Shown in pieces: positions 1 through 53,614 of a DNA stretch of 53,614 nt. The DNA comes from Bacteroidaceae bacterium (GTDB lineage Bacteria > Bacteroidota > Bacteroidia > Bacteroidales > Bacteroidaceae). Under the pieces are notes generated by a model. It did not search any database. It saw only the letters and a program-made list of their open reading frames with translations, and had not been told where the DNA came from. Position numbers and translations under genes: made by a program. The stretch covers positions 1 through 53,614 of the forward strand of contig JAKSLT010000005.1 in NCBI GenBank assembly GCA_024401055.1, read 5' to 3'. Numbering within the stretch: position 1 is the stretch's first letter; each line of letters starts with the position of its first letter.

Positions 1-471
1 GTACGAGTGAAATTCGCGCTTAGTCGGCATTTAGTTGCGGAAATTGGGAAGAAATCTTAGCCCTTGCTTTACTAACGGTTTATGCGTCAGCGTTTTACTA
101 ACTTTCGCAAGAATCGCGTGTAGCCAATCGAGTTACACTTCGTTCGCGAATATCGCGCTGTACGAGCACATACATTGTAAAAAATTTTGACAAAAGGGTT
201 GCCTGCGGCGCTACATGAATTGGGAATAAATTTATCAAAAATTTTAGATGGTTGGAGCGGGTCGGGGAGAGGTGAAAGAGCATTGGCTGGAAGCCAGTAC
301 CTTGCGGGAAGAGTTCATTGCGCCCGCTCTGGAGGTACTGGCTTCCAGCCAGAACTAAGATAGAGAGACTACACACCCGAGACTTCGCCCCGGTTTACTC
401 ATCGCTCACTGCGTTCGCTGTAGTGGCTTCCAGCCACATCCCGCAGCTCCGAATCTCGCAAGACTTAAACA
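1..471. other. Intergenic region without a supported gene
   Basis: No convincing gene is seen. A 92-codon minus-strand frame crosses it but lacks recognisable domains and spans repeats. The stretch around 201-235 resembles 15689-15722 in the intergenic region after murF-alr. The 17 bases at 19-35 recur at 6709-6725. A perfect 17-bp inverted repeat is listed separately. Confidence 0.5.
285..350. repeat. Perfect 17-bp inverted repeat
   Basis: Positions 285-301 read GGCTGGAAGCCAGTACC and 334-350 are its exact reverse complement, separated by 32 nt. A third partial copy of TGGCTTCCAGCCA lies near 424-437. Each arm also contains the internal palindrome TGGCTGGAAGCCA-like core. The function is unknown; it could be a short palindromic repeat remnant. 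Confidence 0.6.
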
Positions 472-562
472 GAGCCCCCTCCTACTCCTCCGAGGGGGGA
501 GAGCCCAAGAGCGAAAGGAAACTGGGCCTCCCCCCCTCGGGGGGATAAGAGGGGGGGCTTTT
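472..562 (-). terminator. Degenerate palindromic repeat, likely terminator of guaA
   Basis: Just past the guaA stop the sequence holds two facing G/C-rich arms (AGCCCCCTCC... near 472 and ...GGGGGGGCTTTT near 558), an imperfect long inverted repeat. It resembles the palindromic element family found elsewhere in this window. In the minus direction the structure could end guaA transcription. The termination role is inferred from position only. Confidence 0.45.
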
Positions 563-583
563 CCGGCGAAGCCGACAATATGC

Positions 584-2119
584 CTACTCCCACTCTATCG
601 TCGAGGGCGGCTTGGAGGAGATGTCGTAGCAGACGCGGTTGACGCCCTTCACCTTGTTGATGATGTCGGTGGAGACGCGGGCAAGGAAATCGTAGGGGAG
701 ACGGGCCCAGTCGGCGGTCATGGCATCGCTGCTGGTGACGGCACGCAGGGCCACGGGATTCTCGTATGTGCGCTCGTCGCCCATGACGCCTACGCTGCGA
801 ACCTCGGAGAGGAGGATGGCGCCGGCCTGCCACACTTGGTCGTAGAGGCCCCAGTCGCGGAGGGCGTTGATGTAGATGGCGTCGGCCTCCTGAAGGATTT
901 GTATCTTCTCGCGGGTGATGTCGCCGAGGATGCGCACGGCGAGGCCGGGGCCGGGGAAGGGATGGCGGCCGATGAGTGTGTCGGGCATGCCGAGCTCGCG
1001 GCCCACGCGGCGCACCTCGTCCTTGAAGAGCCAGCGGAGGGGCTCGCAGAGGCGGAGCTTCATGTCGGAGGGCAGACCGCCCACGTTGTGGTGGCTCTTG
1101 ATGACTTTGCCGGTGATGTTGAGGCTCTCGATGCGGTCGGGGTAGATGGTGCCCTGGGCCAGCCAGCGGGCGTCGGTAATCTTGGCGGCTTCGGCATTGA
1201 AGACCTCCACGAAGTCGCGGCCGATAATCTTGCGCTTCTGTTCGGGGTCGCGCACGCCGGCAAGGTCGGCGAGGAATTTCTCGGAGGCATCCACGCCGAT
1301 GACGTTGAGGCCGAGGCATTCGTAGTCGCGCATGACGTTGCGGAACTCGTCCTTGCGGAGCATGCCGTGGTCCACGAAGATGCAGGTGAGCTGATGGCCT
1401 ATGGCGCGGTTGAGAAGCACGGCGGCCACGCTGCTGTCCACGCCGCCGGAGAGGCCGAGGATGACGCGGTCGGTACCGATTTGCCGGCGCAGCTCGGCCA
1501 CGGTGTCCTCGACGAAGGACGAGGCGCCCCACTCACGGCGACTGCCGCAGATGCCGCAGACGAAGTTTTCGAGCAGGAGCGTGCCCTGGAGGGAATGATA
1601 GACCTCGGGATGGAACTGTACGGCCCACACGGACTGCTGTCCTTGAGGTGCGGGGATGTAGTAGGCAGCATTTTCCACCGTCTCGGTGGAGGCGATGACC
1701 TGTGCGCCGGCGGGGAGATGGGTGATGGTGTCGCCGTGGCTCATCCACACCTGTGAATTGTCGTCGAAGCCGTGGAAGAGAGGGTTGTCCTTGCAGATGG
1801 TGACGAGCTGCTGACGTCCGTACTCGCGGGAGTCGGCGCTCTCTACCTTTCCGCCGCCGGTGTGGGCGATGTACTGCGCACCGTAGCAGATACCGAGCAG
1901 AGGCAGACGGCCGCGGAAGCGTGAGAGATCCACCTGGAAGGCCTCGGGGTCGTTAACGGAATAGGGCGAGCCGGAAAGAATGACGCCGATGACGTCGGTG
2001 TCGTCCTCGGGATATTTATTGTAGGGCAACACCTCGCAGAAGGTGCCGAGTTCGCGGACGCGGCGGGCTATGAGTTGCGTGGTCTGCGAGCCGAAGTCGA
2101 GGATTATTATTTTCTGCAT
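584..2119 (-). CDS. guaA: GMP synthase (glutamine-hydrolysing)
   Basis: This enzyme converts XMP to GMP in the cytoplasm using ATP and glutamine, the last step of guanine nucleotide synthesis. The 511 residues match the usual family length. The N-terminal class I amidotransferase domain shows the nucleophile in LLGICYGAQ (Cys about 78) and the FHPEVYHS motif that supplies His and Glu. The ATP-pyrophosphatase domain carries the P-loop SGGVDSS near residue 225, and the C-terminal dimerisation domain ends in PPSTIEWE, the typical GuaA terminus. It starts with ATG 46 nt after the DJ-1-family gene, so both are probably co-transcribed. guaB, the preceding step, lies elsewhere in the window at 23.8 kb. 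Confidence 0.97.
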
Positions 2120-2165
2120 ATTATTAGAAGAAAAGTGTTATTGAATACTACGGCGGGGGTGGCGA

Positions 2166-2717
2166 TTAGCCCAACAGGTCAATTTGCATACCTTCGTACA
2201 CGGCCTGCACGTTTTCTGCGCGGCAGAGACGGCGGGCGAGGGCGAGGCCGAAGGCGAAGGCTGCGCTGGGGCCGTTGGCCGTGATGACGTTGGCGTCCTC
2301 CACGACGAGGCTCTGCTGCACGTCGGCGCCTTCCAGGTATTTCTCAAAGCCGGGGTACACGCAGGCTTTCTTGCCGCGCAGCACACCGGCAATGCCGAGC
2401 ACGAAGGGTGCTGCGCAGATGGCGCCGATAAGGCCGCCGCGCTCATTCTGGCGTTGCAGGAGGTCAATTACGCGCTCGTCTTCGGCGAGGTTGGCGGCGC
2501 CGGGCATTCCGCCGGGCAGCACAATGGCTTCGGCCTCGTCGGGACGGAGTTCGGCAAAGTCGATGTCGGGAATCACGCGCAGGCCGTTGCTGCCTTCCAC
2601 GTAGGAGTCGCCCGTCATGTTGACGAGTTGCACTCTCGCGCCGCTGCGGCGCAGAATGTTAAGGGGCGCACACGTTTCCGTTTCCATGAAACCGTGTGCC
2701 AGGAGAATGTAAATCAT
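2166..2717 (-). CDS. DJ-1/PfpI (YajL-like) family protein
   Basis: This is a 183-residue single-domain protein of the DJ-1/ThiJ/PfpI family. The nucleophile-elbow motif AICAAP places the conserved cysteine at about residue 101. The conserved early glutamate lies in the HGFMETET segment (residues 9-16) and the GGMPGAANL loop is present. Family members are cytoplasmic and have been reported as chaperones, glyoxalases or deglycases; the exact reaction cannot be assigned from sequence. The gene lies 27 nt after the GH31 gene and 46 nt before guaA, all on the minus strand, so it may belong to a GH31, DJ-1, guaA transcript. Confidence 0.9.
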   Translation of the reverse strand: MIYILLAHGFMETETCAPLNILRRSGARVQLVNMTGDSYVEGSNGLRVIPDIDFAELRPDEAEAIVLPGGMPGAANLAEDERVIDLLQRQNERGGLIGAICAAPFVLGIAGVLRGKKACVYPGFEKYLEGADVQQSLVVEDANVITANGPSAAFAFGLALARRLCRAENVQAVYEGMQIDLLG

Positions 2718-2744
2718 ATCTGTCGTTGTTTATTATTTATCAGT

Positions 2745-5700
2745 TTAGAACTTCACGGCGCCGAGGTTTCTGTCCACGAGCATGCCGTCCACGGCTTTCA
2801 GCGTCCACTTGCCGGCCTTCTTGGCGCGGAATTTCAGGACGAAGAGTTCGGGGGCGCCTTCGTCGAGAAGGGTGCTCTGGCCCACGTTGACAAAAGTGGG
2901 GAGGAGTTCCTTCTGGCCGTTGGAGTGGAGACGGTCGTTGGTGAGGTTATGCATGTCCTTCATTCCGACGAGTTCCATACCGAGGTACTCCATTTCGTCG
3001 GTGTTGTAGGGCAGGCCGAAGGAGAGGGCGTTGACGTAGTGCAGGCCTTCGCCCTTCACAGTGATGCGCAGCTCGTCGCCGGCTTTCCAAGTCTTGGCGG
3101 AGGGCACGAGAACGAGGCTGCCGCTCACCTTGTCGGCGGAGTTCTCCACGCCGCCTTCCAGTTCGGTGGCCACAAGGCTGATGTCCTGTGCATCAATGAG
3201 CCCGTTCTTATTCACGTCGCCGACGCTCACGTAGTCATAGTCGGAGTCCACGGTGCGCAGGCCGGTGTAGTTCATGTAAGACGTGAGGTCGTTGTCGTCG
3301 ATGCGCTTGTCGCGGTTGATGTCACCCTGGAGCGCAATCTCGGTGTCGGGCTGGCGATAGACGTACATGGCCTCGCCGCTGCCGAAATTGCCCACGGCCT
3401 CATCCACGTGCAGACGAATGTAGCGCACGGGCTGAAGAGAGTTGACAGTTGACAGTTGGCAGTTGATGGTTTTCACGTCGCCGCTCTTTTCCCACTGGAA
3501 AGCCTGCGGCTCTGTCCAGTTCTCGCGGTCGGCAGACACCTGCCATGTGCCGCGGAGGAGAGTTCCGTTGCCGGCATCGTGGCGGGGCTGGTATTCAATG
3601 CGGTCGAGGCTGACGAGTCCGCGGAGGTCGAGCGTCATGTCGAAGGGTACGGCCTCGCCCTTGCCCCACTTGCTGTGCCAGGAGGTCTTGCCGTCGAAAT
3701 CAAAAAGTTTCTGCACCTCCGTGCCGGGCTGGTCCTCGCAGGTGGCGCTGGCCTTGATATTCCTTACGGCCCATTTGTAGGGGTCAGCAGCGGTGGTGGC
3801 CGTCATTTCGGCCCACTCGCCGGCACCGTCCAGGTTGACGGGGCGCACACGGAAGGCATACTCCGTCTCTGGCGTGAGGTCGTTGAAGGCCAACTGCGTG
3901 CCGGCCACGGTGTAGGTTCTGCCCTGGAAGTCCACGTCGTAGTAGTCGGCACCTTCCACGGCCTGCCAACTGGGCGTCAGGGTGTAGGCGCCGGGAGAGT
4001 TGATAGTTGACAGTTGACAGTTAATAGTTGACAGTTTGCCGTGGCTCTTGAGGCAGGGGTCGGCGGGTTGGCTGTCGGCCCAGCCGTTCACGGTAAGTTC
4101 TATGGCGTTCTGCGTGATGTCGGTCTCGGGCACGCTCACTACGATGCGGCTGGGGGCCTTCACCTTCAGTGTCTCGCTGAAAGTTTCAGCCATAGGCGCG
4201 GCCTCGTACTGCCATTCGGCCTTCACTTTCTTGCCGCCCACCTTCACGCTGATGCTCTTCGGGGCCTGTGTGGCGTGGATGAAGAACTGCGTTTGCTTCC
4301 TGGGCTGGAAGCCTTCGTAGCCTCCCTCCGTGGCAGCCACTTTCACCACCACCTTGCCGCCCTCTTGCTTCATGTTGAGGGCCGTGCGGGTGCATTCGCC
4401 GCCGAGGTAGGCCTGTGTGCGGCCGTCGTCGTCGTATTCCGAGAAGGAGCTCTCGCCGCCGGGGAAGATTTCGTATGCACGGTAGTCCTTCGGTGCCCCT
4501 GCGGGGTTGTTGTGGGCACGTGTCTTGGGGATGATGGCACCGCGCTTGGCGAATACGGGGAGTTTCCAAAGGGGAGCCTCAAAACCATTGATGATGCGGC
4601 CGCCCTCATAGCGCTCGCCGGTGTAATAGTCGTACCACGTGCCTTCCGGCAGGTAGATGCCGTGGCGCACGTCGTTGCCCTCATCGTCGGCCGCCGTGTT
4701 CTGGTAGATAGGGGCTACCAACAGCGAGGAACCATACATGAACTGGTAGCGTGTCTGCGTGCCGTAGGTGAAATCGTTGGGGTAGTCCAGGAACATGGCG
4801 CGCACCATCGGCTTGCCGTCCACGGCTTCGCGGGCTATGCTGTAGGTGTAGGGCATAAGCGCCGACTTTTGCTTCAGATACCAGCGGTTGATGCTCGTAG
4901 CGGGCTCGCCGAGGCCTTGCGGATACTTCGGGTGCGAGCCCCAGCCGTCCATGTTGAGTTCCATCGGCGTGTAGGTCTTCCACTGATATTCCCTGACGTT
5001 CACGGGAAGGTTCTTGCCGCCGAAGATGCCGTCCACGTCGTTCGTGATATTCGGCTGTCCCGAGAGGCCGCTGCCGATGAAGGTCGGGATATGGTAGCGG
5101 ATGTATTCCCAGTTGCCGCCCGTCTGGTCACCGGTCCAGATGCCGGCGTAGCGCTGCGTGCCGGCCCATCCGTCAACGGAGATGATGAAGGGGCGCGCGT
5201 CGGCTCCGTAGTAAGGCATCACCTCTCCCACGTCCGTCACGCCGTTCAGACCGAAACTGTAGCCGGCTCCCACCCATGCCACGTCAGTCTTCAGGACGCG
5301 CACACCGGCGTCTCTCACCTCTTTCACTATATCGCGCTGCAACAGGGCCTCCACGCCTTCCTTCGGGTGCAGGTCGCTCTGCGTCCAGAGTCCAACCTCC
5401 ACGCCTCTCGAGCGGGTGTATTCGCCGAAGCGGCGCAGGTTTTCTATGTTGCCGTCAAGCGTGGAGTCCTGGCCGTAGCCCGTGGCGTAGCCGTCGTTGG
5501 GAAGTATCCAGCCCAGCGGCATGTCGTTGTCCAGGTAGCGGTCCACTACGCCGCGGGCCGAGAACTGGTAACTGCCCTCCTTCTCGCCGTTCAGCGTCTC
5601 CTTCACGCCGCCGTTGTCCTTCTGGCTCTCGGCGTAGCGCTTGCCGTCCTCAAACACCATGTTGCCCTTCTCGCTCTCCGTCCAGTAGTCGCGGTTGTAG

Positions 5701-6491
5701 GCGTTCAGATGGCCCTCGAAGAAACCGTACTTCGGCAGCAATACGGGGCGGCCCGTCAACTGGTAGAAGTCGTTCAGCAGCGCCGTGGCCCCATCATCCA
5801 CCATCACGAAGGCGTCCAGATAAGTATCCTTGTGGCTGAGGCTCACCGTTCCCTGTTCCGTGGCGCCGAAGTCGTAGGTGCCGGGGCGGAAAGTGTGGAA
5901 CATCACGCCGTAGCCCGCCGTGCTCCAGTAGAAGGGGCAGGGTGAGGCCACGCCGCCGTCCACCCAGTTGTTGGTATTCTCAATCGCTATTTGCTGACCG
6001 CGATGGCTGAAGCGCCCGTTCTGCACGCCGCCGCCGTAGAAGTATTCGCCGTCGCGGCAGGCCAGCGTCACGCTGAAGGCATCCTTCTCAAAGGCCGGCG
6101 CACCCGTCTGCCGGAGCACTTCGCGGCCCGTCCGCGTGTCGGTCACGCTCATCAGTCCCGTCTTGCCGCACAGCACGATGCGCGTATGCCCGGCCGTCAC
6201 TTGATAGCCGTCCTTCCCTTTCTCCAGGCTCACCTTCGTAGCCACGCGGGGCTGGGGCACGAGAATGTCGGCCTGCGGCTGTGCCTCCGGTTTGCGGAGT
6301 ACGCCGCCCTGCGGGTCCATAAACAGGCGGAAAATGCCGGGGCCGTAGAAATCCACGGTCATACACCGGCCGTCAGTGTAGTACACCTCCACGGCCGCGC
6401 CGTTGAGCGTCCTGACATCTTTTATTTTTTGTGCGTGCGCGCATAAAGCGCCGAGGCAGATAGCCGCCGAAAGGCATAAAAAGCGTTTCAT
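2745..6491 (-). CDS. Secreted GH31 alpha-glycosidase with Fn3, discoidin, dockerin-like and cohesin-like modules
   Basis: This 1248-residue enzyme is predicted to be exported. I chose the ATG at 6491 because it gives a clean signal peptide (MKRFLCLSAAICLGALCAHAQ); the frame upstream adds 31 unrelated residues. The GH31 barrel shows the likely nucleophile in KTDVAW (Asp about 403) and the acid/base in WTGDQTGG (Asp about 455), followed by the C-terminal beta domains. A fibronectin-III-like segment lies near 840-920 and a discoidin-like (F5/8C) segment near 930-1045. A dockerin-like pair of calcium loops (GDINRDKRIDDNDL and GDVNKNGLIDAQDI) spans about 1053-1110, and a cohesin-like beta domain reaches the end. 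The substrate may be an alpha-glucoside or alpha-xyloside; this is not resolvable. Two heptanucleotide arrays fall inside the coding region and encode runs of INCQLST. Confidence 0.9.
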   Translation of the reverse strand: MKRFLCLSAAICLGALCAHAQKIKDVRTLNGAAVEVYYTDGRCMTVDFYGPGIFRLFMDPQGGVLRKPEAQPQADILVPQPRVATKVSLEKGKDGYQVTAGHTRIVLCGKTGLMSVTDTRTGREVLRQTGAPAFEKDAFSVTLACRDGEYFYGGGVQNGRFSHRGQQIAIENTNNWVDGGVASPCPFYWSTAGYGVMFHTFRPGTYDFGATEQGTVSLSHKDTYLDAFVMVDDGATALLNDFYQLTGRPVLLPKYGFFEGHLNAYNRDYWTESEKGNMVFEDGKRYAESQKDNGGVKETLNGEKEGSYQFSARGVVDRYLDNDMPLGWILPNDGYATGYGQDSTLDGNIENLRRFGEYTRSRGVEVGLWTQSDLHPKEGVEALLQRDIVKEVRDAGVRVLKTDVAWVGAGYSFGLNGVTDVGEVMPYYGADARPFIISVDGWAGTQRYAGIWTGDQTGGNWEYIRYHIPTFIGSGLSGQPNITNDVDGIFGGKNLPVNVREYQWKTYTPMELNMDGWGSHPKYPQGLGEPATSINRWYLKQKSALMPYTYSIAREAVDGKPMVRAMFLDYPNDFTYGTQTRYQFMYGSSLLVAPIYQNTAADDEGNDVRHGIYLPEGTWYDYYTGERYEGGRIINGFEAPLWKLPVFAKRGAIIPKTRAHNNPAGAPKDYRAYEIFPGGESSFSEYDDDGRTQAYLGGECTRTALNMKQEGGKVVVKVAATEGGYEGFQPRKQTQFFIHATQAPKSISVKVGGKKVKAEWQYEAAPMAETFSETLKVKAPSRIVVSVPETDITQNAIELTVNGWADSQPADPCLKSHGKLSTINCQLSTINSPGAYTLTPSWQAVEGADYYDVDFQGRTYTVAGTQLAFNDLTPETEYAFRVRPVNLDGAGEWAEMTATTAADPYKWAVRNIKASATCEDQPGTEVQKLFDFDGKTSWHSKWGKGEAVPFDMTLDLRGLVSLDRIEYQPRHDAGNGTLLRGTWQVSADRENWTEPQAFQWEKSGDVKTINCQLSTVNSLQPVRYIRLHVDEAVGNFGSGEAMYVYRQPDTEIALQGDINRDKRIDDNDLTSYMNYTGLRTVDSDYDYVSVGDVNKNGLIDAQDISLVATELEGGVENSADKVSGSLVLVPSAKTWKAGDELRITVKGEGLHYVNALSFGLPYNTDEMEYLGMELVGMKDMHNLTNDRLHSNGQKELLPTFVNVGQSTLLDEGAPELFVLKFRAKKAGKWTLKAVDGMLVDRNLGAVKF
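3441..3468. repeat. Heptanucleotide array inside GH31 gene (4 units)
   Basis: There are four 7-bp units (GTTGACA, GTTGACA, GTTGGCA, GTTGATG) within the coding region, in the linker before the discoidin-like strands. On the minus strand they encode INCQLST-like residues. Because 7 is not a multiple of 3, loss or gain of one unit would shift the reading frame. Confidence 0.85.
3999..4033. repeat. Heptanucleotide array inside GH31 gene (5 units)
   Basis: There are five 7-bp units of the GTTGACA type in the linker between the catalytic part and the Fn3-like domain of the GH31 protein. They encode LSTINCQLSTIN on the minus strand. This is the same repeat type as at 3441-3468, 8282-8316, 37353-37392 and 37793-37848. 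Confidence 0.85.
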
Positions 6492-6517
6492 AAGGACAGG
6501 TTTTCGTAATTTTGCTG

Positions 6518-6548
6518 CGAAGGTACGAAAAAACGGGCGAAACACAAA
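6518..6548 (-). promoter_or_regulatory. Putative promoter of the GH31 gene
   Basis: On the minus strand, TTTG (6548-6545), a 19-nt spacer and TACCTTCG (6525-6518) match the Bacteroidota promoter with one change in the -7 box (TTCG for TTTG). The box lies 27 nt upstream of the chosen start codon. Confidence 0.55.
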
Positions 6549-6730
6549 GGATTTTCCTGATTTTTCTTCATTTTTCGCTCTCATCCCCTCACTTCATAAA
6601 GGTCTGTGACGAGCAAGCGCATCACGGCGCACCCGTTTCTTGCGCGATTTTGCCGTCCGGCTAAACAGCCGGGCAGGAAGATTTGCCGTCAGGGCCGAAG
6701 GCGTTGTTCTTAGTCGGCATTTAGTCATCA

Positions 6731-6808
6731 TGGCCACAGCTGTGGCCAAATATCGGTCACTACTGTGGCCAAATATGCGTCACAGCTGTGGCCAAGTATT
6801 CGTCACAG
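6731..6808. repeat. 23-bp tandem repeat with an 18-bp palindrome
   Basis: There are three consecutive 23-bp units beginning CTGTGGCCAAATAT (6740-6762, 6763-6785, 6786-6808) and a partial fourth. They are preceded by the perfect palindrome TGGCCACAGCTGTGGCCA at 6731-6748. The array is intergenic, between the GH31 and epimerase genes. No gene is seen between 6492 and 7087. Confidence 0.8.
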
Positions 6809-6893
6809 CTGTGGCCATGACGACCGAGTCGCGGGAAGCGTCAGCAGGAAGCATCGTAAAATCGTATATATCAGGATTATCGGCAAAGAAAAG

Positions 6894-6927
6894 GGGCTGC
6901 CGCGCGCTTCTGTGCGTACGGCAGCCC
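6894..6927 (-). terminator. Hairpin terminator of the AGE epimerase gene
   Basis: GGGCTGCCG (6894-6902) pairs with CGGCAGCCC (6919-6927) and an inner GCGC/GTGC stem extends the hairpin. Read on the minus strand it is followed by CTTTTCTTTG, a U-rich tract. It lies about 160 bp downstream of the epimerase stop. Confidence 0.6.
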
Positions 6928-7054
6928 GAAAGAGCTCCTTTATTTCATTGTCTTCCTGCCCCTGCCGTGCCGGAGTTTCCAGAGGGCTGGCCGAAGGGCC
7001 GAAGGGTCGGTTCTTTCACTCGTGAGTATATACTCCCGCCTCGCTTACAAAGCG

Positions 7055-7098
7055 ACCTCCTGCCCTTTAAGGGAAGGGTGGGAAGGGTCAGGAGGGGT
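7055..7098. repeat. Degenerate palindromic repeat overlapping the epimerase C-terminus
   Basis: Short C/G-rich segments (CCTGCCCTTTAAGGG, then AGGAGGGGTTGGGGCGGG) resemble the termini of the palindromic element family. They run across the stop codon of the AGE epimerase, whose last residues ARPNPS are therefore repeat-derived. Confidence 0.45.
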
Positions 7099-8272
7099 TG
7101 GGGCGGGCTGCGATTTCCTCCAGCATCTGCCACACGTTGAAGAGGCCGCGGGGCACGTGGAAACAGCCCTTCCACTTGCCGCCCTTGAGGGTGAGGAGCA
7201 CCTCGCCCTGACGGTTGAGGTAGCCGTACCACTCGGGATAGTCGGGGTCGGTGAAGTGAGTCCAGACATAGTCGTGAACGCGCTCGAACCAGGCGAGGCA
7301 CTCTTCGTTGCCCGTGAGTTGGTAGCCCTTGAGCATGGTGATGAGCGTCTCGATGTGCACCCACCAGAGTTTCTGGTCCCATTCGAGCTGCTGCAGGGGA
7401 TGGCCCTTGCGATCCTTGAAGTAGAAGATGCCGCCGTACTTCTCGTCCCAGCCGTACTTGGCCTCCTGGAGGGCTATCTGGCAGGCTTTTTCGATGAGTT
7501 CGGGGCGCTGGAGGCGCTTGCCTAGGTCCATGATGAACCACATGGCCTCAATGGCGTGGCCGGGGTTGAGCAGGCGGCCGTCCATGCAATCGACGAGTTC
7601 GTTGTCGGTGCCGAGATGCTCCACGATGAGGCCGAGTTCAGGACGATAGAACACGTCCATCACTTCGTGCACGCAGGTCTCGATGGTCTGCTGCAGGAAG
7701 TCGGGCTCGAGGAGGGGCTCAATTTCTAGGGCCACGTTGCAGAGAATCATGGGGAGGGCGAAACTCTTCAGGGCGCGGGCTCCCTGTGCGGCCTTGTTCC
7801 AGCGGCCCTTGGGGTTATCGACCTTGGAGAGGACAATGTCGAATGTCTTGCGGGAAATCTCCTTGTATTCCTCGTTGCCGGTGGCAAGATAGAGCTGGCC
7901 GAAGGCTATGACGGCGAAGGTGTAGGAGAAGATGTTGTAAGGCTCCACGAGGGGATGGCCCTCGCGGTCGAGGGAGAAGTACCAGTTGAGCTGGCCGTCG
8001 TGGCCGTACTTGCGGAGGAACTCGGCGCCGTGGATGGCGGCCTCGAGCCATTCGGGACGCTTCTCCACCTTGTTATACAGCGTGGCGAGCATCCATACTT
8101 CGCGGCCTTGCAGCCAGATGAACTTGTCGGTGTCGAACACGGAGCCGTCGCGCTCCAGACAGGTGAAATATCCGCCGCATTCGCGGTCGAGACTGTTGTT
8201 GAGCCAGAAAGGCATCACTTTGTCGAGCAGTTCGGACTTGTACTGCGCGGCGAGTTGCTTGAAGTCGAGCAT
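7088..8272 (-). CDS. AGE-family epimerase (N-acylglucosamine 2-epimerase type)
   Basis: This is a cytoplasmic alpha/alpha-barrel epimerase of 394 residues, the usual length for the AGE superfamily. Characteristic segments are WLQGREVWML (about 53-62), SYTFAVIAFGQ, NPGHAIEAMWF with the catalytic-region histidine, WWVHIETLITMLKGY and the C-terminal FHVPRGLFNVWQM. Family members interconvert N-acetylglucosamine and N-acetylmannosamine, or epimerise cello- or manno-sugars; sequence alone does not decide. With the fucosidase and GH31 enzyme in the window, a host-glycan or sialic acid role is plausible but inferred. A heptanucleotide array fills its 5' leader, and the promoter is divergent from the DUF3822 gene. 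Confidence 0.88.
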   Translation of the reverse strand: MLDFKQLAAQYKSELLDKVMPFWLNNSLDRECGGYFTCLERDGSVFDTDKFIWLQGREVWMLATLYNKVEKRPEWLEAAIHGAEFLRKYGHDGQLNWYFSLDREGHPLVEPYNIFSYTFAVIAFGQLYLATGNEEYKEISRKTFDIVLSKVDNPKGRWNKAAQGARALKSFALPMILCNVALEIEPLLEPDFLQQTIETCVHEVMDVFYRPELGLIVEHLGTDNELVDCMDGRLLNPGHAIEAMWFIMDLGKRLQRPELIEKACQIALQEAKYGWDEKYGGIFYFKDRKGHPLQQLEWDQKLWWVHIETLITMLKGYQLTGNEECLAWFERVHDYVWTHFTDPDYPEWYGYLNRQGEVLLTLKGGKWKGCFHVPRGLFNVWQMLEEIAARPNPS

Positions 8273-8281
8273 GTTTTTTTA

Positions 8282-8316
8282 GTTGATAGTTGATAGTTGA
8301 CAGTTAATTGTTATCA
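8282..8316. repeat. Heptanucleotide array in the 5' leader of the AGE epimerase
   Basis: There are five 7-bp units (GTTGATA, GTTGATA, GTTGACA, GTTAATT, GTTATCA) between the epimerase promoter (8327-8334) and its start codon at 8272. Nearly the whole 5' untranslated region is the array. Confidence 0.8.
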
Positions 8317-8326
8317 GATTCTGGCG

Positions 8327-8334
8327 CAAAGTTA
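8327..8334 (-). promoter_or_regulatory. Promoter -7 box for the AGE epimerase
   Basis: The minus strand reads TAACTTTG, an exact TAnnTTTG match, 54 nt upstream of the epimerase start. No clear -33 box is seen at 19 nt spacing. Confidence 0.6.
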
Positions 8335-8377
8335 GTAAAAAACGGGGAGTTAGTCCTCGTCTTTGACTTTTTTTTCG

Positions 8378-8385
8378 TATTTTTG
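8378..8385 (+). promoter_or_regulatory. Promoter -7 box for the DUF3822-rsmD operon
   Basis: TATTTTTG matches TAnnTTTG and lies 25 nt upstream of the ATG at 8411. It is arranged divergently with the epimerase promoter. Confidence 0.6.
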
Positions 8386-8410
8386 TGGCCAAAATCAGAT
8401 AAATAAGCCA

Positions 8411-9127
8411 ATGCTTTACCTTGAAATCGAGTCAAACGCCATGCATTTCGTATCGCTGGAAGGCGAAGAAGTGCAGCACAGCGTGTATCAGATGCAGCAC
8501 ACGCTGACCTTCGAGAGCAATCTCCGCAACGCCATCTCCTCCATTCCCCAGACCGATGGCCGGGGAGAGCCCCTGCGCGTGCTGGTATGCAGCCCCGGCA
8601 CGGCGATGTCGCTCAACGACTTCAGCGAAGAGGTGGCGACCGACGTGTTCCGCTACTGCCTCCCGGGACGCCCGAAGGAGGAGGTGATGTACGACATGAT
8701 ACCCGAGGCCAACGCCGTGTGGCTCTTCGGTATCCCCAAGGAACAGATGCAGACGCTTGAGCACCTCTTCGGCACCGTGTATTACGCCAGCACGATGGCG
8801 CCGCTGGCCCGCTACACGATGAGCCAGACACACGCCGGCGAGAGGAAAATCATGGTGAACTGCCACCACGGCTGGGTAGATATCGTGGCCGTGAAAGGCC
8901 GCTACCTTGAGCTGGTCAACACCTACCGGGTGAACGGCCCCACAGACGTGGCGTACTACGTGCTGTCCATCGTGAAGCGCATAGGCTTCAGTCAGACGAA
9001 GGACGAGTGTATGCTCACCGGCGAAGAAACCTTCCGCAACGCCGTCCACACCGAGCTCACCCGCTTCATCTCCAACCTCCAGCACCACGTGGACATTACC
9101 CGCGAGCTCTTCGCCTATCTACATTAA
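8411..9127 (+). CDS. DUF3822 family protein
   Basis: This is a 238-residue protein of unknown function. It resembles the DUF3822 family of Bacteroidota, which is commonly encoded next to rsmD, as here. The start at 8411 (MLYLEIESNAMHFVSLEGEE) is preferred over the frame-extending codon at 8363, which lies upstream of the predicted promoter box. The pattern of beta strands with LRVLVCSPGTAMSL and IMVNCHHGWVDIVAVKG suggests an actin-like ATPase fold, but this is a weak impression. No signal peptide or membrane segment is seen. The stop codon lies inside the first unit of a 27-bp tandem repeat that leads up to rsmD. Confidence 0.75.
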   Translation: MLYLEIESNAMHFVSLEGEEVQHSVYQMQHTLTFESNLRNAISSIPQTDGRGEPLRVLVCSPGTAMSLNDFSEEVATDVFRYCLPGRPKEEVMYDMIPEANAVWLFGIPKEQMQTLEHLFGTVYYASTMAPLARYTMSQTHAGERKIMVNCHHGWVDIVAVKGRYLELVNTYRVNGPTDVAYYVLSIVKRIGFSQTKDECMLTGEETFRNAVHTELTRFISNLQHHVDITRELFAYLH

Positions 9128-9201
9128 GCGCAGCGTTCACATTACCCACATTAAGCGCAGCGTTCACATTTCTCACATTAAGCGCAGCGTCCACATTACT
9201 C
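9121..9201. repeat. Three 27-bp tandem repeats between DUF3822 and rsmD
   Basis: Three units starting ACATTAAGCGCAGCG occupy 9121-9147, 9148-9174 and 9175-9201, followed by ACATTA. The array contains the stop of the upstream gene and ends 11 nt before the rsmD start, so it forms the whole intercistronic region. Confidence 0.9.
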
Positions 9202-9212
9202 ACATTAAAATC

Positions 9213-9758
9213 ATGCGCATCATCACCGGCAAATACCGCGGGCGCCACTTTGACGTGCCCCGCACCTTCAAGGCCCGCCCCACCACCGACTTTGCCAAAG
9301 AGAATATCTTCAACGTCCTGCGCGGCTACCTCGACTTTGAGGACTGCCGCGCCCTCGACCTCTTCGGCGGCACGGGCAGCATATCCCTGGAGCTCTTGAG
9401 CCGCGGCTGTACCCGCGTGGTCACCGTGGAGATGGACCGCCAGCACTTCCAGTTCATCCAGCGCTGTGCCCGTACGCTGGACGACGAGGCATGGCTGCCC
9501 CTCTGCGGCGACGTGTTGAAGTTCGTGCCGCGCTGCCGCGAGCAGTTCGACCTCGTCTTTGCCGACCCGCCCTACGCGCTGGAGCAGCTCGCCGCACTGC
9601 CCGATATGGTAATGGGCAGCACATGCCTTGCGCCCGGCGGTCTCTTTGTGCTGGAGCACGGCAAGGAGCATTCCTTCGCCGACCACCCCCTCTTCGTTGA
9701 CCACCGCCAGTATGGCAGTGTGAACTTCTCTCTCTTCAAGCGCCCCGATGGTCAGTGA
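9213..9758 (+). CDS. rsmD: 16S rRNA (guanine966-N2)-methyltransferase RsmD
   Basis: RsmD methylates G966 (E. coli numbering) of 16S rRNA using S-adenosylmethionine during small-subunit assembly. The 181 residues are full length for the family. The start MRIITGKYRGRHF is typical. The SAM-binding loop DLFGGTGSISLELLSRG spans about 49-65, and the catalytic N6/N2-methylase motif DPPY follows VFADPPYAL at about 115. The last codons overlap the start of the RecD-like gene by 11 nt, so the two are translationally linked. Confidence 0.95.
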   Translation: MRIITGKYRGRHFDVPRTFKARPTTDFAKENIFNVLRGYLDFEDCRALDLFGGTGSISLELLSRGCTRVVTVEMDRQHFQFIQRCARTLDDEAWLPLCGDVLKFVPRCREQFDLVFADPPYALEQLAALPDMVMGSTCLAPGGLFVLEHGKEHSFADHPLFVDHRQYGSVNFSLFKRPDGQ

Positions 9759-11412
9759 ACAAATCGCCGACCTCATCGGCTCCCACCTTCCCTTCACCCT
9801 CACGCCCGAACAGCGTGAGGCCGCCCTGCGGCTCGGTGCTTTCATTGCCGACCCGCGCAGTGAGCGGTGCTTTGCCCTACGCGGCTATGCCGGCACGGGC
9901 AAGACGAGCCTCATCGGTGCGCTGGTGAAGGTGCTGAAGGAGGCGGAGATTCCCGTCGTGCTGCTGGCCCCCACGGGCCGTGCCGCCAAGGTGTTCTCGC
10001 TCCACGCCGGTGCCCCCGCCCACACCATCCACCGCATCATCTACCGCCAGGAGACCTTCCGCGGGCAGGACACGCCCTTCCAACTGGCGTTCAACAAGCA
10101 AAGGCACACCGTTTACATCGTGGACGAGGCCTCAATGATAGCCTCCGGCACCGGCACGATGGGCGACAGCCTCTTCGGCAGCGGCGAACTCCTCGACGAC
10201 CTCATACGCTACGTCTTTGAAGGCGCCGGCAACCGCCTCCTCCTCGTGGGCGACACGGCGCAGTTGCCGCCCGTCGGCGAGGACGAGAACCCCGCCCTCC
10301 AGCGCGACGTACTCCTCGGCTACGGCCTCCTCGTGAGCGGCATGCAACTCACGCAGGTGGTGCGCCAGGAGGAGCAGAGCGCCGTGCTGGAAAACGCCAC
10401 AGCCCTACGCACGGCCATCGCCGCCGTGCAGGCAGAGGCCGCCACCCTCCACGCCTCCGCCGCCGGCATCCCCGTGGCCCTGCCCCCCGTTACTTTCGGC
10501 GGCGAAGTGGAGCGCATGCCCGGCAATGAGCTCATCGAGGCGCTCTACGACGCCTACGGCGAATACGGCACGCAGGGCACCATCGTAGTGACGCGTTCCA
10601 ACAAACAGGCCAATATATATAATAATGGTATCCGCGCCCGCATCTTCGACCGCGAAGAACCCCTCACCCGCGGCGACCTCGTAATGGCCGTGAAGAATAA
10701 TTATTACTGGTTGAAGCCCGAGCCCAGCCAAAGCCCAACCTCCAGCCCCTCCCCGTCGGAGCCACCTTCGGTGCTCCGCCACCCCTCCCCCTGCAGGGAG
10801 GGGGAATTACCCCTAAAGGAAGCAAGCGAACCTTCAACCGCAGGAGCATTCTCCCCCTCCCTGCAGGGGGAGGGGTGGCAGGGTGCCGCAGGCAGCCCTG
10901 ACGGGGAGGGGCTTGGGGAGAGGCTGGAGAGCCCTGGAGCGCAAGCCGGCTTCATCGCCAACGGCGACGTGGCCGAAGTCACTCATTTCCGCAACGAGCA
11001 CGAGCAGTATGGCTTCCGCTTTGCCGACGCCACGCTTTATTTCCCCGACTACGACGAAGAAGTGGAGTGCCGCGTGATGCTCTCCACGCTCCAGAGCGAG
11101 AGCCCCTCCCTCACCCACGAGGAGCAGAGCCGCCTCTACGAGGCCGTCCTCGCCGACTACGCCCACCTGCCCTCCAAGCGCGAGCGCCTCAAAGCCGTGC
11201 GCGAGGATCCCTACTACAATGCCCTGCAAATAAAATACGCCTACGCCGTCACCTGCCACAAGGCCCAGGGCGGCCAGTGGCCCCGCGTCTTCGTGGATCA
11301 GGGCTACATAGCCCCCGAAGCGCAGGACATCTCCCACCTCCGCTGGCTCTACACCGCCTTCACCCGTACCACCGACAAACTTTTCCTCATAAACTGGCGC
11401 CCCTCCCCATAA
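9748..11412 (+). CDS. RecD-like ATP-dependent helicase (AAA/UvrD-type) with in-frame palindromic element
   Basis: This is a DNA helicase of superfamily 1 related to RecD, with 554 residues. Walker A is GYAGTGKTS (46-54) and Walker B is IVDEASMI (about 129-136). The motif LLVGDTAQLPPVG and the C-terminal UvrD_C_2 segment TCHKAQGGQWPRVFVDQGY are present, followed by AFTRTTDKLFLI. Between NYYWL and GFIANGDVAEV, a junction that looks contiguous within the domain, about 57-60 extra residues rich in Pro, Ser and Gly are encoded by a 170-bp palindromic element (10744-10913). The helicase motifs on both sides remain in frame, so the insertion appears tolerated as a surface loop. Confidence 0.88.
   Translation: MVSEQIADLIGSHLPFTLTPEQREAALRLGAFIADPRSERCFALRGYAGTGKTSLIGALVKVLKEAEIPVVLLAPTGRAAKVFSLHAGAPAHTIHRIIYRQETFRGQDTPFQLAFNKQRHTVYIVDEASMIASGTGTMGDSLFGSGELLDDLIRYVFEGAGNRLLLVGDTAQLPPVGEDENPALQRDVLLGYGLLVSGMQLTQVVRQEEQSAVLENATALRTAIAAVQAEAATLHASAAGIPVALPPVTFGGEVERMPGNELIEALYDAYGEYGTQGTIVVTRSNKQANIYNNGIRARIFDREEPLTRGDLVMAVKNNYYWLKPEPSQSPTSSPSPSEPPSVLRHPSPCREGELPLKEASEPSTAGAFSPSLQGEGWQGAAGSPDGEGLGERLESPGAQAGFIANGDVAEVTHFRNEHEQYGFRFADATLYFPDYDEEVECRVMLSTLQSESPSLTHEEQSRLYEAVLADYAHLPSKRERLKAVREDPYYNALQIKYAYAVTCHKAQGGQWPRVFVDQGYIAPEAQDISHLRWLYTAFTRTTDKLFLINWRPSP
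10744..10913 (+). repeat. Full palindromic element inside the RecD-like gene
   Basis: This 170-bp element starts AGCCCCTCCCCGTC and ends in the exact inverse GACGGGGAGGGGCT. Each half contains an internal hairpin (GGAGCCACC-TTCG-GTGCTCC on the left, CAGGGTGCC-GCA-GGCAGCCCTG on the right) and a CCCCTCCCCCTGCAGGG segment. The middle is unique. It is the reverse complement of the copy at 12150-12319, with only three differences by eye. Confidence 0.92.
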
Positions 11413-11478
11413 AGCAAAAAACACTCCCTACTCACACTCTCTTTACCATTTCATTGCGTCCCCACCTTAAGGGTAAAT

Positions 11479-11539
11479 TCCCCTCCCTATGGGGGAGGGG
11501 TGGCAGAGCACCGAAGGTGGCTCTGACGGAGAGGGGCTG
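11479..11539 (+). repeat. Half-length palindromic element
   Basis: CCCCTCCCTATGGGGGAGGGG followed by a GAGCACC-GAAG-GTGGCTC hairpin and GACGGAGAGGGGCT. This matches one half of the elements at 10744 and 12150. It is intergenic, 17 nt before the glycosyltransferase start. Confidence 0.8.
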
Positions 11540-11555
11540 CAGGTTACCATATTCC

Positions 11556-12812
11556 ATGAAAATACTCCTCATCGGCGACTACAGCAACGTCCACGCCACC
11601 CTCGCAGAGGGCTTGCGCACCCTCGGCCACGACGTCACCGTCGTCAGCGACGGCGATGGCTGGAAAGACTATCCCCGCGACATTGACATACGGCGCCCCA
11701 GCCTCGGACGCTGGCAGTCGTTGCGCTACTATCTCCGTCTCCGCCGCCTCTGGCGCACACTGCGCGGCTACGACGTCGTGCAACTCATCAACCCCGTCTT
11801 CCTTCCCCTGCGCGCCGAGCGCATCTGGCCGTTCTATGAAAGTCTGCGCCGCCACAACGGCAAGGTATTCATGGGCGCCTTCGGCATGGACCACTATTGG
11901 GTGAAGGCCGGCACCGACTGCCACACCTTCCGCTACTCCGACTTCAACCTCGGCCCCACCCCGCGCACCGACCTCCCCGAGAACGCCCTCTTCATCGCCG
12001 ACTGGCTCCACGGCCCCAAAGGCCTCCTCAACCGGCGCATCGCCGCCGACTGCGACGGCATCATCGCCGGCCTCTACGAGTACTACGCCAGTTATGAGAA
12101 ATACTGCCCCCAAAAAGAGAAGCTGACGTTTATTCCGTTCCCCATTAAAAGCCCCTCCCCGTCAGGGCTGCCTGCGGCACCCTGCCACCCCTCCCCCTGC
12201 AGGGAGGGGGAGAATGCTCCTGCGGTTGAAGGTTCGCTTGCTTCCTTTAGGGGTCATTCCCCCTCCCTACAGGGGGAGGGGTGGCGGAGCACCGGAGGTG
12301 GCTCCGACGGGGAGGGGCTTGGAGCCAGGCCGGAGGGGGTAGTTTTCTTCATCGGCATCCAGCGTTCCCGCTCCGCCTACAAAGGCACCGACATCATGCT
12401 CCGCGCCCTGGAGCGCGTGGAGAAGGAACTGCCCGACAAGGTACGCGCAGTTCGCGTGGAGAGCGTGCCCTTCGCCGAATACCGCAAACTCATGCTCGGC
12501 AGCGACGTCATCCTCGACCAGCTCTACAGCTACACGCCCGCCATGAACGCCCTTGAAGCGATGTCGCAGGGCCTCGTCGTGGTGGGCGGCGGCGAACCTG
12601 AAAACTACGCCATCCTCGGCGAGGAAAGTCTCCGCCCCATCATCAACGTAGAGCCCGACGAAGAAAGCGTATATGAGGCCCTGCGCGACCTCGCCCTCCA
12701 CCCCGAGCGCCTGCCCCGCCTCAAGGCCGACACCCTCGCCTACATCCACCGCCACCACGACCACCTCAAGGTGGCGCAGCAATACCTCGACTTCTGGACA
12801 AAAGAAAAGTGA
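11556..12812 (+). CDS. GT-B fold glycosyltransferase with in-frame palindromic element
   Basis: This is a 418-residue glycosyltransferase, probably GT4-like and cytoplasmic or peripheral to the inner membrane. I start at ATG 11556 because MKILLIGDYSNVHATLAEGL is a typical GT-B N-terminus; the open frame further upstream is a shadow of the helicase gene. The C-terminal donor-binding region includes NALEAMSQGLVVVGGGEPENYAI (about 330-352), the usual E-x7-E-like site. Residues about 199-255 (SPSPSGLPAAPCHPSPCREG onward to GSDGEGL) come from a palindromic element and interrupt the linker between the two Rossmann-like domains, immediately before VVFFIGIQRSRSAYKGTDI. Acceptor and donor sugars are unknown. 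Confidence 0.85.
   Translation: MKILLIGDYSNVHATLAEGLRTLGHDVTVVSDGDGWKDYPRDIDIRRPSLGRWQSLRYYLRLRRLWRTLRGYDVVQLINPVFLPLRAERIWPFYESLRRHNGKVFMGAFGMDHYWVKAGTDCHTFRYSDFNLGPTPRTDLPENALFIADWLHGPKGLLNRRIAADCDGIIAGLYEYYASYEKYCPQKEKLTFIPFPIKSPSPSGLPAAPCHPSPCREGENAPAVEGSLASFRGHSPSLQGEGWRSTGGGSDGEGLGARPEGVVFFIGIQRSRSAYKGTDIMLRALERVEKELPDKVRAVRVESVPFAEYRKLMLGSDVILDQLYSYTPAMNALEAMSQGLVVVGGGEPENYAILGEESLRPIINVEPDEESVYEALRDLALHPERLPRLKADTLAYIHRHHDHLKVAQQYLDFWTKEK
12150..12319 (-). repeat. Full palindromic element inside the glycosyltransferase gene
   Basis: This 170-bp copy has the termini AGCCCCTCCCCGTC and GACGGGGAGGGGCT; with one more matching base on each side the inverted termini are 15 bp (12149-12163 and 12306-12320). 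It is opposite in orientation to the copy 1.2 kb upstream, shown by the unique central spacer, and about 98% identical to it. The host frame stays open. Confidence 0.92.
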
Positions 12813-12821
12813 GCCGCCTCC

Positions 12822-12854
12822 CATTTTCTGCTACATTTCCTACATTGCTACATC
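12822..12854. repeat. 33-bp exact repeat, copy 1
   Basis: The 33 bases at 12822-12854, with the core CTACATTTCCTACATTGC, are the exact reverse complement of 51771-51803. This copy lies just after the glycosyltransferase stop. Internally it has a roughly 9-bp TACATT periodicity. Confidence 0.85.
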
Positions 12855-12873
12855 CCCCCACACAATAAAACAA

Positions 12874-12906
12874 GCACCCCGCCAAGGCTATTCCTCGGCG
12901 GGGTGC
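12874..12906 (-). terminator. Terminator between the glycosyltransferase and the BspA locus
   Basis: GCACCCCGCC (12874-12883) pairs perfectly with GGCGGGGTGC (12897-12906). The better U tract is on the minus strand (TTGTTTTATTG), suggesting it ends the small-ORF/BspA transcript. It may be bidirectional. Confidence 0.65.
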
Positions 12907-12993
12907 TGGGTTTAGGAAATCATATAAATCATAATTCATCATATAAATCTTCTGGGCGCCGCAGGCCAACAATAAAATTGAATCGCTCTCAAA

Positions 12994-13030
12994 GCTCTCC
13001 CCCCTCGGGGGAGGTGGAGGGGGGCTCCCC
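12994..13030. repeat. Degenerate palindromic element fragment
   Basis: CTCTCCCCCCTCGGGGGAGG followed by TGGAGGGGGGCTCC resembles one terminus of the palindromic element family. It is intergenic and followed by GCCGTAGGCAGCTGC, similar to the internal hairpin arm. Confidence 0.4.
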
Positions 13031-13079
13031 TTAACGCCGTAGGCAGCTGCGCAGGCTATAATGATTATTATGATTTTGG

Positions 13080-13250
13080 TTACTCTTTTATTATAGCATC
13101 ATCTTCCCAGTCGTCCATCCAGACGTACTGGGCGCGGGTGTCGAACTCTCCCGTCTCGCCGCCAAACGGTATCTCGCTGGCGCCGCCAAGGAAGGCTCGC
13201 TCGGATGTCATCGAGGCCAACTCGGCCTCGGGGATAATATACTTCTTCAT
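13080..13250 (-). CDS. Small hypothetical protein (56 aa)
   Basis: An ATG-initiated frame encodes 56 residues starting MKKYIIPEAELASM and ending WMDDWEDDAIIKE. The charge pattern is a basic start, a Gly/Ala/Ser-rich middle and an acidic Trp-containing end, with no signal peptide. Short proteins opening with MKK-Y-I-x-P-E are frequent in Bacteroidales, but their function is unknown to me. It lies 93 nt downstream of the BspA-like gene on the same strand and upstream of a strong hairpin, so it may be the last gene of that transcript. The intervening segment carries three AATTAGCAAATT-type inverted copies. Confidence 0.55.
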   Translation of the reverse strand: MKKYIIPEAELASMTSERAFLGGASEIPFGGETGEFDTRAQYVWMDDWEDDAIIKE

Positions 13251-13282
13251 AATTAGAAAATAAGCAAATAAGCAAATGTGAG

Positions 13283-13349
13283 AATTAGCAAATTATATTG
13301 TCTGTCCGCAGGGCATTTCCGAATTTGCTAATTTCCAAATTTGCTAATT
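13283..13349. repeat. AATTTGCTAATT inverted/direct repeats after bspA
   Basis: AATTAGCAAATT at 13283-13294 is complementary to AATTTGCTAATT at 13322-13333 and again at 13338-13349, the last overlapping the BspA stop codon. They can form alternative hairpins between bspA and the small ORF, perhaps a processing or attenuation structure. Confidence 0.6.
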
Positions 13350-15002
13350 AATAATCTTTTTACCGTTCACGATGCTAATACCTCTCACGGCACCCTTCAC
13401 GCCACGTCCCATAAGGTCATAAGCTACAGGGCTCTCCCCCTTGGGGGAGCTGGAGGGGGCTTTTATTCCTTCCGTCTCCTCCACGACAATCTTCCATGCT
13501 TTCACTCCACTGCCCAGAGTCTTGGCATCAATATACCAGCGCTGGGGTTTGAGTACCACGCTCGCGCTGTTGGCTTGCATCAGGCGGCCGCCACTCAGGG
13601 CGTAGTAGCCGTTGGCAAACATATCCGTCTTCTCGGTGTAGATGCCCGTGATGGTCAGCTCGTAGTTGCCGAGGGCGGAAGTGCATGTCATGCTGTTAAC
13701 CTCCGCAGCCTCCAGCGTCTTGTTCGTGAGCGCAAGCGTCTTCGTGCCGGTGCTCTTGGCGCGGATGAGGTAAGGATGGTTGGCCAGCGTGCTGCCCGCC
13801 TCAAGTTTCTCCACCACGAGGTTCATGCGGTCGCAGTCCCCGTCGGCGTTGTCGTCATACTGCGCATAAGTAGAAATCTCCGCAATGTCAAAGTAGTCCT
13901 TCCACTCATTATAGTTCAGCGAGAAGGGCACGTAGAGCGCCTGCCAATCCGTATTGTTGAAGGTGCGGGTATAGGCTACCTCGTCGTAGTCAGTAGCCGT
14001 CGAGGAAACGTATTCCTCGCCATCGGTAATGGTAGTGCTCGCCACAGCATCTTCCACAATGATAAATTTCTTCCAATAGTCTTTAGCAGCATAAACATCC
14101 TTATAGCCTTTTCTCACGTGAAGTGTACCATATTCGCTGAAAGTGTAAGAACTTATTGTTTGCGGCACAGTTGCTAAATTGGTGACGGAGGTAAGGCCGC
14201 TGCATCTATCGAAGGCATAGTTTCCTATGCTCGTCACGCTGCCGGGGATGGTAATGGAGGTCAGGCCGTCGCAATTATAGAAGGCATAGTTTCCTATGCT
14301 CGTCACGCTGCCGGGGATGGTAATGGAGGTCAGGCCGTCGCAATTACAGAAGGCGTAGTTTCCTATGCTCGTCACGCCCTCGGGGATGGTGACGGAGGTC
14401 AGGCCGCTGCAATTTTGGAAGGCTGAGGATCCTATGCTCTCTACGCCGTTTCCTATGGTGACGGAGGTCAGGCCGCTGCAATCGAAGAAGGCATAGTTTC
14501 CTATGCTCTCTACGCCGTTTCCTATGGTGACGGAGGTCAGGCCGCTGCATAAAGAGAAGGCAAAGCCTCCTATGCTCGTCACACCCTCAGGGATGGTGAC
14601 GGAGGTCAGGCCGCAGCAATAACAGAAGGCTGAGGATCCTATGCTCGTCACGCTGCTGGGGATGGTGACGGAGGTCAGGCCGCTGCAATCAGAGAAGGCA
14701 GCTTCTCCTATGCTCGTCACACTATTGGGGATGGTGACGGAGGTCAGGCCGCTGCATAAGTCGAAGGCACCGATTCCTATGCTCGTCACGCTATAAGTCG
14801 TACCTTCGTAGGTAACCTTGCTAGGGATGACGACAGAGCCAGAGTAATTCGTTGAGCCAAAAGTCACCTCGGCATCGCCACCTAAAGCAGGGCTACCCAA
14901 AATGTTGTAATAAATTCCATCCACCTCAAAATCATAGGCAGAGGCCGCCTGCGGCAGCAGCAGGCCGAGGGCAGCGAGGAAAAGAAAAAGTTTGTGCTTC
15001 AT
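13344..15002 (-). CDS. BspA-like leucine-rich-repeat surface protein
   Basis: This is a 552-residue exported protein with a signal peptide ([22 protein letters not shown]), an N-terminal [13 protein letters not shown] segment and about nine 23-residue LRR_5 units of the form [21 protein letters not shown] (about 70-275). A C-terminal beta-rich region follows, ending in [25 protein letters not shown], which resembles type A sorting (T9SS) domains. BspA relatives are surface proteins that bind host proteins or mediate adhesion and co-aggregation. The Ser/Pro linker before YDLMGR ([12 protein letters not shown]) derives from a palindromic-repeat fragment at 13429-13464. A ~300-nt structured leader precedes the start. 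Confidence 0.9.
13429..13464. repeat. Palindromic element fragment inside bspA
   Basis: GGGCTCTCCCCCTTGGGGGA and then GCTGGAGGGGGCTTTT match a terminus of the palindromic family. It is read in frame as part of the linker just upstream of the YDLMGR sorting-like tail. Confidence 0.6.
14221..14358. repeat. Near-identical 69-bp LRR duplication
   Basis: Units 14221-14289 and 14290-14358 differ at only two positions by eye, while flanking LRR units are more diverged. This indicates recent repeat expansion within bspA. Confidence 0.85.
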
Positions 15003-15304
15003 AAGCGTTGAAAACTATTGCCTCCCCGTCCCGAGGTCGGCGCTGAAGATTGATGAGTTATAGGCATACAAAAAGGCACAGGGATTAATGCTTGTCTATT
15101 CTGAGGCATCGCCAAACGCCTTCCAGAGAAACAAACAGTCCACCCCACGCCGTACCAATATACAGCACCACCCGCCTATAGGGGTGGACGTATAGGCACT
15201 GCAGGAGCGTATTACTGCTCGTCCTTCTCTGTAAATTAGGCGATTTCCGTTCAAAGGACAAAGCTTACGCTTTCTTCTATGTCTGCACTCCTTGCGGAAT
15301 GCGG
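15003..15304 (-). ncRNA. Structured leader of the BspA-like gene (copy 1)
   Basis: From the predicted transcription start to the start codon lie ~300 nt that are about 85% identical to 51897-52193. Complementary segments are nested: ATCGCC (15244-15239) with GGCGAT (15113-15108), CAGAGAA (15231-15225) with TTCTCTG (15130-15124), and GTCCACCCC (15189-15181) with GGGGTGGAC (15146-15138). A GUAA-capped AAAGC/GCUUU hairpin stands near the 5' end. GGGACGGGGAGG lies just before the start codon. I do not recognise a known riboswitch class. It could be a cis-regulatory leader or a stabilising 5' structure. Confidence 0.7.
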
Positions 15305-15306
15305 TG

Positions 15307-15337
15307 CAAAATTACGAAGTATTTATGAAATAGCCAA
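15307..15337 (-). promoter_or_regulatory. Promoter of the BspA leader (copy 1)
   Basis: On the minus strand, TTGG (15337-15334), a 19-nt spacer and TAATTTTG (15314-15307) are an exact Bacteroidota promoter. The structured leader begins directly downstream. Confidence 0.82.
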
Positions 15338-15449
15338 ATAATATGGGCGTTTTTCGGGCATTCGGTTAGTCGGAGGGGAGGGATAAGAAATGCTATCGCC
15401 GTTTCTGCCCGTCGTAAACAAGGAGTAATTGCAGTCCTCCCCTGTTAGG

Positions 15450-15537
15450 ACTCCAGTCCTTATAGGGAAAAACTACAATCCTTATAGGGACAAACTACAA
15501 TCCTTATAGGGAGAAACTCCAGTCCTTACAGGTGAGG
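15450..15537. repeat. Four 22-bp tandem repeats
   Basis: The units ACTCCAGTCCTTATAGGG, ACTACAATCCTTATAGGG and so on repeat every 22 bp (15450, 15472, 15494, 15516). The region is intergenic between the bspA promoter and murF-alr. Confidence 0.88.
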
Positions 15538-15554
15538 ACTGGAGGCTCTGGGGT

Positions 15555-15675
15555 ATTTCCCCCGAAGGGGCAGACTATTTCCCGCCGGTAGGCGGAGCTA
15601 TTTCTCGGCGAAGCCGACTGAGGGTCTTCTTGTTGGCTGCGCCAAGAAATAAAGGCGGCTTCGCCGGAAATAGTT
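15555..15675. repeat. String of small hairpins separated by TATTTC
   Basis: The short palindromes CCCCGAAGGGG, CCGCCGGTAGGCGG and CGGCGAAGCCG each follow a TATTTC-type spacer. GGCTTCGCCGGAAATAG (15657-15673) is then inverse to 15598-15615. No gene is apparent between 15338 and 15848. Confidence 0.55.
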
Positions 15676-15749
15676 GTTTTGAAATAAATGCCTGCGGTGC
15701 TGCATAAATTAAGAATAAATTAAAAGCAATTTTTTTGTTCAAGAGCGGA

Positions 15750-15810
15750 CTCTTTCCCCAACCGGGGAGAGATGGCGGAGCCAGAGAGAGGCTAGGGAGT
15801 TGGAGGGGTT
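15750..15810. repeat. Degenerate palindromic element fragment
   Basis: TCTTTCCCCAACCGGGGAGAG followed by ATGGCGGAGCCAGAGAGAGGCT resembles a decayed half of the palindromic family. It is intergenic. Confidence 0.4.
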
Positions 15811-15848
15811 ATGCCCGTGCCATTTTAGCGGACTGCAATAATAATAAA

Positions 15849-15881
15849 AAAAAGGGCTTCCCGAAGAAACGGGAGGTCCTT
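15849..15881 (-). terminator. Terminator of murF-alr
   Basis: On the minus strand GGACCTCCCG-TTTCTT-CGGGAAGCCC forms a stem with two mismatches, followed directly by eight T residues. It lies about 40 bp after the murF-alr stop. Confidence 0.7.
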
Positions 15882-15918
15882 TCTATGGTTAGTGCTATAA
15901 TAGGCGAGGGAGGACGAC

Positions 15919-18396
15919 CTACCGGAAATAGACGCGCTTTACGCGGCCGGAGACGGAGGTGAGGATTTCGTAGGGGATGGTGTCGAGCGTGTCGGAGAGG
16001 GTGCTGACGGGCAGCTCTTCGCCGAAGATTTCCACGGCGTCGCCTTCCCGGCAGGGTATGTCGGTGACGTCTATCATGCAGACGTCCATGCAGATATTGC
16101 CGAGGTAGGGGGCGGGGCGTCCGCCGACGAGGCAATGGCCGCGGCGGTTGCCGAGATGGCGGTCGAGGCCGTCGGCATAGCCTATGGGGATGGCGGCGAT
16201 GCGCGAGGGGCGGTCCACTATGGTGCGGCGGCTATAGCCGATGCTGGTGCCGGCGGGCACTTCGCGTATCTGGAGGATGGTGGTCTTGAGGGAGGAGACG
16301 GTGTTGAGGGGGCCTCCGGTGAGGGGGCTCACGCCGTAGAGGCCGAGGCCGAGGCGCACCATGTCGAGATGGCGCTCGGGGAAGCGTTCTATGCCGGCGG
16401 AGTTGCAGATGTGGCGGAGGATGCGATGGGGGAAGGCTTCCTGTATCCGCCGCGAGGCGGCATCGAAGAGGGCAAACTGACGGGCGGAGAACTCGTCGAA
16501 GTCGGGGCTGTCGCTGCCTACGAAATGGCTGAAGACGGAGCGCACGACGAGGGCGTCCTGCCGCTGGAGACGGGCGATGAGGCGGGAGATGTCGTCACTG
16601 TCGGCCTGCGGGTTGAACCCGAGGCGGCACATGCCGGTGTCGAGCTTGACGTGGATGGGGAAATTCTGAATGCCGGCGCGCTCGGCGGCATGGATGAGAG
16701 CCTCCAGCATCTTGAAGTTATAAACTTCGGGCTCGAGGTTGTAGCGGAAGAGCGTGGGGAAGGCGGTGAGCTCGGGGTTCATGATGAGGATACCGGTGGT
16801 GATGCCGGCGCGGCGGAGGGCGGCGCCCTCGTCGGCCACGGCGACGGCGAGATAATCGACGCCCTTGTCCTGAAGGGCACGGCTCACCTCCACGGCACCG
16901 GCGCCGTAGGCATCGGCCTTGACCATGCACACCATCTTGGTGTCGGGGCGCATGAAGGAACGGTAGTAGTTGACGTTCTTCGCGAGGGCGGCGAGGTTGA
17001 CTTCGAGGGTGGTCTCGTGCACCTGGAGGGCGAGGCTCTCGAGGAGGCGTTCGAAGCCGAAGCGGCGGGCGCCCTTGAAGAGCACCACTTCATCGTGGAG
17101 GCGCGAGAGGAGGCCGCTGCGGAGGAGTTCGTCGGAGGACTTGAAATATACGCCGGCGACGCCGATGAGATGCTGCCACTGGCTTATCTCCGGCCCCACG
17201 CCCACGAGGAAATCTACGCCGCGATGGGCCACCATCTGGGCCACTTGGGTATAGAGTTGCTGGGAGGAGAGGCCGGTCTGGAGGATATCGGAGAGGACGA
17301 GGGTGCGGCGGCGACCGGCAAGTTCGGGACGGCGCGCCATGAAGTCGAGGGCTATGTCGAGGGAGGCGAGGTCGGAGTTGTAGGAGTCGTTGATGAGGGT
17401 GAGGCCGTGCTCGCCCTGTTTCACCTCAAGGCGCATGGCAATGTGTTCGAGGCCCTGTATGCGCTCGGCGAGGACGGCGGAGTCCATGCCGAGATGGAGG
17501 CACACGGCGATGCAGGTGATGGCGTTCTGGATGGAGGCTTCGTTGATGAAGGGCAGCTGTATATTATATATATTGTGTGCCCAGTGGCAGGTGAGGAGGG
17601 TGGTGCCCTGTTCGCCGGGGGCGGTCTCCACGAAGAGGCGGGCGGAGGCGTCGCGGCGGCTCCAAGTGATGAGTTCGCCGGAGAAGTCGGCTTCCTGGAG
17701 GCAGTCGGCCACTATGGGGTCGTCGATAGGGATGACGAGGGCAGGACAGTCCTTGAAGAGCTGGAGTTTCTCCATGCACTTCTCGGCCATACTGCCGAAA
17801 TACTCCTGATGGGCGGGCCCGAGGCAGGTGAACACGCCGAGGGTGGGCTGGATAATGGCGCGCAGGGCGGCCATCTCGCCGCGGCGCGACACACCGGCCT
17901 CAAAAAGGGCGAGTTCGGTGCGTTCGGAGAGTTGCCACACGCTGAGGGGCACGCCTATCTGGCTGTTGTAGGAGCGGGGCGAGCGGCATACGACGCGCTC
18001 GGGGGAGAGCAACTGATAGAGCCACTCCTTGACGGTGGTCTTGCCGTTGGAGCCCGTGAGGCCCACGACGGGGATGGAGAAGGCGTCGCGATGGCGTTCG
18101 GCCAGGCGCTGCAGGGCCTTGAGGGGGCTGGGCACAAGGAGGAAATTGGCCTCGGGGAAGTCCGTCTGCCACGCCTCGGGGAGGGTTTCCACGACGAAGG
18201 CGCGGACACCGCGGCGATAGAGGTCGGCAATGTAGCGGTGGCCGTCGCCGGAGGAGGTGCGGAGGGCGAAGAAGAGGGAGGACTCAGGGAAAGAAAGCGA
18301 GCGGCTGTCGGTGAGGAGCCACTCCACCTGAACGGAAGAAGAGCCGTAGCGATGGGCTCCCGTCAAGGTTGTGATTTGTTCAATAGTGTAGGTCAC
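15919..18396 (-). CDS. murF-alr: Bifunctional UDP-MurNAc-tripeptide:D-Ala-D-Ala ligase / alanine racemase
   Basis: This fusion couples D-alanine supply to peptidoglycan precursor synthesis in the cytoplasm, an arrangement known in Bacteroidota. With a GTG start at 18396 (MTYTIEQITTLTGAHRYG) the protein has 825 residues. The Mur ligase half shows the ATP loop TGSNGKTTVKEW and the central NDSYNSD motif. The racemase half starts near residue 455 and has the PLP lysine in MVKADAYGAG (Lys about 493) and the second-barrel motif IPIGYADGLDRHLGN. The frame stays open upstream to an ATG at 18489, but those residues (SPSLAGEGWRG...) are encoded by a palindromic element, so the downstream GTG fits the family better. 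recG lies just upstream on the same strand. Confidence 0.93.
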   Translation of the reverse strand: MTYTIEQITTLTGAHRYGSSSVQVEWLLTDSRSLSFPESSLFFALRTSSGDGHRYIADLYRRGVRAFVVETLPEAWQTDFPEANFLLVPSPLKALQRLAERHRDAFSIPVVGLTGSNGKTTVKEWLYQLLSPERVVCRSPRSYNSQIGVPLSVWQLSERTELALFEAGVSRRGEMAALRAIIQPTLGVFTCLGPAHQEYFGSMAEKCMEKLQLFKDCPALVIPIDDPIVADCLQEADFSGELITWSRRDASARLFVETAPGEQGTTLLTCHWAHNIYNIQLPFINEASIQNAITCIAVCLHLGMDSAVLAERIQGLEHIAMRLEVKQGEHGLTLINDSYNSDLASLDIALDFMARRPELAGRRRTLVLSDILQTGLSSQQLYTQVAQMVAHRGVDFLVGVGPEISQWQHLIGVAGVYFKSSDELLRSGLLSRLHDEVVLFKGARRFGFERLLESLALQVHETTLEVNLAALAKNVNYYRSFMRPDTKMVCMVKADAYGAGAVEVSRALQDKGVDYLAVAVADEGAALRRAGITTGILIMNPELTAFPTLFRYNLEPEVYNFKMLEALIHAAERAGIQNFPIHVKLDTGMCRLGFNPQADSDDISRLIARLQRQDALVVRSVFSHFVGSDSPDFDEFSARQFALFDAASRRIQEAFPHRILRHICNSAGIERFPERHLDMVRLGLGLYGVSPLTGGPLNTVSSLKTTILQIREVPAGTSIGYSRRTIVDRPSRIAAIPIGYADGLDRHLGNRRGHCLVGGRPAPYLGNICMDVCMIDVTDIPCREGDAVEIFGEELPVSTLSDTLDTIPYEILTSVSGRVKRVYFR

Positions 18397-18414
18397 GGCA
18401 AAAAAAGATAAAAA

Positions 18415-18577
18415 AGCCTCTCCCCGCCGCGGATGCTTCGCACCGCGCCACCCCTCCCCTGCGAGGGAGGGGGAGGATACTCCTGTCAACGGAGAGAAAG
18501 TCGTTCAATTGTATTATTCCCCTCCCTCGCAGGGGAGGGGTGGCGGAGTGCCGCAGGCAGCTCCGACGGGGAGAGGC
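18415..18577. repeat. Full palindromic element between recG and murF-alr
   Basis: This ~163-bp element has the termini AGCCTCTCCCCG and CGGGGAGAGGC, internal hairpins (GGATGC-TTC-GCACC and GAGTGCC-GCA-GGCAGCTC types) and paired CCCCTCCC(C/T)GC..AGGGAGG segments. It fills the recG-murF interval and extends the murF frame without stops. Confidence 0.88.
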
Positions 18578-18587
18578 CGCTGGGAGG

Positions 18588-20798
18588 CTATGATATTTCT
18601 GAGAAGTCGGTGCGCTCCCTGCGAAGTTCGCGGAGGCGTTGCCAGAGGAGGGTGTTCTGTGGAAGTTGCTGCTGGGGGTCGGCCTCCACTATTTCTTGGG
18701 CCACGAGCCTTGCCTCCTGCATCAGGCGGGAGTCCTTCACGACGTTGGCTATCTTGAGGTCGAAGGGCATGCCGCTCTGCTGGGTACCTTCCAGGTCGCC
18801 GGGGCCGCGGAGTTTGAGGTCTTCCTCGGCTATTTCGAAGCCGTCGGTACTCGACACCATGATGCGCATTCTGCGGCGCGTGGTGTCCTGCATGTCGCGC
18901 TTGGTGATGAGGAGGCAGTAACTCTGGTCGGCACCGCGGCCCACGCGGCCTCTGAGCTGATGCAACTGCGAGAGGCCGAAGCGCTGGGCGTCCTCAATGA
19001 CCATCACGCTGGCGTTGGGCACGTTGACGCCCACCTCTATGACGGTGGTGCTGACGAGTATCTGCGTCTCGCCGCGCTTGAAGCGGAGCATCTCCTCGTC
19101 CTTGATGGCGGACTTCATCTTGCCGTGGACGCAGCCCACCTTATATTGCGGGAAGGCCTCCACCATCTTGGCGTAGCCCATCTGAAGGCTTTGGAGATCC
19201 ATCTTGGCTGTTTCCTCGATGAGGGGATAGACGACATACACCTGCCGGCCGGCGGCGAGTTCGTGGAGGAGGCCCTGATGGAGCTGCGCCTGTTCGTCCT
19301 CGTAGTAGTGGCGGGTGCTGACGGGTTTGCGGCCGGGCGGCAACTCGTCGATAACGCTCACGTCGAGGTCGCCATACACGGTCATGGCGAGGGTGCGGGG
19401 TATGGGGGTGGCCGTCATCACGAGGATGTGGGGCGGCTGCGCATTCTTTTCCCAGAGGCTGGCGCGCTGCTTCACGCCGAAGCGATGCTGCTCGTCCACC
19501 ACGGCGAGGCCGAGGTTGAGGAACTGCACGGAGGGCTCGATGAGGGCGTGGGTGCCGACGAGGATATCCACCTCGCCGCGCGCCGTGGCTTCCAGTATCT
19601 CGCGACGGCGGGCGCCCTTGACGATACCGGTGAGGAACTCCACGCGCACGGGGAGGTCGCCGAGCTGTTCGCGCAGCGTGGCGAGGTGCTGTTCGGCCAG
19701 TATCTCGGTAGGGGCCATGAGGCAGGTCTGGAAGCCGTTGCCGATGGCGAGGAGGCAGGTCATCAGGGCCACCATCGTCTTGCCGCTGCCGACGTCGCCT
19801 TGCAGGAGGCGGTTCATCTGGCGCCCGGAGGCCATGTCGGCCTGTATCTCGCGGAGCACGCGTTTCTGGGCTCCGGTGAGTTCAAAGGGTATGCGCTCCT
19901 TGTAGAAGCGATGGAAGAGTTCTCCCACCTGCGGCAGGCGGTAGCCGGCAATCTGAAGTTGCTGGCGTTTGGCGTAGCACAGGATGCCGAGCTGGAGATA
20001 GAAGAGTTCCTCAAACTTCAGGCGGCGCTGGGCGGCGGGCAGTTCCTCGGCGGAGCGCGGCTGATGGATGATGCGCATGGCCTCGGTCAGGGCGATGAGG
20101 TGGCGCTGGGCGATGAGCTCGGCGGGCAGTGTCTCGTCCATGCCGCCCTTTGAGGCCACGATGTCCCACGCCGCGCCGATTATCTTGGCCAGGGCGCGGG
20201 AGTTGAGGCCCGCGTTCTTCATCCTGTCGGTGGTATGGTAGTGAGGGAGAAGCCCTGCCCCCGTGCCCCTCCCGTCAGGGAGGGTTCCGTTTCCTTCTGC
20301 CAGCAACGGCGCGGAGGCCAATGGCGGGGCCTGTGGTTGGAGCCACTGCTGTCCTCCCGCCTGCTGTGCCTTTTCCTTCGCCGCCGTGAGGTCTTCCATC
20401 TCGGGGTGGCCTATGTTGAAGCGGTTCTTGAAGAAGGTGGGCTTACCGAACACGAGGTACTCATGGCCTATCTTGTAGGTCTTCTCGGCGAACTTGATGC
20501 CGCGGAACCACACGAGTTCGCAGTAGCCCGTGCCGTCGGTAAAGGTGGCGATGAGGCGTTGCTTGTGCCCTGCGCCTTCCTTGAAGAACTCCAGGATGCG
20601 GCCCTTTACCTGCACGGCGGGCATGCCTTCCATAAGGTCGCAGATGCGCTGCACCTCCGAGCGGTCGTCGTAGCGGTAGGGGAAATAATACAGCAAATCC
20701 CCCAGCGTCGTGAGGCCAAGTTCCTTGCGGAGCAGGTCGGCTCTTACCGGTCCCACCCCCTTCACATACTTGACGTCTTGCCGGAGGATTTGCTGCAT
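18588..20798 (-). CDS. recG: ATP-dependent DNA helicase RecG
   Basis: RecG remodels stalled replication forks and branch-migrates junctions. The 736 residues include the wedge (OB-fold) domain and SF2 motifs: Walker A GDVGSGKTMVA, the DEQH box VVDEQHRFGVKQR, TATPIPRTLAMTVYGDLD, and the C-terminal QLRGRVGRG motif VI with the TRG-like end. Residues about 140-185 (QQAGGQQWLQPQ ... GNGTLPDGRGTG) form an unusual low-complexity insertion between the wedge and the helicase core, partly from a repeat fragment at 20251-20290. The start is 12 nt after the porin stop, so porin, recG and murF-alr look like one transcript. Confidence 0.96.
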   Translation of the reverse strand: MQQILRQDVKYVKGVGPVRADLLRKELGLTTLGDLLYYFPYRYDDRSEVQRICDLMEGMPAVQVKGRILEFFKEGAGHKQRLIATFTDGTGYCELVWFRGIKFAEKTYKIGHEYLVFGKPTFFKNRFNIGHPEMEDLTAAKEKAQQAGGQQWLQPQAPPLASAPLLAEGNGTLPDGRGTGAGLLPHYHTTDRMKNAGLNSRALAKIIGAAWDIVASKGGMDETLPAELIAQRHLIALTEAMRIIHQPRSAEELPAAQRRLKFEELFYLQLGILCYAKRQQLQIAGYRLPQVGELFHRFYKERIPFELTGAQKRVLREIQADMASGRQMNRLLQGDVGSGKTMVALMTCLLAIGNGFQTCLMAPTEILAEQHLATLREQLGDLPVRVEFLTGIVKGARRREILEATARGEVDILVGTHALIEPSVQFLNLGLAVVDEQHRFGVKQRASLWEKNAQPPHILVMTATPIPRTLAMTVYGDLDVSVIDELPPGRKPVSTRHYYEDEQAQLHQGLLHELAAGRQVYVVYPLIEETAKMDLQSLQMGYAKMVEAFPQYKVGCVHGKMKSAIKDEEMLRFKRGETQILVSTTVIEVGVNVPNASVMVIEDAQRFGLSQLHQLRGRVGRGADQSYCLLITKRDMQDTTRRRMRIMVSSTDGFEIAEEDLKLRGPGDLEGTQQSGMPFDLKIANVVKDSRLMQEARLVAQEIVEADPQQQLPQNTLLWQRLRELRRERTDFSEIS
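20251..20290. repeat. Palindromic element fragment inside recG
   Basis: GCCCTGCCCCCGTGCCCCTCCCGTCAGGG-type sequence, a decayed terminus of the palindromic family, lies in frame in the recG linker. Confidence 0.45.
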
Positions 20799-20810
20799 GG
20801 GATTGCCGCG

Positions 20811-22049
20811 TTAGAAGCGGAAATAGGTCTCTACCCAGAGTTCGTTGTAGTTGTGCTTGCCGGCGGCCAGGGTGCGGTCGTTGACGAAGTTGTACTGCAA
20901 CTGGAACATCAGGTTCTTATGGAGCTGGAAGTTGGGGCAGATGCTGTAGATTGTGGTGCTCTTTCCCCACTTGCCGCCGTCGCGGAAGACGTCGTACTTG
21001 CCATAGACCTTCAGCCACTTTGTGCAGGGCACGCCTACGGTAGCATACCAGGCGTCGGCGCTGCCGGTGCCGCCCCACGTGTTCGTCGTGGCGTTGTAGT
21101 CGGCAATCTTGTGGCCGGTGCTGTGGGCGTATTCGCCGCGCACGGTCCAGGCATTGTGCTCGTATTTCACGCCGAAGGCATAGCGCTCGCGGCGCACGGT
21201 GACATTGCTATAGGTAGCGTTGCCCGTCCAGCCGAAGAAGCCTACATAGAGATCCTTGATGGGCTGCACCTGCAGCGTACCGATGACGTCCTTCTGCTTG
21301 TTGGCGTCGGCGTGGTTGATACCCTGGCCGTTGTAAACGCCCAACTGGTAGTGGAACAGGCGATGCTTGTCCTTGCCTACGGGCAGCACGTCGCCCTGCA
21401 CCTGAATACCCTGGTCGCGGCCGCCGGTGTTGCCGGCCTCGGTGCCAATGTAGTCGCTGAAGCCGGCAAGCTTCTTCACGAGCTGAGAGTAGTCGCCCAC
21501 GCCTACGTCCCAGGGGTTGTAGGGGTTCTCGAAGGTGAAGGCGCGCTTAAACTGGCCCACCTTGATTTCCAGTTCCTTCCAGTGGCTCCAGCTTACGAAG
21601 AAGTCCTTCACGTGAGGGCCGGGGGCGTCGTTCTGCATCTCCACCTGCAGGCGATACTTGAAGTCCTTCAGGATGGTGCCGTCCACGTAGGCGCGGATAA
21701 GGCGGGCGCTGAACGTATTGCTGCCGCTGCCCTTGCCGCTATAGGCATACTTGCCGATGGCATAGCCGCCGAACTTCGGGGCTGTGGCCCATTTCACGGT
21801 GCTGCGACCATACTCCATCTTCTCGTCAACGGGGTCGTTCTGCGGCAGGGCCTTCTCGACGGCGTTGTTGAGCATACCGGTGAGGAAGCCGGCGGGTTCC
21901 GGGGCGTCGGTGCCCACTTCGGGAGCGGCCACGGCCTCGGCTACTTCATTTTGTACTTCGGGGGCTACGGCGACCTCCGTGATTTCTTCGGCCTGCGCAC
22001 CTAAAGACATTACGGCGCAGGCAGCAAAAAAGGCTAAATATTGCTTCAT
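20811..22049 (-). CDS. OprP/O-like outer-membrane porin
   Basis: This is a 412-residue outer-membrane beta-barrel of the phosphate-selective porin O/P family. The start at 22049 gives a signal peptide (MKQYLAFFAACAVMSLGAQAEE); the longer frame adds 50 AT-rich-encoded residues across the promoter. Typical segments are RLIRAYVDGTILKDFKYRLQ, KDFFVSWSHW, VGQFKRAFTFENPYNPWDVGV and a terminal strand ending in an aromatic (ELWVETYFRF). A Glu/Val/Ala/Pro-rich stretch (about 22-50) follows the signal. The substrate is unknown; family membership suggests anions such as phosphate or polyphosphate. It has its own promoter, divergent from the PCMD gene. Confidence 0.88.
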   Translation of the reverse strand: MKQYLAFFAACAVMSLGAQAEEITEVAVAPEVQNEVAEAVAAPEVGTDAPEPAGFLTGMLNNAVEKALPQNDPVDEKMEYGRSTVKWATAPKFGGYAIGKYAYSGKGSGSNTFSARLIRAYVDGTILKDFKYRLQVEMQNDAPGPHVKDFFVSWSHWKELEIKVGQFKRAFTFENPYNPWDVGVGDYSQLVKKLAGFSDYIGTEAGNTGGRDQGIQVQGDVLPVGKDKHRLFHYQLGVYNGQGINHADANKQKDVIGTLQVQPIKDLYVGFFGWTGNATYSNVTVRRERYAFGVKYEHNAWTVRGEYAHSTGHKIADYNATTNTWGGTGSADAWYATVGVPCTKWLKVYGKYDVFRDGGKWGKSTTIYSICPNFQLHKNLMFQLQYNFVNDRTLAAGKHNYNELWVETYFRF

Positions 22050-22085
22050 TTTTATGAAATTTGGAATTTTTTTGTTTCCAGTCTG

Positions 22086-22114
22086 CAAAATTACGGAAAA
22101 AAGCTGTAACTTTG
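22086..22114. promoter_or_regulatory. Divergent promoter pair (porin and PCMD gene)
   Basis: TAATTTTG on the minus strand (22093-22086) serves the porin and TAACTTTG on the plus strand (22107-22114) serves the PCMD gene. The two -7 boxes are only 13 bp apart and their -33 regions overlap, so use of the two promoters may be mutually exclusive. Confidence 0.7.
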
Positions 22115-22167
22115 CGCCCGATTTGACAAAAAAGTGAAAATTTTTAAGAAATAGCATACGATATTGT

Positions 22168-23154
22168 ATGAGAAAAGCAACTCTTCTCTTCATTCTCATG
22201 GCGCTCGGCGCGGTTGCCCAAGCCCTGCCCTACGCCCCGCAGCCCGCAGAAAGCTCCGCCGTCAGCGGTAAGGAGGAACTCATCAAATTCGGTAACTTCG
22301 AGAGCTGGCTCACCCGCACCGTCAACGAAAGCAAGGTGCTGGGCGGAAAGACCGTGACCCTCTATGAGGTAGGCTCCGGCCATTGCGCCGCCAACACGGC
22401 CTACAAAAACCAGGGCGGAAGCCCCTGGGCCACCAGTAACGCCTATGCCAAAGTAAGCGGCATCGTCAAGTCCAACGTCAGCGTCTATAAGGACACGCAC
22501 CCCGGCCACGGCTCTTGCGCCAAGCTCTACACCCACATGGTAGAGTGCAAGGTGCTCGGCATAGTCAACATCAGCGTGCTCGCCGCCGGCAGCCTCTTCC
22601 TCGGCGAACTGCAGGAGCCCATCACAGGCACCGGCGACCCCATGAAGAAGCTCAACTGCGGCATGAAAATCAGCAAGCGTCCCAAAGCCGTGCGCTTCGA
22701 CTACAAGGTGAAGCTCTCCGGCGAGAAAAACCGCATCAAGAAAGGCACCGGCCGCGAGAAGCAAGTCAGCGGACCCGACCTCTGCGACGCATACGCCTTC
22801 GTGCAGAAACGCTGGGAAGACGCTTCCGGCAAAATCCACGCCCTGCGCCTCGGCACCATGGTGGTGCGCTGGAACAAAAGCACCCCCAACTGGGTAAACA
22901 ACGCCACCTACGAAATCCATTACGGCGACATCACCTCCACCGCCTACTACCGCGACTACATGAGGCTCAACGAAGTGCAGCGCTACGCCAAGAACTCAAA
23001 AGGCAAGATGATGCCCATCATCGAGGAAGGCTGGGGCACCGAAGAAGACCAGCCCACCCACATCATCATGGCCTTCGACTCCAGCCACGGCGGAGCCTAC
23101 ATCGGCAGCGTCGGCAACACCCTCTGGGTAGATAACGTCCGCCTCATCTATTAG
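22168..23154 (+). CDS. Secreted PCMD-domain protein
   Basis: This is a 328-residue exported protein with a signal peptide (MRKATLLFILMALGAVAQA). The body matches the PCMD pattern (putative carbohydrate metabolism domain) seen in Bacteroidota surface glycan loci: GTGDPMKKLNCGMKISKRPKAVRFDYKVKL, then a long beta-rich middle, and THIIMAFDSSHGGAYIGSVGNTLWVDNVRLIY at the C-terminus. The substrate is unknown. It stands alone between its own promoter and a strong terminator. No lipobox cysteine follows the signal sequence. Confidence 0.82.
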   Translation: MRKATLLFILMALGAVAQALPYAPQPAESSAVSGKEELIKFGNFESWLTRTVNESKVLGGKTVTLYEVGSGHCAANTAYKNQGGSPWATSNAYAKVSGIVKSNVSVYKDTHPGHGSCAKLYTHMVECKVLGIVNISVLAAGSLFLGELQEPITGTGDPMKKLNCGMKISKRPKAVRFDYKVKLSGEKNRIKKGTGREKQVSGPDLCDAYAFVQKRWEDASGKIHALRLGTMVVRWNKSTPNWVNNATYEIHYGDITSTAYYRDYMRLNEVQRYAKNSKGKMMPIIEEGWGTEEDQPTHIIMAFDSSHGGAYIGSVGNTLWVDNVRLIY

Positions 23155-23229
23155 CCCGGATGGCAATCCCGGACTGAGTCCCCCGAAACCCAACCTCCCC
23201 CCCGGGCACCAAGTCCCGAGTCATAACAC

Positions 23230-23257
23230 AAAAGCCTCCCCGCGGAGGCTTTTTTTG
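23230..23257 (+). terminator. Terminator of the PCMD gene
   Basis: AAAGCCTCC-CCGC-GGAGGCTTTTTTT: a compact G/C stem with a seven-T tail about 75 bp after the stop. Confidence 0.9.
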
Positions 23258-23665
23258 TGCCCTTTCAGTTGAAAATAGTCCCCTTTTAATTTTCACTAGT
23301 CCGCTTCTAGTTCGCACTAGTCCCCTTTTAATTCAAACTAGTCCCCTTTTAATTCGTACTAGTCCGCTTTTAATTAAAAATAGTTCCCTTTTAGTTGAAA
23401 ATAGTTCCCTTTTAATGCGAACTTTTTCCTTTTCAGCATTTCTTTCTTCCCTTTTGGTATCCCTTAAATCCCCCAGAACCTCTCTTAGTTCCCTTTCAGT
23501 TTGAATTTCTCCGTTCACAATCTTTCCTACTTCCCTTTCAGTGCTCCGCGAAAGGGAAGAAATCCGTCTTAAAAGGGAACTAGTTTGAATTAAAAGGGAA
23601 CTAGTTTGAATTAAAAGGGAACTAATTTCAACTGAATGCCGGAAAACGATTCCTAAAAGGGAACA
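23258..23665. repeat. 21-bp-period convergent repeat array, locus 1
   Basis: From about 23258 to 23430 units of 21 bp such as AGTCCCCTTTTAATTCAAACT run in one orientation. After ~120 bp of degenerate units, 23550-23665 carries the same unit inverted (AGTTTGAATTAAAAGGGAACT). The arms are complementary, so a transcript could fold into a long hairpin. On the minus strand part of it reads as heptads of IKREL type for 61 codons, but I do not call a gene. No other gene lies between 23155 and 23840. Confidence 0.88.
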
Positions 23666-23784
23666 AAGTCGGCCTAAATGCCGAAAAAGAATGGCTGAAA
23701 CGTCTCACACAGGATTTTTTGTACCTACATCTTTCATTTTTACACGCCCGCGCACGGGAAAATCCAAGAAAAACCCCGTTTTCC

Positions 23785-25322
<1,538 letters not shown>

Positions 25323-25372
25323 TAAAATGAGAAAATAAAAAGTAAAAAGTAATAAATAAGAAGTAGAAGGTC

Positions 25373-25455
25373 TTCCCCCCCGTAAGGATATCCTTTCCCC
25401 TCCTTTCGGAGAGGGGCAACAGAGTCTCGGGAAAAACTTCGTAGGGGGTGAGACC
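25373..25455. repeat. Degenerate palindromic element after guaB
   Basis: CCCCCCCGTAAGGATATCC, CCCCTCCTTTCGGAGAGGGG and GTAGGGGGTGAG form facing G/C-rich arms resembling the palindromic family. It could also attenuate transcription between guaB and ppiC. Confidence 0.4.
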
Positions 25456-25473
25456 TAAAACAAAAACTAAAAG

Positions 25474-26898
25474 ATGAAAAAACTCTTTTTCCTTTTCAGC
25501 CTCCTCATGGGAGGCGTGGCCGCACAGGCCCAGCAGACCGATCCCGTGCTGATGACCGTGAACGGCAAAGACGTGACGCGCGGCGAGTTTGAGTACGCCT
25601 ACAACAAGAATCAGGGCGACGACGGCGCCGTGGAGGACGTGCCCCTCGACAAGTATGTGGACATGTTCATCAACTACAAGCTCAAGGTGGCCGAAGCCGA
25701 GCGCCAGAATCTCGACACGCTGACAAGCTACAACGAGGAGTTCCGCACCTATCGCGACATGCAGCTTACGCCCGCCCTGGTGGACGAAGTGTATATCGAT
25801 TCAGTGGCCCGCAGCGTGTATCAGCGCACCGTGGATATGCTCGACGGCCGCGAACTGCTGCACCCCGCCCACATCTTGATGCTGGTGCGCCAGAACGACC
25901 CCGAAAACGTGCGCACGGCAGCCCGCCAGCGCATCGACTCCATCTATAACGCCCTGCAAGCCGGCGCCGACTTCGCCACGCTGGCCTCCAACCTCTCGCA
26001 GGATCCCGGCAGTGCCCGTCAGGGCGGCGCCCTCCCCTGGATAGGCCCCGGAAACACCATTCCCGAGTTTGAGACGGCAGCCTACAAACTGCAGGCCGGC
26101 GAAATGTCGCCCGTAGTGGAGACCGCCGTGGGCTTCCATATCATCAAGATGCTGGAGCGTAAGCCCCTGGAGCCCTACGACAGCCTCTGCACGCAGATTG
26201 TGGAGAGCCTGAAGCGCCAGAACATCGAGGAGGCCTCCGCACAGGCCAAAATCGAGAAACTCATCGCCGAGACGGGCAAGACGCGCGAAGACATCATGCT
26301 GGAAGCCCAGGCCCAGTTGGAGAAGGACGACCCCTCGCTCCACTGGCTCGTGCAGGAATACCACGACGGCCTGCTGCTCTATGAAGTATGCAAGCGCGAC
26401 GTGTGGGACCCCGCCGACGCCGACACCGAAGGTCACGCCGCATGGTTCAAGAGCCACAAGAAGCAGTACGCATGGGAGAAACCCCACTTCAAGGGCTTCA
26501 TCTATCACACCGCCACCAACGACAAGAAGCTCCGCAAGCAGGTGGAGAAACTCCTGAAGGAGTATGGCGACGGCGACTGGCGCGCCGAGCTGAAGAAGAC
26601 GGTGAACAAGGACAGCGTAGTGGTGAGCGTGCACGGCCCCTTCGTCGCCGCGCAGGGCGAGAATGCCTACGTGGACGAAGCAGCCTTCGGCCAGCCCCAG
26701 ACACGTCCCATGAAGAAATACCCCTTCATCGGAAAGGTGGGCAAGATTCAGAAGCAGCCCAAAGTATATACCGACGTGAAGCAGCAGGTCGTTGAGGACT
26801 ACAAACGCGACTGCGAGGACCGCTGGGTAGAGCAGCTGCGCCAGCGCTTCACGTTCAAGGTGAACGAAGAGGTGCTCAAGACCGTCAACAATCATTAA
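25474..26898 (+). CDS. Periplasmic parvulin-type peptidyl-prolyl isomerase (PpiC/SurA family)
   Basis: This is a 474-residue exported isomerase and chaperone with a signal peptide (MKKLFFLFSLLMGGVAAQAQ). The N-terminal helical chaperone region (VNGKDVTRGEFEYAYNKN) is followed by one parvulin domain at about 127-232, with HPAHILMLV, FATLASNLSQDPGSARQGGALPWI and ETAVGFHIIKMLERK. The C-terminal half is a long helical extension without a second clear parvulin domain. Its likely role is folding of outer-membrane and secreted proteins. It precedes the SurA-like, OstA-like and mutL genes, a neighbourhood conserved in Bacteroidales. Confidence 0.9.
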   Translation: MKKLFFLFSLLMGGVAAQAQQTDPVLMTVNGKDVTRGEFEYAYNKNQGDDGAVEDVPLDKYVDMFINYKLKVAEAERQNLDTLTSYNEEFRTYRDMQLTPALVDEVYIDSVARSVYQRTVDMLDGRELLHPAHILMLVRQNDPENVRTAARQRIDSIYNALQAGADFATLASNLSQDPGSARQGGALPWIGPGNTIPEFETAAYKLQAGEMSPVVETAVGFHIIKMLERKPLEPYDSLCTQIVESLKRQNIEEASAQAKIEKLIAETGKTREDIMLEAQAQLEKDDPSLHWLVQEYHDGLLLYEVCKRDVWDPADADTEGHAAWFKSHKKQYAWEKPHFKGFIYHTATNDKKLRKQVEKLLKEYGDGDWRAELKKTVNKDSVVVSVHGPFVAAQGENAYVDEAAFGQPQTRPMKKYPFIGKVGKIQKQPKVYTDVKQQVVEDYKRDCEDRWVEQLRQRFTFKVNEEVLKTVNNH

Positions 26899-26938
26899 CT
26901 CCCCGGCGATTTATCGCCCATAAAAAGGAATTTACCCC

Positions 26939-28294
26939 ATGAAGCGGTACCTTTTATACCTCACCCTTCCGCTGCTCTCCCTCCTCACCGGCCACGCACA
27001 AAGCAACGTGGTGGACCAGGTGGTGTGGGTGGTGGGCGCCGAGCCCATCCTCCTCTCCGACGTGGAGGACGCCCGCATCGAGATGGAGGCCCGCGGCCAG
27101 TACACCGACGACCCCTATTGCAGCATCCCCGAGCAAATCGCCATACAGAAGCTCTACATCCACCAGGCCGAGCTCGACTCCGTTGACGTCAGCGAGAGCG
27201 CCTGCATACAGTGGGCCAACGAGCAGGTGAACGGCGCCGTACAGCAGCTGGGCAGCAAGGAGAACGTGGAACTCATGTACCACCGCTCCATCAGCCAGCT
27301 GCGCGAGATGTTCAAGGAGTTCGCCCGCATCGAGCAGAAGGTGCAGGGCGTGCGCCAGAACCTTACGAAGGACATCAAGGTGACGCCGGCCGAGGTGCGC
27401 GAGTACTACAGGCACATGAACCCCGACAGCATCCCCATGATTCCCGCCCAGGTGGAGGTGCAAATCATCACGTCGCAGCCCAAGGTGGCCCGCGCCGAAG
27501 TGGAGCGCGTGGAAGGCAAACTGAAGGACATCGCCCGCCGCATCAATGCCGGCGAGACGACCTTCGCCACCCAGGCGCGTCTCTGGTCGCAGGACCCCGG
27601 CAGCGCAATGAACGGCGGCGAATGCGGATTCATGAAGCGCAACCAGTTTGTGGAGGAATTCAGCAACGTAGCCTTCGCCCTGACCGACCCGAAGAAGGTC
27701 TCAAAAATCGTAAAGACGGAATACGGCTACCACATCATCCAGCTGATTGAGAAAAAGGGCGACATGGCCAACGTGCGCCACATCCTCATCAAGCCGGAGG
27801 TGAGCGACAGCGCTTTCGCCGCCTGCTCCGCACGCCTCGACTCCATCGCCGACGACATACGCGCCGGCAAGTTCTCCTTCGAGGAGGCTGCCCTGCGCCT
27901 CTCCGACGACAAGGACACACGCGCCAACCAGGGCCTCATGTATATGAAGGACGAGTACGGCCACCCCGCCAGTTCGCGCTTCGAGATGAAGAACCTGCCG
28001 CAGGACATTGCCCTGGCCGTTGACACGATGAAGGTCGGCGACATCTCGCGCGCCTTCCGCTACACCAACGAAAAGGGCCAGGAGCTCGTCGCCGTGGTGC
28101 GCCTGAAAAACAGGCTGGAGGCCCACCGCGCCACACCCGTGGAAGACTTCCAGGTGCTCAACGACATCGTATATAGCGAGAGAGCGCAGGAAAAAGTCAA
28201 CAAATGGATTGACGAGAAGATAAAGAACACCTACGTCAGGGTGAGCCCCGACTGGCGCGGCTGCAAGTTCCAGCACGAGGGCTGGATACGGTAG
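26939..28294 (+). CDS. surA: SurA-like periplasmic chaperone / peptidyl-prolyl isomerase
   Basis: This 451-residue protein has a signal peptide (MKRYLLYLTLPLLSLLTGHAQS), a SurA N-terminal domain (VVDQVVWVVGAEPILLSDVEDARIE) and two parvulin domains at about 170-275 and 278-380. The markers are ATQARLWSQDPGSAMNGGECGFM, EYGYHIIQLIEKKGDMANVRHIL and FEEAALRLSDDKDTRANQG. SurA escorts outer-membrane proteins through the periplasm. It sits 40 nt behind the PpiC gene. The symbol is by domain architecture. Confidence 0.88.
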   Translation: MKRYLLYLTLPLLSLLTGHAQSNVVDQVVWVVGAEPILLSDVEDARIEMEARGQYTDDPYCSIPEQIAIQKLYIHQAELDSVDVSESACIQWANEQVNGAVQQLGSKENVELMYHRSISQLREMFKEFARIEQKVQGVRQNLTKDIKVTPAEVREYYRHMNPDSIPMIPAQVEVQIITSQPKVARAEVERVEGKLKDIARRINAGETTFATQARLWSQDPGSAMNGGECGFMKRNQFVEEFSNVAFALTDPKKVSKIVKTEYGYHIIQLIEKKGDMANVRHILIKPEVSDSAFAACSARLDSIADDIRAGKFSFEEAALRLSDDKDTRANQGLMYMKDEYGHPASSRFEMKNLPQDIALAVDTMKVGDISRAFRYTNEKGQELVAVVRLKNRLEAHRATPVEDFQVLNDIVYSERAQEKVNKWIDEKIKNTYVRVSPDWRGCKFQHEGWIR

Positions 28295-28390
28295 CGCCGC
28301 CGCCCGACGCGGCCCGGCATCCTTCCGACACCGCCCCTACCCCTTCCCGACGCCACGCGCGCCACATACGAAACGCCACGACCCGAAGCA

Positions 28391-30097
28391 GTGAAAACCG
28401 CACGGACTACACATTATATATATATAATAGCAGGGATGATTGCCGCCGCCGTCATCCTTGCTACGGCTAATGCCGCCCCCATGCGCCTCAAAAGCAGCGC
28501 GCCCCCACGCAAGGCCACCGACGAGAAAGTGCACCTCCTCAACGCCAACGTGATGCGCTACGACGAGTTCGAAAATCCCGGGGCGCAAATTCTCGTGGGC
28601 AATGTTGTCATAACCCACACCGGCATGAAGCTGACGTGCGACAGCGCAGTGGTGTATGAAATGAGCAACTCGTTCATGGCCGTGGGACATGTCCACATGA
28701 CGCAGGGCGACACGCTCTCCCTCACCGCCGACTCGCTGTACTACAACGGCGAGGCACAAATCGCGGAGGCACGCTGGAACGTCTTGATGACCCACCGCAA
28801 GACGAAGCTCTATACCGACAACCTCAACTACGACCGTATCGAGAAGAAAGGCTACTTCTTCGAGGGCGGACGCATGGTTGACGGCGACGACGACCTCACC
28901 GCCGACTGGGGAGAGTACCACACCGACACGCGGCAGGCCACCTTCAACGAGAACGTGAACCTCACAAACCCCGAGTTCACTCTCGTGTCCGACACGCTGG
29001 ACTATGACACGCAGACGAAGTGGAGCCATCTGCGCGGACCCTCCAACGTCTATAACGGCGGCTCACGCATCTACACCGAAAACGCCTACTACAACACCAA
29101 CAGCAAGCAGGCCCGCATCTTCGACCGCCCACAGCTCTTCAACAAGGACAGCCAGCTCCTCGGCGACAGCCTCCACTACGACAAAATCTCCGGGCTGGCC
29201 GAAGCCTTCGGCAACGTCTTCTACCGCGACACCGTCAACCGCAACATTCTCCTCGGCGACTACGGCTTCTACAACGAGCTCACCGGCGAGGCGATGGCTA
29301 CCGGCCACGCCCTGGCGAAGGACTACTCGCAGTCCCGCACCGACACGCTCTTTGTCCACGCCGACACCGTGCGCGTCTTCACTTACAACATGGACACCGA
29401 CTCCATGTACCGCAAACTCAACGGCTACTACCACGTCCGCGCCTATCGCTCCGACATGCAGGCCGTTTCCGACTCCCTCTCCGGCCATTCCGCCGACCGC
29501 ACGCTGACGCTCTACAAAGACCCCATCGTCTGGAACTACGACCGCCAGATTCTCGGCGAAGTCATCACCGCCTGGCTCAACGACTCCACGGTGGACTCCG
29601 TCTATGTGGACCACCAGGCCCTCCTCGTGGAGCGTCTCGACAGCACGCTCTTCAACCAGGTGGCCGGACGCCAGATGCGCGCCTACTATGAGGGCAAGCG
29701 CATGACGGAGAACGTCGTCGAGGGCAACGGCACCGTCATCTACTATCCTTACGAGAAGGACAGCACCATCCTCTATCAGATATACATGGAGTCCGCCCGC
29801 CTCCGCGTCATCTACGACGGGGAGGGCCAGCTCGACAGCATCAAGGGCCCGGCCGCCGACGGCCTGCTCTATCCCCTCGGCCTCGCTCCGAAGGAACACT
29901 CCTTCCTTCCCTCCTTCGCCTGGTTCGACTACATACGCCCCACCGACAAGTACGACCTCTTCGAGTGGCGCCCCAAGAAGACGGGCTCCGAACTCAAGTT
30001 CCAGCCACGCCGCTCAGCGCCCCTCCAGCACCTCCCGCCCGCCATCGTCCCCGAAGCCGTAAACCCTGAAGACAATTCCGACGAACGCCATGAATGA
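28391..30097 (+). CDS. OstA/LptA-like lipopolysaccharide transport protein
   Basis: This 568-residue exported protein contains repeated OstA-like (LptA/LptD N-terminal) beta-jellyroll strands, for example GAQILVGNVVITHTGMKLTCDSAVVYE, AVGHVHMTQGDTLSLTADSLYYN and FNENVNLTNPEFTLVSDTLDYDT. Such proteins bridge LPS across the periplasm. The frame opens with GTG at 28391, giving a hydrophobic signal-like segment (YIYIIAGMIAAAVILATANAA); an ATG at 28436 is the alternative. Its end overlaps the start of mutL by 8 nt. It follows surA, consistent with outer-membrane assembly. Confidence 0.85.
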   Translation: MKTARTTHYIYIIAGMIAAAVILATANAAPMRLKSSAPPRKATDEKVHLLNANVMRYDEFENPGAQILVGNVVITHTGMKLTCDSAVVYEMSNSFMAVGHVHMTQGDTLSLTADSLYYNGEAQIAEARWNVLMTHRKTKLYTDNLNYDRIEKKGYFFEGGRMVDGDDDLTADWGEYHTDTRQATFNENVNLTNPEFTLVSDTLDYDTQTKWSHLRGPSNVYNGGSRIYTENAYYNTNSKQARIFDRPQLFNKDSQLLGDSLHYDKISGLAEAFGNVFYRDTVNRNILLGDYGFYNELTGEAMATGHALAKDYSQSRTDTLFVHADTVRVFTYNMDTDSMYRKLNGYYHVRAYRSDMQAVSDSLSGHSADRTLTLYKDPIVWNYDRQILGEVITAWLNDSTVDSVYVDHQALLVERLDSTLFNQVAGRQMRAYYEGKRMTENVVEGNGTVIYYPYEKDSTILYQIYMESARLRVIYDGEGQLDSIKGPAADGLLYPLGLAPKEHSFLPSFAWFDYIRPTDKYDLFEWRPKKTGSELKFQPRRSAPLQHLPPAIVPEAVNPEDNSDERHE

Positions 30098-31928
30098 CAT
30101 CATACATCTCCTCCCCGACTCCGTGGCCAACCAGATAGCCGCAGGCGAGGTCATACAGCGTCCCGCCTCCGTCATCAAGGAACTCGTCGAAAATTCCATA
30201 GATGCCGGCGCCACCCACGTGCAGATTCTCATCACCGATGCCGGACGCACCTGCATCCAGGTCATAGACAACGGCAAGGGAATGAGCGAGACCGACGCCC
30301 GCCTCGCCTTCGAGCGCCACGCCACCAGCAAGATACAGAAGGCCGACGACCTCTTCTCCCTCCGCACCATGGGGTTCCGCGGCGAGGCCCTCGCCAGCAT
30401 CGCCGCCGTCACCGAGGTGGAGCTCCGCACCCGCCGCGAGGAAGACGACCTCGGCGTGTGCCTCCGCATCGAGGGCTCGCGCATCACCAGCCAGGAGCCC
30501 GTGTCGTGCCCCGTAGGTGCCAACTTCGCCGTGCGCAACATCTTCTTCAACATTCCCGCGCGCCGCAAGTTCCTCAAGAGCAACCACACCGAACTGGCCA
30601 ACATCCTCGCCGAGTTCGAGCGCATCGCCCTCGCCCACCCCGACGTGGCCTTCACCCTCAGCAGCAACGACCAGGTGCTCCACCAGCTACCCGCAGGATC
30701 CTTCCGCCAGCGCCTCATAGGGCTCTTCGGAAAACGCCTCGACAGTCAGCTTCTGCCCGTTGACACCGACACCGAACTCGTGCGCATCAAGGGCTTCGTC
30801 GGCACACCCGAGAGCGCGAAGAAAAAGAACGCCCAGCAGTTCTTCATCACCAACTCGCGCTTCATGCGCCACCCCTACTTCGCCAAGGCCATACAGACAG
30901 CCTACGAACGCCTCATACCCGAAGGATACGCCGTACCCTTCTTCATCACCCTCGACCTCGACCCCGCACAGATAGACGTCAACGTACACCCCACGAAGAC
31001 TGAGATAAAATTCACCGACGAGCAAGAAATCTGGCAGATACTCCTCGTCGCCGTGCGCGAAGCCCTCGGCAAGCACAACGCCATCCCTTCCCTCGACTTC
31101 ACGGCCACACGCCAGCCCGACATCCCCTCTTTCGCTCCCGCCTCCGCCCCACAGCCCCCCAGCCTGCACCTCAAGGACGGCTACAACCCCTTCCACAGCG
31201 CCGCCCCGGCCGCCAGACCCGCCGCGCAGAGCCAGTGGAAACCCCTCCTCGACGACATCCTCGCGCCCGCGCCCGCCACGCCCGACGCACCCACCCTCTT
31301 CGACGAACTCCCCCAGAGCACCGCGCAGACATGGACGCGCACCTCGGAAGACTACCTCCAGTATCAGGGACAATACATCATCACGCCCGCCACCCAGGGA
31401 CTCCTCCTCATAGACCAGCACCGCGCCTCCGAGCGCATACTCTACGACAAGTACCGCCGCCTCATGCGCGAGGGCCACTCCGCCACCCAGGGACTCCTCT
31501 TCCCCCAAATCCTCCAAGTGTCCGCCGCGCAGGCCGCCACCCTCGACCGCATCGCCGACGACCTCACCCGCCTCGGCTTCAACGTCTCCAACCTCGGCGG
31601 CGGCAGCTACTCCATCCTCGGCATACCCACCGGCACCGAAGGCCTCGACCCCGTCATCCTCCTCCAAGGCATCATCGACGACGCACACGCCGCCACCCTC
31701 GCCGACGACACCACGCCCTCCGACACCGCCACCGACGCCATACACCACCTCCTCGCCACCGCCCTCGCACGCAAGGCCGCCATGCCGCAGGGAGAATTAC
31801 TCACACGCGAAGAAATGGCCCGCCTCACCGACGAACTCCTCGACACCTCCCTCCCCGGATACACCGCCGACGGCCGCCGCATCATCATCACCCTCACCGC
31901 CGCCCAGCTCGCGCGGTTCTTCACATAG
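30090..31928 (+). CDS. mutL: DNA mismatch repair protein MutL
   Basis: MutL links MutS mismatch recognition to strand processing. The 612 residues show the GHKL ATPase motifs ELVENSIDAGA (31-41), DNGKGM, TMGFRGEALASI and PTKTEIKF. A Pro/Ala-rich linker spans about 345-420, and the C-terminal dimerisation domain follows. The segment LLIDQHRASERILYDKY corresponds to the endonuclease motif DQHAxxExxxxE but has Arg for Ala and Asp for the last Glu, and the later Cys-Pro-His/GRP-type motif is not evident, so nuclease activity is doubtful. Translation is probably coupled to the ostA-like gene through the ATGA-type overlap. Confidence 0.96.
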   Translation: MNDIIHLLPDSVANQIAAGEVIQRPASVIKELVENSIDAGATHVQILITDAGRTCIQVIDNGKGMSETDARLAFERHATSKIQKADDLFSLRTMGFRGEALASIAAVTEVELRTRREEDDLGVCLRIEGSRITSQEPVSCPVGANFAVRNIFFNIPARRKFLKSNHTELANILAEFERIALAHPDVAFTLSSNDQVLHQLPAGSFRQRLIGLFGKRLDSQLLPVDTDTELVRIKGFVGTPESAKKKNAQQFFITNSRFMRHPYFAKAIQTAYERLIPEGYAVPFFITLDLDPAQIDVNVHPTKTEIKFTDEQEIWQILLVAVREALGKHNAIPSLDFTATRQPDIPSFAPASAPQPPSLHLKDGYNPFHSAAPAARPAAQSQWKPLLDDILAPAPATPDAPTLFDELPQSTAQTWTRTSEDYLQYQGQYIITPATQGLLLIDQHRASERILYDKYRRLMREGHSATQGLLFPQILQVSAAQAATLDRIADDLTRLGFNVSNLGGGSYSILGIPTGTEGLDPVILLQGIIDDAHAATLADDTTPSDTATDAIHHLLATALARKAAMPQGELLTREEMARLTDELLDTSLPGYTADGRRIIITLTAAQLARFFT

Positions 31929-31978
31929 CCCCTAGTCCCCTTTTAAGAAAAAAACACAAAAAAAACGCCCCGCGGCCC

Positions 31979-32009
31979 TTGGCCAATAAATAAAAAATTC
32001 GTATCTTTG
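31979..32009 (+). promoter_or_regulatory. Perfect promoter with no long gene downstream
   Basis: TTGG (31979-31982), a 19-nt spacer and TATCTTTG (32002-32009). It starts transcription into the C-rich repeat region that ends at the hairpin at 32340. Confidence 0.85.
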
Positions 32010-32014
32010 CAGTC

Positions 32015-32367
32015 ACAAGGCCCGCCCCCGCCCTATCCCCCTTCCCCCTTCCAGCCCCAGGACTTCCGCCATACCCTCCCCCGCCATCCGCCACCCCTCC
32101 CCCATTGTCACACCGCCCGTCTTCAATGCAGCACCGCCCGTCCCCCATGCCTCAACGCCCGTCCTCAAAATCACAACGCCCGTCCTCAAAATCACAGCCC
32201 GCCATCCCTTTGCCGTAGCGTCCTTCCGCAGCTTCACAACAACCTTCCGCAGCTTCATAGGCACCTATTCCATATTTTCAGCGCCGGCCCATCCCGCGCC
32301 ACACCCCCATAGGGCACACCCTGCCCACTTTTGACGAACACCTCCCCCCGCGGAGGTTATTTTTTTG
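32015..32367 (+). ncRNA. Putative small RNA built of 21-nt units
   Basis: A ~350-nt stretch lies between a canonical promoter and a factor-independent terminator and contains no conserved gene. It is strikingly G-poor and C-rich. From about 32110 to 32258 it is a tandem of seven 21-nt units (CAACGCCCGTCCTCAAAATCA appears twice exactly; others are variants ending CCGCAGCTTCA). A 30-codon frame (32126-32218, MQHRPSPMPQRPSSKSQ...) reads two units as QRPSSKS heptads. The product could be a regulatory RNA or a very short basic peptide; neither is proven. Confidence 0.5.
32340..32366 (+). terminator. Terminator of the putative small RNA
   Basis: ACCTCC-CCCCGC-GGAGGT followed by TATTTTTTTG. It is similar in sequence to the PCMD-gene terminator at 23230. 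Confidence 0.85.
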
Positions 32368-32379
32368 CCCAATCCCCAT

Positions 32380-32770
32380 TTATTAGTCCCCTTTCCGTAA
32401 AAACTTCTTCCCATTTAATTCCAACTAGTCCCCTTTTAATTCAAACTAGTCCCCTTTTAATTCGAACTTCTTCCCATTTAATTCAAAATAGTTCCCTTTT
32501 AATTCAAAATAGTCCTCTTTTACTTCACCCTCCGCCTCCTTTAATTCCGACTTTTCCCCACTTGGCGCGAACTGCTTCCCTTTCGGCATTTCCTACTTCC
32601 CTTTCAGTTCAAACTTCTTCCCCCTTAATCCGAACTGCTTCCCTTTCAGCATTTCCTACTTCCCTTTCAGTTCACCCCGAAACCGAACAAGTGAAAATTA
32701 AAAGGGAGAAAGGAAAAATTAAAAGGGAACTAGTGAAAACCGAAAGCGGACACCGCCAAATTAAATCGGC
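32380..32770. repeat. 21-bp-period convergent repeat array, locus 2
   Basis: About 14 units of 21 bp in one orientation (AGTCCCCTTTTAATTCAAACT, TCTTCCCATTTAATTCAAAAT, ACTTCCCTTTCAGTTCAAACT) are followed, after GAAACCGAACAAG, by inverted units (AATTAAAAGGGAACTAGTG). It starts just after the small-RNA terminator. A 212-codon frame reads through but is only repeat translation. Positions 32771-32995 hold no recognisable gene. Confidence 0.88.
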
Positions 32771-33000
32771 TAAAGACGCACCTCAGACCCCGTCCGCCCC
32801 ACCCTCCCGCCGGCAATCCGCCACTCACCCGCCCCCGCCGCCGACACCTCGTCCACCGTTTTCCTCTAAAACTCCCCACAAATGCACTTCAAACACGAGA
32901 AAAACAAGTAAAACTGACACAATCAACCCAAAATTAAACTTTTTTTGCACTTTTGATGCATTTTTTTAGAAAAAAACTTCCTCATTTCAAATAAAAAGGG

Positions 33001-33008
33001 TAATTTTG
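33001..33008 (+). promoter_or_regulatory. ompA promoter -7 box
   Basis: TAATTTTG, an exact TAnnTTTG match. It is followed by a ~85-nt A/C-rich untranslated leader before the ATG at 33099. No good -33 box is seen at 19 nt. Confidence 0.65.
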
Positions 33009-33098
33009 CCCCCGAATTAGGGCTAATGTACCCTTAACACTACGCGAACACACACTTATTAAACATTTAACAAACCCCTTAATTAACTAACAAACTCT

Positions 33099-34292
33099 AT
33101 GAAAAAGTTTATGATGCTTCTTGCTGTTGTAGCCATGTCTATGACCGCAATGGCACAGGGTGACTTCGTTCCCAGGAACAAGTACCATGTCGTAACAAAC
33201 AATTTCTGGGCTAACTGGTACATCCAGGCCGGCTTCAACGCCAACGCCATCTACACCAGCCAGGAAGTTGACCACCTCAGTGGCAATCCTTTCTGCGCCA
33301 AGCGCGGTGACATCGGTTTCGACGTAGCCGTAGGTAAGTGGTTCACCCCCGGCATCGGTCTCCGCACCAAGGTCAACGGTCTCTGGGCCAAGAACCTCTA
33401 TCAGGTAGGCGACCACCATGCCGACAAGTTCCTCAACGTTCAGGAAGACGTAATGTTCAACCTCACCAACCTCTTCGGCGGTTACAAGGAAAAGCGCGTG
33501 TGGAACATCAGCATCTATCCCGGTATCGGTTACATCCACAACTTTGACCAGGATCCCCGCTCCGGCGACGTAAGCTACAACCTCGGTGTCATCAACACCT
33601 TCCGTCTGGCCAAGCACTGGAACATCTTCCTTGATGTATGGGGCACCTTCGCAGAAGGTTCCGTATTCGCCAACGGCGAAGACGTCAGCCCTTACAACTG
33701 GGAAAGACACGGCGGCACCGCCAAGGCTCACCTCCGCTACTGGGACAAGTTCGTCAACGCTACCATCGGTGTCACCTACAACCTCGGTAAGTGCACTTGG
33801 GAATGCGCTCCCGACGTAGACGCCCTCATGGCCATGAACCAGGAGCAGATCGACGCCCTCAACGCCGCCCTCAAGGACCAGCAGGACGAGAACGCCCGTC
33901 TGCGCGACCTCCTCGCAAACCAGAAGCCCGTTCAGCAGCCCGAGCCCATCATCCAGACTGTCAAGGAACTCGCCAGCACCAGCGCCAGCGTATTCTTCAA
34001 CATCAACAAGAGCGAAATCGCCAGCCGCAAGGACCTCGTCAACGTACAGGAAATCGCCAAGTACGCTGCTGACAACAACAGCAAGCTCGTCGTTACCGGC
34101 TACGCTGACAGCAAGACCGGCTCTGCCGAATACAACCAGAAGCTCTCCGAGGCTCGTGCCAACACTGTTGCCGACGAACTCGTCAAGATGGGTGTAAACC
34201 GCAGCAATATCGAAGTTGTTGCCGCAGGTGGCGTGGACAGCCTCAGCCCCTACAGCTACAACCGCCGTGCTACCGTGAAGATTGCCGAATAA
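33099..34292 (+). CDS. OmpA-family outer-membrane protein
   Basis: This is a 397-residue outer-membrane protein with a signal peptide (MKKFMMLLAVVAMSMTAMAQ) and an eight-strand-like beta-barrel (about 21-230). A short coiled linker (MNQEQIDALNAALKDQQDENARLRDLLANQK) follows, and then a C-terminal OmpA domain that binds peptidoglycan, with VFFNINKSEIASR, VVTGYADSKTGSAEYNQKLSEARANTVADELVKMG and YSYNRRATVKI. It anchors the outer membrane to the wall. The codon pattern differs from neighbours (more GGT, GCT, GTA), as expected for a very abundant protein. It is monocistronic, with a strong promoter and terminator. Confidence 0.93.
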   Translation: MKKFMMLLAVVAMSMTAMAQGDFVPRNKYHVVTNNFWANWYIQAGFNANAIYTSQEVDHLSGNPFCAKRGDIGFDVAVGKWFTPGIGLRTKVNGLWAKNLYQVGDHHADKFLNVQEDVMFNLTNLFGGYKEKRVWNISIYPGIGYIHNFDQDPRSGDVSYNLGVINTFRLAKHWNIFLDVWGTFAEGSVFANGEDVSPYNWERHGGTAKAHLRYWDKFVNATIGVTYNLGKCTWECAPDVDALMAMNQEQIDALNAALKDQQDENARLRDLLANQKPVQQPEPIIQTVKELASTSASVFFNINKSEIASRKDLVNVQEIAKYAADNNSKLVVTGYADSKTGSAEYNQKLSEARANTVADELVKMGVNRSNIEVVAAGGVDSLSPYSYNRRATVKIAE

Positions 34293-34323
34293 GCAACCGC
34301 GTAACACTCACACCAACATACCG

Positions 34324-34360
34324 AGAGGTAAGCGTCAATCCGGCGCTTACCTCTTTTTTT
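34324..34360 (+). terminator. Terminator of ompA
   Basis: AGAGGTAAGCG (34324-34334) pairs perfectly with CGCTTACCTCT (34344-34354), followed by an uninterrupted T run. Confidence 0.95.
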
Positions 34361-34397
34361 TAGGAGTCAATATACAATTTGGCACAACATATTTTAA

Positions 34398-34585
34398 TTT
34401 ATCAAGAATTACAGAATTAAGGAATTTTTATCGTGCTCTGAAAATGAATTTTTAGGAATTCAGCAGTGCCCGGGCACTGCTGAATTGTTGTCCGCAGGAA
34501 TTCTGCTGCATCAAGCAGCAAATTCAAAGAAATTCTTTATAAAAGGCTAACGAAGAAATTCTTTAATTCTGTAATTCTTGATAAA
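34398..34585. mobile_element. MITE-like element with 32-bp terminal inverted repeats
   Basis: TTTATCAAGAATTACAGAAT... (34398-34429) is repeated inverted at 34554-34585 with about two mismatches in 32. The ~188-bp interior has no gene. It holds a perfect 30-bp palindrome (34457-34486, centred on CCCGGG) and a TGCTGC-ATCAA-GCAGCA hairpin (34504-34520). The layout fits a miniature inverted-repeat transposable element or a structured RNA. A target duplication is not clear. Confidence 0.6.
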
Positions 34586-34752
34586 AATAAAAGACAGATT
34601 GGCTCATGCCAAAAAGTATATCATTGCCTTCTTTTATTAAAACGGGGCCTGCCAGTTCGCCCGTGCCGGTTACGCGCCTCTCCCACCACACAATATATAT
34701 AATAATACGCGCGCGCGGAGAACAAAACCCCGTTTCCAACCCGTTTCACCCG

Positions 34753-34920
34753 CTCTAAGCTACGCTTTCTGCTATTTTCGCTCGGAAAAACAAAGAAAAA
34801 CGGGGCTTTTCTTTGCTTTTCCCCCGCTTATTCGTACTCTAAACTTCGTTTTAAGTTACTTTCGCTCGGAAAAACAAAGAAAAACGAGGCTTTTCTTTGC
34901 TTTTCCCTCGCTTATTCGTA
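34753..34920. repeat. 84-bp tandem duplication containing the kdsD promoter region
   Basis: Unit A (34753-34836) and unit B (34837-34920) both run CTCTAA...TTTCGCTCGGAAAAACAAAG through CGCTTATTCGTA. Unit B leads into an intact TAACTTTG box while unit A leads into TACTCTAA, a broken one. Positions 34586-34752 hold no visible gene. Confidence 0.85.
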
Positions 34921-34926
34921 ACTTTG
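34896..34926 (+). promoter_or_regulatory. kdsD promoter
   Basis: TTTG (34896-34899), a 19-nt spacer and TAACTTTG (34919-34926), about 45 nt upstream of the start codon. Confidence 0.85.
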
Positions 34927-34970
34927 CAGCGATTATATCCCAAAAAGCAAGGGCAGAGACCCCTCACGCC

Positions 34971-35921
34971 ATGAGCCAATACACAGAAACCGCCATCAAA
35001 TGCCTGCAAGACGAAGCCCAGGCCCTGCTGGAACTCATTCCGTCCATCAACGCAGATTTCGACCGCGCCATAGACATCATTCTCACCTGCAAAGGCAAAC
35101 TCATAGTTACCGGCGTAGGCAAAAGCGGCCACATCGGCGCCAAGATTGCCGCCACACTCTCATCTACAGGCACGCCGAGCTTCTTCATGAACTCCCTTGA
35201 TGCCTACCACGGCGACCTGGGCATGATTACGTGCGACGACGTGGTGCTCGCTATCAGCCATAGCGGACACACGGACGAGCTTCTGCGCTTCATCCCCATA
35301 CTTCAGGAACGCCACGTGCCCATTATCGGCATGAGCGGCAACCCCCAGAGTCTCCTGGCCCAGTACAGCGACGTCCATCTCAACATTTGCGTGGAGCATG
35401 AGGCCTGCCCCCTCGACCTGGCCCCCACCTCCAGCACTACGGCCACCCTCGCCATGGGCGACGCCCTGGCCTGTGCGCTCATGGTGGCAAGAAATTTTCA
35501 GGCTTCCGACTTCGCGCAGTTCCACCCCGGCGGCACGCTCGGCAAACGCCTGCTCACCAAGGCATCGGAAGTGATGCTCTCCGAAGAGTTGCCCACGGTG
35601 CCTCCCTCCATGCGCCTCGGAGAAGCCGTGATACACGTCAGCCGCGGACGACTCGGGCTCGTCGTCGTCATGCAGGACGACATCATACAGGGCATCGTCA
35701 CCGACGGAGACGTGCGACGCGCCATGGAACGCTCGCAAGCCAACTTCTTCAACCTCACCGTGGCCGACATCATGAGCCGGCAGCCCAAAATCGTATCACC
35801 CGCGGCCCGCATTTCCGAAATCGAGGCCCTCATGCACGCCAACAAGATACACTCCGTCCTCGTGGCCGACGACGAAAAACATCTCCTCGGCATCGTGGAC
35901 TCCTTCCGCTGCGCCCTCTGA
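34971..35921 (+). CDS. kdsD: Arabinose-5-phosphate isomerase (KpsF/GutQ family)
   Basis: KdsD converts ribulose 5-phosphate to arabinose 5-phosphate, the first step of Kdo synthesis for lipopolysaccharide. The 316 residues are typical. An N-terminal SIS domain carries LIVTGVGKSGHIGAKIAATLSSTGTPSFF and ISHSGHTDELL, and the family signature HPGGTLGKRLL ends it near 195. Two CBS domains follow (VMLSEELPTVPP and IMSRQPKIVSPAARISE). It is the first gene after the tandem promoter. The gene is cytoplasmic by sequence, with no signal peptide. Confidence 0.94.
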   Translation: MSQYTETAIKCLQDEAQALLELIPSINADFDRAIDIILTCKGKLIVTGVGKSGHIGAKIAATLSSTGTPSFFMNSLDAYHGDLGMITCDDVVLAISHSGHTDELLRFIPILQERHVPIIGMSGNPQSLLAQYSDVHLNICVEHEACPLDLAPTSSTTATLAMGDALACALMVARNFQASDFAQFHPGGTLGKRLLTKASEVMLSEELPTVPPSMRLGEAVIHVSRGRLGLVVVMQDDIIQGIVTDGDVRRAMERSQANFFNLTVADIMSRQPKIVSPAARISEIEALMHANKIHSVLVADDEKHLLGIVDSFRCAL

Positions 35922-36022
35922 CGGCGCCACTACTGCCGGCCGGCAGGGCAACGCCCCACACTCCGGCTCCTCATTCCCTCACTGCCAATCCCCTACCCCT
36001 CTACAGCACTTCAGCCACCACA

Positions 36023-37318
36023 ATGCGGAAAATCGTCATATTGTGCACCATAGCCCTCGCCATCGCCCTGCAAGCCGCAGCGAACGACGACACACCCGCA
36101 ACAAGTGCTGCAGAGTCCATAGCCGAATACCTCCACGACCAGTATAACGTGGATTTCGTGCCCGCGGCAGACTTTCAAGTCTTCACCCACGCCGCCGACA
36201 AGTACGCCGCACTGCAGGAAGACCTCCTCCGAGCCCGCCACTCCATACACCTCGATTACTTCAACCTGCGCGACGACAGCATCTCGCGCATCATCTTCGG
36301 AATACTCCAGCAGAAAGCCGCCGAAGGAGTGGAAGTGCGCGTCATCATCGATGCCTTCGGCAACGGTAAAAGCCCGCAAGCCCTCCATATAGCAGACATA
36401 CGCCGGCTCAGGCGCAGCGGTATTGACCTCCGCATCTTCGACCGCATGCACTTTCCCTGGGTCAACCACTTCCTTCATCGCGACCACCGCAAGATAGTCG
36501 TCATCGACGGTACCGTAGGCTACATTGGCGGCATGAACATCGCCGACTACTACATACACGGCAAGGGAGACATCGCCGAATGGCGCGACCTGCACCTCCG
36601 CCTCACCGGTCCCGCCGTCGGCCAGCTGCAACGCATCTTCATCAGTTTCTGGAACGCACAGACGAAAGAAGGCCTCCACGGCCCGCAATACTATCCCGCC
36701 GCGCTTCCTTCCGCCAGCAGCGACACGGCAGACGAGACAGGCCGCACGGCTCTCGCCGGAGTCGTAAACCGCACGCCTTCCAAAGCCAACGACTGGCCCG
36801 TCCGCAACAACCGCATAGCCCGCGACGCCACCCGAAAGGCCATAGACGCCGCACAGCACCACATACAGATTGTCAACCCCTATTTCGCCCCCTCCGCCAT
36901 GATACGCAAGGCATTGCGAAGGGCCCTCAGGCGAGGCGTAAACGTGGAACTGATGATCAGTGCCCAGAGCGACGTGCGGCTGACGCCGAGAGCCGTGGAG
37001 CACTGCGCCTATAAACTTATGAAACACGGCGCCCGTGTCTTTGTATATGAGCCCGGCTTCCACCACAGCAAGGTCATGACAATCGACGACGAGACGGCAT
37101 ACGTCGGCAGCGTGAACCTCGACCACCGCAGCCTCTATTCCGACTACGAGTGCAACCTCATGGTCATCGACAAAGCCCTCGTCAGCGACCTTCAAGACAT
37201 CTTCAACGCCGACAAGGCCCGCAGTTTCCAACTCACGCCCGAGACACGCAAGACACGCTTCTCCCGCGGCAAACGCATCCGCGGACGCCTCGCCACAATC
37301 TTCCGGCCGTTGCTGTAG
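36023..37318 (+). CDS. Phospholipase D-superfamily protein (cardiolipin synthase-like), exported form
   Basis: This 431-residue protein has two HKD motifs: HRKIVVIDG at about 157-165 followed by GYIGGMNIADYY, and HHSKVMTIDDETAYVGSVNLDHRS at about 346-369. That is the layout of bacterial cardiolipin synthases, which condense phosphatidylglycerol. Classical enzymes begin with two membrane helices; here the N-terminus is a single signal-like segment (MRKIVILCTIALAIALQAAA), so the enzyme may face the periplasm. It lies 101 nt after kdsD and upstream of three same-strand genes. The activity is inferred from the motifs. Confidence 0.85.
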   Translation: MRKIVILCTIALAIALQAAANDDTPATSAAESIAEYLHDQYNVDFVPAADFQVFTHAADKYAALQEDLLRARHSIHLDYFNLRDDSISRIIFGILQQKAAEGVEVRVIIDAFGNGKSPQALHIADIRRLRRSGIDLRIFDRMHFPWVNHFLHRDHRKIVVIDGTVGYIGGMNIADYYIHGKGDIAEWRDLHLRLTGPAVGQLQRIFISFWNAQTKEGLHGPQYYPAALPSASSDTADETGRTALAGVVNRTPSKANDWPVRNNRIARDATRKAIDAAQHHIQIVNPYFAPSAMIRKALRRALRRGVNVELMISAQSDVRLTPRAVEHCAYKLMKHGARVFVYEPGFHHSKVMTIDDETAYVGSVNLDHRSLYSDYECNLMVIDKALVSDLQDIFNADKARSFQLTPETRKTRFSRGKRIRGRLATIFRPLL

Positions 37319-37352
37319 AAGAAGGACAACGGACAACAGAAAACGGACAACT

Positions 37353-37392
37353 GTTAACTGAAATTGTTAACTGTTAACTGAAATTGTTAACT
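37353..37392. repeat. GTTAACT heptamer array before the acidic-tail gene
   Basis: GTTAACT units at 37353, 37366, 37373 and 37386 are interleaved with GAAATT, forming a 20-bp higher-order repeat. The array ends 6 nt before the ATG at 37399. Confidence 0.8.
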
Positions 37393-37398
37393 ATCATT

Positions 37399-37761
37399 AT
37401 GCGCAAAGTCTATCTTCCCGTCTATCTCATCGAGTGGAGCGACATCCGCCCCTACGCCATAAAGACTGCCCACGGCCTCAAAGTAGCCGCCCACTATGCC
37501 GGCATAGGTCTCCGTTACCTCGCCGTAGGGCTGGGCGTGCTGTTCCTTTTCCTGTGGAAAGCCCTCAAGTGGCTGGGGAAGTGGCTGTTCATCGGCATCG
37601 TGAAGTTCTTCAAGGGCCTGTGGCAAATCATCACCGGCACCTTCAGCATGGCTAACCCCAAGGAAAACGAAGACGAAAACGAAGACGAAGACAACGAAAA
37701 CGAAGACGAGGACGGAAACGGAAACGAAGAACCACGCAACTATTTCGACGGCGAAGACTAA
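37399..37761 (+). CDS. Small membrane protein with acidic C-terminal tail
   Basis: This is a 120-residue protein of unknown function. I use ATG 37399; an upstream TTG lies within the repeat array. After MRKVYLPVYLIEWSDIRPYAIK there is a long hydrophobic stretch (about 30-80, LRYLAVGLGVLFLFLWKALKWLGKWLFIGIVKFFKGLW) that could be one or two membrane helices with lysine-tryptophan interfaces. The tail (about 86-120) is almost entirely Glu, Asp and Asn. The gene lies between the cardiolipin-synthase-like and RecA-like genes, with a heptamer array on each side. Confidence 0.6.
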   Translation: MRKVYLPVYLIEWSDIRPYAIKTAHGLKVAAHYAGIGLRYLAVGLGVLFLFLWKALKWLGKWLFIGIVKFFKGLWQIITGTFSMANPKENEDENEDEDNENEDEDGNGNEEPRNYFDGED

Positions 37762-37792
37762 ACGAACAATAAACTACGGACAACAGACAACT

Positions 37793-37848
37793 GTTAACTG
37801 TTAATTGTTAACTGTTAACTCTTAACTGTTAACTCTTAACTGCCAACT
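37793..37848. repeat. GTTAACT heptamer array before the RecA-like gene (8 units)
   Basis: Eight contiguous 7-bp units (GTTAACT, GTTAATT, GTTAACT, GTTAACT, CTTAACT, GTTAACT, CTTAACT, GCCAACT) end 4 nt before the ATG at 37853. They would dominate the ribosome landing site. Confidence 0.88.
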
Positions 37849-37852
37849 ACAA

Positions 37853-38494
37853 ATGTCAGGCACTCCGCTCACACTCTCCACCGGCCTTCCCGCCGTCGAT
37901 ACCGCCCTCTCCCTCGGCGGTCTGCCCTGCGGGTTCCTCTCTGAAATCGCGGGGGAAAGCGGCACCGGCAAGTCGTGGTTTGCACTCCGCGCCCTTTCCG
38001 CCGCCCAGCGACAGGGCAAGACGTGCCTGCTGCTCGACACGGAGGGAGCCTACCATTCCGCATGGGCGCGGCGCAACGGCATCAACACCGACGCCCTCGT
38101 CGTGGCACAGCCTGCATCACTCGATGCCGCCCGCGCCATCATCGACGAAGCACTCTACAACCGCCTCTGCGACTTCCTCGTCATCGATTCCCTCCACGGC
38201 CTCGCACCGCAGCGCACCCGCAAGAGCGTCCTCTCACCCTTCTACACCTTCCTCCCCCATCTTCAGACGCTCGTCGCCGCCACAGGAGCCGCCTGCCTCA
38301 TCACCAACCACCTCACCCATCGCGACGACGCCCTCCTTCCCTTCGCCAACGACCTTATGCGCCAGTATGCCGCCGTCCGCGCCCTCCTCGCCCTCGAGGC
38401 CGAAAGCCCGCAAGGCATTGACGTGCGATTTGAAGTGAAACGCAACAACCTCGCGCCCCAGTTGGGAGAAACTGTCCTCCACATCGCTTTTTGA
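37853..38494 (+). CDS. RecA-like ATPase core protein
   Basis: This 213-residue protein resembles only the ATPase core of RecA. Walker A is GESGTGKSW (about 34-42). LLLDTEGAYHSAWARRNGI aligns by eye with the RecA segment that carries the catalytic glutamate, and Walker B is FLVIDSLHG. AACLITNHLTHRDD matches the region preceding RecA loop L2. The RecA N-terminal polymerisation helix and C-terminal domain are missing. It may be a RecA paralogue modulating recombination, or another RecA-fold NTPase. The length is too short for RadA or KaiC. Confidence 0.75.
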   Translation: MSGTPLTLSTGLPAVDTALSLGGLPCGFLSEIAGESGTGKSWFALRALSAAQRQGKTCLLLDTEGAYHSAWARRNGINTDALVVAQPASLDAARAIIDEALYNRLCDFLVIDSLHGLAPQRTRKSVLSPFYTFLPHLQTLVAATGAACLITNHLTHRDDALLPFANDLMRQYAAVRALLALEAESPQGIDVRFEVKRNNLAPQLGETVLHIAF

Positions 38495-38598
38495 TTAGCA
38501 AATTCGGGAAAACTTAAATCGGAAATTCCTGCTTGTAATAACCCAGCTTTTGTAGTCTATCGACCACAAACTAATAGTCCTACGACAAAAACGGAAAG

Positions 38599-38630
38599 CC
38601 CCGCCACGGCCCTCACGGGTGGTGGCGGGG
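38599..38630 (-). terminator. Hairpin between the RecA-like and fucosidase genes
   Basis: CCCCGCCAC (38599-38607) pairs with GTGGCGGGG (38622-38630). On the minus strand CTTTCCGTTTTTG follows, so it suits termination of the fucosidase transcript. It may act on both convergent transcripts. Confidence 0.65.
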
Positions 38631-38692
38631 TTAGTGTGCTTAACTAAAAGAGGCGGCCCAAGGCTGACTGTATAGGGTCTAAGGATTCCTTA

Positions 38693-40624
38693 TTACATCA
38701 CGCGGCGGAGGGTGAGGGCGCTGACGCGGGTGTGGGCATAGTCGCCGGAGAGGGGCGAGAGGGTGAGGGTGTGGCGGCCGGGGGTGAGGATGCGCAACCA
38801 GCCGAGGGGATGGAGGGCATAGGCGTTGGAAGTTACCTGTTCGTTGCGGAGGGTCTGGCCCTCATCGGTGGTAACGAGCCATTCGGCACGCTCCTCGCCC
38901 GTGGTCTCGATGCAGACCTCGTAGCAGCCTTCCTCAGCCACGTCCACGGCCCACGAGAGGCGCGAGGCGGCGGTGAGGTCGGTGGCGCTCTTCTTGAAGT
39001 TCCACTCGCCGAACTTCGTCATCCACTGGAACTTCTTCACGGCGCAGCCTTCGGCAGTGGCACGCTCGGCGAAGAGGAAGCCGGGAGAGGTGCCGCAGAT
39101 AAAAATCAGCCTCTCCCCGTCAGGGCTTCCTACGGAACCCTGACACCCCTCCCCTGTTAGGGAGGGGGATATTACTCCTGCTGTTGGGGAGGCCAATCGC
39201 TCTAATGTATTATCCCCCTCCCTAACAGGGGAGGGGTGGCGCGGTGCCGCAGGCAGCCGCGACGAGGAGAGGCTTTCTATCTCTATAACGGTGCCGAGGG
39301 GGTCGGGGGCGATGTTGGTGGGGAGGGTGAGGAGGGTCCAGTCGCCGTGACGGGACAGTTTGAGTTTCTTGTCGTGGGAAGTGCCGGAGAGGCGGGCGGC
39401 GGTGACGGGCTGGCCGAGGGTGGGAACCCACAGACGGCCGTCCTGCGGCCATTGGAAGACGATGAGATATACCTTGCCGTCGTTCACCACGGCGTCACCC
39501 CACGGCAGGGCCTGGCCCCAGGGGGAGGGGTCAGCGCCGTAGATGACCTGCGGGTGGCGGTGTACCCACTCACCGGCCTTGCGGAGCGAGGCGGCGGCGT
39601 TGGGATGTACGGAACCGTCGGCGCGCGGGCCGATATTGAGCATATAGGTGCCGCCGCGGGCTATGGTGGAGACGAGGGTGCGGACGATGTAGTCGGGGGA
39701 CTTCCACTGGTTGTCGAACTTGGAATAGCCCCAGCCCACCTGCGTCACGTCGATTCCCTCCCAGCGCCCGGGACGGTTGGTGAGGGGCACCTCCATATCG
39801 CCGAGGGTGGTGTAGTCGCCGAGGCCGTTGCCTACGCGGCTGCTGACGAGGGCGCCGGGCTGGTTGCGGCGCACGATGTCGACGAGTTCCTGTGAATAGG
39901 CGGGGGACATATTGCCGGGGGTGTCGAACCAGATGAGCTGGATGTCGCCGTAGCGCGTGGTGAGTTCCTCCACCTGCGGCACGCACTTGGTGCGGAAGTA
40001 TTCGTCGAAGGAGACGGTGCGGCCCGTGGCGTCGGTGGTGGGGCCGTTGCCGCCGCCGGGGGTTGTCCAGTCCTGGAACTGGGAATAGTAGAAGCCGATG
40101 CCGAGGCCTTCGCGGTGGCAGGCGGCGGCGAGTTCGGCCATGAGGTCGCGGTGGAGGGGCGTGGCGTCGCAGATGCTGAAAGTGCTGACGTCGGAGCGGA
40201 ACATGGCGAAGCCTTCGTGGTGCTTGGCGGTGATGACGATGTACTTCATCCCGGCGTCCTTGGCGAGTTGCACGATGGCGTCGGCATCGAATTTGTCGGG
40301 ACAGAAGGTGGCGGCCTCGGCCATGTACTCGTCGGCGGGTATGCCGGCCTGGTTATGGTTCATAAGCCACTCGGCGGCACCGTAGTAGGGACGCCCCTTC
40401 CACTCGCCTTCCATCTTGGAATAGAGACCGAAATGGATGAAGAGGGCGTAGTTACCGGAGTCGAAGAGGAAAGTAGGAGACGGACTACCCGGCCTCTCCC
40501 CGTCAGGGCTGCCTGCGGCACCCTGCCACCCCTCCCCTGTTAGGGAGGGGGAGAATACTCCTGCGGTTAGGGAGAGGGGAAGGACGAGGAGTATATATAT
40601 AAATATAATAAGGAGGCGTTGCAT
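38693..40624 (-). CDS. Secreted GH29 alpha-L-fucosidase with two in-frame palindromic elements
   Basis: This is a 643-residue exported fucosidase that removes L-fucose from glycans. The signal peptide is MQRLLIIFIYILLVLPLSLTA. The GH29 barrel begins SGNYALFIHFGLYSKMEGEW, includes ITAKHHEGFAMF, and carries the nucleophile in LIWFDTPGNM (Asp about 234). Residues about 17-45 (GVFSPSLTGEGWQGAAGSPD) and about 451-506 (SSRLPAAPRHPSPVREGDN through SPSLTGEGCQGSVGSPDGE) are encoded by palindromic elements, one just after the signal peptide and one between the C-terminal beta domain and the last domain. The start codon lies inside a 7-bp repeat array. Confidence 0.9.
   Translation of the reverse strand: MQRLLIIFIYILLVLPLSLTAGVFSPSLTGEGWQGAAGSPDGERPGSPSPTFLFDSGNYALFIHFGLYSKMEGEWKGRPYYGAAEWLMNHNQAGIPADEYMAEAATFCPDKFDADAIVQLAKDAGMKYIVITAKHHEGFAMFRSDVSTFSICDATPLHRDLMAELAAACHREGLGIGFYYSQFQDWTTPGGGNGPTTDATGRTVSFDEYFRTKCVPQVEELTTRYGDIQLIWFDTPGNMSPAYSQELVDIVRRNQPGALVSSRVGNGLGDYTTLGDMEVPLTNRPGRWEGIDVTQVGWGYSKFDNQWKSPDYIVRTLVSTIARGGTYMLNIGPRADGSVHPNAAASLRKAGEWVHRHPQVIYGADPSPWGQALPWGDAVVNDGKVYLIVFQWPQDGRLWVPTLGQPVTAARLSGTSHDKKLKLSRHGDWTLLTLPTNIAPDPLGTVIEIESLSSSRLPAAPRHPSPVREGDNTLERLASPTAGVISPSLTGEGCQGSVGSPDGERLIFICGTSPGFLFAERATAEGCAVKKFQWMTKFGEWNFKKSATDLTAASRLSWAVDVAEEGCYEVCIETTGEERAEWLVTTDEGQTLRNEQVTSNAYALHPLGWLRILTPGRHTLTLSPLSGDYAHTRVSALTLRRVM
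39108..39274. repeat. Full palindromic element inside the fucosidase gene
   Basis: This 167-bp element has the termini AGCCTCTCCCCGTC and GACGAGGAGAGGCT, internal hairpin arms (CAGGGCTTCC..GGAACCCTG) and paired CCCCTCCC(C)TGTTAGGGAGG segments. Its centre differs from the copies at 10.8 and 12.2 kb. The fucosidase frame remains open across it. Confidence 0.9.
40491..40575. repeat. Half palindromic element at the fucosidase N-terminus
   Basis: GGCCTCTCCCCGTCAGGGC, the TGCCTGCGGCA hairpin and CCCCTCCCCTGTTAGGGAGG form one half of the family, in frame directly after the signal peptide coding region. Confidence 0.85.
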
Positions 40625-40676
40625 GAAGGATGAAGGATGAAAGATGAAGGATGAAGGATGAAGGATGAAGGATGAA
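40621..40676. repeat. GGATGAA heptamer array at the fucosidase start
   Basis: Eight 7-bp units (GCATGAA, GGATGAA twice, AGATGAA, GGATGAA four times). The first unit contains the fucosidase start codon on the minus strand, so the 5' leader is TTCATCC repeats running into the ATG. Confidence 0.92.
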
Positions 40677-40730
40677 AGAGGTAGTGCCTTTTAGGCACAC
40701 TCGGGTTGTGAGGTTATGGGGAAGAAAAGG

Positions 40731-40760
40731 AAAAGTCCCCATCTCGCGGCAGGGACTTTT
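40731..40760 (-). terminator. Terminator of the multi-module secreted protein pair
   Basis: AAAAGTCCC (40731-40739) pairs with GGGACTTTT (40752-40760). On the minus strand it is followed by CCTTTTCTTTTC. It lies 16 bp after the stop of the 909-residue protein. Confidence 0.75.
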
Positions 40761-40776
40761 GGGTTATGCTGATGGA

Positions 40777-43506
40777 TTAGCGGATGAGCTTGCGGCCTTT
40801 CTGGAGGAAGAGACCGTGGAGACCGCTCTTAATCACCTTGCGACCGGTGAGGTCGTAGGCAGTCTGTTGTCTGTTGTCTCCTTTCGTCCCGTAGGCGAAA
40901 GGTGTCTGTTGTCTTTCAATGCCTTCCGGATAGCCCACCTCCCCGCTGTACCATACCACGGGGGTGGCGCGGCGGACGCCCTTGCCGCTGTAGATACTCT
41001 GGATGCCGAAGTCGGCGTAGGGGGCTTCGTAGAGATAGATGCACTCGCCGTGGAGGGCGATGTCCTCGTAGCCGTCGTTGTCGAGGAGTTCGAGGAGATA
41101 GGGCACCTCGGTGAGGTTGGCGGCGAGGTTGACGTAGTTGTCGGGCGAGAAGGTGTAGGGGTGCACGCTCTCGTCGTCCTCCTTCACCCAGAAGCGGTAG
41201 GAGAGTTGGGCGGGGAGGAGGAAGTGGCCGTCGGCGTCGCGGGCGGGGATGTCAAAGAAAATGCCCTGCAAGCCATACATGTCGTAGCCGTCTTCATAAT
41301 AGACGATGGAGGGCAGTGCGGGCGTGGCGTCGCGCTCCAGGGCTATGTTGAGGGAGGGGTCGTAGAGGGCGAGGAGGGGCTGCTGGAGGGCGTAGGCGGT
41401 AGGCTGGCCGGGGGTGACGAGGAGGGCCGTGCCTTCGTCGGCGCGCAGGAGTTCGGGGTCCTTGGGGTCGGCGCGCAGGATGAGGGTGGAGGCGGCGGTG
41501 TGCTTGAAGACGAGCACGGACATGCCCCATTCCTCACGGTATTCCTCCACCTGCTCAAAGGTGGCGGCGGAGAAGTAGGCGAGGTCGCCGGTAGCCGTCT
41601 GGCCGAGATACTGACCGGTGGGGAATACGAAGTGACCGCCGGCGACGGTTCCGGCGATGGCGGCCTGCGGATTGTCGAGGTTGAGGCCGGCGAGATAGAC
41701 TGTTTCGCCCATACGGGCCACCTTGACGTCGAGGTACTGGGAATACATGTCGTTGTGGTACATCAGTCCCCAGTCCTCCTGCTTGGCGCTGGCGGGAATG
41801 GTCAGGACGTCGTCGTGGAAGAGGGTATATACGGAGTGGTAGTCGCCGTAGCCGCTCCAGTCGAGGTTGTCGGAGAACACGAGGCCGTAGATGACGGTGG
41901 GGTACTCGCCGTCGGGCGCCACGCCCTCAATGGGGTCGAGGGATATGGTTCCTGTGCTTTCATCGACGGAGAATGTGAGGTCGGAGAGGTTGAGTATGGT
42001 CTTGTAGGTGACGCCCACGACGCCGCCGCGTTCCTCCTCGATGATGATAAGGGCAGCCGTGCGGTGGCCGTAGCCGAAGTCGTCGCTCCAATCGACCCAC
42101 TGCATGAGGGGCACGCGAATCTTGCCGTCCGCCATGATAATGCCCTTCACCCAGGCGTCCTTGGAGGGCGTGGCCTGGGAGATGGGGTTGCGCATATAGA
42201 CGAACTTGCCGCTGGGGTCGGTGACGATGTCAATGGTGGTGCCGTCCTGCACGGTTTCTACCACCTGTCCCATCTCATAGCCGAAGGCGCCGCCGGAGCG
42301 GGTGTAGGTGCGGAGGATGCCCTCGGGCTGTTCGTGGATGATGACGGGCACGCTGCCTTCGCTCCCGTCGGGGCGGAGGACTATCTTCGAGAGCTGCTCG
42401 GCACGCCGCATGGAGGTGGTTATCTTGCCGTAGTTGATGAGGATGTCGTCGTCGGTGGTGTAGCCACCGGTGAGCTCGTCGTAGGCGAGGGTGAAGAAGG
42501 AGGGCGTGTAGCCGCCGTGGTTGTTTTTGAGACCGTAGAAGTAGAGTTCTTCGTCGGTGTAGTCGCGTATGTACTGTTCCTTGGGGAACTGTATGGAGCC
42601 GTCGGCCTGCTTCTGTCCCTTTATCCAGATGTCATCGGCCCAGAAGCAGAAGTCCTTCATATAGACGTCGCTGCCGGCGGTGGCCATCACGGCGTTGTAG
42701 CTGACGGGGCCCTCGGAAAAATCTTCGGCCGAGAGGACGAAATGGGAGATTTCGGCGTCGTCGGGGGGCGTCACGCTGCCGGCGGAGGCGTCGAGGGTGA
42801 GGACGGTGGCCCAGTCGCCGTAGCCCAGCCAGTTCTGTTCCTCGTCGTCGTAGAAGACGCAGAGGGGGGAGACGTTGTTGGAATTCATCAGGGAGAGGGT
42901 GGTGCCGTCGGCGCTCTCCTTGAAGACGATATCCTTGGTGAGGTCGGGAGTGAAGGTGCCCCAGTCCTCGTCATACTTGCCCATGCAGAGGATAATGTTG
43001 TCGTAGTAGAAATTGGAGACGCTGATGACCTGACTGTGGGGGAAGACGAGATACTGGCCGTCGCGCCGGCCTTTTATCCAGCTGGTGGCGGCATACACCG
43101 CGCTGTAGGAACTGACGGGCTGCTGCATATACACCGTGCCGTCGGCGCATTCCACGAGTTTCAGGGCGCCCTGCTGCGTGGAGGTGACGACGTCAGCGCC
43201 GCTGGCATAGTAGCACTTTCCGGCGCGGGCGTAGAGTTTCTCGGTGCCGTCGGCGGGGGCGGTGATGATGCCGTTCTCGTCGCGGGTCTCGGCCCTTTGC
43301 TTTATGTGGAGGCTCCCCCGCTCTCCCTTAAAGGAGGAAGGCTGGCCGAGGAAGATGGGCTGGTGCTTCGCGGGGCGCCGGGGGAGGGTTTTCTCTGTCT
43401 GCGGCGCCGTGCGGCGTATGGAGAGGGACACCGTGGCGGCGTCGTTCTGGGCGGTGGCGGTCATCCCGAGGAGGATGGCGCTTATCAGAAATAAAATTCT
43501 TTTCAT
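40777..43506 (-). CDS. Large secreted multi-module protein of unknown function (909 aa)
   Basis: I do not recognise a named domain. Starting at ATG 43506 gives a signal peptide (MKRILFLISAILLGMTATAQ); the upstream extension overlaps the preceding gene and is discarded. The body contains at least five related modules of roughly 130-170 residues, each with a strand pattern such as YxNPxSxxxxxxWVKGxxxxDGxIxFPxxQY (WIKGRRDGQYLVFPHSQ, WIKGQKQADGSIQFPKEQY, WVKGIIMADGKIRVPLMQW, IAGTVAGGHFVFPTGQY). The end AYDLTGRKVIKSGLHGLFLQKGRKLIR resembles a type A sorting domain, preceded by a repeat-derived linker. It is the second gene of a pair with the 559-residue relative, 23 nt downstream of it. It is probably surface displayed. 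Confidence 0.75.
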   Translation of the reverse strand: MKRILFLISAILLGMTATAQNDAATVSLSIRRTAPQTEKTLPRRPAKHQPIFLGQPSSFKGERGSLHIKQRAETRDENGIITAPADGTEKLYARAGKCYYASGADVVTSTQQGALKLVECADGTVYMQQPVSSYSAVYAATSWIKGRRDGQYLVFPHSQVISVSNFYYDNIILCMGKYDEDWGTFTPDLTKDIVFKESADGTTLSLMNSNNVSPLCVFYDDEEQNWLGYGDWATVLTLDASAGSVTPPDDAEISHFVLSAEDFSEGPVSYNAVMATAGSDVYMKDFCFWADDIWIKGQKQADGSIQFPKEQYIRDYTDEELYFYGLKNNHGGYTPSFFTLAYDELTGGYTTDDDILINYGKITTSMRRAEQLSKIVLRPDGSEGSVPVIIHEQPEGILRTYTRSGGAFGYEMGQVVETVQDGTTIDIVTDPSGKFVYMRNPISQATPSKDAWVKGIIMADGKIRVPLMQWVDWSDDFGYGHRTAALIIIEEERGGVVGVTYKTILNLSDLTFSVDESTGTISLDPIEGVAPDGEYPTVIYGLVFSDNLDWSGYGDYHSVYTLFHDDVLTIPASAKQEDWGLMYHNDMYSQYLDVKVARMGETVYLAGLNLDNPQAAIAGTVAGGHFVFPTGQYLGQTATGDLAYFSAATFEQVEEYREEWGMSVLVFKHTAASTLILRADPKDPELLRADEGTALLVTPGQPTAYALQQPLLALYDPSLNIALERDATPALPSIVYYEDGYDMYGLQGIFFDIPARDADGHFLLPAQLSYRFWVKEDDESVHPYTFSPDNYVNLAANLTEVPYLLELLDNDGYEDIALHGECIYLYEAPYADFGIQSIYSGKGVRRATPVVWYSGEVGYPEGIERQQTPFAYGTKGDNRQQTAYDLTGRKVIKSGLHGLFLQKGRKLIR

Positions 43507-43529
43507 CTCTATCCGGTGATATTGGTTGG

Positions 43530-45209
43530 CTATTTGATTATCTTGCGGCCGCTCTGGAGGAAGACAGACCTTGAGCTGACGCTCAATGCACGGGGGCTGA
43601 GGACACGGCCGGAGAGGTCGTAGGCGGCCTGTCGTCCCCCGTCCCCTGTCTGTTGTCCTTTTATCCTCTCCTCCTCTTCCTTCGGGGTATATACGGAGGC
43701 GGCGTCGCCGTAGCCGGCCCACTGGAAGTTGTCGCTGTAGGCCGCGCCGTAGATGAGGGTGGGATAGTCGCCGGCGTTCTCCACGCCGTCGAAACTGTCG
43801 AGACGAATGACGCCGGTCTCCTTGTCGATGGCAAAGGTCACCTCGTTGTATTCGGGGGCCAGCTCATACGTAGAGCCTTCAGGCATCTCAAACAGCCGGA
43901 ACACGGCCGTGCGCATGCCGGTGCTGTAGTATTCCTCGTAGTCCAGCCACTGGTAGAGCGGATAGTGTATCTTGCCGTCGGCTTCGATGGTTCCCTTCAC
44001 CCATAGTTCCATAAGCTCTTCCTTCTCCTGGTCATAGCGATAATCGAAGCTGGAGAGGGGGTAGAGCATATACACGGTCTTCCCGTCGGGAGCGAAGCAG
44101 ATGGCAATGTCCTGGTCGTTCTGGTCGCCGAAGAACACGCCGCCCATGTTGCGGATGAAGGACTGGCCGGAGCGGCTATACACCTTGACTTCGCCCTCGG
44201 GGGTCGCAGTAATCATTTCGGGGGCTGCGCCGGAGGGGAAGAGGATGAAGTTCTGCACGGTCTCGACAACGAGCTGTCCGGCCTCCCATTTGTCGGCCGT
44301 CACGATGATGTCCTGCTGGGCGAAGTACTTGTCGTGCTCGCTGTCGCAGGTCAGCACGAGGTCGCACGGGGTAGTCTTCGTGCCTTCCTTTGCAGCGCCG
44401 TAGAAGTAGTAGTCATAGCCTTCCACGCTCTTCAGGTACTGCTCCTTGGGGAAGGTCAGCGAGCCGTCGGCCCCCACGCTGCCCTTTATCCAGAGGCCCT
44501 TGGCCTGCTTGCAGCAGTTGCTGAGCCACACCTCGTCGCCCACGATGATGACCTGTGCCACGTCTTCCAGCGCGCCGTTGCCGAGGCTCACGCCCATGGT
44601 GACGTATTCCTTGCCGGTGGCGCCGTCGGGCGGACAGGCGGGGTCGGCATGCTGCGAGGAGGTGTCGATGGTGAGCACGGTGCCCCAGTCGCCGTCGTTG
44701 CCGTAGCTGGCGTCGTCGGCCCAGAAGGTGCCGAGGATGTGCTGCTCGTCGGTGTTGAGGAGCATGAGCTTCTTGCCGTCGGTGGTCTCCTCGAAGACGA
44801 TGTCGGCATCGAAGTCGGCGCTATAGTCCGCGCCGTTCCACGAGCCCATACTGGCACGGAGCGCCACGTTTAGTCCTGTCACGAAGCCCGTTGGCTGCGA
44901 CTTGAAGGTAATCATGCGCCCCGAGCGCACGCCCTTTATCCAATGGCCGGCCGTGGATTTGCTTCGCGCCGTACTGACGGGCTGCTGCATATACACGCTG
45001 CCGTCCTCGCATTCCACGAGGTCCAGCGTGCCTTGCTGCGGCACGCTGCTGTAGTCGAACCCCACCTGCACGCGGTTGTAGCCGGAGCGGATGTAGGTCG
45101 TTGTCTTGCCGGCCGGCGGCGCGGTGATGCAGCCGTGGTCGTCGTAGGTCTGCGCCGTGGCGGAGAATGCCGCAAGGGCGGCGGAAAGGAGGAGTATTAG
45201 TTTTTTCAT
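43530..45209 (-). CDS. Secreted multi-module protein related to its neighbour (559 aa)
   Basis: This is a shorter relative of the 909-residue protein. The ATG at 45209 gives a signal peptide (MKKLILLLSAALAAFSATAQ). The modules are clear: VYMQQPVSTARSKSTAGHWIKGVRSGRMITFKSQ, VWLSNCCKQAKGLWIKGSVGADGSLTFPKEQY and VYMLYPLSSFDYRYDQEKEELMELWVKGTIEADGKIHYPLYQW. Each is followed by a YFYG/FRL beta segment and a predicted VTFxIDKETGxIxLD strand pair. It ends AAYDLSGRVLSPRALSVSSRSVFLQSGRKIIK, a sorting-like tail. The module pair VYMxxPxS + WxKG + DGxIxFP suggests a repeated beta-sandwich. The function is unknown. Confidence 0.72.
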   Translation of the reverse strand: MKKLILLLSAALAAFSATAQTYDDHGCITAPPAGKTTTYIRSGYNRVQVGFDYSSVPQQGTLDLVECEDGSVYMQQPVSTARSKSTAGHWIKGVRSGRMITFKSQPTGFVTGLNVALRASMGSWNGADYSADFDADIVFEETTDGKKLMLLNTDEQHILGTFWADDASYGNDGDWGTVLTIDTSSQHADPACPPDGATGKEYVTMGVSLGNGALEDVAQVIIVGDEVWLSNCCKQAKGLWIKGSVGADGSLTFPKEQYLKSVEGYDYYFYGAAKEGTKTTPCDLVLTCDSEHDKYFAQQDIIVTADKWEAGQLVVETVQNFILFPSGAAPEMITATPEGEVKVYSRSGQSFIRNMGGVFFGDQNDQDIAICFAPDGKTVYMLYPLSSFDYRYDQEKEELMELWVKGTIEADGKIHYPLYQWLDYEEYYSTGMRTAVFRLFEMPEGSTYELAPEYNEVTFAIDKETGVIRLDSFDGVENAGDYPTLIYGAAYSDNFQWAGYGDAASVYTPKEEEERIKGQQTGDGGRQAAYDLSGRVLSPRALSVSSRSVFLQSGRKIIK

Positions 45210-45250
45210 AATAAGTAAAATTTTGTAATCATTCCAAATTTTTCGGCGCG

Positions 45251-45281
45251 CAAATATAACTTTTTTCTTTCGGAAATGCAA
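45251..45281 (-). promoter_or_regulatory. Promoter of the secreted protein pair
   Basis: On the minus strand TTGC (45281-45278), a 19-nt spacer and TATATTTG (45258-45251), about 42 nt upstream of the start codon. Confidence 0.8.
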
Positions 45282-45412
45282 GCGATGCGCCGGAAAATGT
45301 CTTGTTTTTAACCATCGTTTTGAAAATCAAGCCTCCGACAGTCCCGTTTCGGGCATTTCCGCTTCCGTGCGGGGCGGCCGCCGGATTGCTCCGCACTGTC
45401 CCCCACCCTCTT

Positions 45413-45560
45413 TGTCCCCTTTCCCTTCTTTTTTGCACTTCTTCCCTTTTAATTTGCACTAGTTCCCATTTAATTTTCACTAAAAGGGAAGTAGGAAAAA
45501 TTAAAGGAGGACTAGTGCAAATTAAAGGAGGACTGGCGGAAGCCGGAAGGGGACTGCTTC
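45413..45560. repeat. 21-bp-period convergent repeat array, locus 3
   Basis: CTTCCCTTTTAATTTGCACT and AGTTCCCATTTAATTTTCACT units are followed directly by inverted units (AAAAGGGAAGTAGG, AATTAAAGGAGGACTAGTGC). This is a compact version of the arrays at 23.3 and 32.4 kb, in the gap between the secreted pair and tRNA-Leu. Nothing else is recognisable between 45282 and 45722. Confidence 0.85.
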
Positions 45561-45722
45561 CGGGCAAAAGAAATCAGGCTGCCGCCACTGGGGCGACAGC
45601 CTGAAGGTATGCATGGAGAACGCGCAACAAGGCAGCGTCTCCAGCCTCCACGCCGCGGAAGCTCTGACACAAAACGCAAATGCCAGCGTTACCGAGAAGG
45701 GTAGCGTTAGCCGCGTGAGCCG

Positions 45723-45804
45723 TGCGCCTGACAGGACTCGAACCTGCACGCCGTGAAGCACTAGATCCTAAGTCTAGGGCGTCTACCAATTCCGCCACAG
45801 GCGC
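45723..45804 (-). tRNA. tRNA-Leu (anticodon UAG)
   Basis: The minus strand folds into a class II cloverleaf. The acceptor GCGCCTG pairs with CAGGCGC, the D-arm contains GGTAGACGC, and the anticodon loop CTTAGGA gives UAG (reads CUN). A long variable arm (TGCTTCACGGCGTG) is followed by a T-arm with GGTTCGAGTCC. The length including the discriminator A is 82 nt. CCA is not encoded. A TAATTTTG box on the minus strand (45928-45921) lies upstream. Confidence 0.96.
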
Positions 45805-45971
45805 AAAGCGAGTGCTTTCTCGCACGAAGCTTTGAGCGGAGGTCGGCGGAAGGAAGGAGCAGAACGCAAGTGGAGCGTCTTCCCCGCCGGGCCGCGGTCG
45901 CTTCAGCGGCAAAGCGAGTGCAAAATTACGAAATTTTTGTCAATTATGGGCCAAAAATGAAAAAAAAATCG

Positions 45972-45979
45972 TAACTTTG
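45972..45979 (+). promoter_or_regulatory. parC promoter -7 box
   Basis: TAACTTTG, 18 nt upstream of the ATG at 45997. It is divergent from the tRNA-Leu promoter box at 45921-45928. Confidence 0.7.
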
Positions 45980-45996
45980 CACCAAATACACTAATA

Positions 45997-48885
45997 ATGA
46001 GCGAAGAGAACCTCACAGAAGACCTCGTGCAGCAGCCGGCCACAAGCGAAGCACCGCTGCTGCCGCACATGTATCAGAACTGGTTTCTGGACTATGCCTC
46101 GTACGTCATCCTGGAACGCGCCGTGCCCCATCTGGGCGACGGACTGAAACCCGTGCAACGCCGCATCCTGCACACAATGAAGCGCATGGACGACGGCAGG
46201 TATAATAAAGTGGCCAACATTGTAGGTGAAGCGATGAAGTTCCACCCCCACGGCGACGCCAGCATTAAGGATGCGCTCGTGCAGCTGGGACAGAAGGACC
46301 TCCTCATCGACTGCCAGGGCAACTGGGGCAACATCCTCACCGGCGACGACGCCGCCGCCGGACGTTACATCGAGGCACGCCTCACGAAACTGGCCCTCGA
46401 CATCGTCTTCAACCCCAAGACGACGGAATGGAAACTCTCCTACGACGGCCGCAACAAGGAACCGGTGAGCCTGCCCGTGAAGTTTCCGCTCCTGCTGGCG
46501 CAGGGCGCGGAAGGCATTGCCGTGGGCCTCTCGGCAAAGATACTGCCCCACAACTTCGGCGAACTCTGCCAGGCCGCCATCAGCTACCTGAAGGGCGAGG
46601 AGTTCCACCTCTACCCCGACTTCCCCACCGGCGGCAGCATAGACGTGAGCAAATACAACGACGGTATGCGCGGCGGCGTGGTGAAAGTGCGCGCCAAGAT
46701 TGAGAAGCGCGACCCGAAGACACTGGCCATCACCGAGGTACCGTTCAGCAAGACCACCGGCACCCTCATCGAGAGCATACTGAAAGCCAACGAGAAGGGC
46801 AAGATAAAGATACTGAAAGTAGATGACAACACGGCGGCACAGGCCGAAATCCTCGTACACCTCCGCCCCGGCACATCGAGCGACAAGACCATCGACGCCC
46901 TGTATGCCTTCACCGACTGCGAGGTGAGCATCTCGCCCAACTGCTGCGTCATCGACGACAAGACGCCGCGCTTCGTCACCGTGAGCGACGTGCTGCGCCA
47001 CTCGGCCGACAACACGAAGGCCCTCCTGCGCCAGGAGCTCATCATCCGACGCGACGAACTGCTGGAGCAGCTTCATTTCTGCTCCTTGGAACGTATCTTC
47101 ATCGAGGAGCGCATCTACAAGGACAAGGAGTTTGAGCAGGCCCCCGACATGGACACCGCCGTCAAGCACATCGACAAGCGTCTGCAGCCGTGGTACCCCC
47201 AGATGGTGCGCGAGGTGACGCGCGACGACATCCTGCGCCTCATGGAAATCAAGATGGCGCGAATCCTGAAGTTCAACAAGGACAAGGCCGACGAACTCAT
47301 CGCCAAGCTGAAGGCCGACATCGCCGCCATAGAGCGCGACCTGAAGCGCATGACGGAAGTGACGATTAAATGGTTCCAGGGCATCTATGACAAATACGCC
47401 GCCCAGTACCCGCGCCACACGGAGATACGCTCGTTCGAGACCATCGAGGCTACGAAGGTGGTGGAAGCCAACGAGAAGCTCTACATCAACCGCGAGGAAG
47501 GCTTCATCGGCACGGCGCTGAAGAAGGACGAGTTCGTGGAGAACTGCTCCAGCATCGACAACGTCATCATCTTCTACAACGACGGCACGTATAAGGTGAC
47601 GCGCATACAGGACAAGGTCTTCATCGGCGACACGGAGAAGTCGAAGGCCGAGAAACGCAAGGCACAGGTGGTGCATATCGCCGTGTTCAAGAAGAATGAC
47701 GCCCGCACGATATACAACGTGGTGTATCGCGACGGACGCCACGGCTTCTGCTACATCAAGCGCTTCAACGTCACCGGCATCACCCTCGACCGCGAATACG
47801 ACCTAACGCTCGGCACGCCCGGAAGCCGCATCTGCTACTTCAGTGCCAACCCCAACGGCGAGGCAGAGGTCATTAAGGTATATTTCAAGCCCAACCCCTC
47901 GAAGCGGAAGATGAAGCTCAGCATGGACAAGGACTTCAGCGAAATTGCCGTGAAGGGCCGCGGCACCAGAGGCAACACGCTGTGCAAGGAAGACGTGCTG
48001 CGCATCAACCTCAAGAGCCACGGCGCCAGTACGCTGGGCGGCCGCAAGGTGTGGTTCGACTGGGACGTGCAGCGCCTCAACTACGACGAACACGGCGAGT
48101 ACCTCGGCGAGTTCAACTCCGAGGACCTCGTGCTCGTCATCCTGCGCGACGGCCGCTACTATACCACCAGCTTCGACCCCAACAACCACTTCGAGGCCGC
48201 ACAGGACATCCTGCGCATCGAGAAGTACCGCCCCGAGAAAGTATGGACGGCCGCCTTGCTCGACGCCCGCTACGACATGAACCTCTATTGCAAGCGCTTC
48301 ACGCTGGAGGTGGCCGCCGCCAGCCGCGGCAAGCAGTTCATGGGCGGCGACCCCGAACACTCGCAGCTCCTCCTGCTCACCGACACGGCCTACCCGCTCC
48401 TGCAAATAACATTCCCCGGCGGCGACCGCGCCCCGCTCGTCTTCGACGCCGAAGCCGAGGCCCAGGTGAAACCCTTCGACGCCCTGCGCGGCGTGCGTAT
48501 CACCACGCTGAAAGTGGAGGCCGTCACCGAGCTCGAACCCACCCGCTTCCCCGCAGAAGAAGAGCCCGCCGAAGAACCCGCCGACACCGACGACGAACCC
48601 ACGGGCACCGAGGACGAACCCGCAGCCACCGATGACAGGCCCAACGACACCGAGGACGAACCCGCCGAGGCTCCCGCTCCCGCCGCTCCCGCCGGGGCAT
48701 CCGCAGGAGAGTCTTCCGCCGAAGCCCCCGCACCGAAGCCCCGCGCCAAGCGCAAGCCCTCCCCCGCCCCGCCGGCACCGAAGCCCTACGCCGACGAGAC
48801 GCCCGTCATCATTGACTTCGACGACGAAGACGATAGCCCCGCCAAGGACGGCCCCGCCGCAGACGGCCAGCTCTCGCTCTTCTAA
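45997..48885 (+). CDS. parC: DNA topoisomerase IV subunit A (ParC-type)
   Basis: This is the DNA-cleaving subunit of topoisomerase IV, which decatenates replicated chromosomes; it needs ParE, not in this window. The N-terminal part is DYASYVILERAVPHLGDGLKPVQRRILHTM. The breakage-reunion domain carries the catalytic tyrosine in AAAGRYIEARLTKLA (Tyr about 124), and the tower region follows. A C-terminal beta-propeller-like region contains VKIYFKPN... and YYTTSFDPNNHFE. After about residue 845 comes a ~115-residue low-complexity tail, first acidic (EEPADTDDEPTGTEDE), then Pro/Ala/Lys-rich, ending DGQLSLF. It resembles Bacteroidota ParC more than GyrA in its start and domain spacing, but gyrase A cannot be fully excluded. 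Confidence 0.88.
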   Translation: MSEENLTEDLVQQPATSEAPLLPHMYQNWFLDYASYVILERAVPHLGDGLKPVQRRILHTMKRMDDGRYNKVANIVGEAMKFHPHGDASIKDALVQLGQKDLLIDCQGNWGNILTGDDAAAGRYIEARLTKLALDIVFNPKTTEWKLSYDGRNKEPVSLPVKFPLLLAQGAEGIAVGLSAKILPHNFGELCQAAISYLKGEEFHLYPDFPTGGSIDVSKYNDGMRGGVVKVRAKIEKRDPKTLAITEVPFSKTTGTLIESILKANEKGKIKILKVDDNTAAQAEILVHLRPGTSSDKTIDALYAFTDCEVSISPNCCVIDDKTPRFVTVSDVLRHSADNTKALLRQELIIRRDELLEQLHFCSLERIFIEERIYKDKEFEQAPDMDTAVKHIDKRLQPWYPQMVREVTRDDILRLMEIKMARILKFNKDKADELIAKLKADIAAIERDLKRMTEVTIKWFQGIYDKYAAQYPRHTEIRSFETIEATKVVEANEKLYINREEGFIGTALKKDEFVENCSSIDNVIIFYNDGTYKVTRIQDKVFIGDTEKSKAEKRKAQVVHIAVFKKNDARTIYNVVYRDGRHGFCYIKRFNVTGITLDREYDLTLGTPGSRICYFSANPNGEAEVIKVYFKPNPSKRKMKLSMDKDFSEIAVKGRGTRGNTLCKEDVLRINLKSHGASTLGGRKVWFDWDVQRLNYDEHGEYLGEFNSEDLVLVILRDGRYYTTSFDPNNHFEAAQDILRIEKYRPEKVWTAALLDARYDMNLYCKRFTLEVAAASRGKQFMGGDPEHSQLLLLTDTAYPLLQITFPGGDRAPLVFDAEAEAQVKPFDALRGVRITTLKVEAVTELEPTRFPAEEEPAEEPADTDDEPTGTEDEPAATDDRPNDTEDEPAEAPAPAAPAGASAGESSAEAPAPKPRAKRKPSPAPPAPKPYADETPVIIDFDDEDDSPAKDGPAADGQLSLF

Positions 48886-48897
48886 CGCGCCCCGCCG

Positions 48898-48968
48898 CTC
48901 CGCTCCCGCTGCGTCAGTGCCCCGCTCCCGCTACGTCAGTGCCCCGCTCCCGCTGCGCCTACGGCAAC
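48898..48968. repeat. 22-bp tandem repeats after parC
   Basis: CCCCGCTCCCGCTGCGTCAGTG-type units recur about every 22 bp, with a further diverged copy near 48980. The interval from parC to pnp has no gene; a strong parC terminator is not evident. Confidence 0.75.
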
Positions 48969-49099
48969 AAGCCCCCGTGCCCGCTGCGTCAGCGGCGGGA
49001 ATCCCCCAAAATCACACAGCGACATAGCAAAAAGCCCGCCCCACGCCCCTTTAACACGCTTTTTCAAAGAAAAAGACCGCCCAAACGAAAACATTTTGC

Positions 49100-49107
49100 T
49101 AACTTTG
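49100..49107 (+). promoter_or_regulatory. pnp promoter -7 box
   Basis: TAACTTTG, followed by a ~70-nt untranslated leader to the ATG at 49181. In many bacteria pnp leaders mediate autoregulation; nothing specific is visible here. Confidence 0.7.
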
Positions 49108-49180
49108 CGCGACTTTTGGCAGGCCGAGCCCTGCCCGATGCTAACGACACACCTTTTATTTATTAAATATCAACGAACCG

Positions 49181-51490
49181 ATGAATGTAATTACGAAGAC
49201 TGTCTCCCTGCCTGACGGACGTACCATCAGCATCGAGACCGGCAAGCTGGCCAAACAGGCCGACGGCGCAGTAATGCTGCGCATGAACAACACGATGCTG
49301 CTTGCCACTGTTTGCGGTGCCAAAGACGCTGTACCCGGCACCGATTTCATGCCCCTCCAATGCGACTACAAGGAAAAGTATTCCGCTGCCGGTCGCTTCC
49401 CCGGCGGCTTCACCAAGCGTGAAGGCCGTGCCGGTGACTACGAAATCCTCACGAGCCGCCTCGTGGACCGCGCTCTGCGCCCCCTCTTCCCCAGCGACTA
49501 CCACGCTGAGGTATTTGTGAATATCATCCTCTTCAGCGCCGACGGCGAAGACATGCCCGACGCTCTGGCTGGCTTCGCTGCCTCCGCCGCCCTGGCTTGC
49601 AGCGACATACCCTTCGAGGGCCCCATCTCTGAAGTGCGCGTGGCCCGCATCAACGGCGAATATGTAATCAACCCCACCTTCAAGCAACTCGAGCAGGCCG
49701 ACATGGACCTCATGGTAGGCGCCACCGAGGAGAACATCATGATGGTGGAAGGCGAGATGAAGGAAGTCCCCGAGACCGCCCTCCTCGAAGCCCTCAAGGC
49801 TGCCCACGAGGCCATCAAGCCCATGTGCCGCCTCCAGAAGGAACTGATGCAGGAACTCGGCACCGACGTGAAGCGCGAGTACTGCCACGAGGTGAACGAC
49901 GAAGAACTGCGTGAGCAGATTCGCCGCGAACTCTACCAGCCCGCCTACGACATCACCAAGCAGGCCCTTGAGAAGCACGCCCGTGCCGAAGCCTTCGAGA
50001 AGCTCCGCGAGGACTTCAAGGTGGCCTATGCCGAGGCTCACACCGAGCTCACCCCCGAGGAACTCGAAGAGAAGAACGCCCTCGTGGACCGCTACTATCA
50101 CGACGTAGAACGCGACGCCATGCGCCGCTGCGTGCTGGACGAAGGCATCCGCCTCGACGGCCGTAAGACCACCGACATCCGCCCCATCTGGTGCGAAGCC
50201 GGTCCTCTGCCCATGCCTCACGGCAGCGCCATCTTCACCCGTGGCGAGACCCAGAGCCTCTCCACCACCACCCTCGGCACCAAGCTCGATGAAAAGATGG
50301 TGGACGACGTGCTGGACAAGAGCTATATGAAGTTCCTCCTCCACTACAACTTCCCTCCCTTCTCCACCGGCGAAGCCAAGGCCCAGCGTGGCGTAGGCCG
50401 TCGTGAAATCGGCCACGGCCATCTCGCATGGCGCGGCCTGAAGGGTCAGATTCCTGCCGACTTCCCCTACACCGTCCGCGTGGTCAGCGACATCCTCGAG
50501 AGCAACGGTTCCAGCTCCATGGCCACCGTCTGCGCAGGCTGCCTCTCCCTCATGGACGCCGGCGTGCCCCTCAAGAACCCCGTCAGCGGCATCGCCATGG
50601 GTCTCATCAAGAACCCCGGTGAAGACAAGTATGCCGTGCTGAGCGACATCCTCGGCGACGAGGACCACCTTGGCGACATGGACTTCAAGACCACCGGTAC
50701 CGTAAACGGCCTCACCGCCACCCAGATGGATATCAAGTGCGACGGTCTCTCCTACGAAATCCTCGAGAAGGCCCTCTTGCAGGCCAAGGCCGGCCGTGAG
50801 CACATCCTCGGCGAGATGCTGAAGACCCTCGACGCTCCCCGCGCCGACTTCAAGCCCCAGGTACCCCGCATCGTGGCCTTCGAGATTCCCAAGGAGTTCA
50901 TCGGTGCCGTCATTGGCCCTGGTGGCAAGATTATCCAGGGAATGCAGGAAGACACCGGCGCCACCATCACCATCGACGAAGAAGATGGCGTGGGCAAGGT
51001 GCAGGTCAGCGCTCCCAACAAGGACAGCATCGACGCTGCCGTGGCCAAGATCCGTGCCATCGTGGCTATGCCCGAGGTGGGCGAGACCTACGAGGCCCGC
51101 GTCGTAAGCATCATGCCTTACGGTTGCTTCGTTGAGTTCATGCCCGGCAAGGAAGGTCTGCTCCACATCAGCGAGATCGCTTGGAAGCGTTTCGAGACGA
51201 TGGAAGAGACCGGCCTGAAGGAAGGCGATAAGATTGCCGTGAAACTCCTTGAGATTGACCCCAAGACCGGCAAGTTCCGCCTCAGCCATCGCGCTCTGGA
51301 AGAGAAGCCCGAAGGCTGGGAAGACCGCCCCGCACGTCCCCGTCGCGAACGCGGCGACCGCCCCGAGCGCGGTGACCGTCCCCGTCGTGAGCATGGCGAC
51401 CGTCCTCGCCGCGACTTCAACGACCGTCCCCATCGCGACAACGAAGAGCAGCCCCGCACCGAAAGTGCCGAGCAGCCCACCGAAGAGTAA
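49181..51490 (+). CDS. pnp: Polyribonucleotide nucleotidyltransferase (PNPase)
   Basis: PNPase degrades RNA 3' to 5' by phosphorolysis. The 769 residues contain two RNase PH domains (the first with [14 protein letters not shown], the second with [15 protein letters not shown] and the phosphate-site region [16 protein letters not shown]), a KH domain ([21 protein letters not shown]) and an S1 domain ([30 protein letters not shown]). The C-terminus is a charged tail with repeated RGDRP motifs (about 722-769), which could bind RNA or partners. The codon choice (GGT, GCT) is closer to ompA than to its neighbours. It is monocistronic with a strong terminator. Confidence 0.97.
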
Positions 51491-51533
51491 TCCCGTTTGT
51501 CACAAGCGTTGACATAACGCGCCATCCATAAAC

Positions 51534-51571
51534 AAGCTCCCCCGACAGCATAGTCCGTCGGGGGAGCTTTT
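51534..51571 (+). terminator. Terminator of pnp
   Basis: AAGCTCCCCCGAC (51534-51546) pairs perfectly with GTCGGGGGAGCTT (51557-51569), followed by TT. It is a 13-bp stem. Confidence 0.92.
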
Positions 51572-51860
51572 GTATGAGATGCTCATATAACACAATACAG
51601 CTTTGTGCCGGCATTATGTAGGTGTCAATAAAAATTGCCTATCTATACAAAATGTGTAAAATATCACGAAAACGGCACGACTCTTGGTGTAATTTTACAC
51701 AAAAACGGCAGATACGCATAGACGTTGTATCTTTTTATCAATGGAAAACCTTTCAAAAATGTACTGCAAGGATGTAGCAATGTAGGAAATGTAGCAGAAA
51801 ATGTACTCCGCGCGTGTACGCGCGTACATTTATAATATACACAGCACATTTCTTTTTATT
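51572..51860. other. AT-rich intergenic region upstream of the second leader
   Basis: No supported gene is seen. It contains the 33-bp exact repeat at 51771-51803 and a GCGCGTGTACGCGC palindrome-like stretch near 51812. A 61-codon minus-strand frame here has no features of a real gene. Base composition falls sharply compared with the pnp side. Confidence 0.5.
51771..51803. repeat. 33-bp exact repeat, copy 2
   Basis: Exact reverse complement of 12822-12854. Relative to the BspA genes, the two copies have the same orientation: downstream of the first locus and upstream of the second. Confidence 0.85.
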
Positions 51861-51863
51861 TAT

Positions 51864-51894
51864 TTGGCTGTTTGACGAAAAGTTGGTACTTTTG
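51864..51894 (+). promoter_or_regulatory. Promoter of the structured leader (copy 2)
   Basis: TTGG (51864-51867), a 19-nt spacer and TACTTTTG (51887-51894). It has the same architecture as the copy-1 promoter. Confidence 0.85.
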
Positions 51895-51896
51895 CA

Positions 51897-52193
51897 GCGC
51901 ATTCCATAAGGAGTGCAGACATAGAAGAAAGCGTAAGCTTTGTCCTTTTATCAGAAATCGCCTAATTTACAGAGAAGGACGAGCAGTATTTACGCCCTGT
52001 TGTGCCTATACATCCACCCCTATAGGCGGGTGGTGCTGTATATCGGTACGGCGTGGGGTGGACTGTTTGTTTCTCTGGAGGCGTTTGGCGATGCCCTGAT
52101 AAAGACAAGCATTAGTCCCTACGCCTTTTTGTATGCCTATAAGTCAACAACCTTTAGCGCCGACCTTGGGACGGGGAGGATTTCTTGCGACAG
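51897..52193 (+). ncRNA. Structured leader (copy 2) in front of the DUF2971-like gene
   Basis: This ~295-nt sequence is highly similar to the leader at 15003-15304. Nested pairs are ATCGCC (51957-51962) with GGCGAT (52087-52092), CAGAGAA (51970-51976) with TTCTCTG (52071-52077), and TCCACCCC (52013-52020) with GGGGTGGA (52055-52062). The hairpin AAAGC-GTAA-GCTTT lies at 51928-51941. GTCCTT (51942-51947) can also pair with AAGGAC (51975-51980), which would make a pseudoknot or an alternative fold. It ends with GGGACGGGGAGG 15 nt before the ATG at 52194. The downstream gene differs from copy 1, but a BspA gene follows next. Confidence 0.7.
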
Positions 52194-52874
52194 ATGAAAG
52201 GTACATGGTACAAGTATTACGCGCCGACAAATTTAGGGGTTGAACGATTGCCTCCTAAGACCGTGATATGCCATTATTTCAAGGATGTTTCTTTTTTACG
52301 TCCTGTATTATTGGGCACGTTTCGGTTTGACAAGAAAGGAGGATGGCCAGACCCACATGAAAGGGGGGAGCACACAAGTCCTTTCTTAATCTATCCTGCA
52401 AAGGAAGATGTTCCACTGGAAAGATTAAAGGAACATCAAGAAAGGATGAAAGATATTCGTTCCTCCAAAGAATTGTATGCTTCGTGCTGGATGATAAAAG
52501 AGACCGATAGTGCACTAATGTGGAGCGGACGAGAGCATGGAGCTTGTATCTTTAGCACAATAGATGATGTTGTCGGAGCTTTGAATGTTGAAGACTATGA
52601 GATAGTTTGTGGGCAAATAAGATATACAAACAGCCGGTACGAGTCGCATAATTTTGCGGACTTCATCTTTGAGAAAGCAGAAGAATATAGCGAGGAAAGA
52701 GAGTTCAGGTTTTATCTTGACCAAGACGGAGACAAAGACTACAAAGAAATAGCTATTGACCCTTCTGTACTGATACATAAAATCATATTGGGTCCAAAGG
52801 TAAACTTTCCTACTCCATCTCAATATAAATTAGGAGAAACAATCAATATATCTAAAACAAAACTTAAATTATAG
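52194..52874 (+). CDS. DUF2971-like protein, AT-rich
   Basis: This is a 226-residue cytoplasmic protein starting at ATG 52194 (MKGTWYKYYAPTNLGVERL); an in-frame TTG 9 nt earlier is less likely. The segments YASCWMIKETDSALMWSGREHGACIFS and EKAEEYSEEREFRFYL match the general pattern of DUF2971 (a Trp-containing core, then a late Glu-Arg-Glu-x-Arg element), a family of unknown function sometimes found near defence genes. The match is by eye and tentative. AT content is much higher than in the housekeeping genes, suggesting transfer. It is inserted between a BspA-type leader and the BspA-like gene 5 nt downstream, so all three may be one transcript. Confidence 0.65.
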   Translation: MKGTWYKYYAPTNLGVERLPPKTVICHYFKDVSFLRPVLLGTFRFDKKGGWPDPHERGEHTSPFLIYPAKEDVPLERLKEHQERMKDIRSSKELYASCWMIKETDSALMWSGREHGACIFSTIDDVVGALNVEDYEIVCGQIRYTNSRYESHNFADFIFEKAEEYSEEREFRFYLDQDGDKDYKEIAIDPSVLIHKIILGPKVNFPTPSQYKLGETINISKTKLKL

Positions 52875-52879
52875 AGAAA

Positions 52880-53614
52880 ATGAAGAACAGATTTTTTATT
52901 ATGCTAATGACTCTCAGCATAATAATGCCGCAAGCTATCAAGGCTTATGACTTTGAGAAGGATGGTATTTATTATAGAATTTCGGGAGATGATGTGTCAG
53001 TAACTTGCAAAAACCTATCGACACCGACATACTCTGGTAACATCCGTATTCCGTCTTCTGTATCCAATAATGGTAAAACATATAATGTGACAAGTATTGG
53101 TTACGCTGCCTTCTATTATTGCAGCGGCCTGACCTCCGTCACCATCCCTAACAGCGTAACGAGCATAGGAGACGCAGCCTTCTGGCTTTGCACAGGCCTG
53201 ACCTCCATCACCATCCCTAACAGCGTGACGAGCATAGGAAGCGAAGCCTTCCGCGATTGCAGCAGCCTGACATCCGTCATCATTCCTAAAAGCGTGACGA
53301 GCGTAGGAAAGGCTGCCTTCGCTAGCTGCAGCAACTTGACCTCTATTTATGTTCAGGCTGAAAACACGAAGTATGACAGTCGTGAAAATTGCAATGCCAT
53401 TATTGAGACTGCAAGTAACGCACTTGTTGCTAGCTGTAAAAACACCATCATCCCTAACAGCGTGACGAGCATAGGAGACGCAGCCTTCTGGCTTTGCACA
53501 GGCCTGACCTCCGTCACCATCCCTAACAGCGTGACGAGCATAGGAAAAAATGCCTTCGCTAATTGCAGCGGCCTGACATCCATTACCATCCCTAACAGCG
53601 TGACGAGCATAGGA
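52880..53614 (+). CDS. BspA-like leucine-rich-repeat surface protein (3' end beyond window)
   Basis: This is a partial gene, open to the window end (245 codons seen). The signal peptide MKNRFFIMLMTLSIIMPQAIKA is followed by YDFEKDGIYYRISG, the same N-terminal motif as the BspA-like protein at 13.3-15.0 kb. 23-residue LRR_5 units follow ([21 protein letters not shown] and similar), interrupted by a spacer (IYVQAENTKYDSRENCNAIIETASNALVASCKN) typical of BspA relatives. The nucleotide repeats in the LRR region are nearly identical. It is probably a surface adhesin. The missing C-terminus should carry the sorting-like tail if it matches the first copy. Confidence 0.88.
   Translation, partial: MKNRFFIMLMTLSIIMPQAIKAYDFEKDGIYYRISGDDVSVTCKNLSTPTYSGNIRIPSSVSNNGKTYNVTSIGYAAFYYCSGLTSVTIPNSVTSIGDAAFWLCTGLTSITIPNSVTSIGSEAFRDCSSLTSVIIPKSVTSVGKAAFASCSNLTSIYVQAENTKYDSRENCNAIIETASNALVASCKNTIIPNSVTSIGDAAFWLCTGLTSVTIPNSVTSIGKNAFANCSGLTSITIPNSVTSIG

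Follow-up and report, generated by a model that had tools for sequence, protein, structure and literature searches.

Palindromic repeats that code for protein are a known feature of Rickettsia genomes, and Wolbachia carries them too. The open-licence literature, in its accessible parts, describes such repeats mainly in these two, together with intragenic REPs in scattered species, and for the Bacteroidales we found no coding palindromes in it beyond the CGTC repeats of Bacteroidetes (PMC3733652). Rickettsia palindromic elements (RPEs) are repeats of ~100-150 bp that do not destroy the many unrelated genes in whose frames they lie, and different RPE groups may occupy the same place, or nearly the same, in orthologous genes (PMC3767692; PMC10969869). 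The CGTC-tagged REPs (Di Nocera et al., 2013) are stem-loops with an unpaired CGTC at one end, loops of 4-5 nt, A-T pairs at stem positions 1 and 2 and a 3-nt tail that fits CCA; their dimers are predominantly head-to-head and rarely tail-to-tail, they are reported from Bacteroidetes among other phyla, and intragenic copies are known (PMC3733652). Bacterial MITEs include ERIC, BOX, RUP and NEMIS (PMC10969869; PMC3733652), and in-frame fusions have been described for MITEs (PMC10969869).

The element described here fully fits neither the RPEs nor the CGTC-tagged REPs: it works like the former and resembles the latter. It is a dimer of two palindromic units that face outward, and it is found, among other places, in the window, by which we mean the whole 53,614-nt stretch of DNA analysed, from the draft genome (2.3 Mb, 83% complete) of a Prevotella-like bacterium. 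The window holds the following copies and host genes:

9748..11412, plus strand: RecD/Pif1-like helicase gene (554 aa), an ORF with AAA_30 and UvrD_C_2 matches
10744..10914, plus strand: palindromic dimer of type A, unit spacing 106, within the helicase gene, read as SPSPSEPPSVLRHPSPCREGE...SPSLQGEGWQGAAGSPDGEG
11475..11538, plus strand: single unit between the helicase and glycosyltransferase genes, its end 18 nt upstream of the glycosyltransferase ATG
11556..12812, plus strand: glycosyltransferase gene (418 aa), with a Glyco_transf_4 match and an alignment of 27 sequences
12149..12319, minus strand: second dimer, the reverse complement of the first (98%), within the glycosyltransferase gene, read as SPSPSGLPAAPCHPSPCREGE...SPSLQGEGWRSTGGGSDGEG
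18414..18578, no strand assigned: intergenic dimer whose centre is of type B as judged by eye; its left unit is degenerate
38696..40624, minus strand: alpha-L-fucosidase (GH29) gene (643 aa), by domain match
39108..39274, minus strand: dimer of type B, spacing 103, in frame in the fucosidase gene, past the catalytic domain match
40491..40568, minus strand: unit in frame near the fucosidase N-terminus, following a signal-peptide-like start (by eye)

An earlier note on this DNA had drawn attention to two near-identical, inverted copies in the adjacent helicase and glycosyltransferase genes, and both their coordinates and their length hold: each measures 171 nt, and the two are 98% complementary (10744-10914 against 12149-12319), an identity that may reflect either recent transposition or gene conversion between neighbours. 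The centre, which the note called unique, is not confined to these two, as six further copies align without gaps over all 171 positions at 85-89% identity; apart from the window pair, the copies matching over at least 160 nt are 73-89% identical (in the better orientation), and a second centre type (type B) also recurs, as judged by eye. When the genome is searched, as the note had proposed, the hairpin core gives 124 matches, against 2 for a reversed-pattern control, and copies of the element are spread over many contigs in both orientations. At up to 2 mismatches, the core occurs 118 times in the source genome and 4 times in 60 other genomes; the congener G071 has 14 core matches. All these counts depend on one core pattern, and 108 units were examined against the 124 core matches, for 100 of which the place is listed; the same threshold over the DNA stretches examined finds 108 again, as does a wider core pattern with a downstream filter. 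The DNA of the element folds at -72.1 kcal/mol, compared with a shuffle mean of -37.69 (z -11.55). Because the core matches so outnumber those of the reversed pattern and the fold lies so far below the shuffles, chance is excluded. A search of the window against Rfam at the gathering score returned a tRNA alone and no match to the element, and a strict exact pattern of the element was found in 0 stretches of viral contigs.

Each unit, of ~75 nt, consists of a GC-rich hairpin beside a small hairpin with a variable stem, which has CGTC at its outer side; the AGCCYCTCCCCGTC ends of the units point outward round a variable centre. Among pairs sought up to 400 nt apart, thirteen dimers hold a unit spacing of 103 or 106 nt. 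More widely, of the 81 units that are intergenic or overlap an edge, 54 have a partner terminus pointing outward no more than 700 nt away; among control windows free of units the figure is 185 of 1666. The small stem comprises 8 pairs, a 3-nt loop and a bulge, and it shows compensatory base changes: in 105 distinct units, one cut by a contig end being left out, 97.9% of paired cells are matched, against 88.3% (maximum 89.4%) in 300 partner shuffles, a comparison that takes its fold from that very alignment and uses a shuffle blind to relatedness. Six of its pairs have changed on both sides in at least 5 units (for example, A-T 64/G-C 38 and G-C 57/A-T 25/T-A 21); the outermost pair is A-T in 64 units and G-C in 38, and the second G-C in 60, A-T in 27 and C-G in 15. 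Of 107 units, 98 have CGTC next to the hairpin and 91 have TGGC (GCCA on the other strand), one base off the position of the CCA tail.

The element thus shares with the CGTC-tagged REPs, as these are described in the accessible part of PMC3733652, a CGTC beside a hairpin of 8 stem pairs, the lack of an attached transposase, and intragenic copies. It differs from that description in its 3-nt loop and bulge, in having no fixed A-T at stem positions 1 and 2, in the second, larger hairpin of its unit, and in its outward tags, which in our reading of the paper's terms make it tail-to-tail. Two of the tag's four bases take part in pairs (27-54 and 28-53) of the alignment fold, so the tag may not be fully unpaired.

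Comparison with relatives bears out the mobility that the note had supposed, within this lineage. In the two nearest congeners, G009 and G071, the helicase site (L171, L172), the glycosyltransferase site (L202, L203) and a DPP-IV site are all without the insert. The homologues sharing the insert that the note had named as counter-evidence did not turn up: at least 594 helicase homologues were matched, and none of the 80 kept has it. Of 20 hand-chosen junctions, 15 could be matched by synteny in G009 and 5 could not; at 14 of the 15 the gap between the genes is longer here, and at the remaining one, L126, it is longer in G009. Three of the gaps in the source genome (L155, L156 and L162), at 607-700 nt, are long enough to contain more than the element. 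Some flanks are unmatched in relatives, e.g., in G071 those on either side of the N-terminal L114 site. Other palindromes occur in relatives as well: G007 carries a different palindromic insert at the same glycosyltransferase site (L201), the helicase linkers of other Prevotellaceae hold other inverted repeats, and two Prevotellaceae genomes, G082 and G083, have a different palindromic dimer of similar behaviour (52 and 51 match rows).

Single units were also considered as 5'-leader regulators, given that, of 46 ends facing a start, 27 are 6-20 nt upstream of one. This idea was demoted because, as the comparison with G009 indicates, dimers in short gaps put an outward end beside each gene anyway.

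We conclude that the element is probably a mobile palindromic dimer that is non-autonomous, built like a REP and behaving like an RPE. The likeness to REP/BIME units raised in the earlier note is borne out by the dimer build, and a dimer of CGTC-tagged hairpins, like the inverted pairs of tagged hairpins in BIMEs and REPINs, would fit a classical REP/BIME (REPIN) mobilised by a RAYT of its own genome, where four full-length Y1_Tnp matches are indeed found. The link to a RAYT is nevertheless not supported at the loci themselves, and we consider this explanation unlikely: none of the four Y1_Tnp genes adjoins the element (in a genome 83% complete), no core match occurs in the stretches round three of them and one lies ~6 kb from the fourth, three have at their borders other repeats that recur elsewhere in the stretches examined, and the fourth (L167) is bordered, by eye, by another inverted repeat. 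G082 and G083 likewise have only partial Y1_Tnp matches, in loci without their palindrome; as all these genomes are drafts, a RAYT gene may be missing from them.

Similarly doubtful is a MITE that a DDE-type insertion sequence with the same ends would mobilise. The spaced dimers have the terminal inverted repeats (AGCCYCTCCCCGTC...GACGGGGAGRGGCT), the variable interior and the lack of a gene of their own that characterise such an element; however, no convincing target-site duplication was found at the aligned junctions, where target linkers and gaps are too variable, and the inner hairpins with their compensatory changes are REP-like.

In its behaviour within genes the probable mobile dimer resembles the RPEs. 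In both window copies the note had described a stop-free host frame with host domains resuming, and this is the case: AAA_30 (residues 18-225) and UvrD_C_2 (497-548) flank the insert in the helicase, and in the 27-sequence alignment the conserved columns of the glycosyltransferase pick up again past it. Across the 13 spaced dimers, phase 0 as defined by the ends is open in the host direction in all 13, partly by construction, because we set the host direction by the longest open frame; counting both strands, the end-defined phase-0 frames are open in 20 of 26 cases and the other frames in 7 of 52. Seven of the 13 are open on both strands in this phase. The term "ambigrammatic", applied in the note to both window copies, is only partly right: it suits the plus-strand helicase copy, and the minus-strand glycosyltransferase copy is open in the host direction only. 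The codon score is coding-like (at least 0) on both sides of 9 of the 13; translation is uncertain for 4 of the 13, which have an N-terminal or intergenic position. When each unit is scored separately, 7 frame rows exceed a coding score of 0 on each side, all in the two expected frames, so few because the partner unit often occupies the flank. In single units the remaining frames are frequently open as well: among 108 units, the three phases are open in 47, 39 and 100 in the sense direction and in 98, 81 and 61 in the antisense direction. No frame-breaking intragenic copy was found among the 13 spaced dimers. The 3' end of a phosphoethanolamine-transferase-like ORF enters a copy in another phase and terminates within it, and in a TonB-receptor copy the phase seems to shift in the second half.

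Very stable folding would also fit an insert that is present in the DNA and absent from the protein, being removed from the RNA or bypassed by the ribosome, yet a skipped insert would not need the one phase that stays open across diverged copies, and we regard this as very improbable. The reading as low-complexity coding linkers or assembly noise, with no mobile element, draws on the hypervariable helicase linker (80 homologues; repeat-rich in several) and has next to no probability in the face of genome-wide copies on many contigs in both orientations, covarying stems and empty sites in congeners.

The parallel with RPEs proposed in the note stands as one of behaviour: the element is a multicopy palindrome, in frame within many unrelated and seemingly intact genes, of which those compared have orthologues that lack it, and a relative (G007) has a different palindrome at the same site. 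At 171 nt it lies slightly above the range given in the accessible part of PMC3767692. The differences are that it belongs to another phylum, that it is a GC-rich dimer of 170 nt which serves in either orientation with the same end-defined phase, and that it joins neighbouring reading frames in two places. At one of these, a dimer supplants an overlapping stop and start and fuses AroE to a HAD hydrolase: in G009, AroE ends in KIWTL*, its TGA overlapping the ATG of HAD, whereas here a single 591-codon frame with Shikimate_dh_N and HAD domains runs through the dimer, about a dozen bases being replaced with no clean insertion. The second join, of a membrane protein to QueH, is similar, and in G082 UxuA and UxaC may be joined by another palindrome.

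Under the preferred reading, the element would move as a folded intermediate, single-stranded or cruciform, by means of a separate, putative transposase; in this lineage its copies have entered genes and the tight gaps between them. Gene-breaking insertions would be lost; because mostly one phase per strand is stop-free, the intragenic survivors would be those in a fitting phase, placed in linkers, loops and termini, where the insert would be translated as a flexible linker. Copies in gaps would lose the centre and one end, leaving many single units beside starts and stops.

More tentatively, Prevotellaceae may hold several distinct families of palindromic dimers, selected both as mobile hairpins and as readable peptides. 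These would be recurrent, ready-made linkers that settle repeatedly in the same protein linkers and gene junctions and weld neighbours together (AroE-HAD and membrane protein-QueH here, UxuA-UxaC in G082), their DNA, once in place, changing more slowly than the surrounding host codons. If so, the invasion of proteins by hairpin DNA would be recurrent and not peculiar to reduced intracellular genomes. As sites in close relatives are variously empty, filled or filled differently, the effect of such inserts on a protein can be tested, and the joined frames point to small repeats as a route to fusion proteins.

The earlier note's two near-identical inverted copies are indeed there, 171 nt long, 98% complementary and, as it had claimed, each sitting inside an open reading frame:

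10744-10914, forward strand, palindromic dimer in the helicase gene
12149-12319, reverse strand, palindromic dimer in the glycosyltransferase gene

Both hosts also resume behind the element, as proposed: the helicase has domain matches on both sides of the insert, and in the glycosyltransferase, whose Pfam match (residues 14-83) ends upstream of it, the conserved columns of a 27-sequence alignment pick up again. The nearest named helicase homologues come from Prevotellaceae (Prevotellamassilia, 56%). At least 594 homologues matched; the insert is absent from all 80 that were retained, so the refutation named in the earlier note did not occur for the helicase. Among these 80, a hypervariable linker occupies the site.

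In G009 and G071, which by helicase identity (84% and 79%) are the nearest two among 57 congeners, the helicase and the glycosyltransferase have a short linker and no insert, and the DPP-IV insert site is likewise a short linker. At the same glycosyltransferase site, another relative, G007, carries an in-frame insert that is a different palindrome; its pieces gave 11 matches within that genome, two of them the query's own place. Other inverted repeats lie in the helicase linkers of four genome stretches (L036, L045, L039 and L091). By eye, other GC-rich palindromes occupy the element's sites in the MATE loop of G009 (L281) and the U32 linker of G071 (L288). The helicase linker of Segatella copri iA622 (L053) holds a 116-nt stretch with an inverted copy about 2.4 kb away, 91% alike (5937-6089 and 3459-3574).

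On its sense strand, the unit reads CCCCTCCC-loop-GGGAGGGG, followed by TGGC, a small stem-loop with a variable stem, and GACGGGGAGRGGCT. In the small stem, six pairs are changed on both sides, each in at least 5 of the 105 distinct units, and 97.9% of cells are paired versus 88.3% (maximum 89.4%) after partner shuffling, although the fold was derived from the alignment on which it is scored and the shuffling takes no account of relatedness. Two outward-facing units make the dimer; as single-stranded DNA, the 171-nt copy has a folding energy of -72.1 kcal/mol, versus -37.69 for shuffles (z -11.55). The 108 units examined include 22 outward pairs at most 400 nt apart, 13 of them at a fixed spacing (106 nt in 10, 103 nt in 3).

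The hairpin-core pattern has 124 matches in this genome at up to 3 mismatches, versus 2 for a reversed-pattern control. With no more than 2 mismatches allowed, 118 remain, versus 4 in total in 60 other genomes (G009 3, G023 1), a set that includes 36 congeners and leaves out G071. Allowing up to 3 gives 7 matches in G009, 14 in G071 and 3 in G007 (3, 1 and 1 for the reversed pattern), and 8 of the 14 in G071 carry at most 2. Judged by these counts, the expansion is largely specific to the window's lineage, with a few relatives in G071 and G009.

Genes were called with a simple codon-use caller, and the intragenic-versus-intergenic count that the earlier note had proposed places 70 of the 108 units between genes, 27 inside a gene and 11 across a gene edge. 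The outer end of the intergenic units points toward a start in 46 and toward a stop in 24; a gene lies within 40 nt of it in 56/70, and of the inner side in 1/70, because outward dimers were placed in short gaps. At 14 of 15 syntenic gaps compared with G009 (20 junctions tried), the gap is longer here, by 96-695 nt; on L142, a dimer directly follows a stop codon. A partner terminus lies within 700 nt of 54/81 intergenic or edge-overlapping units, against 185/1666 control windows.

The host direction of each of the 13 spaced dimers was set to the strand whose open frame across the dimer is longest. In 13/13, this frame has phase 0 relative to the element's own end, regardless of element orientation. 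Over both strands, phase-0 frames are open in 20/26 cases versus 7/52 for other frames; the constant phase is therefore largely what stop codons permit and alone no proof of selection on the peptide. Codon scores are at least 0 on both flanks in nine dimers, whose hosts are the helicase, the glycosyltransferase, DPP-IV, a U32 peptidase (right flank 0.00), a membrane protein-QueH join, a CcsA/ResB protein, a MATE transporter, AroE-HAD hydrolase and an alpha-L-fucosidase. Pfam matches flank the insert on both sides in the helicase, DPP-IV, CcsA/ResB and AroE-HAD; in the MATE protein there are two MatE stretches. For U32 and fucosidase, the matches are confined to the part before the insert, and for the membrane protein-QueH join to the part after it. 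Three further dimers lie close to the N-terminal end of their hosts, namely TadA, a patatin and a phosphoethanolamine-transferase-like protein. In TadA, where the array lies after codon 4, the copy is likely read through; for the other two, read-through is uncertain. The last (L114, 5890) has flanks that fail to score as coding. Single units lie in frame inside matched domains of LpxK and GH20. When units were scored one by one, just 7 frame rows had a positive coding score in both flanks, and each of these was in one of the two expected frames. Against one clean phase, a gene on L114 terminates within a copy, in another phase, and a receptor on L143 apparently shifts phase inside its copy.

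Some dimers join genes. In G009, the last AroE residues are ...KIWTL, and the TGA after them overlaps the HAD start codon (ATG); here, the dimer plus about a dozen changed bases replaces this overlap, and a single 591-codon frame (575 codons if counted from the first ATG) covers AroE and HAD together. In G071, AroE and HAD are separated and oppositely oriented. A frame of 524 codons here spans the membrane protein and QueH; in G009 and G071 they are adjacent matches, with stop codons within the joined frame. On L319 of the Prevotellaceae genome G082, UxuA and UxaC matches fall in a single frame, separated by a further small palindromic dimer, and may be joined likewise; this UxaC itself contains a second, distinct palindrome.

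The L045 insert represents a different palindromic dimer, with 52 match rows in G082 and 51 in the Prevotellaceae genome G083, both strands counted. Among 20 copies examined, two being the helicase sites that led to the family, the longest frame reads a PSPxLSLVGRG...-type peptide in 19 (loose match); by manual count, 15 show both halves of the peptide, the other half being PLPTRE- or similar. The surrounding ORF has a Pfam match in 14. Three pairs share their site between G082 and G083:

Nucleotide identity of same-site L045-type copies
L321/L323, Cys/Met PLP enzyme: element 1.000, left flank 0.920, right flank 0.862
L310/L316, M24 peptidase: element 0.895, left flank 0.714, right flank 0.824
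L306/L307, helicase: element 0.828, left flank 0.784, right flank 0.824

In the first two of these few pairs, the comparison suggests that the DNA itself may be under constraint or conversion; in the third, the difference between element and flanks gives no clear sign of either.

The window contains other repeats:

23213-23681, 32342-32768 and 45402-45550, both orientations, a 21-bp unit (about CCCTTTTAATTCAAACTAGTC) repeated in arrays that form large inverted repeats
14111-14860 and 53071-53614, mutually inverted, stretches of 69-bp repeats, the former in a gene that resembles a leucine-rich-repeat surface protein
3437-3483, 3995-4062 and 8278-8324, short GTTGACAGTT-type repeats

The proposed link to a RAYT, the Y1 transposase of REPs, is not supported: none of the four Y1_Tnp genes found in the genome (L156, 2913-3365; L167, about 1541-1882; L168; L169) adjoins the element. 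Three are flanked by other repeats, found again elsewhere in the stretches examined, and the fourth (L167), by eye, by an inverted repeat; in G082 and G083, Y1_Tnp matches are partial only. This situation parallels that of the CGTC-tagged REPs, for which an apparent lack of a dedicated transposase is reported (PMC3733652). These REPs are the nearest DNA repeat to the element, which carries the CGTC tag in 98/107 units, but loop, stem ends and dimer direction differ. The parallel to Rickettsia palindromic elements stands, in that the element works like one. With such working and a CGTC-REP-like build that differs in these respects, the element is therefore assigned to neither family, though akin to both.
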